From: Nonomuraea helvata
GTDB taxonomy: Bacteria; Actinomycetota; Actinomycetes; Streptosporangiales; Streptosporangiaceae
Direction: 5' to 3'
Assembly (NCBI RefSeq): GCF_039535785.1
Contig: NZ_BAAAXV010000008.1
Coordinates: 434,001 to 498,000 of the forward strand
Length of the DNA: 64,000 nucleotides
Under the pieces are notes generated by a model. The model was not told where the DNA came from. It saw only the letters and a program-made list of their open reading frames with translations, and ran no database searches. This document shows positions 1 to 64,000 of this stretch, in pieces; within the stretch, counting starts at the first letter, position 1, and every line of letters starts with the position of its first letter. Made by a program: the position numbers and the translations under genes.

Positions 1-1
1 G

Positions 2-61
2 CAGGGGTGGCGCGACCCGATCGTGCACTCGGCGCCGGAAGACGAGTGGGTCGCGCGTTAG
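2..61 (+). CDS. C-terminal end of an unidentified protein (5' truncated by window edge)
   Basis: An open frame enters from the left edge and stops at the TAG at 59-61. The last 19 residues include the string WRDPIVHSAPEDEWVAR. Codon use (G/C at nearly every third position) looks like real coding sequence, and the next gene follows on the same strand after about 90 bases. The fragment is too short to assign a family. The start lies outside the window. Confidence 0.5.
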   Translation, partial: QGWRDPIVHSAPEDEWVAR

Positions 62-154
62 ACGAATGCCCGGCCACGGACGGCGGGTGTGGCGCGGACC
101 GGGATTGTCGGTGGGACGTCCTACCATGAGGCACCTCACGGAGGGATGAGTCCA

Positions 155-610
155 ATGCTCGACGCGCTGATCGTGCCCCTGTTCGTCACCACGGACCTGC
201 CGCCCCAGGCGGAGCTGGCCGAGTTCGGGGAGCTGCTCGCCGAGAGCGCGCGCGTGCTGGGCCGCGAGGGGGCCGGCTACGAGGCGTTCCTGGTGGGCAA
301 GGTGTTCTGGCTCGACCGCCCCGTGCTGCCGGAGCAGCGTCCGGCGGCCGAGACGGAGCTGCGTTTCGCGGGGATGCTGGGCTACCTCGCCGCCTCCGGT
401 CCCGGTCACACCTCGCACGACGTGGTCCGCGACGTGCGGCGGGCGATCGGCGAGGCCGTGGCGGGCCGCTACGGCGACGTGGGGGTGGTCCCGGCCGTGT
501 TCGCCATCCGCGACCAGGACGTACGCGAGCGCACCCCCGAGTCCGCCGTCACCATCGACACCGGCGACGTCACACCCGAGCTGGTGACCGCGACCAGGTC
601 GTACCTGTAG
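155..610 (+). CDS. Conserved hypothetical protein, about 151 aa
   Basis: I do not recognise a family. The open frame extends back to 89, but the ATG at 155 is chosen because a GGAGGG motif at 140-145 sits nine bases before it; an ATG at 146 would lie directly on that motif. The protein begins MLDALIVPLFVTTDLPP, has no signal peptide or membrane segment, and looks like a small soluble alpha/beta protein with an acidic helix (about residues 15-30). Codon bias is strongly actinobacterial. It faces a convergent gene 17 bases downstream. No function is proposed. Confidence 0.75.
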   Translation: MLDALIVPLFVTTDLPPQAELAEFGELLAESARVLGREGAGYEAFLVGKVFWLDRPVLPEQRPAAETELRFAGMLGYLAASGPGHTSHDVVRDVRRAIGEAVAGRYGDVGVVPAVFAIRDQDVRERTPESAVTIDTGDVTPELVTATRSYL

Positions 611-627
611 CCGACCTGGCTCCTCCC

Positions 628-1167
628 TCAGCGGCGGCGGAAGACGACAGGCTTGTCGCTGTAGCCTGGCCCACGGGAGTTGGTGAGCCACAGCTGCGAT
701 GTTCCGGGGACGCGGGCCAGGTTGAGCTTGTGCACCGTGCCCGCCGATCTCAGAAACTCCCTCGTCCAGCTCCGCCCGTCGTAGTGCAGCATCATGACCC
801 GCCCGGGCTGGAGCTCGGCGTCGACGCCCGCCACCCACACGTCGTCCTTGCCCAGGGCGGTGACCGCGTGCAGCTCACCGTGCCAATCCGGTAGTTCCGT
901 CCGCCGCCACGCGGTGCCGTCCCAACGCTGGAGGACGGGCCGACCCGCGTTCTTGGCGCCGGGTTCGTACGACCAGGAGAAGCCGTCGGGGCCGTCCTCA
1001 GAACCGGCCGCCCACACGTCGCGCGGGCCGAGGGCCAGGAGACCGGCCCACTCCGAAGGAGCCTCCAGTTCCGGCGGTTCCACCGGCTCCCACTGCGCCT
1101 GCACGGAGGACGTGGTCAGCCCCCCGAGGCAAGCCGCCACCACACCGAGGCGCTGGATGATCCTCAC
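628..1167 (-). CDS. Secreted repeat protein, 179 aa
   Basis: The protein opens with a basic-hydrophobic signal peptide (MRIIQRLGVVAACLGGL, probable cleavage after VQA near residue 24). The rest contains short repeats of the type found in BNR/beta-propeller and 'WxAG' proteins: DVWAAGSEDG, DVWVAGVDAE, LQRWDGTAWRR and LHYDGRSWTRE. Such repeats form beta-sheet blades in exported proteins. At 179 aa it has only three or four blades, so it is either a half-propeller or part of an assembly. The start is GTG with no Shine-Dalgarno motif. A -10-like CATAAT (minus strand, 1181-1176) ends eight bases before it, as expected for a leaderless message. It is divergent from the propeller gene at 1276. Function unknown. 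Confidence 0.7.
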   Translation of the reverse strand: MRIIQRLGVVAACLGGLTTSSVQAQWEPVEPPELEAPSEWAGLLALGPRDVWAAGSEDGPDGFSWSYEPGAKNAGRPVLQRWDGTAWRRTELPDWHGELHAVTALGKDDVWVAGVDAELQPGRVMMLHYDGRSWTREFLRSAGTVHKLNLARVPGTSQLWLTNSRGPGYSDKPVVFRRR

Positions 1168-1275
1168 GGTGGCACATTATGAACACCCCGCGCTCTCCGT
1201 TCGAACGTGGCTGATCTGTGACCAACCGCGCACATCAGGTGGGTGTCTAACGGGTTGAGCGAAAGGATCCCAACC

Positions 1276-2250
1276 ATGAGGCACCCCTCAGTGACCGCGG
1301 CGCTGCTGGCGTCGGCGGTCATCGGCGGGCTGGGGCTCACACCCGGCGCCGCCCACGCCCAGGCAGGGACACCGGCGGCCCGCGCCGCCTGGATCAAGTC
1401 CTGCCACGACAAGAAGGACGACACCGACTACCCCTGCGGCCACTGGAAGCTGGTCATGCGGGACGGCAGGCAGGTCGTCGTGCGCGACGCGGCCGGCAGC
1501 AAGGTCGGTGCCAAGGACGAGACGGCCGCGTTCGCGATCAGCGCCGACGGCCGCGTGCTGGCCTACCAGCGCGCCCGCGACCACCGCCTGGTCGTCCAGC
1601 CGGTCACCGGCGGCCCGGCCAAGCTGCTGCCGAAGTCGGCGGGCGCTGTCAACCTCAGCGTCATGCTGTCGCCCAAGGGCGACAGAGTGATGATCGACTA
1701 CGGGAACGAGCCCGTGAGCCGGCCCATCAAGGTGATCACTGTCGCCACCGGCCAGACCACGACCCTGCCACTCGGGGACTCGATGCTCGGGTTCAGCGGT
1801 GACGGCGACGAGGTGCTGACCAGCCGCGACCTGAGCGACAACACCACGCGGCTGGCCGCGTACCGGCTCGGCGGCGGCTCGATCAAGCGGACGCCGCCCC
1901 AGGTCGTCTACGGCGCGGAGGCCCTGGCCCTGGCCCCCGACGGCCGGACGGTGGCCGCGTTCATCGCGGGCAACGCCGACAGAAAGAAGCCGCCGAGGGT
2001 GCGGACGTACGACCTGGAGAGCGGCGAGCTGTCGGCGGGGGCCGACCTGCCGCTCACGCCGGACACGGAGGCGGAGACGGCCTGGTGGGGGCCGGATGGC
2101 CGGATCCGCGCGACGGTGCGGCGCGGCGACGACGGGGAGGCGGCGGTGGTACGGGTGCTCACCGTCGATCCTCAGTCCGGCAAGGCCACGCAGACCGACG
2201 CATACACGATCAGCAACACCAAGTTCGAGCACGTCGAAGCGGGGAAGTGA
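1276..2250 (+). CDS. Secreted TolB/WD40-like beta-propeller protein (paralogue A)
   Basis: A signal peptide (RHPSVTAALLASAVIGG, cleavage near AHA-QAG) shows export. The mature part has repeated blade-like segments such as AFAISADGRVLAYQRA, NLSVMLSPKGDRVMIDY and ALALAPDGRTVAAFIAG, typical of TolB/WD40-type propellers. Two cysteines near the mature N-terminus (SCHDK...DYPCGHWKLVMRDG) probably form a disulfide. The start at 1276 is preferred over an upstream in-frame codon because GAAAGGA lies nine bases before it. The next gene starts five bases after the stop and encodes a paralogue with the same layout, so the two are almost certainly co-transcribed tandem duplicates. The ligand is unknown. 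Confidence 0.8.
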   Translation: MRHPSVTAALLASAVIGGLGLTPGAAHAQAGTPAARAAWIKSCHDKKDDTDYPCGHWKLVMRDGRQVVVRDAAGSKVGAKDETAAFAISADGRVLAYQRARDHRLVVQPVTGGPAKLLPKSAGAVNLSVMLSPKGDRVMIDYGNEPVSRPIKVITVATGQTTTLPLGDSMLGFSGDGDEVLTSRDLSDNTTRLAAYRLGGGSIKRTPPQVVYGAEALALAPDGRTVAAFIAGNADRKKPPRVRTYDLESGELSAGADLPLTPDTEAETAWWGPDGRIRATVRRGDDGEAAVVRVLTVDPQSGKATQTDAYTISNTKFEHVEAGK

Positions 2251-2255
2251 ACGAC

Positions 2256-3221
2256 ATGAGAGTGAAGATCATCGCGGTCCTCGTGGCCGCCGGCCTGGTC
2301 GCGGCCCCCGGCGTCGCGTACGCTGGGCCGCACGCGGACTTTCATCAGGGGCACGACAGCATCCGGTACGCCTCCATCAAGAAGTGCACGTCCAAGGGCG
2401 GGGACAGGCCGTGCGGCGACTGGCGGCTCGTCATGCACAGCGGCGAGAAGAGCGTCCTGCATGACGCCCAGGGGGTCGCCCTCGACGCGAAGGGCAAGTC
2501 GGTCCGCTACTCCCCGGCGCCCATCGCGGTCAGCGGGAACGGCCGGCGGATCGCGTACTTCACCAAGACCGGCAGTCTGGCCGTGCGGACGCTCGGCGGC
2601 GGCGTCAAGGTGTTCGCCAAGAACGCGCTGCCCCGCGTGGCCCAGAACGACGTGACCCTGCTCCTGTCCGACGACGGCGGCCGGCTGGCCGCGATCATCG
2701 GCGGCGACAAGCCGGCGAGCACGCGCGTGTTCGACACGGGCACCGGTGCCCGGCTCGGCACCGTGCCGGCCGACCGATCGGTGCTGGGCTTCAGCTTCGA
2801 CGGGGACGAGCTCCTCACCACCGTCGACGGCGACGAGTCCGTCACCGAGCTGGCGGTCTACAGCGACACGGGCGAGGAGGCCGTACGGGTCGCGCCGCCG
2901 CAGGTCGTCGCGTCGAACGGGCCGCAGGCGCTGTCCGCCGACGGCCGCACGGTCGCGAACGTCGTGCAGGGGAGCAAGCCGCAGCTCGTCCTGTACGACC
3001 TGCAGACCGACCAGGTCACCAGCCGCAAGAAGATCAAGCTCCCGGACGCGGACGTCGACATGGTCGACTGGACCGGCGACACCCAGGTGACCCTCCACAT
3101 GCTGTCCGGTGGCGACCGGATGACGATCGTCCAGATCGACACCGAGACGGGCGCGGTCAAGGTCAGGGACAAGTACACGACGCTCAAGGACACGTTCGTC
3201 TTCGCCGCGTGCGGCGGCTGA
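2256..3221 (+). CDS. Secreted TolB/WD40-like beta-propeller protein (paralogue B)
   Basis: This is the second member of the tandem pair. A signal peptide (MRVKIIAVLVAAGLVAAPG, cleavage near AYA-GPH) precedes the same paired-cysteine motif as its neighbour (KCTSKGGDRPCGDWRLVMHSG) and matching blades (PIAVSGNGRRIAYFTK, VTLLLSDDGGRLAAIIG, VLGFSFDGDELLT, PQALSADGRTVANVV). The start ATG at 2256 has GGGAAG about eight bases upstream, within the last codons of the preceding gene. The gene ends just before a strong hairpin at 3233-3272, which closes this two-gene unit. Sequence divergence between the two copies is high, so the duplication is old. Confidence 0.8.
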   Translation: MRVKIIAVLVAAGLVAAPGVAYAGPHADFHQGHDSIRYASIKKCTSKGGDRPCGDWRLVMHSGEKSVLHDAQGVALDAKGKSVRYSPAPIAVSGNGRRIAYFTKTGSLAVRTLGGGVKVFAKNALPRVAQNDVTLLLSDDGGRLAAIIGGDKPASTRVFDTGTGARLGTVPADRSVLGFSFDGDELLTTVDGDESVTELAVYSDTGEEAVRVAPPQVVASNGPQALSADGRTVANVVQGSKPQLVLYDLQTDQVTSRKKIKLPDADVDMVDWTGDTQVTLHMLSGGDRMTIVQIDTETGAVKVRDKYTTLKDTFVFAACGG

Positions 3222-3232
3222 CCGCCTCTCCT

Positions 3233-3272
3233 GCCGGTACGGCGGGGGCCCGGGGAGCCCCGCCGTACCGGC
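3233..3272 (+). terminator. Rho-independent-like terminator after the propeller pair
   Basis: A perfect 15-base inverted repeat (3233-3247 and 3258-3272, arms GCCGGTACGGCGGGG / CCCCGCCGTACCGGC) encloses a 10-base loop and is followed by ATTCGTTT. It begins 11 bases after the stop of the second propeller gene. The T-tract is weak, as is usual in actinobacteria. Confidence 0.75.
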
Positions 3273-3361
3273 ATTCGTTTCGCGGGTCCTGCGTGACCAC
3301 GGCGAAACCGGCGGGACCTGGCCGATGCTTCCTCTGCGGGCCGTGAACTGGTCGGAGCCTC

Positions 3362-3420
3362 TTGACAGATCAGAATGTATCGATAAAGTTACCTCACTTT
3401 ATCGATACATGGATCGATAC
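3362..3420 (+). promoter_or_regulatory. Promoter with overlapping LacI-type operators of the arabinoside operon
   Basis: TTGACA at 3362-3367 is a consensus -35; TAAAGT at 3384-3389 is a plausible -10 (spacer 16). Overlapping the -10 is a perfect 15-base inverted repeat: ATGTATCGATAAAGT at 3375-3389 and its complement at 3396-3410, separated by six bases. A further ATCGATAC lies at 3413-3420. Each arm contains the TATCGATA core typical of LacI-family sites, so one or two repressor dimers could block RNA polymerase. The likely regulator is the LacI gene at 12703, by proximity only. Confidence 0.75.
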
Positions 3421-3476
3421 AGTGATGCGCCTCACTCCCCCACGTCGCCAGGTCCCCATCGAAGCGAGAACACGCA

Positions 3477-4730
3477 ATGAGACGAACTCCCAAGGTGTTC
3501 GCGGCCGCTGCCATGGTCGCCGCGCTGCTCACCGGCTGCTCTTCGAGTGAGAGCAACACGCTGACCTTCTGGAACCCGCTCACCGGCGACGACGGCGCCT
3601 ACATGCGCCAGATCGTCCAGGACTACAACGCCACCAAGCCCCAGTACCCGGTCACCTTCCAGCCCATGGCCGAAGCCGACCTGTACACGAAGGTCTACAG
3701 CGTGGTGAACGCCGAGGACGACATCCCCGACGTGATGATCATGCACGCCGCGCGCATCCCGGAGTTCGCGGGCGCTGGAGTCCTGACGACGGACGAAACT
3801 CTCACGGCTGCCCAGCCCCAGCTCAAGCGGGACAACTATCAGGAGACGGCGTGGGACGCCGGCACGGTCGGCGGCAAGTCGTACGGCATCCCGCTCGACC
3901 TCCACGGCGTGATCATGTACTACAACAAGGACCTGGTCGCCAAGTACGGCGCCGAAGGCTTCCTCGACGACAAGGTGGTCACGCTCGACGAGCTCGCCAC
4001 CCTCAAGGGCAAGCTTCCTCCGGATACCTACGCGTTCGCCGGGCTGTTCATCCCCGGCGTGGTGGACGCCGGCGTGCGTAACCTGGGCGGCAGCGCCGAA
4101 CCTCAGCCCGGCAAGGTCGAGATGACCTCTCCGCAGTTCACCACTGTTTACAGCAAGCTGGTACAGCTTCAGAAGGATGGGCTCATCGCGCCCGAGGACT
4201 CGGACTCGATGCAGGTGTTCAACAGTGGGAAGGCCCTCTTCCTGCCCGACGGCACCTGGGGGCTCAGCGGCCACCGCGCCATCAAGGGCCTGAACTTCGG
4301 GCTCACGAACGCTCTTCAGATGTCGCCCGACAAGCCGGTCAACGTCCTCGGCTCCCACCAGTTCGTCCAGCTCAAGGACGGCAGCCGCGGCAAGGAGCGC
4401 GACAAGGCGGTGGCGGCGTTCGTCGAGTTCGTGCGCAAGAACTCCCTGAAGTGGGCCGACTCGGGCCAGATCCCGGCCAGCCGCCAGGTCTTCGAGAGCC
4501 CCGAGTACGCCAAGTACCCGCAGTCCTTCCTCACCGCCACCTCCGAACAGCAGTCGATGCTGAAGATCGACGCCACGCCGCACGCCGGCTTCATCTCGGG
4601 TGCGCTGTGGAACCACAGCAAGGACATCGTCTGGGGCCGCGTCCCGGTCGCCCAAGGGCTGGAGACGATGCAGAAGGAGATCGAAGCGAAGATCGCCGAA
4701 GCCGACGCCGCGGGAACGAAGCGTGACTGA
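3477..4730 (+). CDS. Sugar ABC transporter substrate-binding lipoprotein (importer 1)
   Basis: This is the extracellular solute-binding component (family 1/MalE type) that captures an oligosaccharide for import. The N-terminus is a lipoprotein signal with lipobox LLTGC (Cys21). The mature protein starts with LTFWNPLTGDDGAYMRQIV and has the characteristic segments PDVMIMHAARIPEF and YGIPLDLHGVIMYYNKDL. Its length, 417 aa, is normal. It is the first gene of an operon with two permeases and three glycosidases of arabinose/xylose type. The permease GTG overlaps its stop by eight bases, so translation is coupled. The substrate is inferred from the neighbouring GH51/GH31 enzymes to be an arabinose- or xylose-containing oligosaccharide. 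Confidence 0.92.
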   Translation: MRRTPKVFAAAAMVAALLTGCSSSESNTLTFWNPLTGDDGAYMRQIVQDYNATKPQYPVTFQPMAEADLYTKVYSVVNAEDDIPDVMIMHAARIPEFAGAGVLTTDETLTAAQPQLKRDNYQETAWDAGTVGGKSYGIPLDLHGVIMYYNKDLVAKYGAEGFLDDKVVTLDELATLKGKLPPDTYAFAGLFIPGVVDAGVRNLGGSAEPQPGKVEMTSPQFTTVYSKLVQLQKDGLIAPEDSDSMQVFNSGKALFLPDGTWGLSGHRAIKGLNFGLTNALQMSPDKPVNVLGSHQFVQLKDGSRGKERDKAVAAFVEFVRKNSLKWADSGQIPASRQVFESPEYAKYPQSFLTATSEQQSMLKIDATPHAGFISGALWNHSKDIVWGRVPVAQGLETMQKEIEAKIAEADAAGTKRD

Positions 4731-5613
4731 CCCGGCGATGAGACGTGCCCTTCGCGCGGCGCCCTTCATCGGCCCGCACCTGGTGCTGTTCGCCGTGTTC
4801 GGTCTCCTTCCCGGCGTGTACGGCCTCTACATCGGCTTCACCCGGTGGAACCTCCTGGGCGACCCCCAGTTCGTCGGCCTGGACAACTTCCACGAGATTC
4901 TGTTCGACACCGAGTCGGTGTTCCACGACCAGTTCGTCAACGGCCTGGTCAACACGCTGATCTTCGTCGCCGTCTCCGTGCCGCTGCTGATCGTGATCCC
5001 GCTGCTGCTGGCCGCCGGGCTGTCGCGCAAGGACCTCAAGGGCGCGGGATTCTTCCAAGGCGTCTTCTACATCCCCGGACTGATCTCGGTCTCGGCCGGC
5101 GCGATCGCCTGGGTCCTGATGTTCAACCGCGAACTCGGACCGCTCAACAACCTCCTGGGCACCGACATCAGCTTCATCACGACACAGCCGTGGGCCTGGC
5201 TGACGATCTTCGTCCTGACCGTGTGGGCCGGCATCGGCGGCAACCTCGTGATCTACCGATCGGCGATCTCCGCGGTACCGCGCGAGCTTCACGAAGCCGC
5301 GCAGATCGACGGCGCGGGCACGGTGCGGCGCTTCCTCAGCGTGACGTTGCCCTCGATCCGGTTCCCCCTGCTCTACACCATGGTCCTCACGACCGTCGGC
5401 AGCTTCAACGTGTTCGGTCAGCCCATGATGCTCACCAAGGGCGGGCCGAACAGCAGCACCAAGGTCCTGATGATGAACATTCGCGACCTCGCCTTCGGTA
5501 CGGGAGCGTCCATCGCCGGGATGGCCGCCGCCATGTCCATGCTGCTCGGAGTGGTGCTGATGCTCATCTCGGCGGTTCAGTTCTCCGTGATGCACAGGGG
5601 GATCCGTGGCTGA
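4723..5613 (+). CDS. Sugar ABC transporter permease, MalF/UgpA type (importer 1)
   Basis: An inner-membrane channel subunit with six predicted transmembrane helices. The first begins around FIGPHLVLFAVFGLLPGVYG. The cytoplasmic EAA loop that docks the ATPase is visible as ELHEAAQIDGAG. The GTG at 4723 overlaps the end of the binding-protein gene and has GGGA upstream; an ATG five codons later (4738) is an alternative. The reading frame stays open further upstream inside the preceding gene, but that part is the binding protein's out-of-frame shadow. The next permease gene overlaps it by eight bases. Confidence 0.9.
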   Translation: MTDPAMRRALRAAPFIGPHLVLFAVFGLLPGVYGLYIGFTRWNLLGDPQFVGLDNFHEILFDTESVFHDQFVNGLVNTLIFVAVSVPLLIVIPLLLAAGLSRKDLKGAGFFQGVFYIPGLISVSAGAIAWVLMFNRELGPLNNLLGTDISFITTQPWAWLTIFVLTVWAGIGGNLVIYRSAISAVPRELHEAAQIDGAGTVRRFLSVTLPSIRFPLLYTMVLTTVGSFNVFGQPMMLTKGGPNSSTKVLMMNIRDLAFGTGASIAGMAAAMSMLLGVVLMLISAVQFSVMHRGIRG

Positions 5614-6487
5614 GTCGACGACAGTGCCGCCGGGCGACGGCGGACGCCTGCGGCGGCGGACGAGTTTGATCATCTGCTACGTCGCGCTGGCCACGCTCGC
5701 CCTGGTATGGCTGCTTCCCATCGCGTACTCGATCGCGACGTCGTTCAAGTCGGCGACCGAGATCGCCTACTCGGGCTTCAGCCTGCTGCCGGCGCACTGG
5801 GTCGCGGAGAACTACGTGACGCTCGTCGAGGGCGCCTCCAGCTATCCGGTGCTCCAGTGGTTCGTGAACTCTCTGGTCATCTCCACCTCGCACGCCGCGC
5901 TCACCGTGGTCGTGGTCGCCCTCGCCGGCTACGGCTACACCCGGATGCGCTTCCCCGGCAGGGACGCTCTGTTCCTGACGCTGCTGGGGATATCCCTGTT
6001 CCCCAGTGTCGTCAACCTCATCCCCTCGTACAAGATCGTGCAGACTCTGGGGTGGGTCAACTCGCCGCTCGCCATGATCATCCCCGGTCTGGCGGGTGTG
6101 GCGAACGTCTTCCTCGTACGCAGTTTCATGGCGGGTGTGCCCCGTGAGCTGGACGAGGCCGCCCGCGTCGACGGGGCAGGTGATTTCCGGATCTTCGCCC
6201 AGGTCATCCTGCCGAGTATCCGCCCGGTCCTCATCGTCGTCTTCCTGTTCTCGTTCACCGGCTCGTGGAACGACTTCCTGTGGCCCACGATCGTGTTCAA
6301 CGACATCGAGCGGATGCCCATCACCGCCGGGCTGCTGCTGTTGCAGAACATGTTCGGCGACTACTCCAAGCTGGGGCAGCTCATGGCCAGCGCCGTGCTG
6401 GCGATGATCCCCACCACGGTCCTGTTCCTGGCGGCGCAGCGTTATTTCCTCAGCTCCCTGAACCTCAACGCCGGTCTGAAGGGATAG
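5606..6487 (+). CDS. Sugar ABC transporter permease, MalG/UgpE type (importer 1)
   Basis: The second channel subunit, 293 aa, with six predicted transmembrane helices starting at LIICYVALATLALVWLLPIA. The EAA motif is ELDEAARVDGAG. The C-terminus RYFLSSLNLNAGLKG is typical of MalG-like permeases. The GTG start lies inside the end of the preceding permease gene. No ATPase gene follows, so the energising subunit must be supplied in trans, probably by an MsiK-like shared ATPase. A small membrane-protein gene follows after four bases. Confidence 0.9.
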   Translation: MAESTTVPPGDGGRLRRRTSLIICYVALATLALVWLLPIAYSIATSFKSATEIAYSGFSLLPAHWVAENYVTLVEGASSYPVLQWFVNSLVISTSHAALTVVVVALAGYGYTRMRFPGRDALFLTLLGISLFPSVVNLIPSYKIVQTLGWVNSPLAMIIPGLAGVANVFLVRSFMAGVPRELDEAARVDGAGDFRIFAQVILPSIRPVLIVVFLFSFTGSWNDFLWPTIVFNDIERMPITAGLLLLQNMFGDYSKLGQLMASAVLAMIPTTVLFLAAQRYFLSSLNLNAGLKG

Positions 6488-6491
6488 ATCC

Positions 6492-6890
6492 GTGCAACGG
6501 CGACTCGAACGGCGGCTCCTGGTGGCCGCAGCCGTCTGGACCGGCCTCCTCGCGCTCGTCACGCTGTTCCCCTACCGGATGTGGTTCGAGCAGGTGGCGG
6601 CCGGTTCCGCAGGCGAGAGTCTGATCGCCGGCGCCTCCGCCGTGGTTGGCGTCTACGGCCTGGTCCTGCTGCTCGTGGCGCTCGTCACCGGCTGGCTGGC
6701 CTGGCGGATCGGCACCCGGCCCGGCGCGGCCGTCCTGTGGTGGGCAGGCGCGTGCGCGGTCGGGGCGCTGCTGACCCGCGATGTCGTCGGCTGCCTGCTG
6801 TTCTCGGTCGTCTGCGCGGTGTACGCGGCCAGGAGCAGGGCGCTGCGCAAGGCCGGTTCCTTCCATCGAACGCAAGGTATTCACAGATGA
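6492..6890 (+). CDS. Small four-helix membrane protein of unknown function
   Basis: I do not recognise a family. The 132 aa contain about four hydrophobic segments ([69 protein letters not shown]) and a basic tail. It is locked into the operon: it starts four bases after the permease stop, and its TGA overlaps the ATG of the arabinofuranosidase gene. That position suggests an accessory role in transport or membrane anchoring of the system. It carries no signature of an ABC subunit. Confidence 0.75.
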
Positions 6891-8404
6891 GCAACAATGT
6901 CGTGCCCGCCATCGTCAATGTCGATGTCGAGGGTCCGTTGATCAGTCGGCATCTGTACGGTCATTTCGCCGAGCATCTGGGCCGGTGCGTCTATGGCGGG
7001 TTCTACGTGGGCGAGGACAGTGACATCCCGAACGCGGGCGGGATCCGGCTGGATGTGGTGGAGGCGTTGCGCGCGCTGAACATCCCGAATCTGCGCTGGC
7101 CGGGTGGTTGTTTCGCTGATGAGTACCACTGGATGGACGGGGTGGGGCCGAAGGATCGGCGTCCGGCGATGGTGAACACGCACTGGGGCAACGTCGAGGA
7201 GAACAACCACTTCGGGACGCACGAGTTCATGGCCCTGTGCGAGTTGCTCGGCGCTGAGCCGTACATCAGCGGCAATGTCGGGTCCGGCACGGTCAGGGAG
7301 ATGAGCGACTGGGTGGAGTACCTCACCCGTGAGGGTGACTCGCCGATGGTGCGGCTGCGTAAGGCCCATGGGCGGGACGAGCCGTGGCGGGTGCGTTTTT
7401 GGGGGCTGGGCAACGAGGCGTGGGGCTGTGGCGGGCACATGACCGCCGGGCAGTACGCTCATGAGGCGCGCCGGTTCGGCACGTACTGCCGTGATCACGG
7501 TGAGAACAAGTTGTACCGCATCGCCGCCGGGGCGAACTCCGATGACTATGCCTGGACCGAGACGCTGATGAAGCAGCTCGGCGACCTGGGCTGCGCCTAC
7601 CGGCCCCAGCCCTTCTACCAGGCGCTCTCGCTGCACTACTACACGATCCCGGGTACCTGGCAGGACAAGGGCGACGCGACGGTGTTCGACACCGGGGACT
7701 ACTACCGGACGCTGGTCCAGGCCGCGCGGATCGACGAGCTGATCACCCGCCATTCCAACGTGATGGACTGCTACGACCCGGGCAAGAACGTGGGCCTGGT
7801 CGTGGATGAGTGGGGCACGTGGTGGAACGTCGAGCCCGGCACCAATCCCGGCTTCCTCTACCAGCAGAACACCCTGCGTGACGCGCTGGTGGCCGGCGTG
7901 CATTTCGACATCTTCCACCGGCACGCCGACCGGCTGGTGATGGCCAACATCGCCCAGACGGTGAACGTGCTCCAGGCCATGATCCTCACCGATCCCGACT
8001 CGGGCGCGCTCGTGCTGACGCCGACGTACCACGTGTTCGAGATGAACAAGGGTCACCAGGACGCGGCCTCGCTGCGGGTCGACCTCCCCGCGGGGGTGCC
8101 CACCCGTGAGACGTTGCAGACCGTCTCGGTCTCGGCCAGCCGCAAGGACGGGCGTGTGCTCGTCTCGCTGTCCAACCTGGACGCGGCCGAGCCGGTCGAC
8201 GTGGACCTGGACCTGCGTGGCGGCGCGGTGGCCGACGTCCGCGCCCGCATCCTGACCGCCGACAAGCCGCAGACCCACAACACGCCCGAGGCGCCCGACG
8301 CCGTCGCGCCCCGCTCCCACCAGCAGGTCACGCCCACCGCCTCCGGGCTTCGGGTCCACCTGCCGGCACACTCCTTCGTCACCGTGGAGGGGCGCCTCGC
8401 ATGA
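6887..8404 (+). CDS. Alpha-L-arabinofuranosidase, GH51 (1)
   Basis: Cytoplasmic exo-enzyme removing terminal alpha-L-arabinofuranosyl groups from imported oligosaccharides. The GH51 (beta/alpha)8 signature regions are present: [30 protein letters not shown], the acid/base motif GLGNEAW (Glu177) and the nucleophile motif VVDEWGTWW (Glu308). A C-terminal beta-sandwich ends at [11 protein letters not shown]. The protein is 505 aa with no signal peptide, so it acts after import. The ATG at 6887 overlaps the previous stop, and its own TGA overlaps the next ATG (ATGA). The first 600 bases use visibly more T/A-ending codons than the rest of the gene and its neighbours. Confidence 0.92.
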
Positions 8405-10683
8405 CCGCGCACGAACGCATCACCATCGACGTCGGGGCCCAGCAGGGCGTCGAGGTCGCCCCGGACCTGTGGGGACTGTTCATCGAGGACCTCAACGACG
8501 CGCTCGACGGAGGCCTGAACGCCGAATGCCTCCGCAACGGCGACTTCGAGTTCAACGCCGCCGACCGGGACGGCTGGGACGCGCTGACCGCGTGGAGTGC
8601 CGATGTCGCGGATCGGGTAGAGGTCCGCACCGATGCCCCGATCCATCCGAACAACGCGCACTACCTGCGCCTGACCGGGCCCGTGACCCTGGTCAACGAA
8701 GGATGGGACGGCACGGGCACCAGCGACGGGCAGGGCTTCCTGCTCTCGTTCTTCGCCCGCGCCGGAGCGGAACCGGCGCGCCTGACGGTCACCATCGGCT
8801 CGAACGGCGGCAGCCTTGCCCGCGCACAGGTCATGGTGCCGGCCGGCGGCTGGCACCGCTGCGAGACGACCCTCACCGCGGTCGCCGACGGCCGGGGCCG
8901 GCTGCACATCGAGATCCCGGCGGGACTCGTCGTCGACCTCGATCATGTCTCACTGCGGCCGACCGGCCCAGGCGGTGAGCCGCTGACCTTCCGGCCCGAC
9001 CTGCTCCAGGCGCTGAAGGACCTGTCGCCGAGCTTCATCCGCTTCCCCGGCGGCTGCGTCGCGCACGGGCTCGGCCTGGACAACATCTACCACTGGAAGA
9101 CCACGATCGGGCCGCGCCACGAGCGGGCCCAGATCCCCAACTCGTGGGGCTACCACCAGTCCCGGCAGATCGGCTACCTGGAGTACTTCGAGCTGTGCCA
9201 GGCCACCGGAGCCACGCCGCTCCCGGTGGTCGCGGCCGGAGTGTGCTGCCAGAACTACCCGGGCGGCGCTCAGGCGATCGCCGACGACGCCATGGACGCC
9301 TACATCCAGGACGTACTCGACCTCATCGAGTTCGCGAACGGGTCGGCGGACACCCTGTGGGGCGCGCGCCGTGCCGCGCTCGGCCATCCGGAACCGTTCA
9401 GGCTGCGCTACCTTGGGCTGGGCAACGAGGACGAGATCACCGACGATTTCCGCGACCGCTACGCACGCATCGAGGACGCCGTACGCGGCCGCCATCCGGA
9501 GATCTGCGTGATCGGCACGGTCGGGCCCCAGCCCTTCGGCCCCGACTTCGAGGCCGGTTGGGCGTTCGCCCGCGCCCGCGGCACTGCCATGGTCGATGAG
9601 CACGGCTACCGCAACCCGCGCTGGTTCCACCAGAACGTCGACCGTTACCGCACCTACGAGCCCGGCCCTCAGGTCTACCTCGGGGAGTACGCCGCGCGCA
9701 GCAACACCCTGCGCTCCGCCCTGGCCGAGGCCGCCTACATGATCGGCCTGGAGCGAAACCCCGGCGTGGTGCGGCTGGCCTCCTACGCACCCCTCCTGGC
9801 CCGGGTCGGGCACGCTCAGTGGACCCCCGATCTGATCTACTTCACCGCCACCGAGGTGTTGCCCTCGGCCTCCTACCACGTCCAGGGCATGTTCTCCCGT
9901 GAACGGGGGACCAGGCTCCACCCCGTCACGCTCGGCGGCGTCGAACCGGAGCCCGTGACGCTGCCGGAGACCGGCTCGGTACGGCTGATGTCGCAGGGCG
10001 CGAGCGTCGACTACGCCGACATCGTGCTCGACGGCCTCGTACGGCATCCTGTGACCACCGACCCGGGCGGAGAACCCGTGGAGCTCGGCGGCATCGACCC
10101 CGCCGCGGCCACCCTCGAGCTCACCGCCACCAGACGGGCGGGCGACGAGGGGTTCGTCGTCGAACTCGGCGGTGACAGCTACCTGCAGGTCCACGTCGGA
10201 GCCTGGCAGAACAGATCCACCCTCGTGATACGCGGCGACGACGGCATCACCAACGACGATCACGGGCCGCTGCACTGGCACGGCGTGCGCACGGGCATCC
10301 CGGTGCGCGTCAGAGTACGCCTGGACGGTGCGCGCGTACGCGTGTGGATCGACGGCGAACTGCGGCACGACTACGAACAGGACCTGCGGCCCGAGCACCG
10401 GGTGGTCGCCGGCGCGGCTTCGCGGACGGCGGCCGACGGGACCACCGAGTACGTGATCCGTGTGGTGAACGCCCATCCCACCGCCCGCGTGGCGACGATC
10501 CGACTCGCCGAACCGCTCGAGCAGACGGTCGCCACGGTGACGACGCTCGCCGGTGCGAACCCCGACGAAGGACAACCCTTCACCGCATCACCCGTGGCAC
10601 CGGTCGTCATCACGACCGGCGGCGACACCGTGGACCTGCCGCCCTGGTCATTCGTCACTGCTGTCGTCAGGAGCATTCCTTGA
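8401..10683 (+). CDS. Multidomain GH51 alpha-L-arabinofuranosidase with CBM-like insert and LamG-like tail
   Basis: A 760-aa relative of the large GH51 enzymes. It begins with a GH51-type strand ([20 protein letters not shown]) interrupted by a CBM4/9-like beta-sandwich at about residues 50-185. The catalytic barrel follows ([21 protein letters not shown]; acid/base in GLGNEDE, Glu343; nucleophile in LGEYAAR, Glu429) and then the GH51 C-terminal sandwich. A LamG/DUF1080-like segment (about residues 570-670, [11 protein letters not shown]...[13 protein letters not shown]) sits near the end. No signal peptide is seen, so it should be cytoplasmic. The ATGA overlap couples it to the preceding GH51. 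Having two different GH51 types in one operon suggests linkage-specific debranching. Confidence 0.9.
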
Positions 10684-12614
10684 TCATCGAAACCGGTCCG
10701 CAGGAGATCCTGCACGTCGAACCGTGGGGCCCGCACGCCTTCCGGGTCCGCTCCGCACCGCACGCGATCAGGCACGACCTGCCCGGCGCGCTCACCACTC
10801 CACCCGCCGGGGCCCGCCCACAGCAGCGGGGGAGCACCATGGTGAACGGCCGGATCACCGCCGAGGCGGAGGCCGGGCGCCTCCGCTTCTTCCACACCGA
10901 GACCGGCAGGGAACTGCTCGCCGACAAGCAGCCCTACGTCTGGCATCAGGGGCCGCGCGTGCACGCTCCGCTCGGAGACGGCGGCTACCGCATCGAGCAG
11001 CACTTCCGCGCCTACGACGACGAACGCATCTACGGTCTGGGCCAGCACCAGCACGGCCTGCTGGACCAGAAGGGCTGCGTGCTCGACCTCGTCCAGCGCA
11101 ACACCACCACGACCATCCCGTTCCTGTTCTCCTCCCGCGGATACGGGCTGCTGTGGAACAACCCCGCGATGGGCAGGGTGGAACTGGCACACGACGCCAC
11201 CCGCTGGGTGGCTGACTCCGCCCATCAGATCGACTACTGGATCACGGCCGGCGAATCGCCGGCCCAGATCATGGCGAGCTATGCCGACGCCACGGGCCAC
11301 GCCCCCCTCATTCCGGATTGGGCGGCCGGGTTCTGGCAGAGCAAGCTGCGCTATCGCACACAAGCCGAACTCCTCGCCGTGGCCAGACGCCACAAGGAGC
11401 TGGGCCTGCCGCTTTCGGCGATCGTCGCCGACTACTTCCACTGGGAGCGCATGGGGGACTGGAGCTTCGACCCGGAGTTCTGGCCCGATCCGCAGGCGAT
11501 GGTCAAGGAGCTCGACCAGCTCGGCGTCAAGCTGGTGGTGTCGGTCTGGCCGACCGTGGAAGCCGACAGCGACAACTACCCCGAGATGCGCGCGGCCGGG
11601 CACCTGGTGAGCAGCGTGGAGGGTGGCCTGCTCACCCAGGACTGGCCGGCCAAGGGACGGGGCGAGAGCTTCGTACCCTCGGCCTACTACGACGCGACCG
11701 TCCCCGACGCCCGGCGCAAGCTCTGGCGGGAACTCCGTGAGCACTACTTCGACCTGGGCGTGGAGGCGTTCTGGCTGGACGCCTGCGAGCCCGATCTGAC
11801 CCCGCGCAGGGCGGAGCAGGCGCTGTACGGGGCCGGCCCGGGACGGCAGGTCGGCAACATGTACGGCCACTACCACGCCCGCGGCCTCCACGACGGCCTG
11901 ACCGAGGCGGGAGTCGCGCGGCCGCTCTCACTCGTCCGCTCGTGCTGGGCGGGCAGCCAGCGGTACGGCGTGGCCCTGTGGTCGGGAGACATCCGGCCCA
12001 CCTGGGACGCGTTGGCCACTCAGGTCCGCACCGGTCTGAACGTCGCACTCAGCGGCATCCCCTGGTGGAACAGCGACATCGGCGGCTTCCACGGCGGCGA
12101 TCCCTCCTCGGAGGAGTACCGGGAGCTGATGATCCGCTGGTTCCAGTTCGGTACGTTCTGCCCGATCATGCGCCTGCATGGGGTACGCGAACCGTCCGGT
12201 CCGTTCACCGCCGGGCAGACCGGAGCGGACAACGAGGTCTGGTCCTACGGCGAGCGCGCCTACCAGATCTTCCGCGAGCACCTGTTCCTGCGCGAACGGC
12301 TCAAGCCGTACCTGATGAGGCTCGCCGAGGCCGCGCACGAGCGGGGCGAGCCTGTGCTGCGCCCGCTGCTGTTCGACTTCCCCGGCGACGAACGGGCCTG
12401 GGCCGTGGACGACCAGTTCATGCTCGGCCCGGACCTGCTGGTCGCGCCCGTGCTGGCCCCCGCGGCGGCCGGTCGGAGCGTCTACCTGCCCCAGGGCACG
12501 CGCTGGGTGGAGCTCGCCACCGGTGACGTCTACGACAGCGGCACCATCGAGGCCGCCACTCCGTTGGAGCGCATCCCGGTGTTCGTCCGCGAGGGCAGTG
12601 ATTGCCTTCTGTGA
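10680..12614 (+). CDS. GH31 alpha-xylosidase/alpha-glucosidase
   Basis: A cytoplasmic retaining alpha-glycosidase of 644 aa. The N-terminal beta-sandwich runs to about residue 200. The barrel carries the GH31 nucleophile in FWLDACEPD (Asp367) and the acid/base in VALWSGDIRPTW (Asp437), followed by the substrate-site motif PWWNSDIGGF. DACEPD resembles YicI-type alpha-xylosidases more than maltases, so alpha-xylosidase is preferred, but specificity is not certain. The start is a TTG overlapping the previous TGA, supported by AGGAG at 10669-10673. The frame extends upstream only as a shadow of the GH51 gene. Together with the GH51 enzymes it suggests xyloglucan- or arabinoxylan-type oligosaccharides. 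Confidence 0.88.
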   Translation: MIIETGPQEILHVEPWGPHAFRVRSAPHAIRHDLPGALTTPPAGARPQQRGSTMVNGRITAEAEAGRLRFFHTETGRELLADKQPYVWHQGPRVHAPLGDGGYRIEQHFRAYDDERIYGLGQHQHGLLDQKGCVLDLVQRNTTTTIPFLFSSRGYGLLWNNPAMGRVELAHDATRWVADSAHQIDYWITAGESPAQIMASYADATGHAPLIPDWAAGFWQSKLRYRTQAELLAVARRHKELGLPLSAIVADYFHWERMGDWSFDPEFWPDPQAMVKELDQLGVKLVVSVWPTVEADSDNYPEMRAAGHLVSSVEGGLLTQDWPAKGRGESFVPSAYYDATVPDARRKLWRELREHYFDLGVEAFWLDACEPDLTPRRAEQALYGAGPGRQVGNMYGHYHARGLHDGLTEAGVARPLSLVRSCWAGSQRYGVALWSGDIRPTWDALATQVRTGLNVALSGIPWWNSDIGGFHGGDPSSEEYRELMIRWFQFGTFCPIMRLHGVREPSGPFTAGQTGADNEVWSYGERAYQIFREHLFLRERLKPYLMRLAEAAHERGEPVLRPLLFDFPGDERAWAVDDQFMLGPDLLVAPVLAPAAAGRSVYLPQGTRWVELATGDVYDSGTIEAATPLERIPVFVREGSDCLL

Positions 12615-12702
12615 GGCGCAGTAGGCTCAAGACGTCGGCGACCCGCGGTCGGAGCCGGTCGGATCTGATTCCGGCCGAAGGATGCAGGAGCTGAGGAGCG
12701 GC

Positions 12703-13701
12703 ATGGTCACCATGAGCGACGTCGCCAAGCTGTCCGGGGTGTCGAAGATGACGGTCTCCAACGTCATCAACGGCCGGGCCGGAGTCAGCGAGCCGGTCCG
12801 GCGCCGGGTGATGGAGGCGATCCGTCAGTCGGGCTACCGCGTCAACGTCTCCGCCCGGACCCTCAGATCCGGGCGGACCGGCGTCATCGGGCTGGCCGTG
12901 CCCGAGATCGACCGGCCGTACTTCGGCCAGCTCGCCGCCCACGTGATCGCCCAGGCAGCACAGCACGGCTTCCATGTTTCCATCGAGCAGACCGGCGCGG
13001 CCGCGGCCGGTGAAATGGACGCGATCGCCCATTCGCACACGCTCCATTTCGATGGCCTGATCCTCAGCGCGGTCGAGCTCGACCGCGCTGATCCGCGGCT
13101 GGCTGACGCCGGCTACCCCATCGTGATGCTGGGCGAGCAGGACTTCGGCGCGAAGTTCGACCACGTCGCCATGCCCAACGAGGAAGGCACGAAGGCGGCG
13201 ACCGCACACCTGATCGACCGGGGATGTCGCCGGATCGCGCTCGTCACCGGCAGCGGTCTCGACGGAGTGAACGTGGTGACGCGCCGCTATCGGGGCTACC
13301 TCGCCGCCCTCGCCGAACATGGGCTCTCCGCCGATCCCGCGCTGTTCTTCGCCATCGATGGGATGACCATGGACTCCGGCCGCGACGCGGGCCGCCGCCT
13401 GGCCGACTCCGGCGGCGGGATCGACGGCGTGGTCGCGGTGACCGACACTGTCGCCCAAGGGGTGCTCCGCGGTCTCGCCGACCGCGGTGTTCGCGTCCCC
13501 GACGACGTACGGCTCATCGGCTTCGACGACATCCCCGAGTCGGAGTTCATGGTCCCGTCGTTGTCCACGGTGGCACCCGACCACCGGTGGATGGCCGCGA
13601 AGGCCGTCGAACTGCTGATCAATCGCATTCACGCCCCGCTCCGCCAGGCCGGTGAACACATAGCTCCCTTCACACTCGTGATCCGCGAATCAACTCGCTG
13701 A
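12703..13701 (+). CDS. LacI-family transcriptional regulator (probable repressor of the arabinoside operon)
   Basis: The N-terminal helix-turn-helix is clear (SDVAKLSGVSKMTVSNVIN) with the hinge helix YRVNVSARTLRSGRTG. The periplasmic-binding-protein-like effector domain follows, with VIGLAVPEI, GCRRIALVTGS and DDVRLIGFDDIPES. Length is 332 aa. The ATG at 12703 is chosen because GAGGAG at 12693-12698 precedes it; other in-frame ATGs at 12682 and 12712 are possible. The gene is 88 bases downstream of the GH31 gene on the same strand. It probably senses a pentose or oligosaccharide and binds the palindromes at 3375-3420; this pairing is inferred. Confidence 0.9.
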   Translation: MVTMSDVAKLSGVSKMTVSNVINGRAGVSEPVRRRVMEAIRQSGYRVNVSARTLRSGRTGVIGLAVPEIDRPYFGQLAAHVIAQAAQHGFHVSIEQTGAAAAGEMDAIAHSHTLHFDGLILSAVELDRADPRLADAGYPIVMLGEQDFGAKFDHVAMPNEEGTKAATAHLIDRGCRRIALVTGSGLDGVNVVTRRYRGYLAALAEHGLSADPALFFAIDGMTMDSGRDAGRRLADSGGGIDGVVAVTDTVAQGVLRGLADRGVRVPDDVRLIGFDDIPESEFMVPSLSTVAPDHRWMAAKAVELLINRIHAPLRQAGEHIAPFTLVIRESTR

Positions 13702-13761
13702 TCAGTGGCCAGGGAGCCCAGAGTCGAATATACGTTTGAACCATGGCATAGACTCGACACC

Positions 13762-14391
13762 ATGAATGCCCCGTTCCAAGCATCTCTGCTCGGCCTGGAC
13801 GAGGAGCTGGGGGTCGGGCCGCTCGGCGACACGGTCCGCAGGACGCACCTCGACCGCGGCGCCTGGATCGACCTGCGGCTGGGCTGGCTGTCGGGGGCGG
13901 ACACGCTGTTCGAGCGGCTGGCCGAGACGGTGCCGTGGCGGGCCGAGCGGCGGCACATGTACGACCGGGTGGTGGACGTGCCGCGGCTGCTGAAGTTCTA
14001 CGACGAGGACGAGACCCTGCCCGATCCGGTGCTCGACGACTGCAGGCGCGCGCTCAACGAGCACTACGAGGAGGAGCTGGGGGAGCCGTTCCGTACGGCC
14101 GGGCTCTGCTTCTACCGCGACGGCCGCGACAGCGTGGCCTGGCACGGCGACACGATCGGGAGGGGCGGCACCGAGGACACCATGGTGGCGATCGTCTCGG
14201 TCGGCGATCCCCGCCCGCTCCTGCTCCGCCCGCGCGGCGGCGGGCCGTCCATCCGGCGCGATCTGGGGCATGGGGATCTGATCGTGATGGGCGGGAGCTG
14301 CCAGCGTACGTGGGAGCACGCGATCCCGAAGACGGCCCGGCCCACGGGGCCGCGCATCAGCATCCAGTTCCGGCCCCGCGGGGTTCGCTGA
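13762..14391 (+). CDS. AlkB-like 2-oxoglutarate/Fe(II) dioxygenase
   Basis: A 209-aa member of the AlkB superfamily, which removes alkyl groups from bases in DNA/RNA by oxidation. The iron ligands are visible as WHGD (His128, Asp130) and WEHAIP (His186). The 2-oxoglutarate-binding arginines are in GPRISIQFRPRG near the C-terminus. The LLLRPRGGG strand and GDLIVMGGSCQRTW are typical of the jelly-roll core. The start ATG at 13762 gives a normal-length protein; an upstream frame from 13705 reads through intergenic sequence. It is a single gene with convergent neighbours. The actual substrate is not deducible. Confidence 0.85.
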   Translation: MNAPFQASLLGLDEELGVGPLGDTVRRTHLDRGAWIDLRLGWLSGADTLFERLAETVPWRAERRHMYDRVVDVPRLLKFYDEDETLPDPVLDDCRRALNEHYEEELGEPFRTAGLCFYRDGRDSVAWHGDTIGRGGTEDTMVAIVSVGDPRPLLLRPRGGGPSIRRDLGHGDLIVMGGSCQRTWEHAIPKTARPTGPRISIQFRPRGVR

Positions 14392-14498
14392 CGGCCCCCT
14401 CAGGGTTCCGGGCACGTCGCGCGCCGACGCCCCACGCTCGAGTCCGCCGACGACGCGAGCCCGCGCCCGAGGGCGGCGGCGCGGGGCCGAGGCTGCGG

Positions 14499-15557
14499 TT
14501 ACCTCAGGGTCAGGCGGGCGACGCGGCCCCCTTCGCCCGAGGCCCAGCACGTCAGGTCAGGGGTGCACGACACCGTGTCGAAGGAACCGCTGTCGAACGT
14601 CTCCCAGCTCCGCCCGCCCGACCACGTGACATCGCTGCCGGAAGGCCCCACCGCGATGGCCGCGAAGGGCAGGTGCGGGAGCCAGGCGACCCCCGACCGG
14701 TACGCGGGAGGCGGCGTGGTGGCCGGCCGCCAGGTGGCGCCGCCGTCGGCGGTCACCGCGCCCGCGCTGGGGGACGGCTGGTCGGGCCGGTAGTCGCCGC
14801 CGACCGCGATGCCGTGGTGGCGGTCGCGAAAGGCCAGGCCGAACACGCCGCGCGCCGCGTCCCCAGCGGGGATCGGGGTGTCGGCCACCGTCCAGGTGCG
14901 CCCGCGGTCGCCCGAGTGGAACACCCGTGACCGCTCCGCCCCGCCGCTGGCCAGCCAGGCGTCCCGGCCGCCCGCCGTGACCAGGCACTGCCCGCTCGCC
15001 GCGAAGCCCGCCTCGCCCGGCAGCGCCTCCGGCATCCCGTCGGCGGGCAGTACCTGCCAGCTCCGCCCGCCGTCCTCCGTCGCCAGGATGCGGAACCTGC
15101 CGTCCACGGGATCGCTCATGGCCAGCCCGTGCCGCCGGTCGAAGAAGGCGAGGCAGTCGTAGAACGCCTTCGGCTCGTCGTTCCTGAACGCTTCCGCCCA
15201 GGTGCGCCCGCCGTCCTCAGTCCGGTAGACGCGCGAGTCCGTACCCTCGCCGATGGACAGCGCCACGGCCCGGCGCGCGCCGAAGGCCTCGATGTCGCGG
15301 AACTGGAGCGCGGCGGTGTCGGGCGGTGAGACGTTCTCCCAGCTGCGCCCGCCGTCCACGGTCCGCAGCACGGTGCCGCCCGAGCCGGAGGCCCAGGCCA
15401 CGTCGCGGCTGACGGGCGACAGGCCGCGCAGGCGCGCGGTCACCCCGGTCTCCTTGAGCTCCCAGGAGAGCCGGGGCGTCCCGGCGTGGGCGGGGAGCGC
15501 GGCGGCGAGTACGACGGCCGCCGCTGACAGCGCGCCTAACGCGAATCGAAGCTTCAT
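14499..15557 (-). CDS. Secreted BNR-repeat / Ycf48-like beta-propeller protein
   Basis: A signal peptide (MKLRFALGALSAAAVVLAA, cleavage after AHA) is followed by at least five blades bearing the Asp-box type motif GGRSW/GGRTW (for example TVDGGRSWENV, EDGGRTWAEAF, EDGGRSWQVL, DRGRTWTVAD). This architecture is shared by Ycf48-like photosynthesis-assembly factors and sialidase-like exo-enzymes. No sialidase active-site residues are evident, so it is best called a BNR propeller of unknown ligand. The ATG at 15557 puts the signal peptide at the N-terminus; an earlier start at 15587 would add ten residues without benefit. It lies 63 bases downstream of the carboxypeptidase gene on the same strand. 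Confidence 0.8.
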   Translation of the reverse strand: MKLRFALGALSAAAVVLAAALPAHAGTPRLSWELKETGVTARLRGLSPVSRDVAWASGSGGTVLRTVDGGRSWENVSPPDTAALQFRDIEAFGARRAVALSIGEGTDSRVYRTEDGGRTWAEAFRNDEPKAFYDCLAFFDRRHGLAMSDPVDGRFRILATEDGGRSWQVLPADGMPEALPGEAGFAASGQCLVTAGGRDAWLASGGAERSRVFHSGDRGRTWTVADTPIPAGDAARGVFGLAFRDRHHGIAVGGDYRPDQPSPSAGAVTADGGATWRPATTPPPAYRSGVAWLPHLPFAAIAVGPSGSDVTWSGGRSWETFDSGSFDTVSCTPDLTCWASGEGGRVARLTLR

Positions 15558-15620
15558 GTCGGGCAAACTAGCCCAAAGGATCAACACCGTCCATGGCCAG
15601 GACGACCTTGAGAACCCCGG

Positions 15621-16499
15621 TCAGGCGGCCGCGCGGGCCGCGCCCCACGACAGCAGGGCCTCCGCCGTGTCGAAGCGGCGGCTGGAGTCGGACTCGCCGA
15701 GCAGCACGCCGACCAGCGTGTGGCCGTCCTGCTCGCCCGCGAACGCCAGCGTGTACCCCGCCGCCCGGGTGAACCCGGTCTTCACCCCGATCGCACCGGG
15801 CGTCCCGAGCAGCCGGTTGGTGTTGCGCCAGCCGTACGTGCCGTGCTCCCCGTTGGCGTCCAGCGAGTGGTACCGGGTGCCGACCACCTGCTTGATCAGC
15901 GGCACCTGCAGCGCCTTGGCCGCCAGCACGGTCTGGTCGTGGGCCGTGGAGTAGCCGTCGCCGTCCGGCGTGGGCAGGCCGTCGGCGTTGACGTACTCGG
16001 TCTCCTTCATGCCGAGCTCGCGGGCCGTCGCGTTCATCTTGGCGACGAAGCCCTTGACGCCGGGCCCGTACGTGCGGGCCAGCGCGTGCGCGGCGTCCGC
16101 GCCCGAGGGGAGCATCAGGCCGTACAGGAGCTCGCCGACGGGGATGCGGTCGCCGGGCTGCAGGTCGGCGGTGGTGCCGCCGCCGTCCTCGGCATACTGG
16201 ACGTCCTCCCGCTTGATCTGCACCACGTCCGTGGGCTTGGCGGTCTTCATCACGAGGTACGCGGTCATGGTCTTGGTGACGCTGGCGATCGGCAGGCGCT
16301 CGCCGGCGTTCTTGCCGAACAGTTCCTTGCCGGACGAGGCGTCCATCAGGTACGCGGCGTTGGCGTACACCGCGGGTGCCTGCTGCCGGACGGTGGCCAC
16401 GGCAGGGGCGGAAACCTGGGCATACGCGGGCGCGGCGAGCCCCGTGGCGAGGGCGAGCGCGCCTCCCACGGCGGCCAGGCGGGCTTTCCGGATACGCAT
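15621..16499 (-). CDS. D-alanyl-D-alanine carboxypeptidase (penicillin-binding protein, S11 family)
   Basis: Trims the terminal D-Ala of peptidoglycan stem peptides outside the membrane. A signal peptide ends near AYA-QVS (residue 28). The three serine-PBP motifs are present: SVTK (Ser73, Lys76), SGA (Ser132; SGN or SAN is more usual) and KTG (240-242). At 292 aa it lacks the C-terminal domain and membrane anchor of DacA/DacC, so it is a short, probably soluble, secreted form. The start ATG at 16499 is followed by a basic n-region (RIRKAR). Confidence 0.9.
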   Translation of the reverse strand: MRIRKARLAAVGGALALATGLAAPAYAQVSAPAVATVRQQAPAVYANAAYLMDASSGKELFGKNAGERLPIASVTKTMTAYLVMKTAKPTDVVQIKREDVQYAEDGGGTTADLQPGDRIPVGELLYGLMLPSGADAAHALARTYGPGVKGFVAKMNATARELGMKETEYVNADGLPTPDGDGYSTAHDQTVLAAKALQVPLIKQVVGTRYHSLDANGEHGTYGWRNTNRLLGTPGAIGVKTGFTRAAGYTLAFAGEQDGHTLVGVLLGESDSSRRFDTAEALLSWGAARAAA

Positions 16500-16632
16500 T
16501 CACCCAGGCTGCCGTGCCCTTTAGCATGCTTTAGTCGAAATGAGGGGAATTTTGCGAAAGGGCATGCGGAAACGCCGATACAGCCGGAGGAATCGGTAGG
16601 TAAATCTTTTCCTGGCTATGTCCTGAGCGCTG

Positions 16633-17811
16633 TCAGTGAGCGCTCCAGAAGTTGTCGGCCACTCTTTCACCCGCCAGCAGCTCTGAGAACAAATCCTCCC
16701 ACAATGGCATCACCAATTCCGGAGCGTACGCACGCGACGCTCTGACCGCCGCCTTCCCCATCCGCACCCGCAGCTCCCGGTCGCCGATGACCCGGCTCAG
16801 CGCCGCGGCCAGCGCGTCCACGTCGCGCGCCGGCACGAGCAAGCCGTCCACGCCGTCCGTCAGCACGTCGCGCGGCCCGGTCGGGCAGTCGTACGCGACC
16901 ACCGGCAGCGCGTGTGTCATGGCCTCGATCATGACCATCGGCAGGCCCTCGAAACGCGAGCTCAGAGCGTACACGGAGGCGGCCGCGAGTGCCTTGTCCA
17001 GCCGCTCGGTACGGCCGGGCAGCTCCACGTGCCCGCCCAGCCCGTGCTGCGCGACGAGCCCTTCCAGCTGGCTCCTGCGCGGCCCGGTGCCGAAGATGCG
17101 CAGCCGCCAGTCCGGATGCTCCTGGACCACCTGCGCGAAGGCCTGGATGAGCAGGTCGAAGCCCTTCTGCGGCACCAGCCGGCCGGCCGCGACCACGACG
17201 GGGTTGACCTGCTGGGAACGTTCCTGGTCGACCCGGTCGACCGCGTTCGGGATCTGCACGATGGGGGTCTTGGGCAGCAGGCGCTGGTACTCGAGCCGGT
17301 TGGTGCGCGTCAGCACGGTGACCGCGTCGAACCGCCCGTAGTGGCGGGCGATCTCCCTGCGGATGCTGTCGGGGTACGCCGACAGGTTCATGTGCTCCTG
17401 GGCGACCTTGACGACGTTCCCGGGGGCGCGGCGGGCGGCGATCAGGTTCAGGGCGGGCCTGGTGGTCACCAGGATGCCGTCGCGCAGCCGGGAGACGTAC
17501 TCCATGGCGGCCCACTCCACCCGCTCGGTGAAGTAGTCGGCCGCGAACTCGCCACGCGGCACGATCTTGCCGCGTACCCGGCGCCAGGCCCGGCGCCCGA
17601 CCGAGTCCGGCCGGGTGCCGCCGCGCTGGTCGACCAGGGCGGTGATCCGGACCCGCGGGTCGAGCGTGAACCGCGGGTTGTCGCGCCGCCGTACCACGCT
17701 GACCAGCTCGACGTCGTGGCCGGCCGCGGCCATCGCGTTGGCCTGGTTGACGACGGTGCGGATGGTGCCGCCCATGCCGTAGGCGTGCAGCATCAGATAG
17801 CGGATCTTCAC
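16633..17811 (-). CDS. GT4-type glycosyltransferase
   Basis: A 392-aa GT-B fold enzyme transferring a sugar from an activated donor. The N-terminal domain begins IRYLMLHAYGMGGTIRTVVN, with a glycine-rich acceptor loop. The C-terminal donor domain has VVVAAGRLVPQKGFDLLIQAF, LRIFGTGP and the E-x7-E region SRFEGLPMVMIEAMTHALPV. The GTG at 17811 overlaps the TGA of the sulfotransferase gene, so the two are translationally coupled. Similar enzymes decorate exported cell-wall polymers, teichoic acids or glycolipids; the acceptor here is unknown. Confidence 0.88.
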   Translation of the reverse strand: MKIRYLMLHAYGMGGTIRTVVNQANAMAAAGHDVELVSVVRRRDNPRFTLDPRVRITALVDQRGGTRPDSVGRRAWRRVRGKIVPRGEFAADYFTERVEWAAMEYVSRLRDGILVTTRPALNLIAARRAPGNVVKVAQEHMNLSAYPDSIRREIARHYGRFDAVTVLTRTNRLEYQRLLPKTPIVQIPNAVDRVDQERSQQVNPVVVAAGRLVPQKGFDLLIQAFAQVVQEHPDWRLRIFGTGPRRSQLEGLVAQHGLGGHVELPGRTERLDKALAAASVYALSSRFEGLPMVMIEAMTHALPVVAYDCPTGPRDVLTDGVDGLLVPARDVDALAAALSRVIGDRELRVRMGKAAVRASRAYAPELVMPLWEDLFSELLAGERVADNFWSAH

Positions 17812-18653
17812 GCGAGGTACCCCCAGGTCCGGCAGATGGGTTTCAGCACGTCCGGGATCTGGTCCTCGGAGGGAAGCTCGCGTGGGGGCTGGACGGTGCC
17901 GGACCGGATCTTCTCGCGCCAGTCCCCGAGGCCCTTCTCCAGGACCGGCTGCTCGCCGTACGAGAGCATCCGCGGCTCCCACTCGAGCCCGAGGAACGCG
18001 CAGATCTCGCGGGTCACCCGCTCCGGCTCCGCGCTCAGCTCCTCGTACCTGACGGTCAGGCCGGGCAGCGCCGACCTGGCCCGCTGGACGGCCTTCATGT
18101 AGCGGAGCGCGTCCAGCGCGGCCGCCTCCGGGGTGCGCCTGTCCGGGCCGGCCTCGTGCCACGACGTGGCGATCGAGGCGGGGTGGCGCAGCAGGAAGAC
18201 GAAGCGCGCGTCGGGCCAGCAGGTGGCGATGCGCTCGTAGGCGAACGCGTTGGCGGGCGTCTTGTCCACGACGAACCGCTTGCCGCTGCGTACCAGCTCT
18301 CTGTGCAGGACGCGGTCCCACAGCAGGTGCTCGAGGTCGGCCTGGTTGTGCCCGAGCGCGGTCATCGCCTTGGAGGCGAGGTTTGTGGCGAACTGTACGC
18401 GGAGGCGGCGTATGTGGAGCTCGTGCGGGGCGTGCAGGGCGGAGTGGGCGTTCAGTATCGCGCGAAGGAGCGTCGAACCGGACCGGACGGGCGAAAGGAG
18501 GAACACAGGGGCTTCGAGCAGCCGGTCGGTTAGCGGATCCGCGGGCGGTCTGATCTCGGGGACGGGCGGGGAAGAGGGAGCCTTCCCCACCCGTTCGATC
18601 TGGAATCCGGTGAACCTGACCAACGCTTTGTTCATTGTGCGCTGCCAGTTCAT
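17808..18653 (-). CDS. PAPS-dependent sulfotransferase
   Basis: Transfers sulfate from PAPS to a hydroxyl or amine. The 5'-phosphosulfate loop is FLLSPVRSGSTLLRAIL (about residues 51-67) and the 3'-phosphate motif is RFVFLLRHPASIATSW. YEELSAEPERVTREIC matches the family's conserved helix. The start is uncertain: ATG at 18653 gives 281 aa, while 18695 and 18635 are in-frame alternatives, and none has a clear ribosome site. It is upstream of and overlaps the glycosyltransferase gene. The pair probably makes a sulfated glycan or glycolipid; the acceptor cannot be read from sequence. Confidence 0.85.
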   Translation of the reverse strand: MNWQRTMNKALVRFTGFQIERVGKAPSSPPVPEIRPPADPLTDRLLEAPVFLLSPVRSGSTLLRAILNAHSALHAPHELHIRRLRVQFATNLASKAMTALGHNQADLEHLLWDRVLHRELVRSGKRFVVDKTPANAFAYERIATCWPDARFVFLLRHPASIATSWHEAGPDRRTPEAAALDALRYMKAVQRARSALPGLTVRYEELSAEPERVTREICAFLGLEWEPRMLSYGEQPVLEKGLGDWREKIRSGTVQPPRELPSEDQIPDVLKPICRTWGYLA

Positions 18654-18674
18654 GCCGAGGCAGACTACCGACAG

Positions 18675-18721
18675 TTCCTGGCAATTCCCTGGCAATGGTA
18701 AAGAGCGCGCAATGCCAGGAA
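18675..18721. repeat. Spaced inverted repeat upstream of the sulfotransferase gene
   Basis: TTCCTGGCA at 18675-18683 is complemented by TGCCAGGAA at 18713-18721 with 29 bases between; CCTGGCAATG also recurs inside the interval. It lies between the stop of the permease gene (18740) and the sulfotransferase start. It may be a regulator site or a weak terminator for the ABC operon. Confidence 0.35.
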
Positions 18722-18739
18722 ATTAAGGGATGAATCACA

Positions 18740-19573
18740 CTACTGGCCGGCGAGGCCTGTATGCGCGACGCCGCGGACGATCTGACGCTGGAAGAGCACG
18801 AAGATCACCAGCAGCGGCAGCCCGGCCAGGACCACGGAAGCCATGATCTGCGCGTACCGCAGCCCGAACGTCCCCTGCACCACGTTGGCCAGGCCGACCG
18901 GCAGCGTCATGGTGTTCGGGTCGGTGGAGACGAGGAAGGGCCAGAGGAAGTTGTTCCAGCTCCCGATGAACGTGTAGATCGACACCGCGGCCAGCACGGG
19001 ACGCGACAGCGGCAGCACGATCGTGAAGAACACCCGCCAGCGCCCGGCCCCGTCCACGAACGCCGCCTGCTCCAGCTCGGGCGGCACGTCCTGGAAGAAC
19101 TTGTACAGGATGTACACGATCAGCGGCGCGGCCACCTGCGGCAGGATGATCGACCACCAGGTGTCGACCAGCCCGAGCGCCACCATCTCCGCGAACAGCG
19201 GCGCCATCAGCACCTGTGGCGGCACCATGATCCCGGCCAGGATCACCGCCAGCAGCCCCCGCTGCCCCTTGAACTGCGTGCGCGCGAACCCGTAGGCCGC
19301 CATCGCCGAGAACAGCACGGTCAGGAACGTGACGACCAACGAGGTGACCGTGGAGTTGATCGCCCACTTGACGATGCCGCCCGTGCCCAGGACCAGCCGG
19401 TAGGAGTCCAAGGTGAGCTCGCTGCCGAACCACTGCAGCGGGATCTTCGTGGTCTCCGACTCGGGCTTGAGGGAGGTGGCGACGGCCCAGGCGATGGGGG
19501 CCAGCCAGATGACCGCGAACGCCAGCGCCACCACCATCAGGACGAGCTGGCCGGGGCTGAACCGCTTGGTCAT
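18740..19573 (-). CDS. Sugar ABC transporter permease, MalG type (importer 2)
   Basis: A 277-aa inner-membrane subunit with six predicted helices (first LVLMVVALAFAVIWLAPIAW). Its EAA loop reads ELEQAAFVDGAG. The ATG at 19573 overlaps the stop of the preceding permease (ATGA). It is the last gene of the importer-2 operon and again has no ATPase behind it. The partner glycosidase is the divergent GH51 gene at 22033, pointing to arabinose-containing oligosaccharides. Confidence 0.9.
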   Translation of the reverse strand: MTKRFSPGQLVLMVVALAFAVIWLAPIAWAVATSLKPESETTKIPLQWFGSELTLDSYRLVLGTGGIVKWAINSTVTSLVVTFLTVLFSAMAAYGFARTQFKGQRGLLAVILAGIMVPPQVLMAPLFAEMVALGLVDTWWSIILPQVAAPLIVYILYKFFQDVPPELEQAAFVDGAGRWRVFFTIVLPLSRPVLAAVSIYTFIGSWNNFLWPFLVSTDPNTMTLPVGLANVVQGTFGLRYAQIMASVVLAGLPLLVIFVLFQRQIVRGVAHTGLAGQ

Positions 19574-20490
19574 GACGAGACCTCCGCGCGCTTGCGGAAC
19601 AGCCGGAGCTGCACCAGGGAGACGATGACGATGAGGACGAACAGGATGTACGACACCGCCGACGCGTAGCCGGTGCGGTACCCCGTGAAGCCCATGTCGT
19701 AGGCGTACTCGATGATCGACCTGGTGGAGTTCTCGGGACCGCCGGCCGTCATGAGATAGATCTGGTCGAACACCTTGAGCGAGGCCAGCAGCTGCAGCAC
19801 CACGATGAGCGCGGTCGTGCGGCCGAGCAGCGGCAGGGTGATGGAGCGCAGCCGTTGCCAGGCCGAGGCGCCGTCGATGGCGGCGGCCTCGTACAGGTGC
19901 TGGGGGATCGACTGCAGGGCGGCCAGGTAGAGCAGGAAGTTGAAGCCGACCGTCCACCAGACCGTGGTCAGCACCACGGACAGCATGGCCGTGGACGTGT
20001 CGGTCAGCCAGGGGACGTCCGTGCCGAGCGTGCCGTTGATCAGGCCGTAGCCGGGCGGGTAGATCATCTGCAGCCACAGGATCGACACCACGGCCGACGG
20101 CAGCAGGAACGGCCCGAAGAACGACAGGCGCCACAGCCACTGCACGAACCGTAGGTTGTGCACCAGCAGCGCGAACACCAGGCCCAGGAGGACCAGCGGG
20201 ATCGTGCTCAGCACGGTGAAGACCACGGTGTTCCAGAGCGAGTGCCACATGAGCGGGTCGCTGAACGCCTCGGCGTAGTTGCCGAAACCGATGAAGTGGT
20301 TGTTGGTGCCCGCGACGTTGACGCTCGACAGGCTCATCCGCAGGCCCAGCAGCACCGGCCAGACCAGGAAGGCCACGTAGATCAGCAGGAAGGGCGCGAC
20401 GAACAGCATTCCGTGCTGCGTCCAGCCGCGCCGGACCTTGGCCTCGGTGACGGGGGCGGCGGCCGCGGGGGCGGCGACGGTGGTCGTCAT
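19570..20490 (-). CDS. Sugar ABC transporter permease, MalF type (importer 2)
   Basis: A channel subunit of 306 aa. An alanine-rich cytoplasmic N-terminus precedes helix 1 (MLFVAPFLLIYVAFLVWPVL). The EAA loop is HLYEAAAIDGAS. Two adjacent ATGs occur at 20493 and 20490. The second is preferred because AGGAG then has five bases of spacing; the first would overlap the binding-protein TGA. The frame runs further upstream only as a shadow of the binding-protein gene. Confidence 0.9.
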   Translation of the reverse strand: MTTTVAAPAAAAPVTEAKVRRGWTQHGMLFVAPFLLIYVAFLVWPVLLGLRMSLSSVNVAGTNNHFIGFGNYAEAFSDPLMWHSLWNTVVFTVLSTIPLVLLGLVFALLVHNLRFVQWLWRLSFFGPFLLPSAVVSILWLQMIYPPGYGLINGTLGTDVPWLTDTSTAMLSVVLTTVWWTVGFNFLLYLAALQSIPQHLYEAAAIDGASAWQRLRSITLPLLGRTTALIVVLQLLASLKVFDQIYLMTAGGPENSTRSIIEYAYDMGFTGYRTGYASAVSYILFVLIVIVSLVQLRLFRKRAEVSS

Positions 20491-21821
20491 CATCGCTCCT
20501 GGTCGGGGAAGGGGTTCGGGGCGGACAGGAGCCGGTTCAGCGCGGCCTTGGCGGTGGCCAGGCCCTCCTCCGGGGTGTGCTGACCGCCGATGACCGGGGA
20601 GAACGCCTGACCGAACTCGATCCACAGCCGCGAGGCCGAGCCGGCGAACCACACCTGGGGATCGAGCGCGACCTCGGTGATGACCGAGCGGTACTCCGAC
20701 TGGGGCTCGAGCTTGAGATAGTCGGGCTCTTTGAGCGCCGGAAGGTAGGCGGGCACGTGACCGGCGACCGCCCAGTCGGCGCTGTTCTTGACGAGGTAGG
20801 CGATGAACCGGTACGTGGCCCGCTCGACCTCGGGATCGCGGTTGCGCTGGTGCGGCAGCACGAACGAGTGGCAGTCGGCCTGCGCCGCCCCCGTGCCGAA
20901 GACGCTGGGGAAGCGGGTCATGCTGAACGGCGTCTTGCGCTCCTTGAGCCCCGTGGTCTCCCAGTCGCCGTTCCACAGGAACGCCGCCTGGCCGTTGGTG
21001 AAGTTGGCCACGGACGCGCCGTAGTCGGTGCGCCAGTCCAGCAGCCCGTCCTTGCCGAGCTGCTGCATGAACCGGAGGACTTCGAGGGCCTTGGCGTCGT
21101 CGATGGCGATCTTCGTGTTGTCGGCGGAGAGCAGGGCGCCGCCGCTCTGCGCGTAGAGGGTCCACCACACCCGCCAGGGGCCGACCGTGCCCAGGCCGAG
21201 CGCGTCGAAGGCGAGCGGCGGCTTGCCCCCCATGGCGTCCTTGGTCCTGCGCAGCGCGGCCATCAGCTCGTCGACGCCGTTGGTGGGCTTGAGCTTGCCG
21301 TCGGGGCCGAGCAGTCCCGCCCTGCCGCAGATCTCGGTGTTGTAGTACAGCACCATCGGGTGGGCGTCGAACGGGATCGCGTACAGCACCCCGTCGATGT
21401 GGGCGCGCTCCCAGATCGGCGGGCTGAAGTCGGCGGCCGTCAGGCCGTTCTCCTCCAGCAGCTTGACGTTGATCGGGTCGAGCGTCGCGCCGGCGCCGAT
21501 CCCGGCCAGCCGGGCCAGGTGGAAGGTGGCCAGGTCGGGGGAGCGGCCGCCGGAGCCGGCCATCGCGATCTTCGTGTAGAACGGCTCGCCCCAGGCGAGC
21601 ACGTTCTCCTCGACGAAGATCTCAGGATTGTCCTTGGCGAACGCCTGGACCATCTTGTTCATGATGATGCCGTCGCTCGCGCCGAGGAAGTGCCAGTACT
21701 TGACGCGGGTCTGGGACGAGCCGAGCCCCATCGGGATCGCACATCCTGCGGCGGCGGCGCCGGCGAGCGCGAGGGTGCCGCCGAGGAGGAGCCTGCGGGA
21801 GATGTCGGGAGGATCTTGCAC
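20490..21821 (-). CDS. Sugar ABC transporter substrate-binding lipoprotein (importer 2)
   Basis: A 443-aa extracellular solute-binding protein. The signal has a twin-arginine-like SRRLLLGG and a lipobox (AAAAGC, Cys27), so it may be Tat-exported and then lipidated. Mature landmarks are VKYWHFLGASDGIIMNKMV, PDLATFHLARLAGI and YAIPFDAHPMVLYYNTEIC. The GTG start has GAAGAGG about six bases upstream. The gene is divergent from the GH51 gene at 22033. The intervening 211 bases contain two copies of a GTTA-CG-TAAC palindrome, so both sides should respond to the LacI protein encoded at 23554. Confidence 0.92.
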   Translation of the reverse strand: MQDPPDISRRLLLGGTLALAGAAAAGCAIPMGLGSSQTRVKYWHFLGASDGIIMNKMVQAFAKDNPEIFVEENVLAWGEPFYTKIAMAGSGGRSPDLATFHLARLAGIGAGATLDPINVKLLEENGLTAADFSPPIWERAHIDGVLYAIPFDAHPMVLYYNTEICGRAGLLGPDGKLKPTNGVDELMAALRRTKDAMGGKPPLAFDALGLGTVGPWRVWWTLYAQSGGALLSADNTKIAIDDAKALEVLRFMQQLGKDGLLDWRTDYGASVANFTNGQAAFLWNGDWETTGLKERKTPFSMTRFPSVFGTGAAQADCHSFVLPHQRNRDPEVERATYRFIAYLVKNSADWAVAGHVPAYLPALKEPDYLKLEPQSEYRSVITEVALDPQVWFAGSASRLWIEFGQAFSPVIGGQHTPEEGLATAKAALNRLLSAPNPFPDQER

Positions 21822-21899
21822 GGTGGCCTCTTCCTACGAGCCGTCGCTGGGCTGGTTTTCAGGGGGCCGGAAGCTGGTGTTACGTCGGGGTTACCCGAG

Positions 21900-21913
21900 T
21901 GTTAGCGGTAACA
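21900..21913. promoter_or_regulatory. LacI-type operator, copy 1
   Basis: TGTTAGCGGTAACA is a near-perfect palindrome 79 bases upstream of the importer-2 binding-protein start. It matches the copies at 21976 and 24587, giving a local consensus GTTAnCGnTAAC. Confidence 0.75.
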
Positions 21914-21975
21914 AGTTTCCTGTCAAGACCGTCGGCTGCCGGGGCGACCTGGCGCTTCGCGCTTGACCGGCCTCC

Positions 21976-21991
21976 TTGTTATCGCTAACAA
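21976..21991. promoter_or_regulatory. LacI-type operator, copy 2
   Basis: TTGTTATCGCTAACAA is a 16-base near-perfect palindrome 41 bases before the GH51 start at 22033. It has the same core as copy 1 and sits where it could cover the promoter of the arabinofuranosidase gene. Confidence 0.78.
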
Positions 21992-22032
21992 TTCGGATCA
22001 CGTAACGCCCGCGAAACCCAGGAGACCCCTCC

Positions 22033-23523
22033 GTGCATCAGGCAAAACTCACGCTCGATCCCGCGTTCAAGGTCGCCCCGGTGAGCCGGCGCACCTTCGG
22101 CACGTTCGTCGAACACCTCGGGCGCTGCGTCTACACCGGCATCTACGAGCCGGACCACCCCTCGGCCGACGCCGACGGCTTCCGCGGCGACGTGCTCGAG
22201 CTGACGAGGGAACTGGGCGTGTCCACGGTCCGCTACCCCGGCGGCAACTTCGTCTCCGGCTACCGCTGGGAGGACGGCATCGGCCCTCGGGAGAGCCGCC
22301 CCCACCGCCTGGACCTGGCCTGGCACAGCACCGAGACGAACGAGGTCGGCGTCGACGAGTTCGTACGCTGGTGCCGCAAGGCCGGCGTCGAGCCCATGAT
22401 GGCGATCAACCTCGGCACCCGCGGCATCGAGGCCGCGCTCGACCTGCTCGAATACTGCAACCACCCGTCCGGCACCGCGCTGTCCGACCTGCGCGCCGCC
22501 AACGGCTCCAAGGATCCGCACGGGATCAGGATGTGGTGCCTGGGCAACGAGATGGACGGCCCCTGGCAGACCGGGCACAAGACCCCCCGCGAGTACGGCA
22601 GGCTCGCCGCCGAGACCGCCCGCGCCATGCGCATGGTGGACTCCTCGCTGGAGCTGGTCGCCTGCGGCAGCTCGAGCTCGTCGATGCCGACCTTCGGCAC
22701 GTGGGAGGCCGAGGTGCTGGAGGAGACGTACGACCTGGTCGACTACATCTCCTGCCACGCCTACTACGAGGAGAAGGACGGCGACCTCGGCAGCTTCCTG
22801 GCCTGCTCGACCAACATGGAGTACTTCATCCGCTCGGTCGTGGCCACCGCCGACCACGTCGGGGCCCGGCTGAAGTCGCGCAAGCGCATCGACATCTCCT
22901 TCGACGAGTGGAACGTCTGGTACCTGTCGCGCTTCCAGAACGCCGCGCCGCCCGCCGACTGGCCGGTCGCGCCGCCGCTGCTGGAGGACCACTACCACCT
23001 GGCCGACGCCGTCGCCTTCGGCGGGCTGCTGATCACGCTGCTGCGCAACAGCGACCGGGTGACCTCCGCGTCGCTGGCCCAGCTGGTGAACGTGATCGCA
23101 CCCATCATGACGGAGCCGGGCGGGCGGGCCTGGCGGCAGACCACGTTCCACCCGTTCGCGCAGGCGTCCCGGCTCGCGGCCGGTGACGTGCTGCGGGTGG
23201 AGTCGGTCTCTCCGTCGTACGAGACGGCCGAGTACGGCGAGGTGCCGCTGCTGCACGCGGTGGCCACGCACTCGGAGGAGGGGACGACGCTGTTCGCCGT
23301 CAACCGCTCGACCGACGGGCCGCTCTCCCTGGAGATCGACGCGCGGGCGCTCGGAGGGGCGCGCATCCTCGAGGCCACCACCCTGACGCACACGGACGTG
23401 TACGCCCGGAACACGGCCGACGACCCGGACCGGGTCGCACCCCGGCCCAACGCGGACGTGGAACACGACCCGGCCCGCGTGCTCCTGCCCCCGGTCTCGT
23501 GGAACGTGATCCGACTGGGCTGA
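22033..23523 (+). CDS. Alpha-L-arabinofuranosidase, GH51 (AbfA type)
   Basis: A cytoplasmic enzyme of 496 aa removing terminal alpha-L-arabinofuranose. Signatures are [36 protein letters not shown], the acid/base CLGNEMDG (Glu173) and the nucleophile FDEWNVWY (Glu292). No signal peptide is present. The GTG start has AGGAG eight bases upstream. It is divergent from the importer-2 operon and convergent with its probable repressor gene at 23554. Compared with the two GH51 genes of the first operon, it is the classical AbfA/AbfB form, so the window holds three distinct GH51 subtypes. Confidence 0.94.
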   Translation: MHQAKLTLDPAFKVAPVSRRTFGTFVEHLGRCVYTGIYEPDHPSADADGFRGDVLELTRELGVSTVRYPGGNFVSGYRWEDGIGPRESRPHRLDLAWHSTETNEVGVDEFVRWCRKAGVEPMMAINLGTRGIEAALDLLEYCNHPSGTALSDLRAANGSKDPHGIRMWCLGNEMDGPWQTGHKTPREYGRLAAETARAMRMVDSSLELVACGSSSSSMPTFGTWEAEVLEETYDLVDYISCHAYYEEKDGDLGSFLACSTNMEYFIRSVVATADHVGARLKSRKRIDISFDEWNVWYLSRFQNAAPPADWPVAPPLLEDHYHLADAVAFGGLLITLLRNSDRVTSASLAQLVNVIAPIMTEPGGRAWRQTTFHPFAQASRLAAGDVLRVESVSPSYETAEYGEVPLLHAVATHSEEGTTLFAVNRSTDGPLSLEIDARALGGARILEATTLTHTDVYARNTADDPDRVAPRPNADVEHDPARVLLPPVSWNVIRLG

Positions 23524-23553
23524 GAGAGGGCTATCGGCCAGAGGCGGGGGCGC

Positions 23554-24567
23554 TCAGCCAGGGGCGGGGCCGGTGCTCTCCCTCACCACGAGCTCGGGCT
23601 CGACCAGCCGCCGCCGGTCGGGCTCGGTGCCCGCCATCCGGTCGAGCAGCAGGTGGAAGGCGTGCCTGGCGACCTCGCCGAAGTTCTGCCGTACGGTCGT
23701 CAGCGGCGGCCAGAAGTAGGCCGACTCGGGGATGTCGTCGAACCCGGCCACGCTCACGTCCTCGGGCACGCGCCGCCCGGCCTCGCGCAGGGCGCGCAGC
23801 ACGCCGAGCGCCATCTGGTCGTTGGCCACGAACACGGCGGTGACCTCGGGATCCTGGGCGAGCTCCCGCCCGAGCTGGTAGCCGGAGCGCGAGCTCCAGT
23901 CGCCGCGCAGCACTTCGGGCACCGGTCGGTCCGCGGACTCCAGCACCTGGCGCCACCCCTCGATGCGGCCGTTGGAGTCGAGCCAGTCGACCGGCCCCGC
24001 CACGTGCCACACGGTCCGGTGGCCGAGGCTGAGCAGGTGCCTGGTCACGCGTACGGCCCCGGCCCGCTGGTCGACCTTGGCCACGGGCACGGGGATGTCG
24101 TCACCGGCGTCGACCGCGACCACCGGCATCTCGGGCGGCAGATGCCGCAGCCCGTCGGCGGCCGACTCGTGCGGCGCCACGATGATCACCCCGTCGACGG
24201 CCTGGGCGCGCAGCCGTTCCACGCCCTCCTCCATCGACCTGCGGTTGAGCGAGGGCAGGCTGGCGATGCTCACGTTGAACCCGGCGTTCCTGGCGGCCTG
24301 CTCGATGCAGTAGAGGGTGGAGGCGGGGCCGTACAGGGTGGTGTCGATGCTGACGACGCCCAGCACCCCGGACCGCCCGGTGACGAGCTGCCGCGCCGCC
24401 TGGTTGGGCCGGTAGTCGAGCTCGCGCACGGCGGCCAGCACCCGGGCCCTGGTCTCGGCCCTCACCCGGTCGGGCGCGTTGAGCACGCGCGAGACGGTCA
24501 TGGCGGAAACGCCGGCGAGCACGGCGACGTCCATGAGCACTGCGGGCCTGCCGTCCCTGGATCTCAC
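23554..24567 (-). CDS. LacI-family repressor of the importer-2 / GH51 unit
   Basis: The DNA-binding domain is clear (MDVAVLAGVSAMTVSRVLN, hinge YRPNQAARQLVTGRSG). The effector domain has LGVVSIDTTLYGP, GHRTVWHVAGPVDW and VSVAGFDDIPESAYF. It is 337 aa from the GTG at 24567; an internal ATG at MDV is possible. A GATAACGCTAACA site at 24587-24599 lies 20 bases upstream of the start and matches the operators at 21900 and 21976. It therefore probably represses itself as well as the divergent transporter and arabinofuranosidase genes, with release by arabinose or arabino-oligosaccharide. The ligand is inferred from context. Confidence 0.9.
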   Translation of the reverse strand: MRSRDGRPAVLMDVAVLAGVSAMTVSRVLNAPDRVRAETRARVLAAVRELDYRPNQAARQLVTGRSGVLGVVSIDTTLYGPASTLYCIEQAARNAGFNVSIASLPSLNRRSMEEGVERLRAQAVDGVIIVAPHESAADGLRHLPPEMPVVAVDAGDDIPVPVAKVDQRAGAVRVTRHLLSLGHRTVWHVAGPVDWLDSNGRIEGWRQVLESADRPVPEVLRGDWSSRSGYQLGRELAQDPEVTAVFVANDQMALGVLRALREAGRRVPEDVSVAGFDDIPESAYFWPPLTTVRQNFGEVARHAFHLLLDRMAGTEPDRRRLVEPELVVRESTGPAPG

Positions 24568-24586
24568 CGAGGCTCACCCCCTCACC

Positions 24587-24599
24587 GATAACGCTAACA
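24587..24599. promoter_or_regulatory. LacI-type operator, copy 3 (autoregulatory)
   Basis: GATAACGCTAACA, read on the minus strand as TGTTAGCGTTATC, shares the core of the two operators near 21.9 kb. It lies just upstream of the repressor's own GTG start. Confidence 0.7.
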
Positions 24600-24657
24600 G
24601 CCAAAGGCGTTGAACGCGCGGATCAACAAACGAGGCTCGGGCGCTCCAATGATCACT

Positions 24658-24780
24658 CTAGAGATCGACGGAATCGCCCGCCAGGATGCGGGCGTAGTCG
24701 GTCTCCTCCTCGAGCCAAGCGTCGAAGTAGTCCAGACCGACCTTGCTGAGCTGGATGTCGTGGATCGGGAACGCGCGGGC
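24658..24780 (-). pseudogene. C-terminal tail of an unidentified minus-strand gene (remnant)
   Basis: On the minus strand, roughly 40 residues have protein-like composition (IQLSKVGLDYFDAWLEEE then TDYARILAGDSVDL) and end in a stop at 24658. Upstream of about 24780 this frame becomes the antisense of the TetR fragment. The plus-strand translation of the same stretch resembles nothing. This looks like the 3' end of a gene lost by deletion. The family is not recognised. Confidence 0.4.
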
Positions 24781-25296
24781 CAGGACGACCTGCTGGAACT
24801 CATGGTCGACCATGTCTACGCCGACCTGCGCCTGCCCCGCGGCCTCGGCTGGCGGGAAAGCCTGCGCGCGCTCGCCGTACGCACGCGCGAGCTGATGCTG
24901 GACCACCGATGGCTGGCCCAGCTCCCGCCACAGGCCAAGCTCGCCCTCACGCCCAGCCGGATGGCCGTGGCCGAGGAGGCTTTGGCAGTGCTCGACGGCC
25001 TCGGCCTGGACGCTGACACCAGGATGAGCGTCTTCCGCAGCGTGGACGCGTACGTGCACGGCGCCATGAGCTACGAGAGCGCCGTCAGCGCCTTCATGAG
25101 CGAGCAGAACCTGTCCAGCGGGGAGGAACTACGGACCGAGCTGGCCCCGCTCATGACCTGGCACATGCGGACCGGCCGCTATCCCGCCTACCAGCACTAC
25201 CTGCGCACCGCCACGCGCAAGGACGACACCCGATGGCAGTTCGACGTCGGCCTCGACTGCCTCCTCGACGGCATCGCCACCCGCCTTAACATCTGA
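24780..25296 (+). pseudogene. TetR-family regulator, C-terminal ligand-binding domain only
   Basis: From about 24780 the plus strand encodes the all-helical TetR C-terminal domain: DDLLELMVDHVYADL, WRESLRALAVRTRELMLDH, and LGLDADTRMSVFRSVDAYVHG. The helix-turn-helix expected in the preceding 50 residues is absent. The frame continues upstream to an ATG at 24610, but that part (24610-24780) does not resemble a DNA-binding domain and overlaps a better minus-strand coding tail. The most economical reading is a deletion that removed the TetR head. If translated from 24610 it would be a 228-aa headless protein that could still dimerise. The stop at 25296 is intact. Confidence 0.65.
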
Positions 25297-25378
25297 TCGC
25301 AAGGCGTTCCCAGCACTCCGATGAGTTTCGGTCGCGGGGGTGGTCTCACTCCCGAAACGACTGGAAGGAGCGGCTCCG

Positions 25379-25723
25379 GTGGACCTGTACAGCGTCGTGT
25401 GCGTGCGTGACCGGGCGACATCGCAGAAGTGGTTCGAGGCGTTCTTCGGGCGGCCGGCGGACGAGATCATCGGCGAGGAGTGCCTGTGGCAGGTCGGTGA
25501 GAACGCGTGGGTCGTCATCGACGACCGGCACATGCGAGCCGCGCGGGTGGGCGGCACCATGATCACACTCGGCGTGACCGACCTCGACGGCATCCTGGCC
25601 CGGCTGGCCGCGTACGGCATCGAGCACGAGCCCGTGGAGACCTACGGCAACGGCGTGCGCCACGTGGACGTCCTCGACCCGGACGGCAACAGCCTGTCGC
25701 TCGCGGAGGCCCCCGCCCAGTAG
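25379..25723 (+). CDS. VOC (glyoxalase/bleomycin-resistance) family protein
   Basis: A 114-aa single VOC module: VDLYSVVCVRDRATSQKWFEAFFG begins the first beta-alpha-beta-beta-beta unit, and HVDVLDPDGNSLSL ends the second. The family includes metal-dependent dioxygenases, isomerases and antibiotic-binding proteins; the substrate here is unknown. The GTG at 25379 is chosen because GAAGGAG at 25364-25370 precedes it by eight bases. It lies between two gene relics and is apparently intact. Confidence 0.8.
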   Translation: MDLYSVVCVRDRATSQKWFEAFFGRPADEIIGEECLWQVGENAWVVIDDRHMRAARVGGTMITLGVTDLDGILARLAAYGIEHEPVETYGNGVRHVDVLDPDGNSLSLAEAPAQ

Positions 25724-25782
25724 CCGGCGTGCGCGTGGTCGATCCCGGCGAACCGCGGGCCACCGGGATCGACGACGGTAGG

Positions 25783-26164
25783 TCAGGACCTCGCGGAACC
25801 GAGGTGGACCGGCAAGGACAGCGGTCCGACCGTGAAGAACGACGGGGAGTAGGGGATGTCACCCGGCTCGATCGCCAGGCCGAGCTCCGGCAGCCGCCGG
25901 TAGAGCGACTCCAAAGCCAGCCGGCTCTCCAGCCGGGCCAGCGGCGCGCCGATGCAGTACCGCGGGCCGTGGCCCAACCCGAGGTGCCCGCTCTGCTTCC
26001 TGGTGATGTCGAACTGGTCGGCGGTGTCGCCGTACTCCTCCGGGTGGGTCGATGCCGGTCGACTGGTAGACCACGCCGACCGCGTTGCCCTTGGGGATGC
26101 GCACGCCGGAGATGGTCACGTCCTCCGCGGTGAACCGGAAGCTGGTCATCATCACCGAGTGGCG
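25783..26164 (-). pseudogene. Cytochrome P450 relic (C-terminal quarter, frameshifted, cut by IS element)
   Basis: The minus strand encodes the end of a P450. The heme loop GHGPRYCIGAPLARLE with the axial cysteine is intact, followed by LALESLYRRLPELGL and a normal C-terminus at 25783. Upstream, TAEDVTISGVRIPKGNAV matches the segment before the heme domain but lies in another frame. The switch is near 26045-26055, between VVYQSTGID and HPEEYGDTADQFDI. Homology starts exactly at 26164, where the IS right end stops (RHSVMMTSFRF). The N-terminal three quarters are missing from the window. No functional monooxygenase can be made. Confidence 0.8.
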
Positions 26165-26320
26165 TTGACGCGCTCCCCGGCGTACGCCGGGGATTCTGGC
26201 CTGTGCCACGCTGTCATGCGGCGGCACTTCCTCGGCTTCCTGCTTCCTCGGCCCGTGCCGCCGCGAGCGGTGGTCTTACCGGCCCTCCACAGGCGTTTAG
26301 TCTCTCCGCCCGTCCGGCGG
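26165..26320 (-). ncRNA. Probable omega-RNA (TnpB guide RNA scaffold)
   Basis: In IS200/IS605 elements, the 3' end of tnpB plus the right end is processed into the guide RNA used by TnpB, with the guide copied from flanking DNA. Here the scaffold would span the tnpB 3' end and the hairpin at 26192-26175 on the minus strand. The guide would be the flank reading left from 26164, inside the P450 relic. The 5' boundary (about 26320) is an estimate from the usual length. No transcription evidence can be seen. Confidence 0.4.
26175..26192. repeat. IS right-end hairpin
   Basis: CCCCGGCGTACGCCGGGG is a perfect 18-base palindrome located 22 bases beyond the tnpB stop and ten bases inside the element boundary. 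Subterminal hairpins of this type are recognised by the Y1 transposase. Confidence 0.75.
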
Positions 26321-27422
26321 CGAGAATGTTGATCGCGGCGTTGACGTCCCGATCATGGATGGCACCACACGCGCAGGACCATTCCCGCACGTTCAACGGC
26401 ATCGTCTCGGCCACAGTCCCGCAGGCCGAGCAGAGCTTGGACGACGGGAAGAACCGGCCGACCTTGGCGAACTGCCTGCCATACAGCTTCGCCTTGTACT
26501 CCAGCATGCTCACGAACGACGACCAGCCCGCGTCATGCACGCTCTTGGCCAGCCTCGTGCGCGCCAGCCCCTTCACCGCCAGGTCCTCCACAAACACCGC
26601 TTGATTCTCACGGATGATCTTGATGGACAGCTGGTGATGGAACTCACGGCGCGCACCCGCGACCTTCGCATGCTGGCGGGCCACCTTCACCCGGGCCTTG
26701 GCCCGATTCGATGATCCCTTCTGCTTACGCGACAGCGCTTTCTGGAGTTTCTTGAGTTTCTTCTCCTCGCGGCGCAGGAATCGCGGAGAGTCGATCTTCC
26801 GGCCGTCCGCCAGGACGGCGAAATGGCCGAGCCCCAGATCGATCCCCGTCTCGGCAGATGCGGTGGGCAGCGGCTGCTCGCGCACCTCGACCACGAAACT
26901 GGCGAAGTATCGGCCGGCCGCGTCCTTGATGACGGTGACCGAGGACGGTGGCGCGGGCAGCGGGCGCGACCACCGCACCTTCACGTCCCCGATCTTCGGC
27001 AGGCGCAGCTTCCCGCAGGCGGTGACGGCGAAGCGGGCGTTCTTGGTGAACCGGATCGCCTGCCGACGGTCCTTGCGGGACCGGAACCGGGGCGGGGCCA
27101 TCCTCGGCCCTTGGCGCTTGCCGGACAGCGAGGCGAAGAAGTTGCGGAACGCGGTGGTGCAGTCGGACAGGGCCTGCTGGAGCACGACCGCCGGCACCTC
27201 GCCCAGCCAGGCCCGCTCGGGGCGCCGCTTGGCCTGCGTGCTGACCCGGCGGGACAGCTCGGCATCGGTGATGAACGGCAGGCCGACCTGGTGGGCGTGG
27301 TTGCGCAGCGCGAGCGCGTCGTTGAACACCACCCGCGCACACCCGAACGCCTTGGCCAACGCGATGCGCTGGGCGGGGGTCGGGTCGATCCGGTAGGCGT
27401 ACCGAAGCTGCACGAGGCCCAT
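26214..27422 (-). CDS. tnpB: TnpB, RNA-guided endonuclease of IS200/IS605 element
   Basis: A 402-aa nuclease ancestral to Cas12. The N-terminal helix-turn-helix region starts MGLVQLRYAYRIDPTPAQ. RuvC-I is ETGIDLGLGHFAV (Asp195), RuvC-II is AVFVEDLAVKGL (Glu279) and RuvC-III is HDRDVNAAINI (Asp357/Asp359). The zinc finger CSACG...CACG (331-334 and 350-352) has the Cys-x-Cys variant of the second pair. All catalytic elements appear intact and there is no frameshift, unlike its surroundings. TnpB cleaves DNA using the omega-RNA made from its own 3' end, which favours element retention. It is divergent from the truncated tnpA. Confidence 0.92.
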   Translation of the reverse strand: MGLVQLRYAYRIDPTPAQRIALAKAFGCARVVFNDALALRNHAHQVGLPFITDAELSRRVSTQAKRRPERAWLGEVPAVVLQQALSDCTTAFRNFFASLSGKRQGPRMAPPRFRSRKDRRQAIRFTKNARFAVTACGKLRLPKIGDVKVRWSRPLPAPPSSVTVIKDAAGRYFASFVVEVREQPLPTASAETGIDLGLGHFAVLADGRKIDSPRFLRREEKKLKKLQKALSRKQKGSSNRAKARVKVARQHAKVAGARREFHHQLSIKIIRENQAVFVEDLAVKGLARTRLAKSVHDAGWSSFVSMLEYKAKLYGRQFAKVGRFFPSSKLCSACGTVAETMPLNVREWSCACGAIHDRDVNAAINILAAGRAERLNACGGPVRPPLAAARAEEAGSRGSAAA

Positions 27423-27427
27423 TCTAG

Positions 27428-27715
27428 AGTTGGTTTATAGCCGAGTTCACCGATGCCAAAACCGGCAGACACTGCGTTTTCGCCCTTCATTCACATTTGG
27501 TTTTCGTCACCAAATTTCGGCATCCGGTCTTCACTGGCACCCACCTGACCCGGCTGGATGAGATCACGCGATCGGTCTGCGCCGACTTCGAAACCGAACT
27601 GGCCGAGTTCAACGGCGAGGCCACCCACGTCCACCTCCTGGTGAACTTCCCGCCCAAGATCGCGCTGTCCAAGCTGGTCAACAGCCTCAAAGGCGTGTCC
27701 TCACGCTGGATGCGG
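27428..27715 (+). pseudogene. tnpA: TnpA, Y1 (HUH) transposase fragment
   Basis: The frame reads through RHCVFALHSHLVFVTKFRHP, VCADFETELAEFNGE and the HUH motif HVHLL, then LSKLVNSLKGVSSRWMR. It matches the first half of IS200-type transposases. After about 27715 homology stops and the open frame runs through unrelated sequence to 27853, so the catalytic tyrosine helix is missing. No ATG/GTG is found at the expected start; a TTG at 27497 is internal to conserved sequence. The protein is almost certainly inactive. Confidence 0.75.
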
Positions 27716-27935
27716 CACCGGGGAACTCCACCTGGACCACCGGGCCGATTTCCCGGAGCCGGACACAGGTGTCGAGGGGCGGTTCGTTCGCAGCGGGGAA
27801 GGAAGGGAGGGTTGTTGTCATCTACACCCTTTGCCTGGATGGAGGGCCACTGAGCGACAAGCGCCCTCATCAGATATCCGTTGTGATCTCCCGGCAAACA
27901 GGGCGAAGTGCTCGGTAACCCAATGGTTACCGGCC

Positions 27936-28319
27936 TTACGGGGTCGTCGCCGCCCGCTCGGACTCGCTGCGGAGGACGCAGAACTCGTTGCCCTCGGGGT
28001 CGGCGAGAACGGCCCAGCCCGTGCCATCGGGGTTGCGGCGGTCGGTGACGAAGGAAGCGCCCAGCCCCAGCAGGCGGTCGACCTCCTCGTCGCGCGAGGT
28101 CTCCGGACGCAGGCAGAGGTGGAGCCGGTTCTTGACGGTCTTGGGCTCCGGCACCTGGTTGAAGTAGAGCAGCGGTCCCTGCGGCAGCAGGACCTGCGTC
28201 TCCTCATCCCCGGGCCGGGCCTCGGGATCCATGGGACAGCCGGTTACCTCGCTCCAGAACCGGGCGAGTTCGTAGGCGTCCGCACAATCGATCGCCACAT
28301 TCTGCACTACAGAGACCAT
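27936..28319 (-). CDS. VOC family protein (glyoxalase-like)
   Basis: A 127-aa protein with two VOC half-modules: VVQNVAIDCADAYELARFWSE at the start and GWAVLADPEGNEFCVLRS at the end. KNRLHLCLRPE gives the usual central strand. It resembles the actinobacterial glyoxalase-like set that usually has no assigned substrate. The ATG at 28319 fits the domain start; the frame runs upstream through the tRNA genes as noise. It is not related closely to the other VOC gene at 25379. Confidence 0.8.
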   Translation of the reverse strand: MVSVVQNVAIDCADAYELARFWSEVTGCPMDPEARPGDEETQVLLPQGPLLYFNQVPEPKTVKNRLHLCLRPETSRDEEVDRLLGLGASFVTDRRNPDGTGWAVLADPEGNEFCVLRSESERAATTP

Positions 28320-28397
28320 GCAGGCATTCTGCCTGAACGCGACAGCCGTATGCGTACAACCGTTTTGATCAGGTCTGGCCTGATCTGCTATGGAGCC

Positions 28398-28472
28398 TGG
28401 TGGACGATACTGGGATTGAACCAGTGACCTCTTCCGTGTCAGGGAAGCGCTCTCCCGCTGAGCTAATCGTCC
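28398..28472 (-). tRNA. tRNA-Val (GAC)
   Basis: The minus strand folds as a cloverleaf: acceptor GGACGAT pairs with ATCGTCC, the D-arm is GCTC...GAGC, the anticodon loop is CTGACAC within TTCCC/GGAA, and the T-loop is GGTTCAATCCC. CCA is encoded at the 3' end. It is the last of three tRNAs in one likely transcript. Confidence 0.95.
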
Positions 28473-28474
28473 CT

Positions 28475-28548
28475 TGGAGGTGGAGACGGGATTTGAACCC
28501 GTGTGGACGGCTTTGCAGGCCGCTGCCTCGCCTCTCGGCCACTCCACC
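28475..28548 (-). tRNA. tRNA-Cys (GCA)
   Basis: The acceptor GGTGGAG pairs with CTCCACC. The anticodon loop CTGCAAA carries GCA between GGC and GCC. The T-arm CGGGTTCAAATCCCG is standard, and the 3' end is T followed by encoded CCA. Only two bases separate it from tRNA-Val. Confidence 0.95.
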
Positions 28549-28564
28549 GAGTCGAACCTCTCCG

Positions 28565-28636
28565 AGCGGAAGACGGGATTCGAACCCGCGACCCTCACCT
28601 TGGCAAGGTGATGCTCTACCACTGAGCCACTTCCGC
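28565..28636 (-). tRNA. tRNA-Gly (GCC)
   Basis: The acceptor GCGGAAG pairs with CTTCCGC. The anticodon loop TTGCCAA carries GCC between CACC and GGTG. The T-arm GCGGGTTCGAATCCCGT is standard. CCA is not encoded after the discriminator base. It is first in the Gly-Cys-Val order on the minus strand, an arrangement common in actinobacteria. Confidence 0.95.
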
Positions 28637-28723
28637 GTTGCTTCGATAACTCTAGCGCGTTTGCCGACCAGATGCTCACCGTAGGCCGCGTTCAGCGGTC
28701 CACGGCAGGTTGCGGAGTGCGCC

Positions 28724-29359
28724 CTACTTGCGAAGCTGCCGGGTCACGCTGCGTTCCGTGGCGGGCAGGCTGAGGAAGATCTCCAGGATGCGGGTGAGCC
28801 GGTGGACCTCGATGCGGTGGAAGGCCGGGCCCTCCGAGCGGGCCAGGATGAGGGAGAGGGCCAGAGGCGGCAGCGGGGCATGGATGGCGTGGAGGTCGTC
28901 CTCGAGGGTAAGGGCCGTCGGGCGGGAGGGCGTCTGCTCCGGGACGGTCAGGTCTTTCGGGGCGCGCCAGCTCGCGTACAGGACGCGATCGCCGGACGTC
29001 GTGGCGGCCCAGTCGGCGCTGAAGAGGACGGGGAGCGAGTCGACGAGCGTGGTCAGCGCCCGGTCGCCCGCCGTGGTGATGTACTTGAGGATCTCCAGCT
29101 CAGGGTACGTGCCGGGGGCCTCCCTGGTGGTCCAGATGCCCTCGACTGCGACGCCCTCCACCGTCTCCAGGCTCTTGACCAGAGCCTGCCTGGGCGTGCT
29201 CTCCGGACAGAAGATCGTGATGTCGTCGACGGCCGAGCCGGCGCCCCGGTCGAGCACGGTCACCTGCGTGATGTCGGCGCCCGCCACGCCCAGGACCTTG
29301 GTCACCTGTGCCAGGGACCCCGGCCTGTCGGGCAGCGCCAGGCGCACGCGAAGCAGCAT
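28724..29359 (-). CDS. ACT-domain-containing protein
   Basis: A 211-aa cytoplasmic protein. Residues 1-75 form an ACT domain (LLRVRLALPDRPGSLAQVTK, then DITQVTVLDRG), a small-molecule-binding regulatory fold often sensing amino acids. The remainder (LVDSLPVLFSADWAATTS and beyond) resembles a conserved actinobacterial C-terminal region with no assigned role. The start is ATG at 29359 with GGAGGGG upstream. It lies upstream of the tRNA cluster on the same strand and is divergent from dusB; the 79-base gap should hold both promoters. Confidence 0.8.
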   Translation of the reverse strand: MLLRVRLALPDRPGSLAQVTKVLGVAGADITQVTVLDRGAGSAVDDITIFCPESTPRQALVKSLETVEGVAVEGIWTTREAPGTYPELEILKYITTAGDRALTTLVDSLPVLFSADWAATTSGDRVLYASWRAPKDLTVPEQTPSRPTALTLEDDLHAIHAPLPPLALSLILARSEGPAFHRIEVHRLTRILEIFLSLPATERSVTRQLRK

Positions 29360-29438
29360 CCGTCCCCTCCAACGACGATCTGCATAACAGCCTATCCGCG
29401 AATACCCGTTACGGACCGACCTGCGGTTAACTGTCGAA

Positions 29439-30551
29439 GTGAAGATTGGGCCGATTGAGGTTTGGCCGCCGGTGGTGCTCGCGCCGATGGCGGGCATCAC
29501 GAACGCGCCGTTCCGCGTGCTGTGCAGGGAGCAGGGCGCGGGGCTGTTCGTGTGCGAGATGATCACGACGCGCGCACTGGTCGAGCGCAATCCCAAGACG
29601 CTGCGGATGATCAGGTTCGCGGAGTCGGAGCGGCCCAGGAGCATACAGCTGTACGGCGTGGATCCCGGCGTCGTGGGGCGGGCGGCTCGGATGATCGCCG
29701 AGGAGGGCCTGGCCGATCACATCGATCTGAACTTCGGCTGCCCCGTGCCCAAGGTGACCAGGCGCGGCGGCGGGTCCGCGCTGCCGTACAAGAGGAATCT
29801 GCTGCGGCGGATCCTGCGGGAGGCGGTCGCCAACGCGGGGCCGCTGCCCGTGACGATGAAGATGCGCAAGGGCATCGACGACGATCATCTGACGTATCTC
29901 GACGCCGGGCGGATCGCGGCCGAGGAGGGGGTCGCGGCGATCGCGCTGCACGCGCGTACGGCCAAGCAGCATTACGGGGGCGTGGCCGACTGGGAGGCCA
30001 TCGCCCGGCTGAAGGAGGCCGTCGCCGACATCCCCGTGCTGGGCAACGGGGACATCTGGTGCGCCGACGACGCCCTGCGGATGATGGCGCGTACGGGATG
30101 CGACGGCGTGGTCGTCGGGCGCGGCTGCCTGGGGCGGCCGTGGCTGTTCAAGGACCTGGAGAACGCGTTCAACGGCAGCCCCGAGCGGGCGCGGCCGACG
30201 CTCGGCGAGGTCGCCGAGGTGATGGCCAGGCACGCCGAGGGGCTGACCGAGTGCTTCGACATCGAGCGGTACGCCGTCGCCGACTTCCGCAAGCATGTCG
30301 GGTGGTATCTGAAGGGGTTCACGGTCGGGAGCGAGCTGCGGCGGGAGCTGGCCACGGCTGAGTCGCTCGATAGGCTGCGCGAGGGGCTGGCGAAGCTGGA
30401 GCACGATCAGCCGTGGCCCCCGAACACGGACACGCCCCGGGGGAAGTCGGGGGAGCGATCCAAGGTGCTTCTCCCGGACGGGTGGCTGGACGACCCCTGG
30501 GACTGCGCGCTCCCCGACGGTGACGCCGAGTCCGACATCTCAGGGGGGTGA
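29439..30551 (+). CDS. dusB: tRNA-dihydrouridine synthase
   Basis: Reduces uridines in tRNA D-loops with FMN and NADPH. The TIM-barrel start VVLAPMAGITNAPFRVL, the catalytic cysteine in HIDLNFGCPVPKV (Cys101), TMKMRKGID, IALHARTAKQHY and the FMN phosphate site VVVGRGCLGRPW are all present. Length (370 aa) fits the actinobacterial DusB form. The start is GTG at 29439. Its placement near tRNA genes is suggestive but common by chance. Confidence 0.92.
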   Translation: MKIGPIEVWPPVVLAPMAGITNAPFRVLCREQGAGLFVCEMITTRALVERNPKTLRMIRFAESERPRSIQLYGVDPGVVGRAARMIAEEGLADHIDLNFGCPVPKVTRRGGGSALPYKRNLLRRILREAVANAGPLPVTMKMRKGIDDDHLTYLDAGRIAAEEGVAAIALHARTAKQHYGGVADWEAIARLKEAVADIPVLGNGDIWCADDALRMMARTGCDGVVVGRGCLGRPWLFKDLENAFNGSPERARPTLGEVAEVMARHAEGLTECFDIERYAVADFRKHVGWYLKGFTVGSELRRELATAESLDRLREGLAKLEHDQPWPPNTDTPRGKSGERSKVLLPDGWLDDPWDCALPDGDAESDISGG

Positions 30552-30589
30552 CACGCCGCCCGGCGTCGCCGAGGCACACCTTGGGGCGG

Positions 30590-30961
30590 TCACCAACCGT
30601 AGGGGCCGAATCGGCCCCAGGTGACGAACGCGGAGAGCATGAACAGGATGGCGCTGACCGCAACTCCGGACGGCTCTTTGCGGCGGATGTGTGTGCCCGC
30701 CGCCAAGACCATCATGACCGCCAGCCCGGTGCCGGCGATCGGTGTCAAGACGGGTGCGATTCCGGTCACGCCCGGTACGACCAGCCCGATCGCGCCGAGC
30801 GCCTCCATCGCACCGATGAACCGCACGGTCGCCTGGGAGAAGTCCTGCATCCACGGATACTTGCCGGCCAGCTTGTCCTTCAGCCGGAGGACCTTCACCA
30901 GGCCGGACATGGCGAACAGGGCGGCCAGGATCGCCTGCACCATCCACAAGAACACATTCAT
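30590..30961 (-). CDS. DoxX-family membrane protein
   Basis: A 123-aa protein with four transmembrane helices (NVFLWMVQAILAALFAMSG, VRFIGAMEALGAIGLVVPG, LAVMMVLAAGTHIRR, ILFMLSAFVTWGRFGPYGW). The DoxX/DoxD pattern GxxKL, ExxGA/IG and the histidine-arginine after helix 3 are visible. Family members are linked to redox and sulfur stress in mycobacteria. It is convergent with dusB. The ester cyclase gene lies upstream on the same strand and may be co-transcribed; without the frameshift in that gene the gap would be under 50 bases. Confidence 0.8.
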   Translation of the reverse strand: MNVFLWMVQAILAALFAMSGLVKVLRLKDKLAGKYPWMQDFSQATVRFIGAMEALGAIGLVVPGVTGIAPVLTPIAGTGLAVMMVLAAGTHIRRKEPSGVAVSAILFMLSAFVTWGRFGPYGW

Positions 30962-31008
30962 TGAGGGGGTTTCCTGAAGTCGTCGGTGTCGATGTCGGCA
31001 TCAAAGAG

Positions 31009-31501
31009 TCATTCCGGCCTGCCACCACCAGGCTCTCCGTTGCTGTGGTCATTGAAGGCCCCGGGAACCAGGCCGAGCTGCCGCAGCTGGGACAAGGCGT
31101 CGACGACCCCCCCAGATCTCAGCGATTCGGCCGCCTGCGAGGCGGAAGATGAAGATCTCGTGGTACGTGACGGATGTGCCGGTCGGTGGGAGACCCCGGT
31201 ACTCGCCCTGGTGTGTCCCGGTAACCGTGTTCCTGCAGACGACCTTGTCCCCCTCCGCGATCACATCCTCGACCGCAACGTGAACGTCGGGGAACGCGCG
31301 AAGGAGCACCGCCCACACGTGCTTGAGTGCCTGCGCCCCCGTCGTATCGATGGGCTCCGGCGTGTGGAACAGCACGTCCGGAGCGACGACCTCGTCGATC
31401 GTTTTCGAGATGACCTCCGCATCGCCGCTGTTGATAGCGTCATGGAATCGGCTGAACGTTGCTTTGTTGCTTGTTGTCTGGGAGGCATGTCCCGTGTCCA
31501 C
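31009..31501 (-). pseudogene. SnoaL-like ester cyclase with poly-G frameshift
   Basis: The protein begins MDTGHASQTTSNKATFSRFH and has the SnoaL/NTF2-like core (DVLFHTPEPID, FPDVHVAVEDVIAEGDKV, TGTHQGEYRGLPPTG, YHEIFIFRLAGGRIAEIWG). After IWG the annotated frame gives an arginine/alanine-rich tail ending at 31049. The cause is a run of seven C on the plus strand (31107-31113; G7 in the message). With six, translation continues as VVDALSQLRQLGLVPGAFND and stops at 31009, exactly as in family members. The gene is therefore frameshifted, or the run is a sequencing error. If error, it is an intact cyclase of about 163 aa. Confidence 0.75.
31107..31113 (-). other. G7 homopolymer responsible for the cyclase frameshift
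   Basis: Seven consecutive C on the plus strand lie in the codons after EIWG. Deleting one restores the conserved family C-terminus. Such runs are prone to slippage in vivo and to length errors in sequencing. Confidence 0.75.
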
Positions 31502-31522
31502 GGAGATCTCCTTCGCTTTCGT

Positions 31523-33091
31523 TCAGCGGCCGTTCCAGAAGACGCAGTCATGGCGTGCGGCAAGGTCGATCGGTCGGATGCCGTCTGAACCGGAAGTGAG
31601 CGAGAGCGCGGCTCCACCAGGGTGGTAGGCAAGCCAATGCGGCAAGCCGGGTCGGTTGGGGTTGCCGGTCGCAGCGAAGCGTGTCCAGTAGGCGATCATG
31701 TCGCGTGACAACGCCTGCCTCTCGGGGGTCGTGGGCTCCGCGCCGGGGCCGTCCAGGAGGTAAGGCACGTCGCTGCCGTGCGCGGCACCGAGTGGGAGAC
31801 CGGCGATCTGCTCTCCAGAGTCTTCGGCGAATTCGAATTCGTAGACGGGTGTACGGCGGGCCGCCGCGTCGGCTGCCGGAAGTTGAGAGCAGGTGCCGAG
31901 CTTACGGCCCCAGTCGCTGAGGGCGGTGGCCAGCGCCAGGCTGGGTGTGGGGAAACGGCTGAGCGGATAGCGATCGAGCACGGCCTTGGCGTCGTCGCCG
32001 AAGAGGCCGGCGAGGATCTGCGGGTACTGCTGCGCCGTCACGGGCCGGCCCTGCGCGTCGAACTGCACCGCGACGAAGGGGTGCAGCTCATCACGGGTGC
32101 CGCCTTGGATCAGGGGCACCTGCGCCGTGCGTCCCCCGCGCAGCGCGTCCAGTGGCTGTAGCGGAAGCGCGGCTGTGCCTGCGGTGAAGATCCACGGCAG
32201 GTCGCCGATGCGGGCGGTCGCGGTGAAGACCCGGTCGGACCCGATGGGCACCAGGTCCGCCACGGGCGTGGCTCGCAGGCAGCTGATCACCTGCGTCGTA
32301 CAGCCGAGGTCGCTTGCGATCCTCCTGGCGCGTGCGCGGGCCTGCGCGAGCGTGACGAAGGTGTTGCCGCAGGGACCGCTCTGCACGATCGCCTTGTGGA
32401 AAAGACCACGCGATCCGGGGGCCCCAAGATGAGCGCACACGCTGAAGCCACCGGCCGACTGGCCGAAGATCGTGACATTGGCCGGGTCACCACCGAAGGC
32501 GGCGATGTTGTGCTTCACCCAACGCAGCGCGGCCTGCTGGTCGGCGAGTGCGTAGTTGCCCGCATAGGGGTCTTGCAGTTCAGGGTGGGCGAGATAACCC
32601 AACGCCCCCAGTCGGTAGTTGAGGGTCACCGTGATGACCTCCCCCTGGGAGGTCAGCCGGGTCGGGTCGTATTCGCTGCCCGCGCCCTGCACGAACCCGC
32701 CGCCATGGAACCAGACCATGACCGGAAGCGCTCCGGATGGGGGAGTGGCAGGCGTGGTGACATTGAGGAAGAGGCAGTCCTCGCTGCCGACCACCTTGGG
32801 CGGGCTGCCGTCGAGTTGGGGGCAGGGGCTGCCGGGCTTGGTGGCGTCGCGCACCCCTGCCCACACCGGCGCGGGACCCGGCGGCCTCCACCGCCGCGCA
32901 CCGGTCGGCGGCGCCGCGTACGGGATACCGAAGAACGTATGCGCTTCGGAGCCGACGACGCCGCGTAGGGTGCCCTGGGCGGTGCGCACAGTGGCCTGAT
33001 CGAGATCTTCCACCGCATACGCGTGCGCTGAGCCTTGCAGGAGAACCATGGTGGCGGCCAACAGCAGCAACGGAAACTGCTTCGTTCGCAT
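31523..33091 (-). CDS. Secreted type B carboxylesterase
   Basis: A 522-aa alpha/beta hydrolase of the carboxylesterase/cholinesterase family, hydrolysing carboxylic esters. A signal peptide ends near AHA-YAV (residue 24). Landmarks are the entry motif FFGIPYAAPPTGARRWRPP, the EDCLFLNV signature, the oxyanion loop HGGG (129-132), the nucleophile elbow FGQSAGGFS (Ser212), a likely acid in GTRDE and the catalytic histidine in GAAHGSD. The natural ester is unknown. The downstream cyclase gene follows on the same strand after 21 bases, so they may form an operon. Confidence 0.9.
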   Translation of the reverse strand: MRTKQFPLLLLAATMVLLQGSAHAYAVEDLDQATVRTAQGTLRGVVGSEAHTFFGIPYAAPPTGARRWRPPGPAPVWAGVRDATKPGSPCPQLDGSPPKVVGSEDCLFLNVTTPATPPSGALPVMVWFHGGGFVQGAGSEYDPTRLTSQGEVITVTLNYRLGALGYLAHPELQDPYAGNYALADQQAALRWVKHNIAAFGGDPANVTIFGQSAGGFSVCAHLGAPGSRGLFHKAIVQSGPCGNTFVTLAQARARARRIASDLGCTTQVISCLRATPVADLVPIGSDRVFTATARIGDLPWIFTAGTAALPLQPLDALRGGRTAQVPLIQGGTRDELHPFVAVQFDAQGRPVTAQQYPQILAGLFGDDAKAVLDRYPLSRFPTPSLALATALSDWGRKLGTCSQLPAADAAARRTPVYEFEFAEDSGEQIAGLPLGAAHGSDVPYLLDGPGAEPTTPERQALSRDMIAYWTRFAATGNPNRPGLPHWLAYHPGGAALSLTSGSDGIRPIDLAARHDCVFWNGR

Positions 33092-33393
33092 GAGATCAGC
33101 GTCTCGATCTCTGCTCGGGTCCGCATCCTCTCGCGGATGTCCCCACGACTACGCCCTCGGTCGTAGGCGTCGGCCGCCGCGCACCCCGACGCCATGCCCG
33201 TGGGCCGGCCGGACATGCGGATGAGCACCTGCTGCCTGCGGTGCCTGGGCAACAGCTTCGTCGTCGTCGAACCCGACGAAGACCACCCCACCCGGGCCGT
33301 TTCGCTTCCACGTCACCGTCGGGATCGCTCAGATCTCTCGAGCCCGTGCAGCCCCTCAGTCGAGACGCCTCACCCGACTGCTGAAGCAGCCTC
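33092..33393. other. Intergenic stretch without a supported gene
   Basis: About 300 bases between the esterase start and the end of the PhyH gene. Short frames exist on both strands (for example plus 33194-33397), but none has a ribosome site, family resemblance or consistent codon bias. It must hold the esterase promoter (minus strand), which I cannot pinpoint. Confidence 0.5.
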
Positions 33394-34173
33394 CTAATGG
33401 GGGCCGGTGGCCTCGGTGCCGCAGGGGCCGCCGCCGACAGCCGTCTCCAGCTGGACGGGCTCGCCCGACATCGTGAGGGTCGGGTAGTACTCGGCGATCC
33501 GCTCGGCCGAGCGGCCGACGTAATGGCAGATGAAGCTGCGCCGGAAGCGGTCGGCCGTGCTGTTCGGTTCCGAGCCGTGCACCAGGCTGCCGTTGAAGAA
33601 GAGCACGTCGCCGGGGTCCATGTCCACGGGCACCCGCTCCAGGCCGGGGGGTGGCGGGACGTACTCCCTGGTGAACGAGATGTCCTGGTCGGCCTCCTCC
33701 GGGCAGAACAGGTCCATCAGGTGCGTCCCCGGCACGACCTCCAGGCCGCCGTTCGCCCGGTCCACCCGGTCGAGCGCCACCCACGCGGCCACGCACGTGC
33801 CCGGTTCGACCCGGAGGTAGAAGTTGTCCTGGTGCAGCGCCTGGCCCCTGGCGCCCGGCGGCTTGAAGTAGAACATGCTCTGGGCTGCTATCGGCTCCTC
33901 GCCCAGGAGGTCGCGGAGTATCGCGGCGATGCGCGTGTCGAGCAGGTAGCGCAGGGCCAGGTCGTTCACCTGGTGGGGGTGCATGATCCGCGGGTAGTCA
34001 CGGAGAATGTCGTACGGCTGGCCGGGTTCCTGCGGCTTTGGGGAGAAATGCCCGGGGATGGGTCCCCTGGCGTGCAGCGCCATGAACTCCTCGCGCAGCT
34101 CGGCCACCTCTTCCGGAGCGAGGAGGCCGGGCACCAGCAAGAATCCCTGATCGTGGAAGTCGTTGAGCCTCAT
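33394..34173 (-). CDS. PhyH (phytanoyl-CoA dioxygenase)-family Fe(II)/2-oxoglutarate enzyme
   Basis: A 259-aa jelly-roll oxygenase. Iron ligands are in ALHQDNFYL (His114, Asp116) and SLVHGSEPNS (His199); 2-oxoglutarate is probably held by the arginine of RFRRSFICHY. NGGLEVVPGTHL is the family's core strand. The family hydroxylates small molecules in catabolism and secondary metabolism; the substrate is unknown. ATG at 34173 has GGAAG just upstream; an in-frame ATG at 34182 would overlap that motif. The AraC gene is divergent, 35 bases away, so it probably controls this gene. Confidence 0.88.
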   Translation of the reverse strand: MRLNDFHDQGFLLVPGLLAPEEVAELREEFMALHARGPIPGHFSPKPQEPGQPYDILRDYPRIMHPHQVNDLALRYLLDTRIAAILRDLLGEEPIAAQSMFYFKPPGARGQALHQDNFYLRVEPGTCVAAWVALDRVDRANGGLEVVPGTHLMDLFCPEEADQDISFTREYVPPPPGLERVPVDMDPGDVLFFNGSLVHGSEPNSTADRFRRSFICHYVGRSAERIAEYYPTLTMSGEPVQLETAVGGGPCGTEATGPH

Positions 34174-34208
34174 GTCTTCCACGCTAAGGAGCCGGATCGT
34201 GGAACGGT

Positions 34209-35102
34209 ATGCCTGTGACCGCTGAGGACCTGTCTGTTCCTGCTGCCGAGCTGACGATCGTGGGCCACTACGACAAGGCCCTCGGCTACGCCACGCGCCG
34301 CCCCACCGGCTCCCCGAGCTGGCTGCTGCTGTGGACCGAGGCGGGGGCGGGGCTGGTGGAGCAGGGCGGGGTGTCGTCGGCGGCCCGGGCCGGGGATCTG
34401 GTGGTGCTGGGGTCGGGGGTGTCGCAGCACTACCGGGTGCTGCCGGGGGAGGAGCGGTGGCGCTTCTGGTGGGTGCATTTCCAGCCGCGGCCCTCGTGGG
34501 GGGCGTGGCTGGGGCCGTACGCGCTCGCCGACGGGTGCCACCTGGTCGGGGGAGTGCCGGCAGGCGTGCACGAGCGGATCGGGCTGGCGTTCCGGCGGGC
34601 GCTCCAGGACGCCCGCTGGGTCCCCGACGCGCCCTTTCCTCCCGTGTCCGTGGCCCCGAGCCCCGCGGTCGTCGTGGCGGGGGCGGCGAGGGAGCTGGTG
34701 CTGGGCGCCGTCGAGGAGGTGCTCGTGCTCGCCACCGCTTCCGCCCGGCCGCAAGGGGCGCGCCGGTCCGACGAGGGCGACGAGCGGGTACGCCGGGTCC
34801 TCGCGCTCATCGCCGCCGAGCCCGGCGCGCCGCACTCGGTCGCCTCGCTGGCCCGCGCCGTCGCACTCTCGCCGTCCCGCCTCGCCCACCTGTTCGCCGC
34901 CGAGACCGGACGCACGCCGATGCAGGCCGTCCGCGAGGCGCGGGTACGGCACGCCGCGAGCCTGCTGGAGGTGACGGACCTGGACGTGGGGCAGGTGGCG
35001 GCGGCGTCCGGCTTCGTCAGCCCGTTCCACTTCAGCAGGGCGTTCAAGCGCGAGTACGGCCTGCCGCCCCGCGACTACCGCGCCCGCCTCCGCAGCGGTT
35101 AA
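34209..35102 (+). CDS. AraC-family transcriptional regulator
   Basis: A 297-aa regulator with an N-terminal cupin-like sensor domain (LLLWTEAGAGLVEQGG, GDLVVLGSGVSQHYRV) of the arabinose-type AraC fold. The C-terminal double helix-turn-helix is at about residues 195-290: SVASLARAVALSPSRLAHLF and QVAAASGFVSPFHFSRAFK. It is divergent from the PhyH dioxygenase gene and convergent with the ROK regulator. The two stop codons share the bases TTAA at 35099-35102. Its target is more likely the adjacent PhyH gene than the galactoside operon. Confidence 0.88.
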   Translation: MPVTAEDLSVPAAELTIVGHYDKALGYATRRPTGSPSWLLLWTEAGAGLVEQGGVSSAARAGDLVVLGSGVSQHYRVLPGEERWRFWWVHFQPRPSWGAWLGPYALADGCHLVGGVPAGVHERIGLAFRRALQDARWVPDAPFPPVSVAPSPAVVVAGAARELVLGAVEEVLVLATASARPQGARRSDEGDERVRRVLALIAAEPGAPHSVASLARAVALSPSRLAHLFAAETGRTPMQAVREARVRHAASLLEVTDLDVGQVAAASGFVSPFHFSRAFKREYGLPPRDYRARLRSG

Positions 35103-36253
35103 CGGGTGACAGGGAGGGGGCCTCTGTCCGGGGTGAAGAGCTGGTCGTCCAGGTGGTCGACGGCGTAGTCGATGGCTCCCACCACCACGCACTCGTCCCC
35201 GAGTGTGGACGCGCGGACCTCCGGCATGCGCATGCAGGTGCGCTCCAGGCGTTCCCGCAACGGCTCCAGCAGCACGTCCGCAGACCGTGAGAACCCGCCT
35301 CCCAGCACCACCATCTCCGGATCCAGGATGAGCACCATCGCAGCCGTGCCCACCGCGAGGTCGTCCACGTACCGCTCGACGGAGGCGATCGCCGCCGGAT
35401 CCCCGTTGCGCGCGGCGGCCAGCGTGAACCCGGCGGCGTCCTCGGGCGGGGTGCCCTCGGGGACGGATGGGCAGGTGTTGAGGTGCTCGGGAGCGTCGAA
35501 CCAGCGGGCCTCGGGCAGCATGGAGATCTCCCCGGCCGCCGCCCCGAACCCCCGGTGCACCTTCCCGCCGATGATCAGGCCGGCGCCCATGCGCCGCCCC
35601 ACGTGCAGGAACACCACGTCTCTGGCGCCTTTGGCCACCCCGCGCCTGGACTCGGCCATGGCGGCCAGGCGGCTGTCGTTCTCGATGAGCACCTGGCAGG
35701 GGAACATCTCCCGCATCTTGCCCGCCAGGTCGAGGTCCCGCCAGGCGGGGACGGCGGCCGAGTAGATGACGCGTCCTTCGACGTCGATCACGCCGACGGT
35801 GCCCACCGAGAGCGTCCACAGGTCGGAGACCGACGTACGGCTGAGCGCCAGGCACCCGGAGACGGCCCGTTCGATCGCGGCCAGGCGCTCCTCGATCGGG
35901 GCGTCGGGCAGCACCGGCTGCCGGGTCTCCGCGAGGATCTCGCCGTCCAGGTCGGACAGCGCGGCGCGGATGTTGTGACCCCCTATGTCCACCCCGACCA
36001 GATAGCCGCTGTCGGCGCGGAAGCGGTAGCGTCGGGCGGGCCGGCCCATGCTGCCGGGGCTCGGCGGCACCTCCTCCACCCAGCCGAGCTCCATGAGCTC
36101 GTCGGTGACCTCCTTCATGGACGGCCGGGACAGGCCGGTGCGTTCGGCGAGCGCCGACAGGGTGAGTGGGCCCGCCCTGCGCAGCTCCCGGATGGCTGTC
36201 AGCGAGTTGAGCTGCCGCAGCCGGGACAGGTCGCCGCCGCGAACGTCCGCCAT
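35099..36253 (-). CDS. ROK-family transcriptional regulator of the alpha-galactoside locus
   Basis: An N-terminal winged helix (LRRAGPLTLSALAERTGLSRPSM) is joined to a ROK sugar-kinase-like domain (YLVGVDIGGHNIRAALSDLDG, GVAKGARDVVFLHVGRRMGAGLI). The zinc-binding cysteine cluster of ROK repressors (usually CxCGxxGC) is reduced to a single Cys in LNTCPSV, so the canonical motif is absent. ATG at 36253 (MADVRGGDLSRLRQLN) has AAGGA upstream; GTG at 36286 and ATG at 36259 are alternatives. It is divergent from the GH36 operon and is its most probable regulator. Confidence 0.87.
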   Translation of the reverse strand: MADVRGGDLSRLRQLNSLTAIRELRRAGPLTLSALAERTGLSRPSMKEVTDELMELGWVEEVPPSPGSMGRPARRYRFRADSGYLVGVDIGGHNIRAALSDLDGEILAETRQPVLPDAPIEERLAAIERAVSGCLALSRTSVSDLWTLSVGTVGVIDVEGRVIYSAAVPAWRDLDLAGKMREMFPCQVLIENDSRLAAMAESRRGVAKGARDVVFLHVGRRMGAGLIIGGKVHRGFGAAAGEISMLPEARWFDAPEHLNTCPSVPEGTPPEDAAGFTLAAARNGDPAAIASVERYVDDLAVGTAAMVLILDPEMVVLGGGFSRSADVLLEPLRERLERTCMRMPEVRASTLGDECVVVGAIDYAVDHLDDQLFTPDRGPLPVTR

Positions 36254-36356
36254 CGCCATCCTTAAGTAGGTCTCCTCTGTAACCACAGATTATGCCAGCG
36301 ATCGACTGGTGTGCACGCCTCGCACATCTCCCGTTATTACGAGGAAAAGACGGTCA

Positions 36357-36387
36357 TTGACCCCGCGTGAACGCCGGTGCTACTAAT
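36357..36387 (+). promoter_or_regulatory. Candidate promoter of the alpha-galactoside operon
   Basis: TTGACC at 36357-36362 is a good -35, and TACTAAT at 36381-36387 is a passable -10 (spacer about 18). It lies 34 bases before the GH36 start. Two possible operator palindromes precede it: CCAG-CGATCGA-CTGG (36295-36309) and TGTGC-N7-GCACA (36310-36326). Confidence 0.45.
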
Positions 36388-36420
36388 GAAGGGCTCCTTT
36401 GAAAGTCGAGAGGAATCAGG

Positions 36421-37722
36421 ATGGCCTTCGCTGACATCGGCGAGATCAGGTGCGGCCCTGGGGAGACCCGGGTGTTCGAGCAGGGCTGGCAGTCGTGGAG
36501 CCCCACGGGCGCGTACCGCCTGACGGACACCCCGCCCCGGCCCGCCGACGAGACCATCCAGATCCTCGCCTACCGCCCCGAGACCCCGATCCCCGACGGG
36601 GTGTTCCAGGGCGAGGGGCTGCTGGCCGTCGAGCCGGGCGACGGGTCCGTCGAGCTCTGGTCGGCGCCGACCCCCCTCCAGGTGCCGTCGATCAGGGCAC
36701 GCGAGGAGGACGGCCGCCTGGTGGTCTCCGCCGACGACCCGGTACGCCACCACCGCGTGGAAGGCGGCCTGGACCAGGCCCTGCGCGACTGGGCGGACAC
36801 CATTGCGGAAAAGCGGACGTTCCCCGCCGTCCCGCCGATGTGGTGCACCTGGTACGGCTACTGGGACAAGGTCACCGACGCCGACGTCATCGAGAACCTG
36901 AAGCTCTCCGAGCGGCTCGGCCTGGGCGCCGACATGTTCCTCATCGACGACGGCTACGAGGCCGAGATCGGCGACTGGCTGGAGGGACGCCCCGAGTTCG
37001 GCTCCCTGGCGCGGGCCGTGGACGCCGTCACGGACGCGGGCCGGCGGGCCGGGATCTGGACCGCGCCGTTCCTCGTCGGCCACCGCAGCCGGATCTTCCG
37101 CGAGCACCCCGACTGGCTGGTCCGGGGCGCGTACGCGGGCCGCATGTGGGACCAGGAGCTGGCGGTGCTCGACATCACCCACCCGGAGGCGGCCGAGCAC
37201 CTGGTGAACGTCTTCCGTACCTTCAGCGCGATGGGGATCAGCCACTTCAAGCTCGACTTCATCTATGCGGGAGCGCTCGCGGGCGAGCGGCACGAGGACC
37301 TCGACCCGATCGCCGCGTACCGGCGCGGCCTGGAGCTGATCCGCCGGGGCGCCGGCGTGGCGGCGACCCTGCACGGGTGCGGCGCCCCGATGCTGCCCAG
37401 CATCGGCCTGGTGGACATCATGCGGGTCAGCCCGGACATCGCGCCGACCCTGCAGCCCAAGTCCGGCGACATCAGCCAGCCCTCCCAGCTCGGTGCCCGC
37501 CTCACCGGGGCGGCCCGCGAGTTCATGCACGCCCGCTGGTGGGTGAACGACCCCGACTGCATCATCCTGCGCCCCGAGGTGGAGGCGCGGGAGGAGTGGG
37601 CGGCCCACATCGCCGGCACGGGCGGCCTGCGCGGATCGAGCGACCCGATCGCCTCCCTGGACGACTGGGGCCTGGAGACGACCAGGCGCCTCATGGTCCC
37701 GACCTCGACGGACCCGTCGTGA
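36421..37722 (+). CDS. Alpha-galactosidase, GH36 type, cytoplasmic
   Basis: A short GH36/melibiase-like enzyme (433 aa) that removes terminal alpha-galactose. The N-terminus is a reduced beta-sandwich with the GWQSWSPTG motif. The barrel has MWCTWYGYWDKV, FLIDDGYE, the nucleophile in HFKLDFIYA (Asp279) and the acid/base in IMRVSPDIAP (Asp339). Full-size GH36 enzymes are about 700 aa, so this belongs to the compact subgroup. There is no signal peptide. Its TGA overlaps the GTG of the following permease gene, an unusual case of a glycosidase leading the operon. Substrate after import: alpha-galactosides. Confidence 0.9.
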   Translation: MAFADIGEIRCGPGETRVFEQGWQSWSPTGAYRLTDTPPRPADETIQILAYRPETPIPDGVFQGEGLLAVEPGDGSVELWSAPTPLQVPSIRAREEDGRLVVSADDPVRHHRVEGGLDQALRDWADTIAEKRTFPAVPPMWCTWYGYWDKVTDADVIENLKLSERLGLGADMFLIDDGYEAEIGDWLEGRPEFGSLARAVDAVTDAGRRAGIWTAPFLVGHRSRIFREHPDWLVRGAYAGRMWDQELAVLDITHPEAAEHLVNVFRTFSAMGISHFKLDFIYAGALAGERHEDLDPIAAYRRGLELIRRGAGVAATLHGCGAPMLPSIGLVDIMRVSPDIAPTLQPKSGDISQPSQLGARLTGAAREFMHARWWVNDPDCIILRPEVEAREEWAAHIAGTGGLRGSSDPIASLDDWGLETTRRLMVPTSTDPS

Positions 37723-38654
37723 CCAGCCACACCGCGGAGCGGAGCCTCGGGACGGACGTCCAGGTGGCGAAGGGGCGGCGCAGGCGGGGGAGCGGCTGGC
37801 ACGCGTACCTGTTCGTGGTGCCCAGCCTCTTCGGGGTGGTGGCCTTCCTGCTGCTGCCCATGGTCATCGTGCTCGTCCTCAGCCTCTTCGACTGGCAGCT
37901 GCTCTCGGACCCGACGTTCGTCGGCCTCGACAACTACCGCCGCCTGGCGGGCGACGGCCAGACGTGGCACTCGCTCGGCGTGACGATCGCGTACGTCCTG
38001 CTCTGCATCCCCCTGCAGACCGTCCTCGCCCTGAGCCTGGCCATGCTGCTCAACCAGCGCGTCAAGGGCGTCAGGTTCTACCGGTCGCTCTTCGTCGTCC
38101 CGTGGATGGCCACCCCCATCGTCCTGGCCCTGATCTGGGGCTGGATCTTCGACCCCCGCGACGGCGCCATCAACAGCGCCCTGGCCCTGGTCGGCGTCAC
38201 CGGCCCCGACTGGCTGTCGGACCCCACGTGGGCGCTGCCCGCCGTCGCGCTGGTCAGCGTCTGGCAGTACACCGGCTACAACATGCTGTTCTTCCTGGCC
38301 GGGCTCCAGGGCATCCCCAAGGAGCTGCACGACGCGGCCGAGACCGACGGCGCCACCCCGGCGCAGCGGTTCTGGCGGGTGACGCTGCCGCTGCTCAACC
38401 CCACGATGTTCTTCGTCAGCGTGACGAACCTGATCGGCTCCTTCCAGGTGTTCGACACGGTGTACGCGATGACGGACGGCGGCCCCAGCCACACCACCGA
38501 AGTGATCAACTTCAGGATCTTCCAGACCGCGTTCAAGGAGTTCGACTTCGGCTACGCGGCCACGCTGTCGACGCTGCTCTTCCTGATCATCTTCCTGGTG
38601 ACGATGGCGCAGGTCAGGTTCTTCGGCAAGCGCACCACCTACGACCTGAGCTGA
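37719..38654 (+). CDS. Sugar ABC transporter permease, MalF type (importer 3)
   Basis: A 311-aa permease with a basic N-terminus (VAKGRRRRGSGW), six predicted helices beginning AYLFVVPSLFGVVAFLLLP, and an EAA loop ELHDAAETDGAT. The GTG at 37719 overlaps the GH36 stop (GTGA). The frame runs upstream within the GH36 gene but is a shadow there. It pairs with the MalG-type gene nine bases downstream. Confidence 0.9.
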   Translation: MTSHTAERSLGTDVQVAKGRRRRGSGWHAYLFVVPSLFGVVAFLLLPMVIVLVLSLFDWQLLSDPTFVGLDNYRRLAGDGQTWHSLGVTIAYVLLCIPLQTVLALSLAMLLNQRVKGVRFYRSLFVVPWMATPIVLALIWGWIFDPRDGAINSALALVGVTGPDWLSDPTWALPAVALVSVWQYTGYNMLFFLAGLQGIPKELHDAAETDGATPAQRFWRVTLPLLNPTMFFVSVTNLIGSFQVFDTVYAMTDGGPSHTTEVINFRIFQTAFKEFDFGYAATLSTLLFLIIFLVTMAQVRFFGKRTTYDLS

Positions 38655-38663
38655 GAGAAGACC

Positions 38664-39473
38664 ATGGCCAAGCGAATCCTCCTGTACGCCGTTCTCGCGG
38701 TCGGTGCGTTCGTCTCCGTCTTCCCGTACCTGCTCGTCGTGCTGACCGCCTTCAAGACCCAGGCCCAGCTGAGCGGGACGGCCCCCTGGCTGCCCGGGCT
38801 GCCGCCGACCGCGGACAACCTGGCGAAGATGCTGGCGGGTGACTTCCCGCGCTACCTGCTCAACACGGCCGGGATGACGGCGCTGCTGACGGCGGGCCAG
38901 CTGGTGTTCACCACGTTCGCCGCGTACGCGTTCGCGCGTCTCCGCTTCCGGGGCAGGGACGTGCTGTTCTGGCTGTTCGTGGCGACGATGATGGTGCCGA
39001 GCGCCGTCACGATGATCCCGCTGTTCCTGATCATGCGGGAGCTGGAGCTGATCAACACCTGGTACGGCCTGCTCGCCCCGTACGTGCTCGGCACCCCGTA
39101 CGGGATCTTCCTGATGCGGCAGTTCTTCAAGACCCTGCCCGCCGGCCTGGAGGAGGCGGCGCGGATCGACGGGGCGGGGCCGCTGACGGTCCTCGTGCGC
39201 GTCATGCTCCCGCTCTGCCGCCCGGCGCTCGGCACGCTGGCGATCATCACGGTGATCTCCTCGTGGAACAGCTTCCTCTGGCCGCTGATCATCACCAGCA
39301 GCGACGACACCAAGGTCATCACGGTCGCCATCGCCACGCTCAAGCAGGGCATCGGCGTCGACTACAACCTCATGATGGCCGGCAGTCTCATCGCGCTGGT
39401 GCCGATGGTGGCCGTCTTCGTCTTCTTCCAGAAGCACATCGTCAGATCGGTCGTCCTTTCCGGTCTCAAGTAA
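38664..39473 (+). CDS. Sugar ABC transporter permease, MalG type (importer 3)
   Basis: A 269-aa permease with six predicted helices starting ILLYAVLAVGAFVSVFPYLL and EAA loop GLEEAARIDGAG. The C-terminal QKHIVRSVVLSGLK is typical. A GAGA motif nine bases upstream of the ATG serves as ribosome site. The binding-protein gene follows after 14 bases, so gene order here (glycosidase, permeases, binding protein) differs from importers 1 and 2. Confidence 0.9.
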   Translation: MAKRILLYAVLAVGAFVSVFPYLLVVLTAFKTQAQLSGTAPWLPGLPPTADNLAKMLAGDFPRYLLNTAGMTALLTAGQLVFTTFAAYAFARLRFRGRDVLFWLFVATMMVPSAVTMIPLFLIMRELELINTWYGLLAPYVLGTPYGIFLMRQFFKTLPAGLEEAARIDGAGPLTVLVRVMLPLCRPALGTLAIITVISSWNSFLWPLIITSSDDTKVITVAIATLKQGIGVDYNLMMAGSLIALVPMVAVFVFFQKHIVRSVVLSGLK

Positions 39474-39487
39474 GAAGAGGTCAGCGA

Positions 39488-40792
39488 ATGTTGCACAACC
39501 CCCCGATTCGCTGGGCGCTGCTCGGCGCCGTCCTGCTCGCCCTCACCTCGTGCGGCTCAGGCTCAGGCGGCGGCGGCGAGTCAGAGAAGGTCACGTTGAC
39601 GTACCGGCTCTGGGACGACCAGCAGAAGGTCGGCTACGAGAAGGTCATGGCCGCCTTCGAGAAGGCCAATCCCGGCATCGACGTCAACATCGAGCTGCTG
39701 CCGTACGACCAGTACTGGACGAAGCTCACCGCCGACGTCGTCGCGGGCACCGCGCCGGACGTGTTCTGGATGACCCCCACCCAGTTCCCCGAGTACGTCA
39801 CCAAGGGCGTCCTCAGCCCGGTCCAGGTCGACGCGTCGAAGTACCACCAGACCGTCGTCGGCTCCTTCAGCTACCAGGGCAAGCTGTACGGCGTCCCCAA
39901 GGACTGGGGCATCGTCGGCCTGCTCTACAACAAGGACCTGTTCAAGAAGGCCGGCGTGGAGATGCCCGAGAAGCTGACCTGGGCGGCCGACGGCAGCGGC
40001 ACCCTGCTCGACACGGCACGCAAGCTCACCGTGGACGAGGCCGGCAAGCACCCCGGCGACGCCGGATTCGACCCCGCCAAGGTCAAGACGTACGGCTTCG
40101 CCTCCTGGAACCACTACCAGACGCAGTGGATGAACTGGGTCGTCTCGAACGGCGGCAAGCTCGTCGACAAGCCCTTCGGAAAGTACGCCTTCAACGACCC
40201 CGCGTCCGTGCAGGCGCTGCAGTTCGGGGTGGACCTGGTGAACAAGGAGCACGTCTCCCCGCCCGCCACCCAGACCAACCCGCCCACCGGCAAGGTCACC
40301 GACATGTTCAAGGCGGGCCAGGTCGCGATGTTCCCCGCCAACAACGCGCTGCTGCCGTTCGTGGCGCCCGAGGCCACGTTCGAGATGGGCGTCGCGGCCA
40401 TGCCGGAGGGGCCGAAGGGCCGCTCGGTCAACCTGAACGGCCTGGCCGAGGCCGTCTACGCCAAGAGCAAGCACCCCAAGGAGGCCATGAAGCTGGCCGA
40501 ATACCTTGGCACGCAGGAGCCGCAGAAGATGATGGCCGACGGCGGCTACATCCTCCCCGCGCTCAACGGCCTCAGCCAGGGCTACGTCGACTACTGGAAG
40601 TCGAAGAAGGTCGATGTCACGCCGTTCGTGAACGAGGCCGAGGGCTCCACCTTCCCGCTGCCGATCACCACCGGCTTCACCGGCTTCGAGACGAAGCTCA
40701 ACCAGATCTTCAACGAGATGTACCTCGGCAAGCTCACGCCGCAGGCCGCCGCCGACCAGGCCGTCACCGAGGGCAACGCCACCGTCAAGTAA
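39488..40792 (+). CDS. Sugar ABC transporter substrate-binding lipoprotein (importer 3)
   Basis: A 434-aa lipoprotein with a lipobox (ALTSC, Cys22) followed by a Gly/Ser-rich linker. Mature landmarks are VTLTYRLWDDQQKVGYEKV, PDVFWMTPTQFPEY and YGVPKDWGIVGLLYNKDLF. ATG at 39488 has GAGG seven bases upstream. Surrounding alpha-galactosidases and hexosaminidase suggest a galactose- and/or HexNAc-containing oligosaccharide as ligand. The next gene (PhoD) begins eight bases after the stop. Confidence 0.92.
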   Translation: MLHNPPIRWALLGAVLLALTSCGSGSGGGGESEKVTLTYRLWDDQQKVGYEKVMAAFEKANPGIDVNIELLPYDQYWTKLTADVVAGTAPDVFWMTPTQFPEYVTKGVLSPVQVDASKYHQTVVGSFSYQGKLYGVPKDWGIVGLLYNKDLFKKAGVEMPEKLTWAADGSGTLLDTARKLTVDEAGKHPGDAGFDPAKVKTYGFASWNHYQTQWMNWVVSNGGKLVDKPFGKYAFNDPASVQALQFGVDLVNKEHVSPPATQTNPPTGKVTDMFKAGQVAMFPANNALLPFVAPEATFEMGVAAMPEGPKGRSVNLNGLAEAVYAKSKHPKEAMKLAEYLGTQEPQKMMADGGYILPALNGLSQGYVDYWKSKKVDVTPFVNEAEGSTFPLPITTGFTGFETKLNQIFNEMYLGKLTPQAAADQAVTEGNATVK

Positions 40793-40800
40793 GGACCCCC

Positions 40801-42345
40801 ATGATCACCCGGCGTTCACTCTTCGCCGGGGGCGCGAGCCTGGGCTTCACCGCCGCACTGGGCGCCACCCCAGTGCGCGCGGCGGCCCGTCGCGCCCCTC
40901 TCTCCGACCCCTTCCAGCTCGGCGTTGCCTCGGGCGAGCCCACGCCTGACGGTGTGGTCCTGTGGACCCGGCTCGCCGTGGACCCGATCGCGCTCGACGG
41001 CCTCGGCGGCATGCCGGGGCGGCCGGTGCCGGTCCAGTGGCAGCTCGCCAAAGACGAAAATTTCCGGCATGTCGTACGGGCCGGCGTGGAGATCGCCCGC
41101 CCCGACGCCGCCCACAGCGTCCACGTCGAGCTCGACGGACTCGCTCCCGGCGCCGAGTACTTCTACCGCTTCAGGGCCGAGGGCGAGATCAGCCCCGTCG
41201 GCCGCACCCTCACCGCCCCGGCCCCCGGCACCCGCAGCCGGGCGCTGAACCTGTCGTTCACCTCCTGCGCCGACTACCAGGTGGGCTGGTTCACGCCGTA
41301 CCGCAGGATGGCCGAGGACCAGCCCGACCTGATCGCCTTCCTCGGCGACTACATCTACGAGTACGGCGACTACAAGTACCCGGTCCGCGACCAGGCCGGC
41401 GGCGAGTGCTTCGACCTGGCCGGCTACCGGCTGCGGCACGCCCAGCACAAGGCCGACCCCGAGTCGCAGCTGGCCCACGCCATCGCCCCCTGGGTCGTGG
41501 TGTGGGACGACCACGACATCGAGAACGCCTGGGCCGGCGACGTGCCCGAGCAGCCCGACCCGCCGTTCCTCGCGCGCCGGGCCGCGGCCTTCCAGGCGTA
41601 CTACGAGAACATGCCGCTGCGCCGCGCCCAGAAGCCCCATGGCTCCGCGCTCAAGCTCTACCGCAGCATCCGCTGGGGCGGGGTCGCCAACCTGCACATG
41701 CTCGACACCCGCCAGTACCGCGACCTGTACGCGTGCACCGGCAAGAGCGGCACGATCGGCCCGGACTGCCTCGACCGTCTCGAGCCCAACCGGACGATGC
41801 TCGGCCGCGACCAGGAGGCCTGGCTCGACGGCGAGCTGAAGGGCTCGCGCGCCACCTGGGACCTGCTCGGACAGCAGGTCTTCCTCATGGAGATGGACTG
41901 GACGAACGGCGAGGGCAAGGGCTACTCGAACGAGGGCTGGGACGGCTACGTCGCCTCCCGCAACCGCCTGGCGGCCGCCATCGACACCTACAAGCGCAAC
42001 GCCGTCGTGCTCACCGGCGACGTGCACTCCCACTGGGCGGGCGAGGTCAAGCGCGACTACCAGGACCCCGGGTCGAAGTCCGTCGCCGTGGAGCTGGTCA
42101 CCACCTCGGTGACGAGCGCGGGCAACGGCCTCGACGAGTACCCCAACACGCAGGTCCTGCTCAATGAGAACCCGCACGTGAAGTTCTTCAACGGCCGCCG
42201 CGGCTACGTACGCACCAAGATCACGCAGCAGGAGATGAAGGTCGACTTCCGGTCGCTGTCGCGCGTCACCGAGCCGTACGCCCCCGCCTACACCTCCGGC
42301 TCCTTCGTCATCGAGCCGGGCGCCGCCAGACTCAACCCCGCCTGA
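40801..42345 (+). CDS. phoD: PhoD-type alkaline phosphatase/phosphodiesterase, Tat-exported
   Basis: A 514-aa metallophosphoesterase with a twin-arginine signal (ITRRSLFAGGASLGF), then the PhoD N-terminal domain (FQLGVASGEPTPDGVVLWTR). The catalytic domain has SCADYQ, LIAFLGDYIYEYG, VVVWDDHDIENAW and VVLTGDVHSHWAG, which contain the metal ligands of PhoD (Fe/Ca enzymes). PhoD proteins cleave phosphomono- and diesters, and in Bacillus the enzyme attacks wall teichoic acid. Here it is inside an alpha-galactoside operon, eight bases after the binding-protein stop and 11 before GH27. That context is unusual for a phosphate-starvation gene. The start ATG has AAGGA eight bases upstream. Confidence 0.9.
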   Translation: MITRRSLFAGGASLGFTAALGATPVRAAARRAPLSDPFQLGVASGEPTPDGVVLWTRLAVDPIALDGLGGMPGRPVPVQWQLAKDENFRHVVRAGVEIARPDAAHSVHVELDGLAPGAEYFYRFRAEGEISPVGRTLTAPAPGTRSRALNLSFTSCADYQVGWFTPYRRMAEDQPDLIAFLGDYIYEYGDYKYPVRDQAGGECFDLAGYRLRHAQHKADPESQLAHAIAPWVVVWDDHDIENAWAGDVPEQPDPPFLARRAAAFQAYYENMPLRRAQKPHGSALKLYRSIRWGGVANLHMLDTRQYRDLYACTGKSGTIGPDCLDRLEPNRTMLGRDQEAWLDGELKGSRATWDLLGQQVFLMEMDWTNGEGKGYSNEGWDGYVASRNRLAAAIDTYKRNAVVLTGDVHSHWAGEVKRDYQDPGSKSVAVELVTTSVTSAGNGLDEYPNTQVLLNENPHVKFFNGRRGYVRTKITQQEMKVDFRSLSRVTEPYAPAYTSGSFVIEPGAARLNPA

Positions 42346-42356
42346 CAGGACCACCC

Positions 42357-44294
42357 ATGCGCATCCTCACGGCCGCCACCGCGGCGGCCCTCCTCGCCAT
42401 GCCGTTCGTGCCCTTATCGAGCACCGCGGAAGCCGCCTCCGGTCCGCCGATGGGCTGGAGCAGCCGCTCGCTCGGCTGCTCGGTCTCCGAGGCGTCGGTA
42501 CGCAAGGCCGCCGACGCTCTCGTGCCCCTCGTCCCGCTCGGCTACCGGTACGTCATCATCGACGACTGCTGGCTGGCCACCCAGCGCACCGGCGGCGCCC
42601 TAGCCCCCGACGCCACCCGCTTCCCCGGCGGCGTGCAGGCCCTCGCCGACTACGTGCACGGCAAGGGCATGAAGCTGGGCCTCAGCCTGTCGGCGGGCAC
42701 CAAGGCGTGCTCCGGCGGCGGTCCTGGCTCGTACAGGAGCGAGGCCGCCGACGCCGAGCAGGTCAAGGGCTGGGGCGTCGACTACGTCAAGTACGACTGG
42801 TGCGCCATCCCCACGGCCGACTTCCCCGGCCAGAACGTGCAGCAGATCGCCCAGACCCTCTACCCGCGCATGCGCCAGGCCCTCGGCGACGGTGTCGTGT
42901 TCGCCATGAACAACGAGGACGGCAGCACCGTGCCGTGGCTCTGGGGCAAGGGCGCGGGCGCCACCACCTGGCGCACGAACGTCTACAACCGCCCCATCCC
43001 CGACGCCTACCCCACCATGGTGGACATCTGGGAGACCAACCAGCTCAGGGCCGAGTACGCGGGCGCGGGCAGCTGGGCCGACCCCGACCTGATCCAGGCC
43101 GGGCGCGGCGGGATGACCGAGACCGAGTACCGCACCCAGGTCACGCTCTGGGCGATGGGCGCGTCACCGCTGATCCTCCAGGCCGACCCGGCCGCCGCGC
43201 CGCCCGCGATCGTGGCCAACCCCAAGGTCGTCGCGGTCGACCAGGACCCGCTGGGCGCGCACGGCACGTTCGTGAGGACCGACGGCTGGTACCACGTGCT
43301 GGCCAAGCCGCTGGCGGGCGGCGACGGGGCCGTCGCGCTGTTCAACGAGAGCGACCGGGCGGCCACCGTCTCCACCAAGCTCGGCGGCTCGCGTTACCGG
43401 GTCGAGGAGCTGTGGAGCGGCGCGGTCGCCTCGTCCAAGGGCGAGCTGGCGGCCCAGGTTCCCGCGCACGCGGCCCTGCTCTACCGGGTCGCCGAGAGCC
43501 GCGAGCAGGCGCCGCCGCTGGTGACGTTCGAGGCCGACCCGCCGAAGTTCCTCGGCGACGACCGGCCCTCGGTGCTCGAACCGGGCAGGAGCGGCGAGAT
43601 CCTGACCAGGGTCACCAACACCGGGGCCACCGCGCGCCTGCGCGACGTCGAGGTCGCGGCGCGCGTACCGGACGGGTGGCAGGTCGCCGCGCGTACGCCC
43701 ACCAGGGCCGGCAAGCTGGACGGCGGCGAGACGCTCACCGTGAAGTGGGCCGTCACCCCGCCCGCCGGCGCCGCGCCCGGCACCTACGAGCTCACCTTCA
43801 CGCAGGGCACGCAGAGCGCCGTGGCCGTCGTCACCGTCGCGACGGCGCCGGGCCCGGGGCGGACCTCCCTCAGTGACGTGGCCTGGACCAGCGCCAAGAA
43901 CTACTTCGGCCCGGTCGAGAAGGACACCAGCAACGGTGACAAGGCGGCCGGCGACGGCAGGCCGATCACCATCGAGGGCGTCACGTACGCCAAGGGCCTC
44001 GGCACCCACGCGCCCGCCGAGATCGAGTTCTACACCGCCGGGCGCTGCTCGACCGTGGAGTTCCAGGCCGGGATCGACGACGAGGTCGGCCCGGCGGGCT
44101 CGGCCGACTTCGAGGTCTGGGCCGACGGCGGCCGGGTCGCCCACTCGGGCGTGCTCACCGGCGCCATGCCCGCCCGCAAGGTCACCGCGTCCGTCGAGGG
44201 CGCCAGATACGTCCGGCTGGTCGCGACCAACGGAGGCGACAACGCGACCTCCGACCACGCCGACTTCGCCGACGCCGCCATCAACTGTAAGTAA
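42357..44294 (+). CDS. Secreted GH27 alpha-galactosidase with NEW3 and NPCBM domains
   Basis: A 645-aa exported enzyme. A signal peptide ends near AEA-ASG (residue 27). The GH27 barrel begins PPMGWSSRSLGCSVSEA and has YVIIDDCWL, the nucleophile in VDYVKYDWC (Asp147) and SWADPDLIQAG. The usual acid/base strand (WRTxGD) reads WRTNVYNRPIPD, so the acid/base residue is not obvious. A C-terminal beta-sandwich leads to a NEW3-like domain (about 390-490) and an NPCBM carbohydrate-binding module (TSLSDVAWTSAKNYFGPVEK to the end). It acts outside the cell on alpha-galactose-bearing polymers, feeding importer 3. Confidence 0.9.
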   Translation: MRILTAATAAALLAMPFVPLSSTAEAASGPPMGWSSRSLGCSVSEASVRKAADALVPLVPLGYRYVIIDDCWLATQRTGGALAPDATRFPGGVQALADYVHGKGMKLGLSLSAGTKACSGGGPGSYRSEAADAEQVKGWGVDYVKYDWCAIPTADFPGQNVQQIAQTLYPRMRQALGDGVVFAMNNEDGSTVPWLWGKGAGATTWRTNVYNRPIPDAYPTMVDIWETNQLRAEYAGAGSWADPDLIQAGRGGMTETEYRTQVTLWAMGASPLILQADPAAAPPAIVANPKVVAVDQDPLGAHGTFVRTDGWYHVLAKPLAGGDGAVALFNESDRAATVSTKLGGSRYRVEELWSGAVASSKGELAAQVPAHAALLYRVAESREQAPPLVTFEADPPKFLGDDRPSVLEPGRSGEILTRVTNTGATARLRDVEVAARVPDGWQVAARTPTRAGKLDGGETLTVKWAVTPPAGAAPGTYELTFTQGTQSAVAVVTVATAPGPGRTSLSDVAWTSAKNYFGPVEKDTSNGDKAAGDGRPITIEGVTYAKGLGTHAPAEIEFYTAGRCSTVEFQAGIDDEVGPAGSADFEVWADGGRVAHSGVLTGAMPARKVTASVEGARYVRLVATNGGDNATSDHADFADAAINCK

Positions 44295-44305
44295 GGAGTC
44301 TGCCG

Positions 44306-45904
44306 TTGTTGATCGTTCCCAAGCCCGTCAAGCACGAGCCCAGGCCGGGTGCGTTCGTCCTCGACCGCGAGACCTCGCTCGCCGCCGACCCGGCGCTCGG
44401 CGAGGTGGCCGCCTGGCTGCGCGGCGAGCTCGCCCCCGTCACCGGAGGCCAGCTGCTGCCAGGGGGCTCGGGAACGATCACCCTGGCGCTCGGCGACCTG
44501 CCGCCGGAGGCGTACCGGCTGGCCGTCGGCGCCACGGTGGAGATCGTCGCGGGCGGCCCCGCCGGCGCGTTCTACGGGGCGCAGACGTTCCGGCAGCTCC
44601 TGCCGCCCGCCGCGCTCAGGAAGGCCGCGCGCGGACCCTTCGAGGTGCCCGGCGCGTACGTCGAGGACGCGCCGAGGTTCGGCTGGCGCGGCGCCCTCCT
44701 CGACGTCGCCCGGCACTTCATGCCCAAGCGGGACGTGCTCCGCTTCATCGACCTGCTCGCCCTGCACAAGCTGAACGTCCTGCACCTGCACCTCACCGAC
44801 GACCAGGGCTGGCGGATCGAGATCCGCCGCCACCCGAGGCTGACCGAGGCCGGCGCGTGGCGCAAGGAGAGCCAGACCGGCTGGAACGGCGCCATGGACG
44901 GCCGCCCGCACGGCGGCTACTACACCCAGGACGACATCAGGGAGATCGTCGCGTACGCCGCGGCCCGGCACGTCACGGTCGTCCCCGAGATCGACCTGCC
45001 GGGGCACACGCAGGCCGCCATCGCGGCCTACCCGGAGCTCGGCAACCTGGACACGCCACTGGAGGTGCGCACGACCTGGGGCGTCGGCCACAACGTGCTC
45101 AACGTCGAGGACAGCACGATCAAGTTCTTCCAGGACGTGCTGGACGAGGTGCTCGAGCTGTTCCCCAGCCCGTACATCGTGCTCGGCGGGGACGAGTGCC
45201 GCAAGGACCAGTGGAAGGCCAGCCCGGCGGCGCAGCGGCGCATCGCCGAGCTGGGGCTGCGGGACGAGGAGGAGCTGCAGAGCTGGTTCATCCACCAGTT
45301 CGACGCCTACCTGACGGCACGCGGGCGCCGGCTGGTCGGCTGGGACGAGATCCTGGAGGGCGGCCTGGCGCCAGGCGCGGTGGTCGCGTCATGGCGCGGC
45401 GAACTCGGCGCGGTGGCCGCCGCCAGGAGCGGCCACGACGTGATCAACTGCTCCAACACGAGCCTCTACCTGGACTACCGGCAGGGACCGGGGGAGGAGG
45501 AGCCGGTGCCGTTCGGGCCGGTGCTCACGCTGGAGGACGTCTACGCCTTCGAGCCGGTGCCGGCCGAGCTGCGCGGCGAACCCGCCGCCGCCCACGTGCT
45601 GGGCGCGCAGTGCGGCCTCTGGACGGAGCTGATCGACTCCAGCCGGCACGCGGACTACATGGCCTTCCCCCGGCTGGCGGCCTTCGCCGAGACGGTGTGG
45701 AGCTCTCCCGAACGGGACCTGGACGACTTCCTGGCCCGGCTGGCGGCGCACCTGCCCCGGCTGGACGCGCTCGGCGTGGAGTACCGGCGCGCGGACGGAC
45801 CGCTGCCCTGGCAGACCCGGCCGGGCGTGCCGGGACGCCCCGAGGACCCGGAGGGCTGGCAGGCGAAACTCGACGCCTGGACCAGCAACCTGAGGTCCCG
45901 CTAG
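44306..45904 (+). CDS. Beta-N-acetylhexosaminidase, GH20
   Basis: A 532-aa enzyme removing terminal beta-GlcNAc/GalNAc by substrate-assisted catalysis. The N-terminal GH20b domain runs to about residue 120. The barrel has FGWRGALLDVARHFMP, LHLHLTDDQGWRIEI, PEIDLPGHTQAA and the catalytic Asp-Glu pair in LGGDECRK (Asp296, Glu297). There is no signal peptide, so it should act on imported sugars. The TTG start at 44306 is supported by AAGGAG at 44293-44298. Its TAG shares CTAG with the convergent DUF2087 gene. It is the last gene of the galactoside operon. Confidence 0.9.
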   Translation: MLIVPKPVKHEPRPGAFVLDRETSLAADPALGEVAAWLRGELAPVTGGQLLPGGSGTITLALGDLPPEAYRLAVGATVEIVAGGPAGAFYGAQTFRQLLPPAALRKAARGPFEVPGAYVEDAPRFGWRGALLDVARHFMPKRDVLRFIDLLALHKLNVLHLHLTDDQGWRIEIRRHPRLTEAGAWRKESQTGWNGAMDGRPHGGYYTQDDIREIVAYAAARHVTVVPEIDLPGHTQAAIAAYPELGNLDTPLEVRTTWGVGHNVLNVEDSTIKFFQDVLDEVLELFPSPYIVLGGDECRKDQWKASPAAQRRIAELGLRDEEELQSWFIHQFDAYLTARGRRLVGWDEILEGGLAPGAVVASWRGELGAVAAARSGHDVINCSNTSLYLDYRQGPGEEEPVPFGPVLTLEDVYAFEPVPAELRGEPAAAHVLGAQCGLWTELIDSSRHADYMAFPRLAAFAETVWSSPERDLDDFLARLAAHLPRLDALGVEYRRADGPLPWQTRPGVPGRPEDPEGWQAKLDAWTSNLRSR

Positions 45905-46404
45905 ACCTCCACGTGACCGCCGCTGCGCCAGTAGACGTTGCCCTCCCTGGACAGCAGCCCCTCGTCCACGAGGTAGCGGCGCAGCGCCGCGTAGTCGTCG
46001 TGGAAGGCCCGCAGGGCCACGTTCACGTCCTTCTCCGGGTAGCGCACGCCGGGCTCGAAGACCGTGGCGATGTAGCGCAGCACCACCAGCCGCTTGTCGC
46101 GCCGCATCCCCATGGTCGTCAGCCGCCCGTCCACCAGGAACGTGCGCAGCACCCGCTCCTCGGCGCTCAGCTCCTCGGCCGGCTCGGCCCGCGCCCGGAG
46201 CAGGTCGCGGAAGCGCTCGGGCGTGGCCTGCCACTTGCCGCTCTCGTCGCACGCCGCCAGACCGCCTGCGGCCAGCTTGCGCAGCGCCTTGGGCGGCAGG
46301 CCGTCGGTGTCACCGAGCACCAGGGAGGCGAAGGCCCGTAACGTCTCTTCCTGATAGAGGAGCCCGAGGACGCGCCTGATCTCTTCGTCGTTCACCCCTA
46401 CCAT
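45901..46404 (-). CDS. DUF2087 domain protein (possible small regulator)
   Basis: A 167-aa protein. The first half is helical (VNDEEIRRVLGLLYQEETLRAF, LPPKALRKLAAGGLAA), resembling a winged-helix region. The second half is the DUF2087 domain: VLRTFLVDGRLTTMGMRRDK, RYPEKDVNVALRAFHDD and LRRYLVDEGLLSREGNVYWR. Such proteins often behave like ArsR-type regulators, but no target is known. The start is ATG at 46404; a GTG three codons later is possible. It is divergent from the secreted protein gene at 46413, only eight bases away. Confidence 0.82.
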   Translation of the reverse strand: MVGVNDEEIRRVLGLLYQEETLRAFASLVLGDTDGLPPKALRKLAAGGLAACDESGKWQATPERFRDLLRARAEPAEELSAEERVLRTFLVDGRLTTMGMRRDKRLVVLRYIATVFEPGVRYPEKDVNVALRAFHDDYAALRRYLVDEGLLSREGNVYWRSGGHVEV

Positions 46405-46412
46405 TTTGTCCC

Positions 46413-46976
46413 ATGATGCCAGCGCTGTTACTCGCCGTCGCCGTCGCCATCCCCGGCAACTTCCTGCTGTACGAGCAGGCCGCCGCCACCAAGGACAAGA
46501 ACCCTGAGACGAGCTGGACGGCCGGCAGCAAGCGGACGGCCGCCCTCGTCGTCAACCCGTGCGAGAAGGCCGGGCTCGGCCAGAGCGGCCGCACGCAGGC
46601 CAGGACGCTCATCTACACCGCGGTCCCCGACTACTCCAAGTCGGAGCAGGTGATCCTCTACGCGTCGGCGGCAGCGGCCGGCAAGGCCCTGCGCGACCTC
46701 GGAGCCGCCGCGCGCTCCTGCTCCAGATCCGGCTACCGCTACTCCGCCGTCACCGTGGACCTCGGCGACCAGGCGCTGAAGGTCACCGGCCAGGCGTACC
46801 AGGGCAAGAAGGTCGGCGTCGGAGGCGAGCGGGCGATCGTGACCCGCCGCGCGAACGCCCTGATTCTCTACACCGTGGCCGGCGAGTGGGGTAAGCCTCG
46901 CAAGGACGACTTCGGGCAGCAGACGCGGGACACCAAGCGCATGCTCGCTAAGATCTGCACCATTGCCGATTGCTGA
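46413..46976 (+). CDS. Exported protein resembling PknH-type extracellular sensor domains
   Basis: A 187-aa protein with a hydrophobic N-terminus (PALLLAVAVAIPGNFLL) acting as a signal peptide or anchor. The rest has an alpha/beta pattern and cysteines (NPCEKAGL, ARSCSRSG, KICTIADC) that could form two disulfides, as in the PknH/LpqH-like sensor fold. Resemblance is moderate, so function is only suggested. The start codons of this gene and the divergent DUF2087 gene lie eight bases apart, so both promoters overlap the other gene's 5' end or the messages are leaderless. Confidence 0.65.
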   Translation: MMPALLLAVAVAIPGNFLLYEQAAATKDKNPETSWTAGSKRTAALVVNPCEKAGLGQSGRTQARTLIYTAVPDYSKSEQVILYASAAAAGKALRDLGAAARSCSRSGYRYSAVTVDLGDQALKVTGQAYQGKKVGVGGERAIVTRRANALILYTVAGEWGKPRKDDFGQQTRDTKRMLAKICTIADC

Positions 46977-47125
46977 TGGCGAGAAATGTCTCGATCTCGG
47001 GACACGATCATGACACGACCTCGACCAAATCCGGACGACACTGGATCGACAGGCCTGTGCCGGGGCGCCCTTGCCAGTCCGTTCCGGCACACGGCTTGTC
47101 GCTTTTCTGGGGTTGCATTGGGCTT

Positions 47126-47148
47126 CGGGGGCAGCCCCAGCGCCCCCG
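47126..47148. terminator. Hairpin between convergent genes
   Basis: CGGGGGC (47126-47132) and GCCCCCG (47142-47148) form a 7-base stem with a 9-base loop in the gap between the secreted protein gene and the helicase gene. It has no T-tract, so its role as a terminator is tentative. Confidence 0.4.
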
Positions 47149-47158
47149 GCGCGGCGTC

Positions 47159-49657
47159 TCAGAGCCGGTTGAGCCCGATCACGTGCAGCACCGCGCGGCC
47201 CTCCTCGTCGGACCCGGCCAGATCGACCTGGGCGTCGATGCCCCAGTCGCCGTCGCCGGCCGGATCCTTGATCGTCTGCCGGACCTTCCAGAGCCCGCTC
47301 TCCTCCTCGATCCGCAGCAGCGCGGGCCCGCGGGCGTCGGCGTCGGTGAAGATCTCCTCGTGGTCGGCGTAGTACGCGTCCAGCGCCGCGCCCCAGTCGA
47401 CGTCGGGGGCGAGCTCCTCCAGCTCGTCCTCCTTCTCGATGGCGCAGAGCTCGACCAGCCGGAACATCGCGTTGCGCACCAGCACACGGAAGGCCCGCGG
47501 GTTGGCCGTGACCGGGCGCACCTTGGTCTCCAGCTGGTCCTTCTGCTCCAGCGCCTCGGCCGGGTTGGTGAGCTTCTCCCACTCGTCGATGAGTGAGGAG
47601 TCGACCTGGCGCACCAGCTCGCCGAGCCACTCGATCAGATCGACGAGGTCCTCGGTCTTGAGGTGCTCGGGCACCGTGCGCGACAGCGTGCGGTAGGCGT
47701 CGGCCAGGTAACGCAGCACCGTGCCCTCGGACCTGGCCAGCTCGTAGAACTGGATGTACTCGCTGAAGGTCATGGCCCGCTCGTACATGTCGCGGATCAC
47801 GGACTTGGGGCTGACGGTGTAGTCGCCCACCCACGGGTGGCCGCGCCGGTAGGTCTCGTACGCCCCGAGCAGCAGGTCCTCCAGCGGCATCGGATACATG
47901 ACCTCGGCGAGCTGCTCAATGCGCTCTTCGTACTCGATGCCGTCGGCCTTCATCTGCGCGACCGCCTCGCCGCGCGCCTTCTTCAGCTGCGCCGACAGGA
48001 TCTGGCGCGGGTCGTCGAGGATCGACTCCACGATCGAGACGATGTCCAGCGCGTACGACGGCGACTCGCGGTCGAGCAGGTCGAACGCGGCCAGCGCGAA
48101 CGTGGACAGCGCCTGGTTGAGCGCGAAGTCCTCCTGCAGCTCGATCGTCAGCCTGGCCCGCCTGCCCTGCTCGTCGGGCTCGGCGAACTGCTCGACGATG
48201 CCGCCCGCCAGCAGTGACCGGTAGATCGCGATGGCCTGGCTGATGTGCCGCCGCTGCCACTTGCGGTCCTCGTGGTTGTCGGTCAGCAGGTGCTTCATCG
48301 CCTGGAAGCAGTCGCCCGGCCGGTTGATCACCGCGAGCAGCATGGCGTTGCTGACCTTGAAGCGCGAGTTGAGCGGCTCCGGCTCGGCCTCCTGGAGCTT
48401 CTGGAAGGTGTCCTCGCTCCAGCCCACGAACCCCTCCGGCGGCTTCTTGCGCGCGTAGCCGCGCCGCCGCTTGGGGTCGTCGCCGATCTTGGCGAGGGCC
48501 TTGGCGTTCTCGATGTCGTGCTCGGGGGCCTGGCAGGCGACGTAGCCGATGGTGTCGAACCCGGCCCGCCCCGCCCGGCCGGCGATCTGGTGGAACTCGC
48601 GGGCGCGCAGGCGGCGCACCTTGTTGCCGTCGTACTTGGACAGCGCCGTGAACAGCACCGTCCTGATCGGCACGTTGACGCCGACGCCGAGGGTGTCGGT
48701 GCCGCAGATGACCTTCAGCAGGCCCGCCTGGGCCAGCCGCTCCACCAGGCGCCGGTACTTCGGCAGCATCCCGGCGTGGTGGACGCCGATGCCGTGGCGC
48801 ACGAGCCGCGACAGCGCCCGCCCGAACCGGGTGGTGAAGCGGAACCCGCCGATCATCGCGGCGATGGCCTCCTTCTCGGCCTTCGTCGCCATGTTGATGG
48901 ACATCAGGGCCTGGGCCCGCTCCATCGCCGCCGCCTGCGTGAAGTGCACGACGTAGACGGGCGCCTGCCCGGTCTTGAGCATCTCCTCGAGCGTCTCGTG
49001 CAGTGGCGTCATCCGGTACGAGTAGACCAGCGGCACCGGCCGCTCAGCGTGCTTGACCACGGCGGTCGGCCGCCCTGTGCGCCTGGTCAGGTCGCGTTCG
49101 AACATCGACACGTCGCCGAGCGTGGCCGACATCAGGATGAACTGCACGTTGGGCAGCTCCAGGATCGGCACCTGCCAGGCCCACCCGCGGTCGGGCTCGG
49201 CGTAGAAGTGGAACTCGTCCATGACGACCTGGCCGATGTCGGCCGCGGCGCCGTCGCGCAGGGCCACGTTGGCCAGGATCTCGGCCGTGCAGCAGATGAT
49301 CGGCGCGCCCGGGTTGACGCTGGCGTCGCCGGTCATCATGCCGACGTTCTCGGTGCCGAAGACGGCGCACAGGTCGAAGAACTTCTCCGACACCAGGGCC
49401 TTGATCGGCGCGGTGTAGAAGGTGCGCTGGTCGCGCGTCAGCGCGGCGAAGTGGGCGCCCGCGGCCACCAGCGACTTGCCCGAACCTGTCGGCGTGGCCA
49501 GGATCAGGTTGCTGCCGGAGACGACCTCGATGAGCGCCTCCTCCTGGGCGGGATAGAGAGTGAGCCCCCGCTCGGAGTTCCACTGCACGAACGCGTCGAA
49601 GATGGCGTCCGGCTCGGCGTCGATGTCTTCGGGCAGGCGGTCAACGAGAAGGCTCAC
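47159..49657 (-). CDS. Ski2-like DEAD/DEAH-box RNA helicase with DUF3516 C-terminal domain
   Basis: An 832-aa ATP-dependent helicase. Walker A is ATPTGSGKS (54-62), Walker B/motif II is VVMDEFHFY (DEFH at 147-150), motif III is LMSATLGD, and motif VI is HQIAGRAGRAG. From about residue 500 a long helical C-terminal domain of DUF3516 type follows (MPLEDLLLGAYETYRRGHPW, AFRVLVRNAMFRLVELC). This protein is conserved in actinobacteria and is probably involved in RNA processing or decay. It is a single gene flanked by convergent and co-directional neighbours. Confidence 0.92.
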   Translation of the reverse strand: MSLLVDRLPEDIDAEPDAIFDAFVQWNSERGLTLYPAQEEALIEVVSGSNLILATPTGSGKSLVAAGAHFAALTRDQRTFYTAPIKALVSEKFFDLCAVFGTENVGMMTGDASVNPGAPIICCTAEILANVALRDGAAADIGQVVMDEFHFYAEPDRGWAWQVPILELPNVQFILMSATLGDVSMFERDLTRRTGRPTAVVKHAERPVPLVYSYRMTPLHETLEEMLKTGQAPVYVVHFTQAAAMERAQALMSINMATKAEKEAIAAMIGGFRFTTRFGRALSRLVRHGIGVHHAGMLPKYRRLVERLAQAGLLKVICGTDTLGVGVNVPIRTVLFTALSKYDGNKVRRLRAREFHQIAGRAGRAGFDTIGYVACQAPEHDIENAKALAKIGDDPKRRRGYARKKPPEGFVGWSEDTFQKLQEAEPEPLNSRFKVSNAMLLAVINRPGDCFQAMKHLLTDNHEDRKWQRRHISQAIAIYRSLLAGGIVEQFAEPDEQGRRARLTIELQEDFALNQALSTFALAAFDLLDRESPSYALDIVSIVESILDDPRQILSAQLKKARGEAVAQMKADGIEYEERIEQLAEVMYPMPLEDLLLGAYETYRRGHPWVGDYTVSPKSVIRDMYERAMTFSEYIQFYELARSEGTVLRYLADAYRTLSRTVPEHLKTEDLVDLIEWLGELVRQVDSSLIDEWEKLTNPAEALEQKDQLETKVRPVTANPRAFRVLVRNAMFRLVELCAIEKEDELEELAPDVDWGAALDAYYADHEEIFTDADARGPALLRIEEESGLWKVRQTIKDPAGDGDWGIDAQVDLAGSDEEGRAVLHVIGLNRL

Positions 49658-49662
49658 GCCCT

Positions 49663-50196
49663 CTATCCTGCCGAAGTTTGCCGGGTGGTCGAACCGTTCT
49701 GGTCAAGAGCGAGCTGGAGCAGCACCGTGTCGATCCAGCGGCCGTGCTTGAATCCCACCGCCCGCAGCCGTCCGGCCTCCTCGAACCCGAACCTCTTGTG
49801 CAGCCGCGCCGAGGCCGGGTCGCCGGAGTCGGCGATCACCGCGACCATCTGGCGGGCGGGTGTCTCACCGGTCCTCCTGATCAGCTCGCCGAGCAGCAGC
49901 CTGCCGAGCCCCCGTCCCGTGAGGCCGGGCGCCAGGTAGATCGTGTCCTCGACCGTGTGCCGGTAGGCGGGCTTGGGGCGGTACTGGGAGACGTAGGCGT
50001 ACCCGGCGACCGCGCCGTCCACCTCGGCCACCAGGAACGGCAGCCCCGCGCCCACGATGCCGTCCGCCTTCGCCCGCCACGCGTCCAGCCCGAGCGGCGT
50101 CTCGTCGAACGTGGCCACGCTGCCGGTCACGTAGTGGGCGTAGATGTCGGCGACGGCCGGCAGATCGGCCTCGGCAAGGTTCCGGACGTTCGTCAT
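49663..50196 (-). CDS. GNAT acetyltransferase, phosphinothricin N-acetyltransferase-like
   Basis: A 177-aa GNAT. It starts VRNLAEADLPAVADIYAHYV, with TFDETPLGLDAWRAK and YAYVSQYRPKPAYRHTVEDT as in PAT/Bar-type enzymes. The acetyl-CoA loop is LTGRGLGRLLLGEL and the tail is RFGFEEAGRLRAVGFKHGRW. The family acetylates phosphinothricin, methionine sulfone or related amines. The natural substrate is not known. The gene ends six bases before the helicase start on the same strand. Confidence 0.87.
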   Translation of the reverse strand: MTNVRNLAEADLPAVADIYAHYVTGSVATFDETPLGLDAWRAKADGIVGAGLPFLVAEVDGAVAGYAYVSQYRPKPAYRHTVEDTIYLAPGLTGRGLGRLLLGELIRRTGETPARQMVAVIADSGDPASARLHKRFGFEEAGRLRAVGFKHGRWIDTVLLQLALDQNGSTTRQTSAG

Positions 50197-50243
50197 GGCC
50201 CACATTCTCCCCAACGGCCTGTGACAGGGGTGTTTCCGGACTC

Positions 50244-51521
50244 TCACGCCCGTGACCGGGGCGCCGTCATCAGCAGCCCGCCCAGCAGCGCGAGCACCGC
50301 GAGGAACGGCACGCCGCCGGGCGCGAACCCGCCGACCGTGAGCGCCAGCACCCCGCCGCCGACCAGGCCGACCGCCGTGAGCGTGCCGCCCCACCCGGCC
50401 TGCCCGTACGGCAGCGCGGGCGGCGCCTCGAACCTGGCGAAGCCCTTCAGCAGCGGCCACATGACCAGGCAGAGCAGCCCGAACCAGACCGGCCATCCCG
50501 CCAGCCAGAACGCGCTGCCCGGCCGCGGCGTGTCGATGCCCAGCAGGACCACCACCACGCCGGTGACCGCGAACAGGGCCGGCATGTGCCACAGGTACGC
50601 GGTCATGATGCGCGGGCCCGCCCAGTCCAGCAGGCGCCGCGTGGGCAGCCGCACCAGCCACGGCCGCAGCAGCGCGGCCAGCCCGACCTGCCCGATGCCG
50701 ACGGCCAGCATGGCGAGGGTGGGCGGGGCCATGTTCGACACCTCGGCGCCCGGCAGGCCGATCATGCTGCCCGGGTAGGGGCCGTACGCCACCAGCAGGG
50801 CCGCCACGCCGAACCCGCCCAGCGCCAGTGCCCACGGGCGAGGCAGCCGTCCCTCGGCGTAGAAGAAGCCGAGCTGGTGGACCGCCATCCAGACGAACAC
50901 GATGTTCAGGTAGCCCACGGCGTCCCAGCCGGTCGAGAAGCGCACCACGTCCGTCAGCACCGCCCCGGCCGCCAGCGACGCGGGGACCAGCAGGCCGTAC
51001 CTCTCGTGCAGGCGCAGCGCGAGCGGGGTGGCCGTGACGGCGATCAGGTAGACGGCGAGGAACCACAGGAGCTGGCCGGTCAGCCGCGCGCCCACCTCCA
51101 GCGGCTGCTCGGGCACGCCCAGCGTGAGCAGCACGTGGGGGAGCGGGATCCACACCGCGGCCAGCGGCAGCAGCGGCCAGGCCAGCCGGCGCAGCCGGGC
51201 CGCCAGCCACCGCTGCGGGCTGCCGGCCGAGCGGCCGAAGCTGATCGCGTTCGCCGCGCCGCCCGCGAAGAACACCAGCGGCATGACCTGGCTGATCCAC
51301 GTCACCACCCACACGCCCGGCGTCGACAGCGCGTTGCCCGTGCTCAGCCGGCCGTCGTCGTAGGTCAGCACGGGGATCGTCCAGTGCTGGAACACGATCA
51401 GCGCCATGCCGAAGACCCGCAGCAGGTCGATGAAGGGGTCCCGCACGGCTGTGCGCGTGCCCGCCGAGCGGCGCGGCCGCTGTTCGACCGGGGCGATGGG
51501 GCGGTCCAGCAGGACGGTCAT
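50244..51521 (-). CDS. Acyltransferase 3-family membrane protein
   Basis: A 425-aa integral membrane protein with about ten helices. The N-terminal signature RDPFIDLLRVFGMALIVFQHW contains the conserved R...H of acyltransferase-3 proteins (OafA-like), which transfer acyl groups across the membrane to exported glycans or lipids. PLVFFAGGAANAISF and TAYLWHMPALFAVTG are typical later motifs. ATG at 51521 gives the standard start; the frame extends upstream without homology. It is divergent from the two-component system at 51704. Confidence 0.82.
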   Translation of the reverse strand: MTVLLDRPIAPVEQRPRRSAGTRTAVRDPFIDLLRVFGMALIVFQHWTIPVLTYDDGRLSTGNALSTPGVWVVTWISQVMPLVFFAGGAANAISFGRSAGSPQRWLAARLRRLAWPLLPLAAVWIPLPHVLLTLGVPEQPLEVGARLTGQLLWFLAVYLIAVTATPLALRLHERYGLLVPASLAAGAVLTDVVRFSTGWDAVGYLNIVFVWMAVHQLGFFYAEGRLPRPWALALGGFGVAALLVAYGPYPGSMIGLPGAEVSNMAPPTLAMLAVGIGQVGLAALLRPWLVRLPTRRLLDWAGPRIMTAYLWHMPALFAVTGVVVVLLGIDTPRPGSAFWLAGWPVWFGLLCLVMWPLLKGFARFEAPPALPYGQAGWGGTLTAVGLVGGGVLALTVGGFAPGGVPFLAVLALLGGLLMTAPRSRA

Positions 51522-51703
51522 GGGGGGCCTCGAATTCGGAGGGGTTGATGGCTCAAGACTCCCGTCGCGGGCGTCCGCGCACATTGCCGCTCGCCGCCGT
51601 CTTCGGGTCGTGATCACGTCACCCCGGCCGGTAGGGCTGGCCCTACCCCCACACACCTGTGCACCGGCTCGTCCCTGACGGTCGCAGGCCATACCGTGAT
51701 GCC

Positions 51704-52951
51704 ATGCGCTCCAGGATGAGGCGTGTCTTACTCGACACCCGTTACACACTGGTCGGCTTCCCGACGGCCGTCATCGGCTTCGTGATCATGCTTGCCGGCT
51801 TCGCGGCCGGCGTGGGCACCATGGTCGTATGGCTGGGCGTGCCGCTGCTGGCGGGCACGCTGGTGGCCGCGCGGGGTTTCGCCGACGCGGAGCGCGGCTG
51901 GCTGTCCGATGTGCTCAAGCGGCCGCCCGTACGGCCCCGCTACAAGCCCGCACCGCCCGGCGCGGGCCGCTTCCGCCGGCTGGTCAACCCGCTGACCAGC
52001 GGGCAGTCCTGGCTGGACCTGCTGCACGGCATCGTCAACCTGCCGTTCGCCATCGTGTCGTTCGTGCTCACGGTGGTGTTCTGGGCGCTCCCGCTCGCCG
52101 GCCTGACCTACCCGCTGTACGGCATCATCACCACGCGCATCCCGGGCAACGAGGAGCTGCCCCAGCTGCTCGGCCTGGGCGACGGCTACGTCGTCAACTC
52201 GGTCTTCTACTTCGCCCTCGGCCTGGTCTTCACGCTGGTCCTGCCGTTCGGGACGCGCGGCGCGGCGCTGCTGCGGGCGGGGCTGGGCCGGGCGCTGCTG
52301 ACCGGCGTGGCCGAGCTGCAGGAGCGCATCGACGACCTGGCCGAGGGCCGGGCCGCCGCCGTCTCCGCCGAGGCCAACGCCCTGCGCAAGCTGGAGCGCG
52401 ACATCCACGACGGGCCGCAGCAGCGGCTGGTCTCGCTGGCCATGGAGCTGTCCAGGGCCCAGCGGCAGCTGGCCAAGGACCCCGAGGCCGCGCAGGAAAC
52501 GATCAAGTCGGCCATCGCCGCCACCCGCGAGACGCTCGACGAGCTGCGCGCGCTCTCGCGCGGCATCGCGCCGCCCATCCTGTCCGACCGCGGCCTCGCG
52601 CCCGCGCTGGCCGCCCTGGCCGGGCGCTGCACGGTCCCCGTCGACCTCGACGTGCAGACCGTCGAGCGCTACCAGGCCGCGGTGGAGAACGCGATCTACT
52701 TCGTCTGCGCCGAGACCCTCACCAACGTGGCCAAACACAGCCGCGCCACCACGTGCGCCATCCAGCTTGTCCGCATCGGTAACGCTCTCGTGCTCACGAT
52801 CGGGGATGATGGGGTCGGCGGCGCGCACGTCGCCAAGGGACACGGTCTCGCCGGCCTGGCCGACCGGCTCCGCGCCGTGGACGGGGAGCTCGAGGTGCAG
52901 TCGCCGGACGGCGGGCCGACGTTGATCGTGGCGGAGGTGCCGTGCGGGTAG
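51704..52951 (+). CDS. Sensor histidine kinase, NarL/DesK class
   Basis: A 415-aa membrane kinase. Two pairs of N-terminal helices (FPTAVIGFVIMLAGFAAG, VVWLGVPLLAGTLVAA; IVSFVLTVVFWALPLAGL, VFYFALGLVFTLVLP) frame a proline-rich cytoplasmic loop, as in the DUF4118/sensor-domain kinases of actinobacteria. The HisKA_3 phosphoacceptor is RKLERDIHDGPQQRL (His235). The ATPase has NVAKHSRAT, LTIGDDGVGG and HGLAGLADRL. ATG at 51704 is preferred to GTG at 51659. The last ten bases overlap the regulator's GTG start. The signal is unknown. Confidence 0.9.
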   Translation: MRSRMRRVLLDTRYTLVGFPTAVIGFVIMLAGFAAGVGTMVVWLGVPLLAGTLVAARGFADAERGWLSDVLKRPPVRPRYKPAPPGAGRFRRLVNPLTSGQSWLDLLHGIVNLPFAIVSFVLTVVFWALPLAGLTYPLYGIITTRIPGNEELPQLLGLGDGYVVNSVFYFALGLVFTLVLPFGTRGAALLRAGLGRALLTGVAELQERIDDLAEGRAAAVSAEANALRKLERDIHDGPQQRLVSLAMELSRAQRQLAKDPEAAQETIKSAIAATRETLDELRALSRGIAPPILSDRGLAPALAALAGRCTVPVDLDVQTVERYQAAVENAIYFVCAETLTNVAKHSRATTCAIQLVRIGNALVLTIGDDGVGGAHVAKGHGLAGLADRLRAVDGELEVQSPDGGPTLIVAEVPCG

Positions 52952-53589
52952 TCGTGGCCGATGACGCGGTCCTGATCAGGGCGGGCCTGGTCAGGCTGCT
53001 GGAGGAGTTCGGCTTCGAGGTGGTCGCGACCGTCGGTGACGGCGACGCGCTCGTGGCGGCGATCGCCGAGCACAAGCCGGACGTGTCGGTGGTCGACGTG
53101 CGCATGCCGCCGTCGTTCACCGACGAGGGGCTCAAGGCGGCCGTGGAGGCGCGCCGCAGGGTGCCCGGGACGCCCGTGCTGATCCTCTCGCAGTACGTCG
53201 AGGTCTCCTACGCCGAGGACCTGCTCGCCGACGCCCGGGGCGCGGTGGGCTACCTCCTGAAGGACCGGGTCGTCGACGTGGACGAGTTCCTCGAGGGCCT
53301 GCGGCGGGTGGCCGCGGGCGGCACGGTGTTCGATCCGCAGGTGGTGTCCCAGTTGATGGTGCGCAGGCGCAAGGACGACCCGTTGGCGCAGCTGACGCCG
53401 CGGGAGCGGGAGGTGCTCGGGCTCATGGCCGAGGGGAAGTCCAATCCGGCCATCGGCCGGCAGCTCGTGATCAGCGACGGAGCCGTGGAGAAGCACATCC
53501 GGAGCATCTTCAACAAGCTCGGCCTCTACGCGGAGGACAGCGACCAGCATCGCCGGGTGCTCGCCGTACTCACCTATCTGCGTTCCTGA
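52942..53589 (+). CDS. Response regulator, NarL/LuxR class
   Basis: A 215-aa partner of the preceding kinase. The receiver domain has the acidic pair VVADDAV, the phosphoacceptor in VSVVDVRMP (Asp52) and the lysine in YLLKDRV. A LuxR-type helix-turn-helix follows (LTPREREVLGLMAEGKSNPAIGRQL, AVEKHIRSIFNKL). The GTG start lies inside the kinase gene, so expression is coupled. A strong hairpin at 53614-53639 ends the pair. Targets may include the divergent acyltransferase gene; this is a guess from position. Confidence 0.92.
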   Translation: MRVVVADDAVLIRAGLVRLLEEFGFEVVATVGDGDALVAAIAEHKPDVSVVDVRMPPSFTDEGLKAAVEARRRVPGTPVLILSQYVEVSYAEDLLADARGAVGYLLKDRVVDVDEFLEGLRRVAAGGTVFDPQVVSQLMVRRRKDDPLAQLTPREREVLGLMAEGKSNPAIGRQLVISDGAVEKHIRSIFNKLGLYAEDSDQHRRVLAVLTYLRS

Positions 53590-53613
53590 TCCATCTCTTC
53601 CGGGGGGCTGGCC

Positions 53614-53639
53614 GGTCCGCGCGGCGCCGCGCGCGGACC
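53614..53639. terminator. Bidirectional hairpin between the response regulator and mIHF genes
   Basis: GGTCCGCGCG (53614-53623) and CGCGCGGACC (53630-53639) form a perfect 10-base stem with a 6-base loop between two convergent genes. It lacks a U-tract, as is common in high-GC genomes. Confidence 0.65.
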
Positions 53640-53654
53640 TGGCCGCTCGGGGAT

Positions 53655-53960
53655 TTAGCCGAGCGCGTCGACCAGCTTCTTGCGCTGCTGGGCGCCCAGG
53701 CCGCCGAGACGGCGCTTCTCGTCGACGCCCGCCTCCTCCATCAGCGCGGTGGCCTTGGCCGGACCCACGCCCTTGACGGCGCGGAGCGCCTGGGAGACCT
53801 TGATCTTCTTCGCGATGTCGTCGTCGCGCTCCAGCAGCTGGGCGAACGTCAGCTCGCCGGCCTTGACCTTGGCGAGCAGAGCGGTGCGGGCTGCACGCGC
53901 CTCGGCCGCCTTGGCCAGAGCCGCCTGACGCTGCTCGGGGGTGAGAGTGGGAAGTGCCAT
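53655..53960 (-). CDS. mihF: Actinobacterial integration host factor (mIHF type), divergent paralogue
   Basis: A 101-aa nucleoid-associated protein that binds and bends DNA. It starts MALPTLTPEQRQAALAKAAE as in mIHF/sIHF, with a basic helix, and the helix-two-turn-helix region is ALRAVKGVGPAKATALMEEAG followed by RRLGGLGAQQRKKLVDALG. Compared with typical sIHF (SLPGVGKVRA...RRVRGLG), the middle segment differs (LTFAQLLERDDDIAKKIK), so this is likely a second paralogue in the genome. A GAGGAGAGAA stretch upstream of the ATG provides a good ribosome site. Confidence 0.88.
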   Translation of the reverse strand: MALPTLTPEQRQAALAKAAEARAARTALLAKVKAGELTFAQLLERDDDIAKKIKVSQALRAVKGVGPAKATALMEEAGVDEKRRLGGLGAQQRKKLVDALG

Positions 53961-54063
53961 CTCAGTTCTCTCCTCGGGGAGTTTACGTTCGGGTTCCTGT
54001 TACCCGTGGTGCAGTGGCTAATCATGGCGGATACCAGCGGTTCGTGTTGCAGAAAGCGCCCTC

Positions 54064-54468
54064 TCACCGTGTCCGCCACACCTCGGCGGCCGCTTCCGCG
54101 CATGCCACGTCCTGTGTGACCGTGCCCCCGCTGACCCCGATGCCACCCACCACGCGCCAGCCCTCACCGTGGTCGGCCCAGAGCGGGACGCCCCCTCCGA
54201 CGCACACGAACCCCTCCCGGGGCAGCCCGTGCAGGTCGCCCCCAGGAGCCGTCCGCCCGGCCAGCTCCAGGGTGGACCCGCGCAGGGCCACCGAGGTGTA
54301 CGCCTTGCCCCGCGCGAGCGCCGGCCCCGCGATGCCCGCACCCTCCATACGCTGGAAAGACACCAGATGCCCGCCCTCGTCCACGACCGCCACGGAGATG
54401 GCCACGCCTTCGCGGACCGCCTGCCTGACGGCCGCCTCGGTCATGCGGAGCGCGAGTTCCAGATTCAC
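54064..54468 (-). CDS. GlcG/HbpS-like heme-degrading/sensor domain protein
   Basis: A 134-aa protein of the HbpS/GlcG fold: LALRMTEAAVRQAVREGV, SVAVVDEGGHLVSFQRMEGA, the GGGVPLW loop and VVGGIGVSGGTVTQD. In Streptomyces HbpS binds heme and tunes a two-component system, but most family members are uncharacterised. No signal peptide is present. The start is a GTG at 54468. A standalone gene; the nearest two-component genes at 51.7-53.6 kb are on the other strand and separated by mIHF. Confidence 0.85.
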   Translation of the reverse strand: MNLELALRMTEAAVRQAVREGVAISVAVVDEGGHLVSFQRMEGAGIAGPALARGKAYTSVALRGSTLELAGRTAPGGDLHGLPREGFVCVGGGVPLWADHGEGWRVVGGIGVSGGTVTQDVACAEAAAEVWRTR

Positions 54469-54564
54469 GCCTGCTGCCCCCAGGTTCCTCGGGTTTCCTC
54501 CTCATGCGTACAACCCCTTGGCCGGGCGCGGCAAGATCGCTAGCATGGGTGGAACCCGAGCGAG

Positions 54565-55797
54565 CTATAGCGGCTTCGCCCCCTTCAGCGTGGAATGCGT
54601 CACATTCTGTCGTTCGGGCGTGTCGCGACCCTGGTCAGGGTGGTTTTCCCGCCACTTTTCGAGGCCCTCCGGGGTGAGGAAGGCGTCGAAGACCGACTCC
54701 ATCGCGCCCAGCAGCGCGCCCCGCCAGCCCAGCGCCGAGCCCTCGATCCTCGGCGGGTGGTCGCGGCGGATCGCCATGAGGCCGGGTCCGCAGCTGTCCA
54801 TCAGCGCCTGCCCGGCCCGTTCGTACAGCTCCACGCCGTGGCCCGAGAGGGTCACCACCTCGGGGTCGTGGGCGTTCACGAGGGCCGCGACGCCGCGTCC
54901 GAGCGCTCTCGCGTTGGCCGCGACCGCCTCCTCGCTGGTGGCCAGCACCTGCTCGGCCTGGGCGCGCCCCCTGCCGCCGCCGTAGGCGAGGCCGACGTGG
55001 CGGAGCAGGGCGTTCGCGCCGACGTCCATGCCCCAGCAGCCGATCGCGCCGCACGGGCAGAGGCGGTCGCCGCCCGTGAGCGGCATGTGGCCGAACTCGG
55101 CGCCCGTGCCGCTCGCCCCGGCCAGTGGCCGGCCCTCGACCACGAGCACGCCGCCGAGGTCGAAGTCCACGTGCAGGTGCAGCCCCACCCGCACACCCTG
55201 CAGCCCCCCGCGCCGTGCTTCGGCCAGCGCCGCGAACGCGGTGTCGTTCCCCACGATCGGCCCCTCCGCCCCTTCCAGGCCGAGCAGCTGCGGCACGTCG
55301 ACCGAGCGCCAGCCCAGGTGGGCGATGTCCACCAGGCCGCCGTGCCGGACCGGGCCCGCCAGGGCCACCCCGACGCCGACCACCCGGTGCCCGAGGCGGC
55401 GCCGGTGGGCCGCGAGGGCGTCGCCCAGGGGCCCCAGAACGCCCTCGGGCGTGCCGTCGTGCGGCTGGAGGCCCAGGACCGTCGTCCGGCCGCCCAGCTC
55501 GCAGGCCGCCAGCTCCCAGGCGTCCTCGCGCACGTCCACGGCCAGCGCGAGGGGTCCGCGCGGATGCGGTCCCGGCACCTGCGTCGGGCGTCCCCTGGCG
55601 TGCTCCCGCGCGGGCTCCTCGTGCAGCAGCCCGTCCTCGGCCAGCCCGGCGACCAGCACCGACGCCGTCCCTCTCGCGAGGTTGAGGTCGCGGGTCAGCT
55701 GCGACCTGGTGCGGGTGGCCCCGCAGTCATGTACGGCGCGCAGCAGACGTACCCGGTTGTGCGCGCGAAGCTCGCCACTCGTCGTAGCACCGATCAC
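54565..55797 (-). CDS. ROK-family transcriptional regulator (NagC/XylR type)
   Basis: A 410-aa repressor. The winged helix is at residues 15-60 (AHNRVRLLRAVHDCGATRTRS, LNLARGTASVLVAGL). The ROK domain has ALAVDVREDAWELAACELG, GNDTAFAALAEARRGG, the histidine-containing GTGAEFGHMPL and the zinc cluster CPCGAIGCWG. The GTG start is 23 bases from the divergent MFS gene. An inverted repeat GTTCAC...GTGAAC lies in that gap, so it probably controls the MFS transporter and itself in response to a sugar. Confidence 0.9.
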   Translation of the reverse strand: MIGATTSGELRAHNRVRLLRAVHDCGATRTRSQLTRDLNLARGTASVLVAGLAEDGLLHEEPAREHARGRPTQVPGPHPRGPLALAVDVREDAWELAACELGGRTTVLGLQPHDGTPEGVLGPLGDALAAHRRRLGHRVVGVGVALAGPVRHGGLVDIAHLGWRSVDVPQLLGLEGAEGPIVGNDTAFAALAEARRGGLQGVRVGLHLHVDFDLGGVLVVEGRPLAGASGTGAEFGHMPLTGGDRLCPCGAIGCWGMDVGANALLRHVGLAYGGGRGRAQAEQVLATSEEAVAANARALGRGVAALVNAHDPEVVTLSGHGVELYERAGQALMDSCGPGLMAIRRDHPPRIEGSALGWRGALLGAMESVFDAFLTPEGLEKWRENHPDQGRDTPERQNVTHSTLKGAKPL

Positions 55798-55799
55798 GG

Positions 55800-55826
55800 T
55801 TCACAGTTTATGCTCTAGCCGTGAAC
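55800..55826. promoter_or_regulatory. Candidate ROK operator between divergent genes
   Basis: GTTCAC (55800-55805) and GTGAAC (55821-55826) form an inverted repeat with 15 bases between. The right arm includes the MFS start codon. The core is A/T-richer than the surroundings (AGTTTATGCT), as expected for an operator-promoter region. Confidence 0.5.
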
Positions 55827-57056
55827 AAAATCCCCCTTGATGCCAGACGTGCCCGTATCGGAGTGTTTGGATTCTTCTTTCTCGCCGGATTCGTCATGGG
55901 TCTGTGGGCCGCCGGGCTCCCGTCCCTGAACGACCGGCTCGACCTGGGCTTCGCCAGGCTGGGCAGCGTCCTGCTGCTGATCTCCGGCGGCGCGCTGGTG
56001 TCGATGCTGGTGGCCGGGCCCCTGGTGGACCGGTGGTCGAGCCGCCGGGTGTGCTGGATCGGCGGCCCCTTCTCCGGGCTGGTGCTGCTCGGGCCCGCGC
56101 TGGCGCCCTCGTACTGGGCGCTGGTGGTGCTGGCGGTGGTGTTCGGGATCGGGCTGGGGGTGACCGAGGTCGGCATGAACACCCACTCCGTCGAGGTCGA
56201 GCGCCGCTACGGCCGCCCGATCATCTCGGCCTTCCACGGCACGTGGAGCCTGGGCGGCGCGGCCGGCGGCGGCCTCACCTCGCTCATGCTCAAGGTGGGT
56301 GTGGATCCCCAGTGGCTGCTGATCGTGGCGGCGCTGGTGGTGCCCTTCCTGTACGTGGCCGCGGCGCGCCTGCTGCTGCCCGACCCGCCCGCGCATGCCT
56401 CCTCGCCGGAGCCGGGCGCCACCCGGGGCTCGTCGCTGGGCTGGGGGCTGATCGCGCTCCTGGGCCTGGCCGCCTTCGCCGGCCACCTGAGCGAGGGCGC
56501 CGCCATCGACTGGGCCGCGCTGCACGCCCGTTCTGTGCTGCGGACGGATCCCGCGATGGCGCCGCTCGCGTACACGATCTTCTCGGTCGCCATGACCTCC
56601 ATCCGCCTGCTCGGTGACCCGATCAGGGCCCGCCTCGGCTCGGTGCGCACCATCCAGCTCGCCGGCCTCCTCGCCACGGCCGGCTACGTCCTGGTGCTGG
56701 CGTCGCCGGCGACCGGCGAGCTGCGGGTCGTCTGCGCCTGGACCGGCTGGGCCCTCGCCGGTGTGGGTCTGGCCACGGTGGTCCCGGTCCTGTTCAGCGC
56801 GGTCGGCGCCGTCGGCGGGCGGGTGGGGCGCGCGCTGGCCATGGTGACGGCCTTCGGTTACAGCGGCCTGCTCCTGGGGCCCGCGGTGCTGGGGTACGTG
56901 GCGGAGGCGTCCTCGCTCCCGATCGCGCTGATCATCCCCGCGGTCCTGGCCGCCGTCGTGAGCCTCACCGGCGCCCCCGCGATCCGCTCCCTGACCCGCC
57001 TCCCGCCCGCCGCCGCCGACGTGGGCGATCCCGCCCCCGCCAGCGCCCGCGACTGA
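55821..57056 (+). CDS. MFS transporter (sugar/multidrug type)
   Basis: A 411-aa major-facilitator protein with about 12 helices. The N-terminal half starts VFGFFFLAGFVMGLWAAGLPS and carries the inter-helix 2/3 motif LVDRWSSRR. VTEVGMNTHSVEVERRYGRP and SAFHGTWSLGGAAGG are typical of the FucP/YfcJ-like group. The C-terminus has an acidic/proline tail. The GTG start overlaps the inverted repeat shared with the ROK gene. Substrate unknown; the ROK pairing suggests a sugar or an efflux role linked to sugar status. Confidence 0.87.
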   Translation: MNKIPLDARRARIGVFGFFFLAGFVMGLWAAGLPSLNDRLDLGFARLGSVLLLISGGALVSMLVAGPLVDRWSSRRVCWIGGPFSGLVLLGPALAPSYWALVVLAVVFGIGLGVTEVGMNTHSVEVERRYGRPIISAFHGTWSLGGAAGGGLTSLMLKVGVDPQWLLIVAALVVPFLYVAAARLLLPDPPAHASSPEPGATRGSSLGWGLIALLGLAAFAGHLSEGAAIDWAALHARSVLRTDPAMAPLAYTIFSVAMTSIRLLGDPIRARLGSVRTIQLAGLLATAGYVLVLASPATGELRVVCAWTGWALAGVGLATVVPVLFSAVGAVGGRVGRALAMVTAFGYSGLLLGPAVLGYVAEASSLPIALIIPAVLAAVVSLTGAPAIRSLTRLPPAAADVGDPAPASARD

Positions 57057-57075
57057 CCGATCTGCGCGCCGTCCC

Positions 57076-57110
57076 GCCTGCCCTGCCGCGCGCTCGCCGG
57101 TGGGGCAGGC
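57076..57110 (+). terminator. Possible terminator after the MFS gene
   Basis: GCCTGCCC (57076-57083) and GGGCAGGC (57103-57110) pair across a 19-base loop starting 20 bases after the MFS stop. The long loop and absent T-tract make this tentative. Confidence 0.35.
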
Positions 57111-57176
57111 GCAGGTCGCGTTGCGGGATCGTGACTTGACCTGCAAGTTACATCCAGGTTTCATGTCCCACACGCG

Positions 57177-57188
57177 GTAAACGTTTAC
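57177..57188. promoter_or_regulatory. LacI-type operator O1
   Basis: GTAAACGTTTAC is a perfect 12-base palindrome with the central CG step typical of LacI-family sites. It is repeated identically 23 bases downstream. Confidence 0.85.
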
Positions 57189-57199
57189 GGCAGTTGATC

Positions 57200-57211
57200 G
57201 TAAACGTTTAC
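57200..57211. promoter_or_regulatory. LacI-type operator O2
   Basis: A second perfect GTAAACGTTTAC, 23 bases centre-to-centre from O1 (about two helical turns) and 22 bases before the LacI start. Two dimers would lie on the same face of the helix, so cooperative autoregulation is likely. Confidence 0.85.
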
Positions 57212-57233
57212 ACCCATCAGGGAAGGGACAGCC

Positions 57234-58271
57234 GTGGCCGACGGACCGACGATCAACACGATCGCCGAGCGCGCCGGTGTCTCGATAGCCTCCGTCTCGC
57301 GGGTGCTGAACGGCCTGCCGACCAGGCAGGAGACCGTGCGCAAGGTGATGGCCGCCGCCGACGAGCTCGGCTACGTGCGCAACGCCGTGGCCAGGTCGCT
57401 CAAGTCGCGCCGCACCCACCAGGTCGCCTTCGCCATGGCCGATGTCGGCAACCCCGCCTACCTGGCGATGCTCCGTCAGATCCAGCCCGTGCTGAAGGCC
57501 GCCGGGTACCGGCTCGTGCTGCACTCCACCGACGCCGTCGTGGCTGACGAGATCGACGTGCTGCACAGCCTGGGGGAGCGGTACGTGGACGGGCTGATCA
57601 TGAGCCCGCTGCGGGTCACCGAGGCCCACCTCGAGATGCTGGCCGCCGCCAGGGCACCCGTCGTGATCATCGGCTCGGTGCCCGACGGCACCCGCGTGGA
57701 CAACGTGCGGGCGGACTCGCGGACCGGCGTCCGGCTGGCGGTCGATCATCTGTACGCGCTCGGCCGCCGCAGGATCGCCATGGTCAACGGCCCGCTGGAC
57801 ACCGTCCCCGGCGCCTCCCGCGGTGAGGCCTACCGTGAGGCGCTGCGGGACCTGGGCGTGCCCTACGACGAGAACCTCGTGCAGATCGGCGACTTCTACC
57901 GCGCGGAAGGGGGCCGCGCGGTGGCGGAGCTGCTCGCCAGGGTCCCCGACGTGGACGCGCTGCTGTGCGCGAACGACCTGATCGCCCTGGGCGCGCTCGA
58001 CGTGCTGCGGGCCGCGGGGCGCCGGGTGCCGGACGACGTGGCGGTGGTCGGCATGGACGACACCGACCTGGCCGCCGCCTCCTGGCCCGCGCTGACCAGC
58101 GTCTCGCTCGGGTCCGCCGAGCGCGGCAAGGCCGCCGCCGAGCTGCTGCTCGAACGGCTGCAGGGTGGCGATCGCGAGCCAAGGCTGGTCACCGTCCCGC
58201 CCCGACTCGTGATCCGCGCCTCCACCGCCGGGGAGTCGGCGGAGTCGGCAGACGAAAGGGAGAGAGCGTGA
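57234..58271 (+). CDS. LacI-family regulator of the importer-4 / ADP-ribosylglycohydrolase operon
   Basis: A 345-aa regulator with the DNA-binding domain TINTIAERAGVSIASVSRVLN and hinge YVRNAVARSLKSRRT. The effector domain has QVAFAMADVGNPAYLAML, GRRRIAMVNGPLDTVPGA and VAVVGMDDTDLAAAS. The GTG start is at 57234. It is the first gene of the operon it probably controls; its TGA overlaps the GTG of the first permease. Being encoded ahead of the transporter under twin operators implies negative autoregulation. The effector should be the imported compound or its breakdown product. Confidence 0.9.
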   Translation: MADGPTINTIAERAGVSIASVSRVLNGLPTRQETVRKVMAAADELGYVRNAVARSLKSRRTHQVAFAMADVGNPAYLAMLRQIQPVLKAAGYRLVLHSTDAVVADEIDVLHSLGERYVDGLIMSPLRVTEAHLEMLAAARAPVVIIGSVPDGTRVDNVRADSRTGVRLAVDHLYALGRRRIAMVNGPLDTVPGASRGEAYREALRDLGVPYDENLVQIGDFYRAEGGRAVAELLARVPDVDALLCANDLIALGALDVLRAAGRRVPDDVAVVGMDDTDLAAASWPALTSVSLGSAERGKAAAELLLERLQGGDREPRLVTVPPRLVIRASTAGESAESADERERA

Positions 58272-59182
58272 CGGCGACCGTGACGAGACCGGCGCCGCCG
58301 CGGGGCACGCGGCGCGCCCGCCGCCGGGTCCCGCGCCAGACGCGCGAGATGTGGCTGCTCATGCTGCCGGCCCTGGTGCCGGTGGCGCTGTTCAGTGTCG
58401 GCCCGCTGCTGTACGGCATCGGCCTGGCGTTCACCGACGCCCGCAACACCCGCGTCCACGAGACGAGCTTCGTCGGCCTCGAGAACTTCGGCAGGCTGCT
58501 GACCGACGACGAGTTCTGGTCCTCGTTCAAGATCGGCGCGATCTGGAGCGTCTCCGTGACCGTGCTGCAGTTCCTGGCCGCGCTCGGCCTGGCGCTGCTG
58601 CTCAACCAGAACCTGCGCTTCAGGAGCGTGGCAAGGGTGCTGGCGGTGGTGCCGTGGGCGATGCCGCCCGTGGTCATCGGCCTGATGTGGAAGCTCGTCT
58701 ACCACCCCGACGCCGGCATCCTGAACGACCTGCTGGGCACGGACGTCAACTGGCTGGCCGACTTCTCGCTCGCGCTGCCCGCGATCATCGTGGTCGGCGT
58801 CTGGACCGGCATGCCGCAGACCACGGTGGTGCTGCTGGCGGGTCTGCAGGGCATCCCCAAGGAGCTCTACGAGGCGGGCGAGGTGGACGGCGCGACCCGC
58901 TGGCGGCGGTTCTGGAACATCACGCTGCCGCAGCTGCGGCCGGTGGTCGTGGCGATCACCTCGCTCGACTTCGTGTGGAACATCAACCAGTTCGGCCTGG
59001 TCTACGTGCTCACGCAGGGCGGGCCGGGCGGGCAGACGCGGCTGCCGATGCTGTTCGCGTACGAGGAGGCGTTCAGGTACCGGATGGCCAGTTACGCCTC
59101 GATGCTGGGCCTCGCCATGGCGATCGTCGTGCTCGCCGTGCTCGGACTGTACCTGTGGCGCCAGATGAGGGAGGCCAAGTGA
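58268..59182 (+). CDS. Sugar-type ABC transporter permease, MalF type (importer 4)
   Basis: A 304-aa permease with a strongly basic N-terminus (PRGTRRARRRVPRQTREM), helix 1 WLLMLPALVPVALFSVGPLL and EAA loop ELYEAGEVDGAT. The GTG start overlaps the LacI stop. The frame extends upstream inside the LacI gene without meaning. Its stop overlaps the next ATG by one base. Confidence 0.9.
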   Translation: MTATVTRPAPPRGTRRARRRVPRQTREMWLLMLPALVPVALFSVGPLLYGIGLAFTDARNTRVHETSFVGLENFGRLLTDDEFWSSFKIGAIWSVSVTVLQFLAALGLALLLNQNLRFRSVARVLAVVPWAMPPVVIGLMWKLVYHPDAGILNDLLGTDVNWLADFSLALPAIIVVGVWTGMPQTTVVLLAGLQGIPKELYEAGEVDGATRWRRFWNITLPQLRPVVVAITSLDFVWNINQFGLVYVLTQGGPGGQTRLPMLFAYEEAFRYRMASYASMLGLAMAIVVLAVLGLYLWRQMREAK

Positions 59183-60000
59183 TGAGGCGTGTCCCGCAGT
59201 ACGCGGCGCTGGTCGCGTACATCGTCTTCCTGGCGTTCCCGCTGGTCTGGCTGCTCTCGACGGCGCTGAAGACGCCGCGGGAGATGGCCATGGCCGACCC
59301 CACCTGGATCCCGCGCGACCCGACGCTGGCCAACTTCGCCGACGCGTTCGGCGAGCAGGACCTGGTCGGCGCGGCGCTGCGCAGCCTGGTCGTGGCGCTG
59401 TTCAGCAGCGTGCTCACGGTGCTGGTCTCGCTGCCCGCCGCCTACGCCATGGCGCGCTACCGCGGCCTGCTCAACAAGATCGCCATCGGGTGGGTGCTGG
59501 TCAGCCAGGTGTTCCCGTTCATCCTGATCATCATCCCGCTCTTCATGATCATGCGTGACCTGGCGCTGGTGAACACGCTGCCCGGCCTCGTGCTGGTGCA
59601 CGTGACGTTCACGCTGCCGTTCGCGCTGTGGATGCTGCAGGGATACGTGCGGGCGGTGCCGCGCGAGCTGGAGGAGGCCGCGGCCGTGGACGGCGCGACC
59701 CGGCTGCGCTCGATCGCGAGCGTGGTCGCGCCGCTGCTCGCGCCCGGCGTGGTGGCCACGCTGCTGTTCTCGTTCATCTCGTCGTGGAACGAGTTCATGT
59801 TCGCGCTCGTCATCCTGCAGAACCCGGATGTCATGACGCTCCCGCTCACGCTGGTGAGGTTCACCGGCCCGGAGGGGGTGGCCAGGCTCGGCCCGCTGGC
59901 CGCGGCGTCGCTCATGGCGACGATCCCGAGCCTGATCTTCTTCGCAATCATTCAGCGGCGACTGAAGTCCGGCCTGATGGCCGGCGCCGTGAAGGGCTAG
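59182..60000 (+). CDS. Sugar-type ABC transporter permease, MalG type (importer 4)
   Basis: A 272-aa permease with six predicted helices (first YAALVAYIVFLAFPLVWLL) and EAA loop ELEEAAAVDGAT. ATG at 59182 shares a base with the previous TGA; a GTG one codon earlier is equally placed. The C-terminus RRLKSGLMAGAVKG is standard. The binding protein follows nine bases downstream, behind AGGAGG. No ATPase is encoded. Confidence 0.9.
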   Translation: MRRVPQYAALVAYIVFLAFPLVWLLSTALKTPREMAMADPTWIPRDPTLANFADAFGEQDLVGAALRSLVVALFSSVLTVLVSLPAAYAMARYRGLLNKIAIGWVLVSQVFPFILIIIPLFMIMRDLALVNTLPGLVLVHVTFTLPFALWMLQGYVRAVPRELEEAAAVDGATRLRSIASVVAPLLAPGVVATLLFSFISSWNEFMFALVILQNPDVMTLPLTLVRFTGPEGVARLGPLAAASLMATIPSLIFFAIIQRRLKSGLMAGAVKG

Positions 60001-60009
60001 GAGGCTCAT

Positions 60010-61314
60010 ATGCGAATCAGGTCCGCTCTGGCGGCTGCGGCGGTCCTCACGCTCGCCGCCGCGTGCAGCGGGGGAGGCGGCGGCGAGTCGTCGGCCGCCC
60101 CCAACGAGCCAGTCAAGATCAATTTCCTCAGCCTGGCGTGGCAGAAGGAGTCACTCGCCGCGAACAAGCAGCTCGTGGACGAGTGGAACAAGGCCAACCC
60201 GAAGATCCAGGTCACGTACGTCCAGGGCAGCTGGGACAACGTCAACGACCAGCTCGTCACCCAGTTCGCCGGCGGCACGGCGCCCGACGTCATCCACAAC
60301 GACTCGCCCGCGCTGGCCGGCTTCTCCTCCGACGGCTACCTCCTCGACCTCAAGGACAAGCTGCCCGCCGAGCTCAAGAGCGACATCCCGCAGGCCGCCT
60401 GGGACACCGTCACCTTCGACGACGGCAAGGGCCGGCAGGGCGTGTACGGCGTGCCGTTCCTGCAGGAGTCGCAGGTCATCATCGCCAACAAGAAGCTGCT
60501 CGACGCCTCCGGCGTGCGCGTGCCGACGTCCGACAACCCCTGGACGTGGGACGAGTTCTCCGCCGCGGCCAAGAAGATGACCAAGGACGGCAATTTCGGC
60601 GTGGCCTGGCCGATGAAGTCGCCGGTCAACAAGACGCTCAACCTGGCGCTCAACTTCGGCGGCACGTTCTTCCAGACGGCCGACGGCAAGACCACGGTCA
60701 AGGTCGGCCCCGAGGAGCGCGAGGTGCTCCAGCGCATCCACGACCAGCTCTACAAGGACAAGTCCGCCGACCCGGCCGCGCTCGGCCAGGGCACCGCCGA
60801 CCCGCTGCCGGCCTTCTACAAGGGCAAGTTCGCGCTGCTGCCCGCGGGCGTGTACCTGCGCCAGCAGGTCGCCGAGCAGGCCCCGGACGGGTTCGAGTGG
60901 GTCACGCTCCCGGCGCCGAAGGGCACGAGCGCCCAGCAGGGCGCGGTCTCGCAGACGCTCTCGATCGCGCAGGAGAGCAAGCACCCTGACGAGGCCATGA
61001 AGTTCATCGCGTTCTTCCTGAACGGCCAGAACCAGGCCAAGCTCGCCAAGGGAGACTGGCTCCTGCCCACCTCCCAGACGGCCGCCGCCGACCCGGCGAT
61101 GACCACCAAGGAGAACGGCTGGGACGTGGCCACCGCCTCCGCCAAGAATCTCGTCGTGGCCCCGTTCCTCAAGGTGAACGGGTTCGACGAGTGGAAGAGC
61201 AAGGTGGCCACGCCGGTGCTGCAGGAGTACTTCGGCAATAAGATCACCATCGACCAGGCGGCCTCGAAGCTGGTCGAGGACGGTAACAAGGTGTTGGAGC
61301 GGTACCAGCGGTGA
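60010..61314 (+). CDS. ABC transporter substrate-binding lipoprotein (importer 4)
   Basis: A 434-aa solute-binding protein with a lipobox (LAAAC, Cys19) and Gly-rich linker. Landmarks are VKINFLSLAWQKESLAANKQ, PDVIHNDSPALAGF and YGVPFLQESQVIIANKKLL. The ATG is preceded by GAGGCTCAT, with AGGAGG at 60000-60005. The following genes are not glycosidases but ADP-ribosylglycohydrolase-family enzymes, the first starting inside this gene's stop. The ligand may therefore be a riboside or ADP-ribose-like compound rather than an ordinary oligosaccharide; this is inference. Confidence 0.9.
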   Translation: MRIRSALAAAAVLTLAAACSGGGGGESSAAPNEPVKINFLSLAWQKESLAANKQLVDEWNKANPKIQVTYVQGSWDNVNDQLVTQFAGGTAPDVIHNDSPALAGFSSDGYLLDLKDKLPAELKSDIPQAAWDTVTFDDGKGRQGVYGVPFLQESQVIIANKKLLDASGVRVPTSDNPWTWDEFSAAAKKMTKDGNFGVAWPMKSPVNKTLNLALNFGGTFFQTADGKTTVKVGPEEREVLQRIHDQLYKDKSADPAALGQGTADPLPAFYKGKFALLPAGVYLRQQVAEQAPDGFEWVTLPAPKGTSAQQGAVSQTLSIAQESKHPDEAMKFIAFFLNGQNQAKLAKGDWLLPTSQTAAADPAMTTKENGWDVATASAKNLVVAPFLKVNGFDEWKSKVATPVLQEYFGNKITIDQAASKLVEDGNKVLERYQR

Positions 61315-62279
61315 ATTTCCGCGACAGAGCCCGGGGGTGTCTGCTCGGCCTCGCCGCCGGCGACGCCCTCGGAGCCCCGGCCGAGAACCTGCCGCCGTCG
61401 GAGATCCGGCGGCGGTGGGGCCGGCTCACCGAGATCGAGGGCGGGGGGACCGATGACACCGAGTACGCCATCTTCGCCGTGTCCCTGCTGCTCCGGCACG
61501 GGCACGCGCTGACGTACGCCGACGTGGCGGCCGCGTACCGGCGGGAGGTCATCCCGCGGGTCACCGGGCCCATGCGCGGGGCCGGGTTCTCCGAACTGGG
61601 CACCGTCGAAGCGCTTCGCCGCGGCCTGGAGCCCCCGTTGACCGGGCTCGTGCACTCGCACGGATGGTCGGACGGGCTCGCCATGCGCGCGGCCCCGTAC
61701 GGGATCTTCTGCCCGGGGGATCCCGCGGAGGCGGCCCGGCTGGTGGAGCAGGACGGGCTGGTCAGCGCGTCCGGCGAGGGCATCACGGGCGGCCGCGCGG
61801 TCGCCGGGGCGGTGGCCGCCGCGATGGGCGGCGCCTCGGCGGAGGACGCGGTGCGGGCGGCGCTGTCGGTGATCCCCGCCGACTCGTGGACGGCCCGCAA
61901 CGTCGTACGCGCCTGCGCCGTCCTCGGCGACCCCGGCGCGGCCGACGCGGACGGGCTGGTCGAGGCGCTGCACGAGGCCGTGGTCGTCAAGCACTACCCC
62001 TGGACCGACGTGGCCCCCGAGGCCGTGGCGCTGGCGTTCGCGGCGGTGCTGGCAGGCGGCGGCGACGTCGAGGCGTCCGTGACGTTCGGGGTGAGCCTGG
62101 GCCGCGACGCCGACACGATCGGCGCCATCGCCGGGGCCGTCGCCGGAGCCATCCGGGGAGAGCGCGGCGTGCCCGAGCGCTGGGCGGCCAGGATCGGACC
62201 CGTGACAGGCAAATGCCTGCCCGTCGTGGCCGGAAAGCACGTGCTGGACGTCGCCGACGAACTGGCGGGAGGACTGTAG
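61311..62279 (+). CDS. ADP-ribosylglycohydrolase-family enzyme 1 (complete metal site)
   Basis: A 322-aa member of the DraG/ARH superfamily, which hydrolyses N- or O-ribosyl bonds at a two-magnesium site. The metal-binding elements are complete: LGLAAGDALGAPAEN (Asp18, Glu25), GGGTDDTEYA (Thr47-Asp48-Asp49) and the C-terminal GRDADT (Asp266, Asp268, Thr269). No signal peptide is present, so it works on imported substrate. The GTG overlaps the binding-protein TGA (GTGA). Real substrates of such operon-borne homologues are unknown; ADP-ribosyl groups, nucleosides or other ribosides are possible. Confidence 0.9.
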   Translation: MNFRDRARGCLLGLAAGDALGAPAENLPPSEIRRRWGRLTEIEGGGTDDTEYAIFAVSLLLRHGHALTYADVAAAYRREVIPRVTGPMRGAGFSELGTVEALRRGLEPPLTGLVHSHGWSDGLAMRAAPYGIFCPGDPAEAARLVEQDGLVSASGEGITGGRAVAGAVAAAMGGASAEDAVRAALSVIPADSWTARNVVRACAVLGDPGAADADGLVEALHEAVVVKHYPWTDVAPEAVALAFAAVLAGGGDVEASVTFGVSLGRDADTIGAIAGAVAGAIRGERGVPERWAARIGPVTGKCLPVVAGKHVLDVADELAGGL

Positions 62280-62285
62280 ATCACC

Positions 62286-63296
62286 ATGTCGGGGGAGAGA
62301 ATCAGGGGGGCCTTCGCCGGGCTCGCCGTCGGTGACGCCGTGGGCTGGCCCGCGGCCAGGCACCGGGCGGCCCTGCACGCCCCCTGGAGCAGGCGCCTGC
62401 ACAGAGAGCTGGACGCGTTCGCCGAGGACCACCGGGTGACCACGCTGCCGGTCCCGTTCGCGCTCAACCAGCCCACCGCCCCGCTGGCCGTCGGTCCGTC
62501 CGACGACGCCGAGTGGCTGGCCTGGACGGTGCTCACGATCGACCGCCCGAGGGCCGAGGCGTTCAGGGAGCTGCTCGACGGCGGAACGTCCAGGATCCGC
62601 GAGGGAGTGCGGGCGCGCATTTCGGTGGCCACCGCGCTCGACAACCTGGCCAAGGGGGTCGAGCCGCCCGCGTCCGGGCGCGACAACCCGCACCACTTCG
62701 ACGACGCCGCCGCCGTCAGGGCCGTGGCGTTCGGGGCGCTGGGGAGGGACCCCACACAGGACGCCCAGGTGACGAACGCCTACGACGGCGTCCTGGGCGC
62801 CCAGGCCATGGCCGCCGCCGTGGCCGAGGCCGTGGCGTCGGGATCGGCGGCGGCGGCGGTGGAGGCGGCGCTGGCCGTACTGCCCGAAGACACCGCCATC
62901 GGCCACAACGCCCGCCTGGCGCTGGCCGCCACGAGGGAGGCGGGTGACCCGTTCGCGGCCGTGCCCGCGCTCGACGCCGCGCTCATCGACCACGTCTACA
63001 GCTACGGCGTGGGCGCCGCGCAGACCGTGCCGGTGGCGCTGGCGCTGGCCGAGGCGGCGGGCGGCGAGCTCGCCCGCGCCGTGCCCGCGGCGGCCTGCCT
63101 GGCCGCGCTGGCCGACTCGGCGCCCGCGCTGACCGGAGCGCTGGCCGGAGCCTGCGGCGGGTATGCCGCGATCCCCGAGTGGTGGATCGCCTCGGCCCGC
63201 ACGCTGGCCGGTTGCTGCCTGCCTGACCTGGCGGGCCAAGATCTGATCGAACTAGCGAGCAATCTCACGAGCAATCTCACGGAGGGAATCGCATGA
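62286..63296 (+). CDS. Degenerate ADP-ribosylglycohydrolase-family protein (probable pseudoenzyme)
   Basis: A 336-aa homologue with the same start (IRGAFAGLAVGDAVGWPAAR), but the catalytic glutamate after GDAxG is replaced (Ala24 region). The TDD motif is PSDDAEW (Ser72-Asp73-Asp74), and the C-terminal DxDT is absent, reading LADSAPALTGALAGACGG. With at most half of the ligands it should not hold two metals. The reading frame is clean, so it is maintained, perhaps as a structural or regulatory subunit of its neighbours. The ATG has GGGGGAG-like sequence upstream; its TGA overlaps the next ATG. Confidence 0.85.
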   Translation: MSGERIRGAFAGLAVGDAVGWPAARHRAALHAPWSRRLHRELDAFAEDHRVTTLPVPFALNQPTAPLAVGPSDDAEWLAWTVLTIDRPRAEAFRELLDGGTSRIREGVRARISVATALDNLAKGVEPPASGRDNPHHFDDAAAVRAVAFGALGRDPTQDAQVTNAYDGVLGAQAMAAAVAEAVASGSAAAAVEAALAVLPEDTAIGHNARLALAATREAGDPFAAVPALDAALIDHVYSYGVGAAQTVPVALALAEAAGGELARAVPAAACLAALADSAPALTGALAGACGGYAAIPEWWIASARTLAGCCLPDLAGQDLIELASNLTSNLTEGIA

Positions 63297-64000
63297 CGCC
63301 GCTTGAGGACAGGGCCACTGGCTGCGTGGCGGGGGCGGCGGTCGGTGACGCGCTGGGCGGCGCCACCGAGGGCTGGACCCCCGAGCAGATCGTCGAGAGG
63401 TACGGAGGGCGCGTCGAGGGCGTCGTGCCGCCGTTCAACGAGGACTGGCGCAACGCCCGCCCCATCGCCCCGTACCACAAGGGCGACGGCCACATCACCG
63501 ACGACACGTTGATGACGCACGCCCTGATCCGCGTGTACGAGAAGGCCGGCGGGCACCTGGACGCGTACGCGATGGCCGACCACCTGGTGCCGGAGCTCAT
63601 GGGCGAGCGGCGGTGGATCCCCGAGCTGGAGGCCGAGGCGCTGCCGCTGCAGCGGATCTTCCTGGCCGAGAAGTGGATCGTGGCCAGGCTGCACTACGGG
63701 CACGTGGACCCGCGCGAGGCCGGCACCGGGAACATCGTGAACTGCGGCGCGGCCATGTACGTCGCCCCCGTCGGCATCGTGAACGCCGCCGACCCCGACG
63801 CCGCCTACGCCGAGGCCATCGACCTGACCGGGGCCCACCAGTCCAGCTACGGCCGCGAGGCCGCCGGGGTCATGGCCGCCGCCGTGGCCGAGGCCATGCG
63901 TCCGGGCGCCACCGCCGACTCCGTGGTCGCGGCGTGCCTGCGGCTGGCCAAGGACGGCACCAGGGCCGCCATCGAGTCGGTCTGCGAGGCCGCCGCCGGG
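63293..64000 (+). CDS. ADP-ribosylglycohydrolase-family enzyme 2 (3' end beyond window)
   Basis: The first 236 residues of a third family member. The N-terminal metal site is complete: GAAVGDALGGATEG (Asp19, Glu26) and HITDDTLMTH (Thr69-Asp70-Asp71). GTGNIVNCGAAMYVAPVGIVN and QSSYGREAAGVMAAAVAEAM are the expected central helices. The C-terminal DxDT lies outside the window. The start ATG overlaps the previous stop, with GGAGGG at 63281-63286. It is clearly distinct from enzyme 1 (longer insertion after TDDT with WRNARPIAPYHKGDGH), so the two active copies probably have different specificities. Confidence 0.88.
   Translation, partial: MTPLEDRATGCVAGAAVGDALGGATEGWTPEQIVERYGGRVEGVVPPFNEDWRNARPIAPYHKGDGHITDDTLMTHALIRVYEKAGGHLDAYAMADHLVPELMGERRWIPELEAEALPLQRIFLAEKWIVARLHYGHVDPREAGTGNIVNCGAAMYVAPVGIVNAADPDAAYAEAIDLTGAHQSSYGREAAGVMAAAVAEAMRPGATADSVVAACLRLAKDGTRAAIESVCEAAAG

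Follow-up and report, generated by a model that had tools for sequence, protein, structure and literature searches.

Bacterial genes of the DraG/ARH family are mostly discussed as erasers of ADP-ribosylation. Are there settings that point to another use? A ribose utilisation locus of Bacteroides reportedly holds ribokinases, a nucleoside hydrolase and an ARH-family gene and scavenges ribose from ribosides; it differs from the locus described here in phylum and in uptake system. In E. coli, yegTUV comprises a nucleoside symporter, an ADP-ribosylglycohydrolase and a sugar kinase (PMC10819704). It resembles our locus in placing import, an ARH and a sugar kinase under a single-target repressor. 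Unlike our locus it has just that one ARH, its importer belongs to the MFS and its GntR regulator responds to ADP-glucose; no inactive partner is named there (PMC10819704). Work on Streptomyces coelicolor called its larger number of hydrolases surprising (PMC5087735) and described SCO2028–SCO2031, four consecutive DraG/ARH homologues, as uncharacterised hydrolases (PMC9411070). Four ARHs in a row are also what the Streptomyces loci examined here contain, and the excerpted account of SCO2028–SCO2031 makes no mention of an operon, a ribokinase or an inactive member (PMC9411070).

The window, that is, the whole stretch of 64,000 nucleotides analysed from the soil bacterium Nonomuraea helvata, ends inside a nine-gene operon encoding a LacI-family regulator, two permeases, a binding protein, four ARH homologues (ARH1–ARH4) and a ribokinase. 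Its features are the following.

57177..57188, no strand: operator 1, palindrome GTAAACGTTTAC, exact 12-mer
57200..57211, no strand: operator 2, palindrome GTAAACGTTTAC, exact 12-mer
57234..58271, + strand: LacI-family regulator (PF00356, PF13377)
58268..59182, + strand: ABC sugar permease 1 (PF00528, 91.2 bits)
59182..60000, + strand: ABC sugar permease 2 (PF00528; GlcU/MalG-like, below cut-offs)
60010..61314, + strand: substrate-binding lipoprotein (PF01547, 137 bits; lipobox by eye)
61311..62279, + strand: ARH1, DraG/ARH-family hydrolase with intact metal motifs (PF03747, 186 bits)
62286..63296, + strand: ARH2, catalytically defective ARH paralogue (PF03747, 82.5 bits)
63293..64432, + strand: ARH3, intact ARH-family hydrolase (PF03747, 167 bits); the window ends at 64000
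64429–65778, past the window end: ARH4, 449 aa (PF03747, 169 bits)
65775–66659, past the window end: ribokinase RbsK (TIGR02152, 313.7 bits)

The preliminary description had the LacI, permease, binding-protein and ARH genes tightly joined, and all seven are indeed present in that order on the + strand. Of the six junctions from lacI to ARH3, those of lacI/permease, binding protein/ARH1 and ARH2/ARH3 are stop-start overlaps 4 bases long; a further one overlaps by a single base, and the other two leave gaps of 9 and 6 bases. The 4-base overlap recurs at ARH3/ARH4 and ARH4/ribokinase, and every junction in the operon is either an overlap or a gap no longer than 9 bases. The earlier count of three consecutive ARHs is right for the window but wrong as a total, since ARH4 makes four. 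A ribokinase had been named among the genes that would fit downstream, and RbsK does follow ARH4. Gene order is conserved in relatives: because the full nine-gene set occurs in 23 of 41 loci and recurs across many genera, the arrangement is beyond chance.

For a wider comparison, 141 loci were collected by similarity to ARH2 (the best 80 of 292, together with samples at family and class level). Streptomyces and Nonomuraea predominate among them, nine are second copies of the same record, and the 140 ARH2 rows hold 131 distinct sequences. The family search gave matches in 40 of 150 genomes, N. helvata's own included, from which 40 stretches of 38 of the other 39 genomes were taken (G003 was left out); the class search added 20 stretches picked for their distance from Streptomyces. 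The motif counts below omit rows shorter than 200 aa for ARH1 and ARH2 or 250 aa for ARH3 and ARH4, and the ARH1 rows take in distant pair members. In Streptomyces the four ARHs stand in a row, followed in most loci by RbsK and a CoA-transferase.

What does the operon take up? Two PF00528 permeases and an SBP_bac_1 protein make up a binding-protein-dependent sugar ABC importer, which we take to be of the CUT1 type. None of the nine operon genes encodes an ATPase; such importers can share a common one. Several of the nearest solved structures of the binding protein are named sugar or oligosaccharide binders, and the very nearest is the Lmo0181 protein, which has no assigned name. The importer does not belong to the block everywhere, because 49 of 52 Streptomyces loci lack a LacI, permease or binding protein of the operon's kind in the stretch examined (five of the 49 are cut by a contig end on that side). 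The presence of a ribokinase in the operon favours a riboside as substrate and supports the catabolic riboside route suggested earlier. Against the TIGR02152 equivalog cut-off of 299.65 bits, RbsK scores 313.7 here, 304.6 in locus L108 and 265.7, below the cut-off, in L200 (n = 3). The two scores above it are those of N. helvata and Allokutzneria, and 16 of the 17 solved matches listed for RbsK are named ribokinase. RbsK was not detected in 36 of the 141 loci, some of which carry all four ARHs.

Might the ARHs instead be glycosidases for some other sugar, with the ribokinase-like gene acting on a ribose-like product of a compound that is no riboside? Importers of this type often serve oligosaccharides, the L200 kinase falls short of the ribokinase cut-off, and related ARH pairs sit with genes that are not ribose-specific, of the RpiR/SIS/BadF type in L063 and PfkB/UPF0261/PEP-hydrolase-like in L071. 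In addition, a barrel and FGE-domain protein is inserted in eight loci looked at. Its matches are to GH13-like barrels, and as its model is poor (mean pLDDT 55.6), this glycosidase-like resemblance is only a hint. On the other hand, in two lineages RbsK scores above the equivalog cut-off for ribokinase, and ribosyl bonds are the target of the characterised ARH enzymes (PMC7050489). We regard a sugar other than ribose as somewhat unlikely.

ARH1 to ARH4 all pass the PF03747 gathering cut-off of 26.2 bits. Metal ligands were scored as the flap Glu, T/S-D-D (D-D-D in ARH4) and DxDT/S, and they are intact in ARH1 (135/135 rows), ARH3 (128/128) and ARH4 (128/128). The complete motifs ascribed to ARH1 and the N-terminal motifs ascribed to ARH3 are thus borne out, and the C-terminal motif of ARH3, which lies outside the window, is intact too. 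These three share the fold and two-metal motifs of the known hydrolases DraG, ARH1, ARH3 and Tri1. They differ from these in a context that is catabolic rather than signalling and in scores that stay below the equivalog cut-offs, at best 66 of 337 bits for DraG (TIGR02662) and 49 of 490 for Tri1 (NF041672).

Family membership is one reason to ask whether the operon's ARHs undo ADP-ribosylation of proteins or nucleic acids in signalling, detoxification or toxin immunity, as described for S. coelicolor DraG homologues. A second is a His whose position aligns to a probable pyrophosphate contact: it is kept within an LTH/LSH motif in 128/128 ARH4 and 98/135 ARH1 rows, and in ARH3 a His comes two residues later (TGAHQ or AGAHQ in the commonest rows). 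The same position, however, is Ala in N. helvata ARH1 and something other than His in 128 of 140 ARH2 rows, and reversal of ADP-ribosylation sits poorly with a sugar importer, a LacI regulator and a ribokinase in one operon and with the distance from DraG and Tri1. From gene order and locus numbering, SCO2028–SCO2031 should correspond to ARH1–ARH4, and SCO2028 and SCO2030 are likely the orthologues of ARH1 and ARH3. Both were without detectable activity on uracil-linked ADP-ribose, a single substrate that leaves others possible (PMC13036486). Taken together, we consider this eraser role very improbable. PADLOC gave no match for ARH1–4 at E 0.01, which also speaks against it, and an anti-phage defence role was dropped on the same ground. 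An ADP-ribose-like compound had been among the imports proposed earlier; ADP-ribose itself is so far not supported as the substrate, given the low scores for DraG and Tri1, the Ala in ARH1 and the rarity of a Nudix neighbour. A Nudix gene does adjoin the operon here, but the same neighbour is present in just 4 of the 141 loci, and two of the four come from a single record; we therefore read it as probably accidental, and Nudix processing of imported ADP-ribose was dropped as part of the operon.

By its metal ligands ARH2 falls outside the catalytically competent ARH hydrolases. Here Ala24 replaces the flap Glu and Leu275 the first Asp of DxDT, while Ser72, Asp73, Asp74, Asp277 and Ser278 are retained. 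The preliminary description was right about the flap Glu and overstated the loss of the whole DxDT motif, of which Asp277 and Ser278 remain. Of the 140 ARH2 rows, all have lost the first Asp of DxDT and 137 the flap Glu; 139 retain the DD pair together with the closing Asp-Ser, so that one of the two metal sites could survive. This half-site is not universal, because in the L199 lineage nearly the whole metal site of ARH2 has disappeared and the pair with ARH1 is still present. An AlphaFold model of ARH2 (mean pLDDT 86) has the ARH fold, with Z 28 and rmsd 2.9 to mouse ARH3. Sequencing error was ruled out, as the same losses occur in 131 distinct sequences, and a decaying copy was ruled out by the conservation of ARH2 and by a median dN/dS of 0.247, against 0.198–0.248 in the active copies.

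How constant is the pairing of ARH2 with its active sister? In 135 of the 141 loci the first reference gene to follow ARH1 is ARH2; contig ends truncate the remaining six. Counted from the ARH1 stop, at most 150 bases separate the two genes in 101 of 132 unfused pairs and 155–797 bases in the remaining 31, where a gene without a reference could sit hidden. In L108, L116 and L134 the two are fused through a linker, and two of these three fusions come from similar Streptomyces. In the class sample, whose tables were read by eye, ARH1 was found in 63 of 394 genomes and an ARH2 match at its own place in 62 of these (in G220 a fragment); the exception is G454, where the ARH1 match begins 27 bases from a contig end. 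ARH2 matches occur in 67 of the 394, including weak matches alone in G163, G291, G390 and G500, which are taken as cross-matches to other ARHs. The pair also exists without ARH3, in an RpiR/SIS operon (L063), a PfkB/UPF0261 operon (L071) and beside a divergent LacI (L068–L070, L072–L074, L201 and L206). The genome has three further ARHs, and in a tree built without one of them (L006), ARH3 and ARH4 each form one supported clade; branches are long, and the tree gives no clear branching for ARH1 and ARH2. The clean but inactive middle copy noticed at the outset thus recurs beside an active one. From the constant pairing with ARH1, the three fusions and purifying selection, ARH2 reads as a maintained inactive partner and not a decaying copy, and these sequence features suggest that it works as a partner subunit.

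It may be asked whether ARH2 rather catalyses a changed reaction with a single metal, such as a lyase, transferase or isomerase step on the released sugar. Each of nine residues (His26, Arg27, Asp73, Asp74, Glu76, Asn134, Tyr238, Asp277 and Ser278) is conserved in no fewer than 138 of 140 rows, which goes beyond what a scaffold alone would appear to require, and the Mg-A ligands are present by alignment. The L199 pair, which persists with most metal ligands gone, argues the other way, as do single metal-ligand changes in human ARH3, which abolish serine-MAR hydrolysis; in D314A, at the residue missing from ARH2, Mg-B is lost and Mg-A kept, ADP-ribose binding is 44-fold weaker and serine-MAR activity is absent (PMC8141533). 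One-metal catalysis appears unlikely to us. ARH2 as a partner subunit has some parallels: vertebrate ARH2, human ARH2 included, is suspected to be inactive (PMC7050489). Chains of the Ycf2-FtsHi motor and of a trypanosome mitoribosome precursor are possibly non-catalytic ARH folds. To our knowledge, neither human ARH2 nor either of these is encoded in an operon as partner to an active sister ARH.

The exact operator 12-mer has two copies in the 11.26 Mb genome, both at this operon. Of the 76 lacI-bearing loci scored, 75 carry its core, RAACGTTY, in the 250 bases upstream of lacI, and 46 have it there at least twice. The LacI protein is nearest to the RbsR model of NCBIfam (189 bits, under the cut-off of 382). 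The regulator is probably autoregulated and local in action.

On balance we favour a LacI-controlled operon for riboside uptake and breakdown with a heteromer of active ARH1 and inactive ARH2; the substrate, the heteromer and the roles of the single ARHs are what we infer. LacI would control an operon for a ribose-containing glycoside, and the ABC importer would carry the ribose-containing compound into the cell. The heteromer is suggested because of the gene pairing and the three fusions. Within it ARH1 would hold the two-metal site. ARH2 would retain the fold and probably a single metal site, the Mg-A half, and its function as a subunit would be structural, allosteric or the recruitment of substrate. 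ARH3 and ARH4 would be further active hydrolases, perhaps for other linkages in the same compound, and RbsK would convert the released ribose to ribose 5-phosphate. In 92 of the 141 loci the block has a CoA-transferase next to it, in most cases along with a citrate-lyase-like lyase, which hints at an organic-acid aglycone. A fuller scheme, which we put forward tentatively and with some doubt, is that an undescribed pathway in several actinobacterial families, retained in shortened form in a genome of 1.3 Mb, degrades a ribosylated hydroxy-acid: the ARH1/ARH2 heteromer, ARH3 and ARH4 would free the organic acid and ribose for RbsK, a family III CoA-transferase would activate the acid, and the citrate-lyase-like enzyme would split it to acetyl-CoA and a 2-oxo acid. 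Among the matches listed from open-licence papers there was no description of this operon or pathway.

The substrate would be a nutrient of many actinobacteria, unnamed in the literature found. ARH2 offers a clean, testable case, in Streptomyces amenable to laboratory study and with natural fusions, of an inactive enzyme kept beside its active sister. Four ARHs in a conserved sugar operon give an alternative reading of such genes, nutrient digestion, and if this is true, several of the DraG homologues that Streptomyces has in surplus would be catabolic glycosidases and not erasers of ADP-ribosylation.

The genes of the preliminary description (LacI, two permeases, a binding protein and three DraG/ARH-family enzymes) lie on the + strand in the order described, and neighbours either overlap stop to start or stand no more than 9 bases apart. 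The three ARH genes exist (ARH1, 61311-62279; ARH2, the middle copy, 62286-63296; ARH3, 63293-64432), but there are four in fact, the last (ARH4, 64429-65778, 449 aa) lying beyond the window. A ribokinase had been named as a fitting next gene, and ARH4 is indeed followed by a PfkB kinase (RbsK, 65775-66659) that passes the NCBIfam ribokinase equivalog; 16 of the 17 solved-structure matches listed for it are named ribokinase. ARH4 and the kinase gene each overlap the preceding gene by 4 bases, giving the order LacI, permease, permease, binding protein, ARH1, ARH2, ARH3, ARH4, RbsK. Each of the four ARHs scores above the Pfam cut-off for PF03747, and three more PF03747 genes lie elsewhere in this 11.26-Mb genome; among the named genomes scanned, Nonomuraea species are its nearest relatives. 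How is the operon regulated? Just ahead of lacI stand two palindromes, spaced 23 bases start to start:

57177-57188, palindrome GTAAACGTTTAC, copy 1
57200-57211, palindrome GTAAACGTTTAC, copy 2

The exact 12-mer has no third copy in the genome and five further sites at one mismatch, while the core RAACGTTY occurs within 250 bases upstream of lacI in 75 of 76 loci scored, with two or more copies in 46. The palindromes mark a local operon that is probably self-controlled. A major-facilitator-like transporter gene (by eye; 55821-57056) ends 177 bases ahead of lacI, and the twin operator sits between the two.

Gene order is conserved in relatives: the full nine genes occur in 23 of 41 loci (the window's own counted), and 40 of 150 family genomes contain an ARH2 match with an E value of 1e-10 or better. 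Among the best 80 loci kept from 292 named relatives, 52 are from Streptomyces, and the others come from Nonomuraea, Streptosporangium, Sphaerisporangium, Sphaerimonospora, Microbispora, Nocardiopsis, Marinitenerispora, Streptomonospora and Allokutzneria. A short form was seen in a 1.3-Mb genome, possibly of a freshwater actinobacterium (L198, 3080-12323; GC 44.7% in the stretch): LacI, importer, ARH3, ARH1, ARH2, CoA-transferase and lyase, with ARH4 and RbsK not detected; in its family, 4 of 121 genomes have an ARH2 match. In most Streptomyces loci, four ARHs and RbsK are followed by a CoA-transferase and a lyase, and the flanks look by eye like gltD, gltB, a VIT1-like gene, lgt and trpA. By this gene order and the numbering of the flanking genes in S. 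coelicolor, SCO2028-2031 should be ARH1 to ARH4. They are the four consecutive members of the eight uncharacterised DraG/ARH homologues of S. coelicolor (PMC9411070); an earlier paper counted seven and called the larger hydrolase number surprising (PMC5087735), and a third reports no detectable activity of SCO2028 and SCO2030 on uracil-linked ADP-ribose (PMC13036486). In E. coli, yegTUV combines a symporter with one ARH and a sugar kinase (PMC10819704), whereas the operon here has four ARHs. No description of the nine-gene operon was found among the literature matches listed; sugar operons with glycosidases and inactive ARHs are known already, and the present variant is new.

What is the substrate? 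The preliminary description proposed a route for an ADP-ribose-like compound or riboside. The ribokinase, detected in 105 of 141 loci, argues for ribose as product, which backs the riboside part. The importer is of a class that often carries oligosaccharides and glycosides. Of the 141 loci, 92 carry a family III CoA-transferase on the same strand, 88 of these also with an HpcH/HpaI-type lyase; gaps in the Streptomyces and Allokutzneria loci mostly do not exceed a few tens of bases. For the two proteins tested, the nearest named models are succinate-glutarate CoA-transferase (247 of 750) and itaconate C-C lyase (164 of 375), both far under cut-off. In the window's own genome the orthologous pair sits apart from the operon (L215, 7643-9759; contig C8 near 1.01 Mb; CoA-transferase 66% and lyase 58% identical to the genes after the ribokinase in other genera), and is therefore a lead, not an operon part; a GntR-type regulator gene (by eye) adjoins it. 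A protein of ~640-690 aa is inserted between RbsK (ARH4 in L059) and the CoA-transferase in eight inspected loci. Three of these proteins were tested and carry an FGE domain. The inserted protein, with a barrel-like N-terminal part (low-confidence model) ahead of a C-terminal FGE-sulfatase domain, is placed as follows in three of the loci:

L187, 13030-15030, inserted protein, barrel-like part + FGE-sulfatase domain
L200, 3569-5635, inserted protein, barrel-like part + FGE-sulfatase domain
L059, 12081-14171, inserted protein, barrel-like part + FGE-sulfatase domain

Judged by gene company, a riboside of an organic acid is a candidate substrate that fits the ribokinase, importer, CoA-transferase/lyase and inserted protein. 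LacI, permeases and binding protein were not seen within the stretches examined in 49 of 52 Streptomyces loci, which counts against import as a constant part. A catabolic riboside route is the best supported reading, held with slightly better than even confidence.

ADP-ribose itself fares less well, as the operon ARHs fall below the NCBIfam DraG and Tri1 cut-offs. Human ARH1 and ARH3 have a conserved His that touches the pyrophosphate (PMC6309922). The position aligned with TTH of the Thermus homologue, which may correspond to that His, is Ala in the operon's ARH1 and His in 98 of 135 ARH1 rows. At positions matched by eye, His occurs in 12 of 140 ARH2, 128 of 128 ARH4 and 0 of 128 ARH3 rows, ARH3 having a His two residues further on. 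This evidence therefore counts against ADP-ribose only for the ARH1 found in this lineage and for ARH2; an ADP-ribose-like substrate is possible for ARH3 or ARH4. A Nudix gene right after RbsK on the opposite strand (L008, 10175-10939) occurs in only 4 of 141 loci and is probably unrelated.

Is the middle copy dead, as first described? With motif residues scored from alignments, ARH1, ARH3 and ARH4 keep all metal ligands in every row scored (135, 128 and 128, respectively; Asp replaces the first Thr in ARH4), bearing out the intact motifs noted for ARH1 and, at the N-terminus, for ARH3. ARH2 was said to lack the Glu and the whole DxDT motif. The flap Glu is gone in 137 of 140 rows (the three exceptions form a distant clade, L073, L074, L206) and the first Asp of DxDT in all 140, but the final Ser stays in all 140, and the second Asp, with both Asp of the first motif, in 139. 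In human ARH3, Mg-A is held by Thr76, Asp77, Asp78 and Asp316, and Mg-B by Asp314, Asp316 and Thr317; the D314A variant retains Mg-A but not Mg-B, its affinity for ADP-ribose is 44-fold lower, and it is inactive on serine-MAR (PMC8141533). The Glu is likewise crucial for the activity of ARH3 (PMC7050489). By this analogy, ARH2 resembles a natural double loss that would spare the Mg-A half; one lineage (L199) has lost most of that half as well. The AlphaFold model of ARH2 (mean pLDDT 86, pTM 0.89; low-confidence stretches 25-32, 53-67 and 237-241) shows the complete ARH fold (Z 28 and rmsd 2.9 against mouse ARH3 over 273 residues), and the median dN/dS of ARH2, 0.247 (136 pairs, 17 Nonomuraea-group loci), is similar to those of the active copies (0.234, 0.198, 0.248).

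In 135 of 141 loci, the reference gene that directly follows ARH1 on its strand is ARH2, the other six loci being cut by contig ends. Three pairs are fused into a single open frame with a linker (Allokutzneria L108; Streptomyces L116 and L134); measured from ARH1 stop to extrapolated ARH2 start, 88 of the 132 unfused pairs have at most 50 bases between, 101 at most 150, and 31 have 155-797. Across a class-wide sample of 394 genomes, the ARH2 profile matched in 67 and ARH1 in 63, of which 62 have a separate ARH2 match; in the sole exception (G454) only 27 bases separate the start of the ARH1 match from a contig end. The pair is also found where ARH3 is missing, alongside RpiR, SIS and a different importer (L063), a divergent LacI and importer (L068-L070, L072-L074, L201, L206), or PfkB, UPF0261 and PEP-hydrolase-like genes (L071), and is therefore the stable unit. 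The L071 stretch (2516-6654) also holds a xylose-isomerase-like gene, and L190 has a related pair with a divergent ARH4-like gene; these contexts look like another unnamed sugar route. In L063 (1359-9782), where a BadF-type kinase gene adjoins on the opposite strand, the SIS-domain and RpiR company suggests an amino-sugar context. We propose that ARH1 and ARH2 would form a heteromer. The operon is real and widely conserved among actinobacteria, and of its four ARH-family genes one, ARH2, is a predicted maintained inactive partner.
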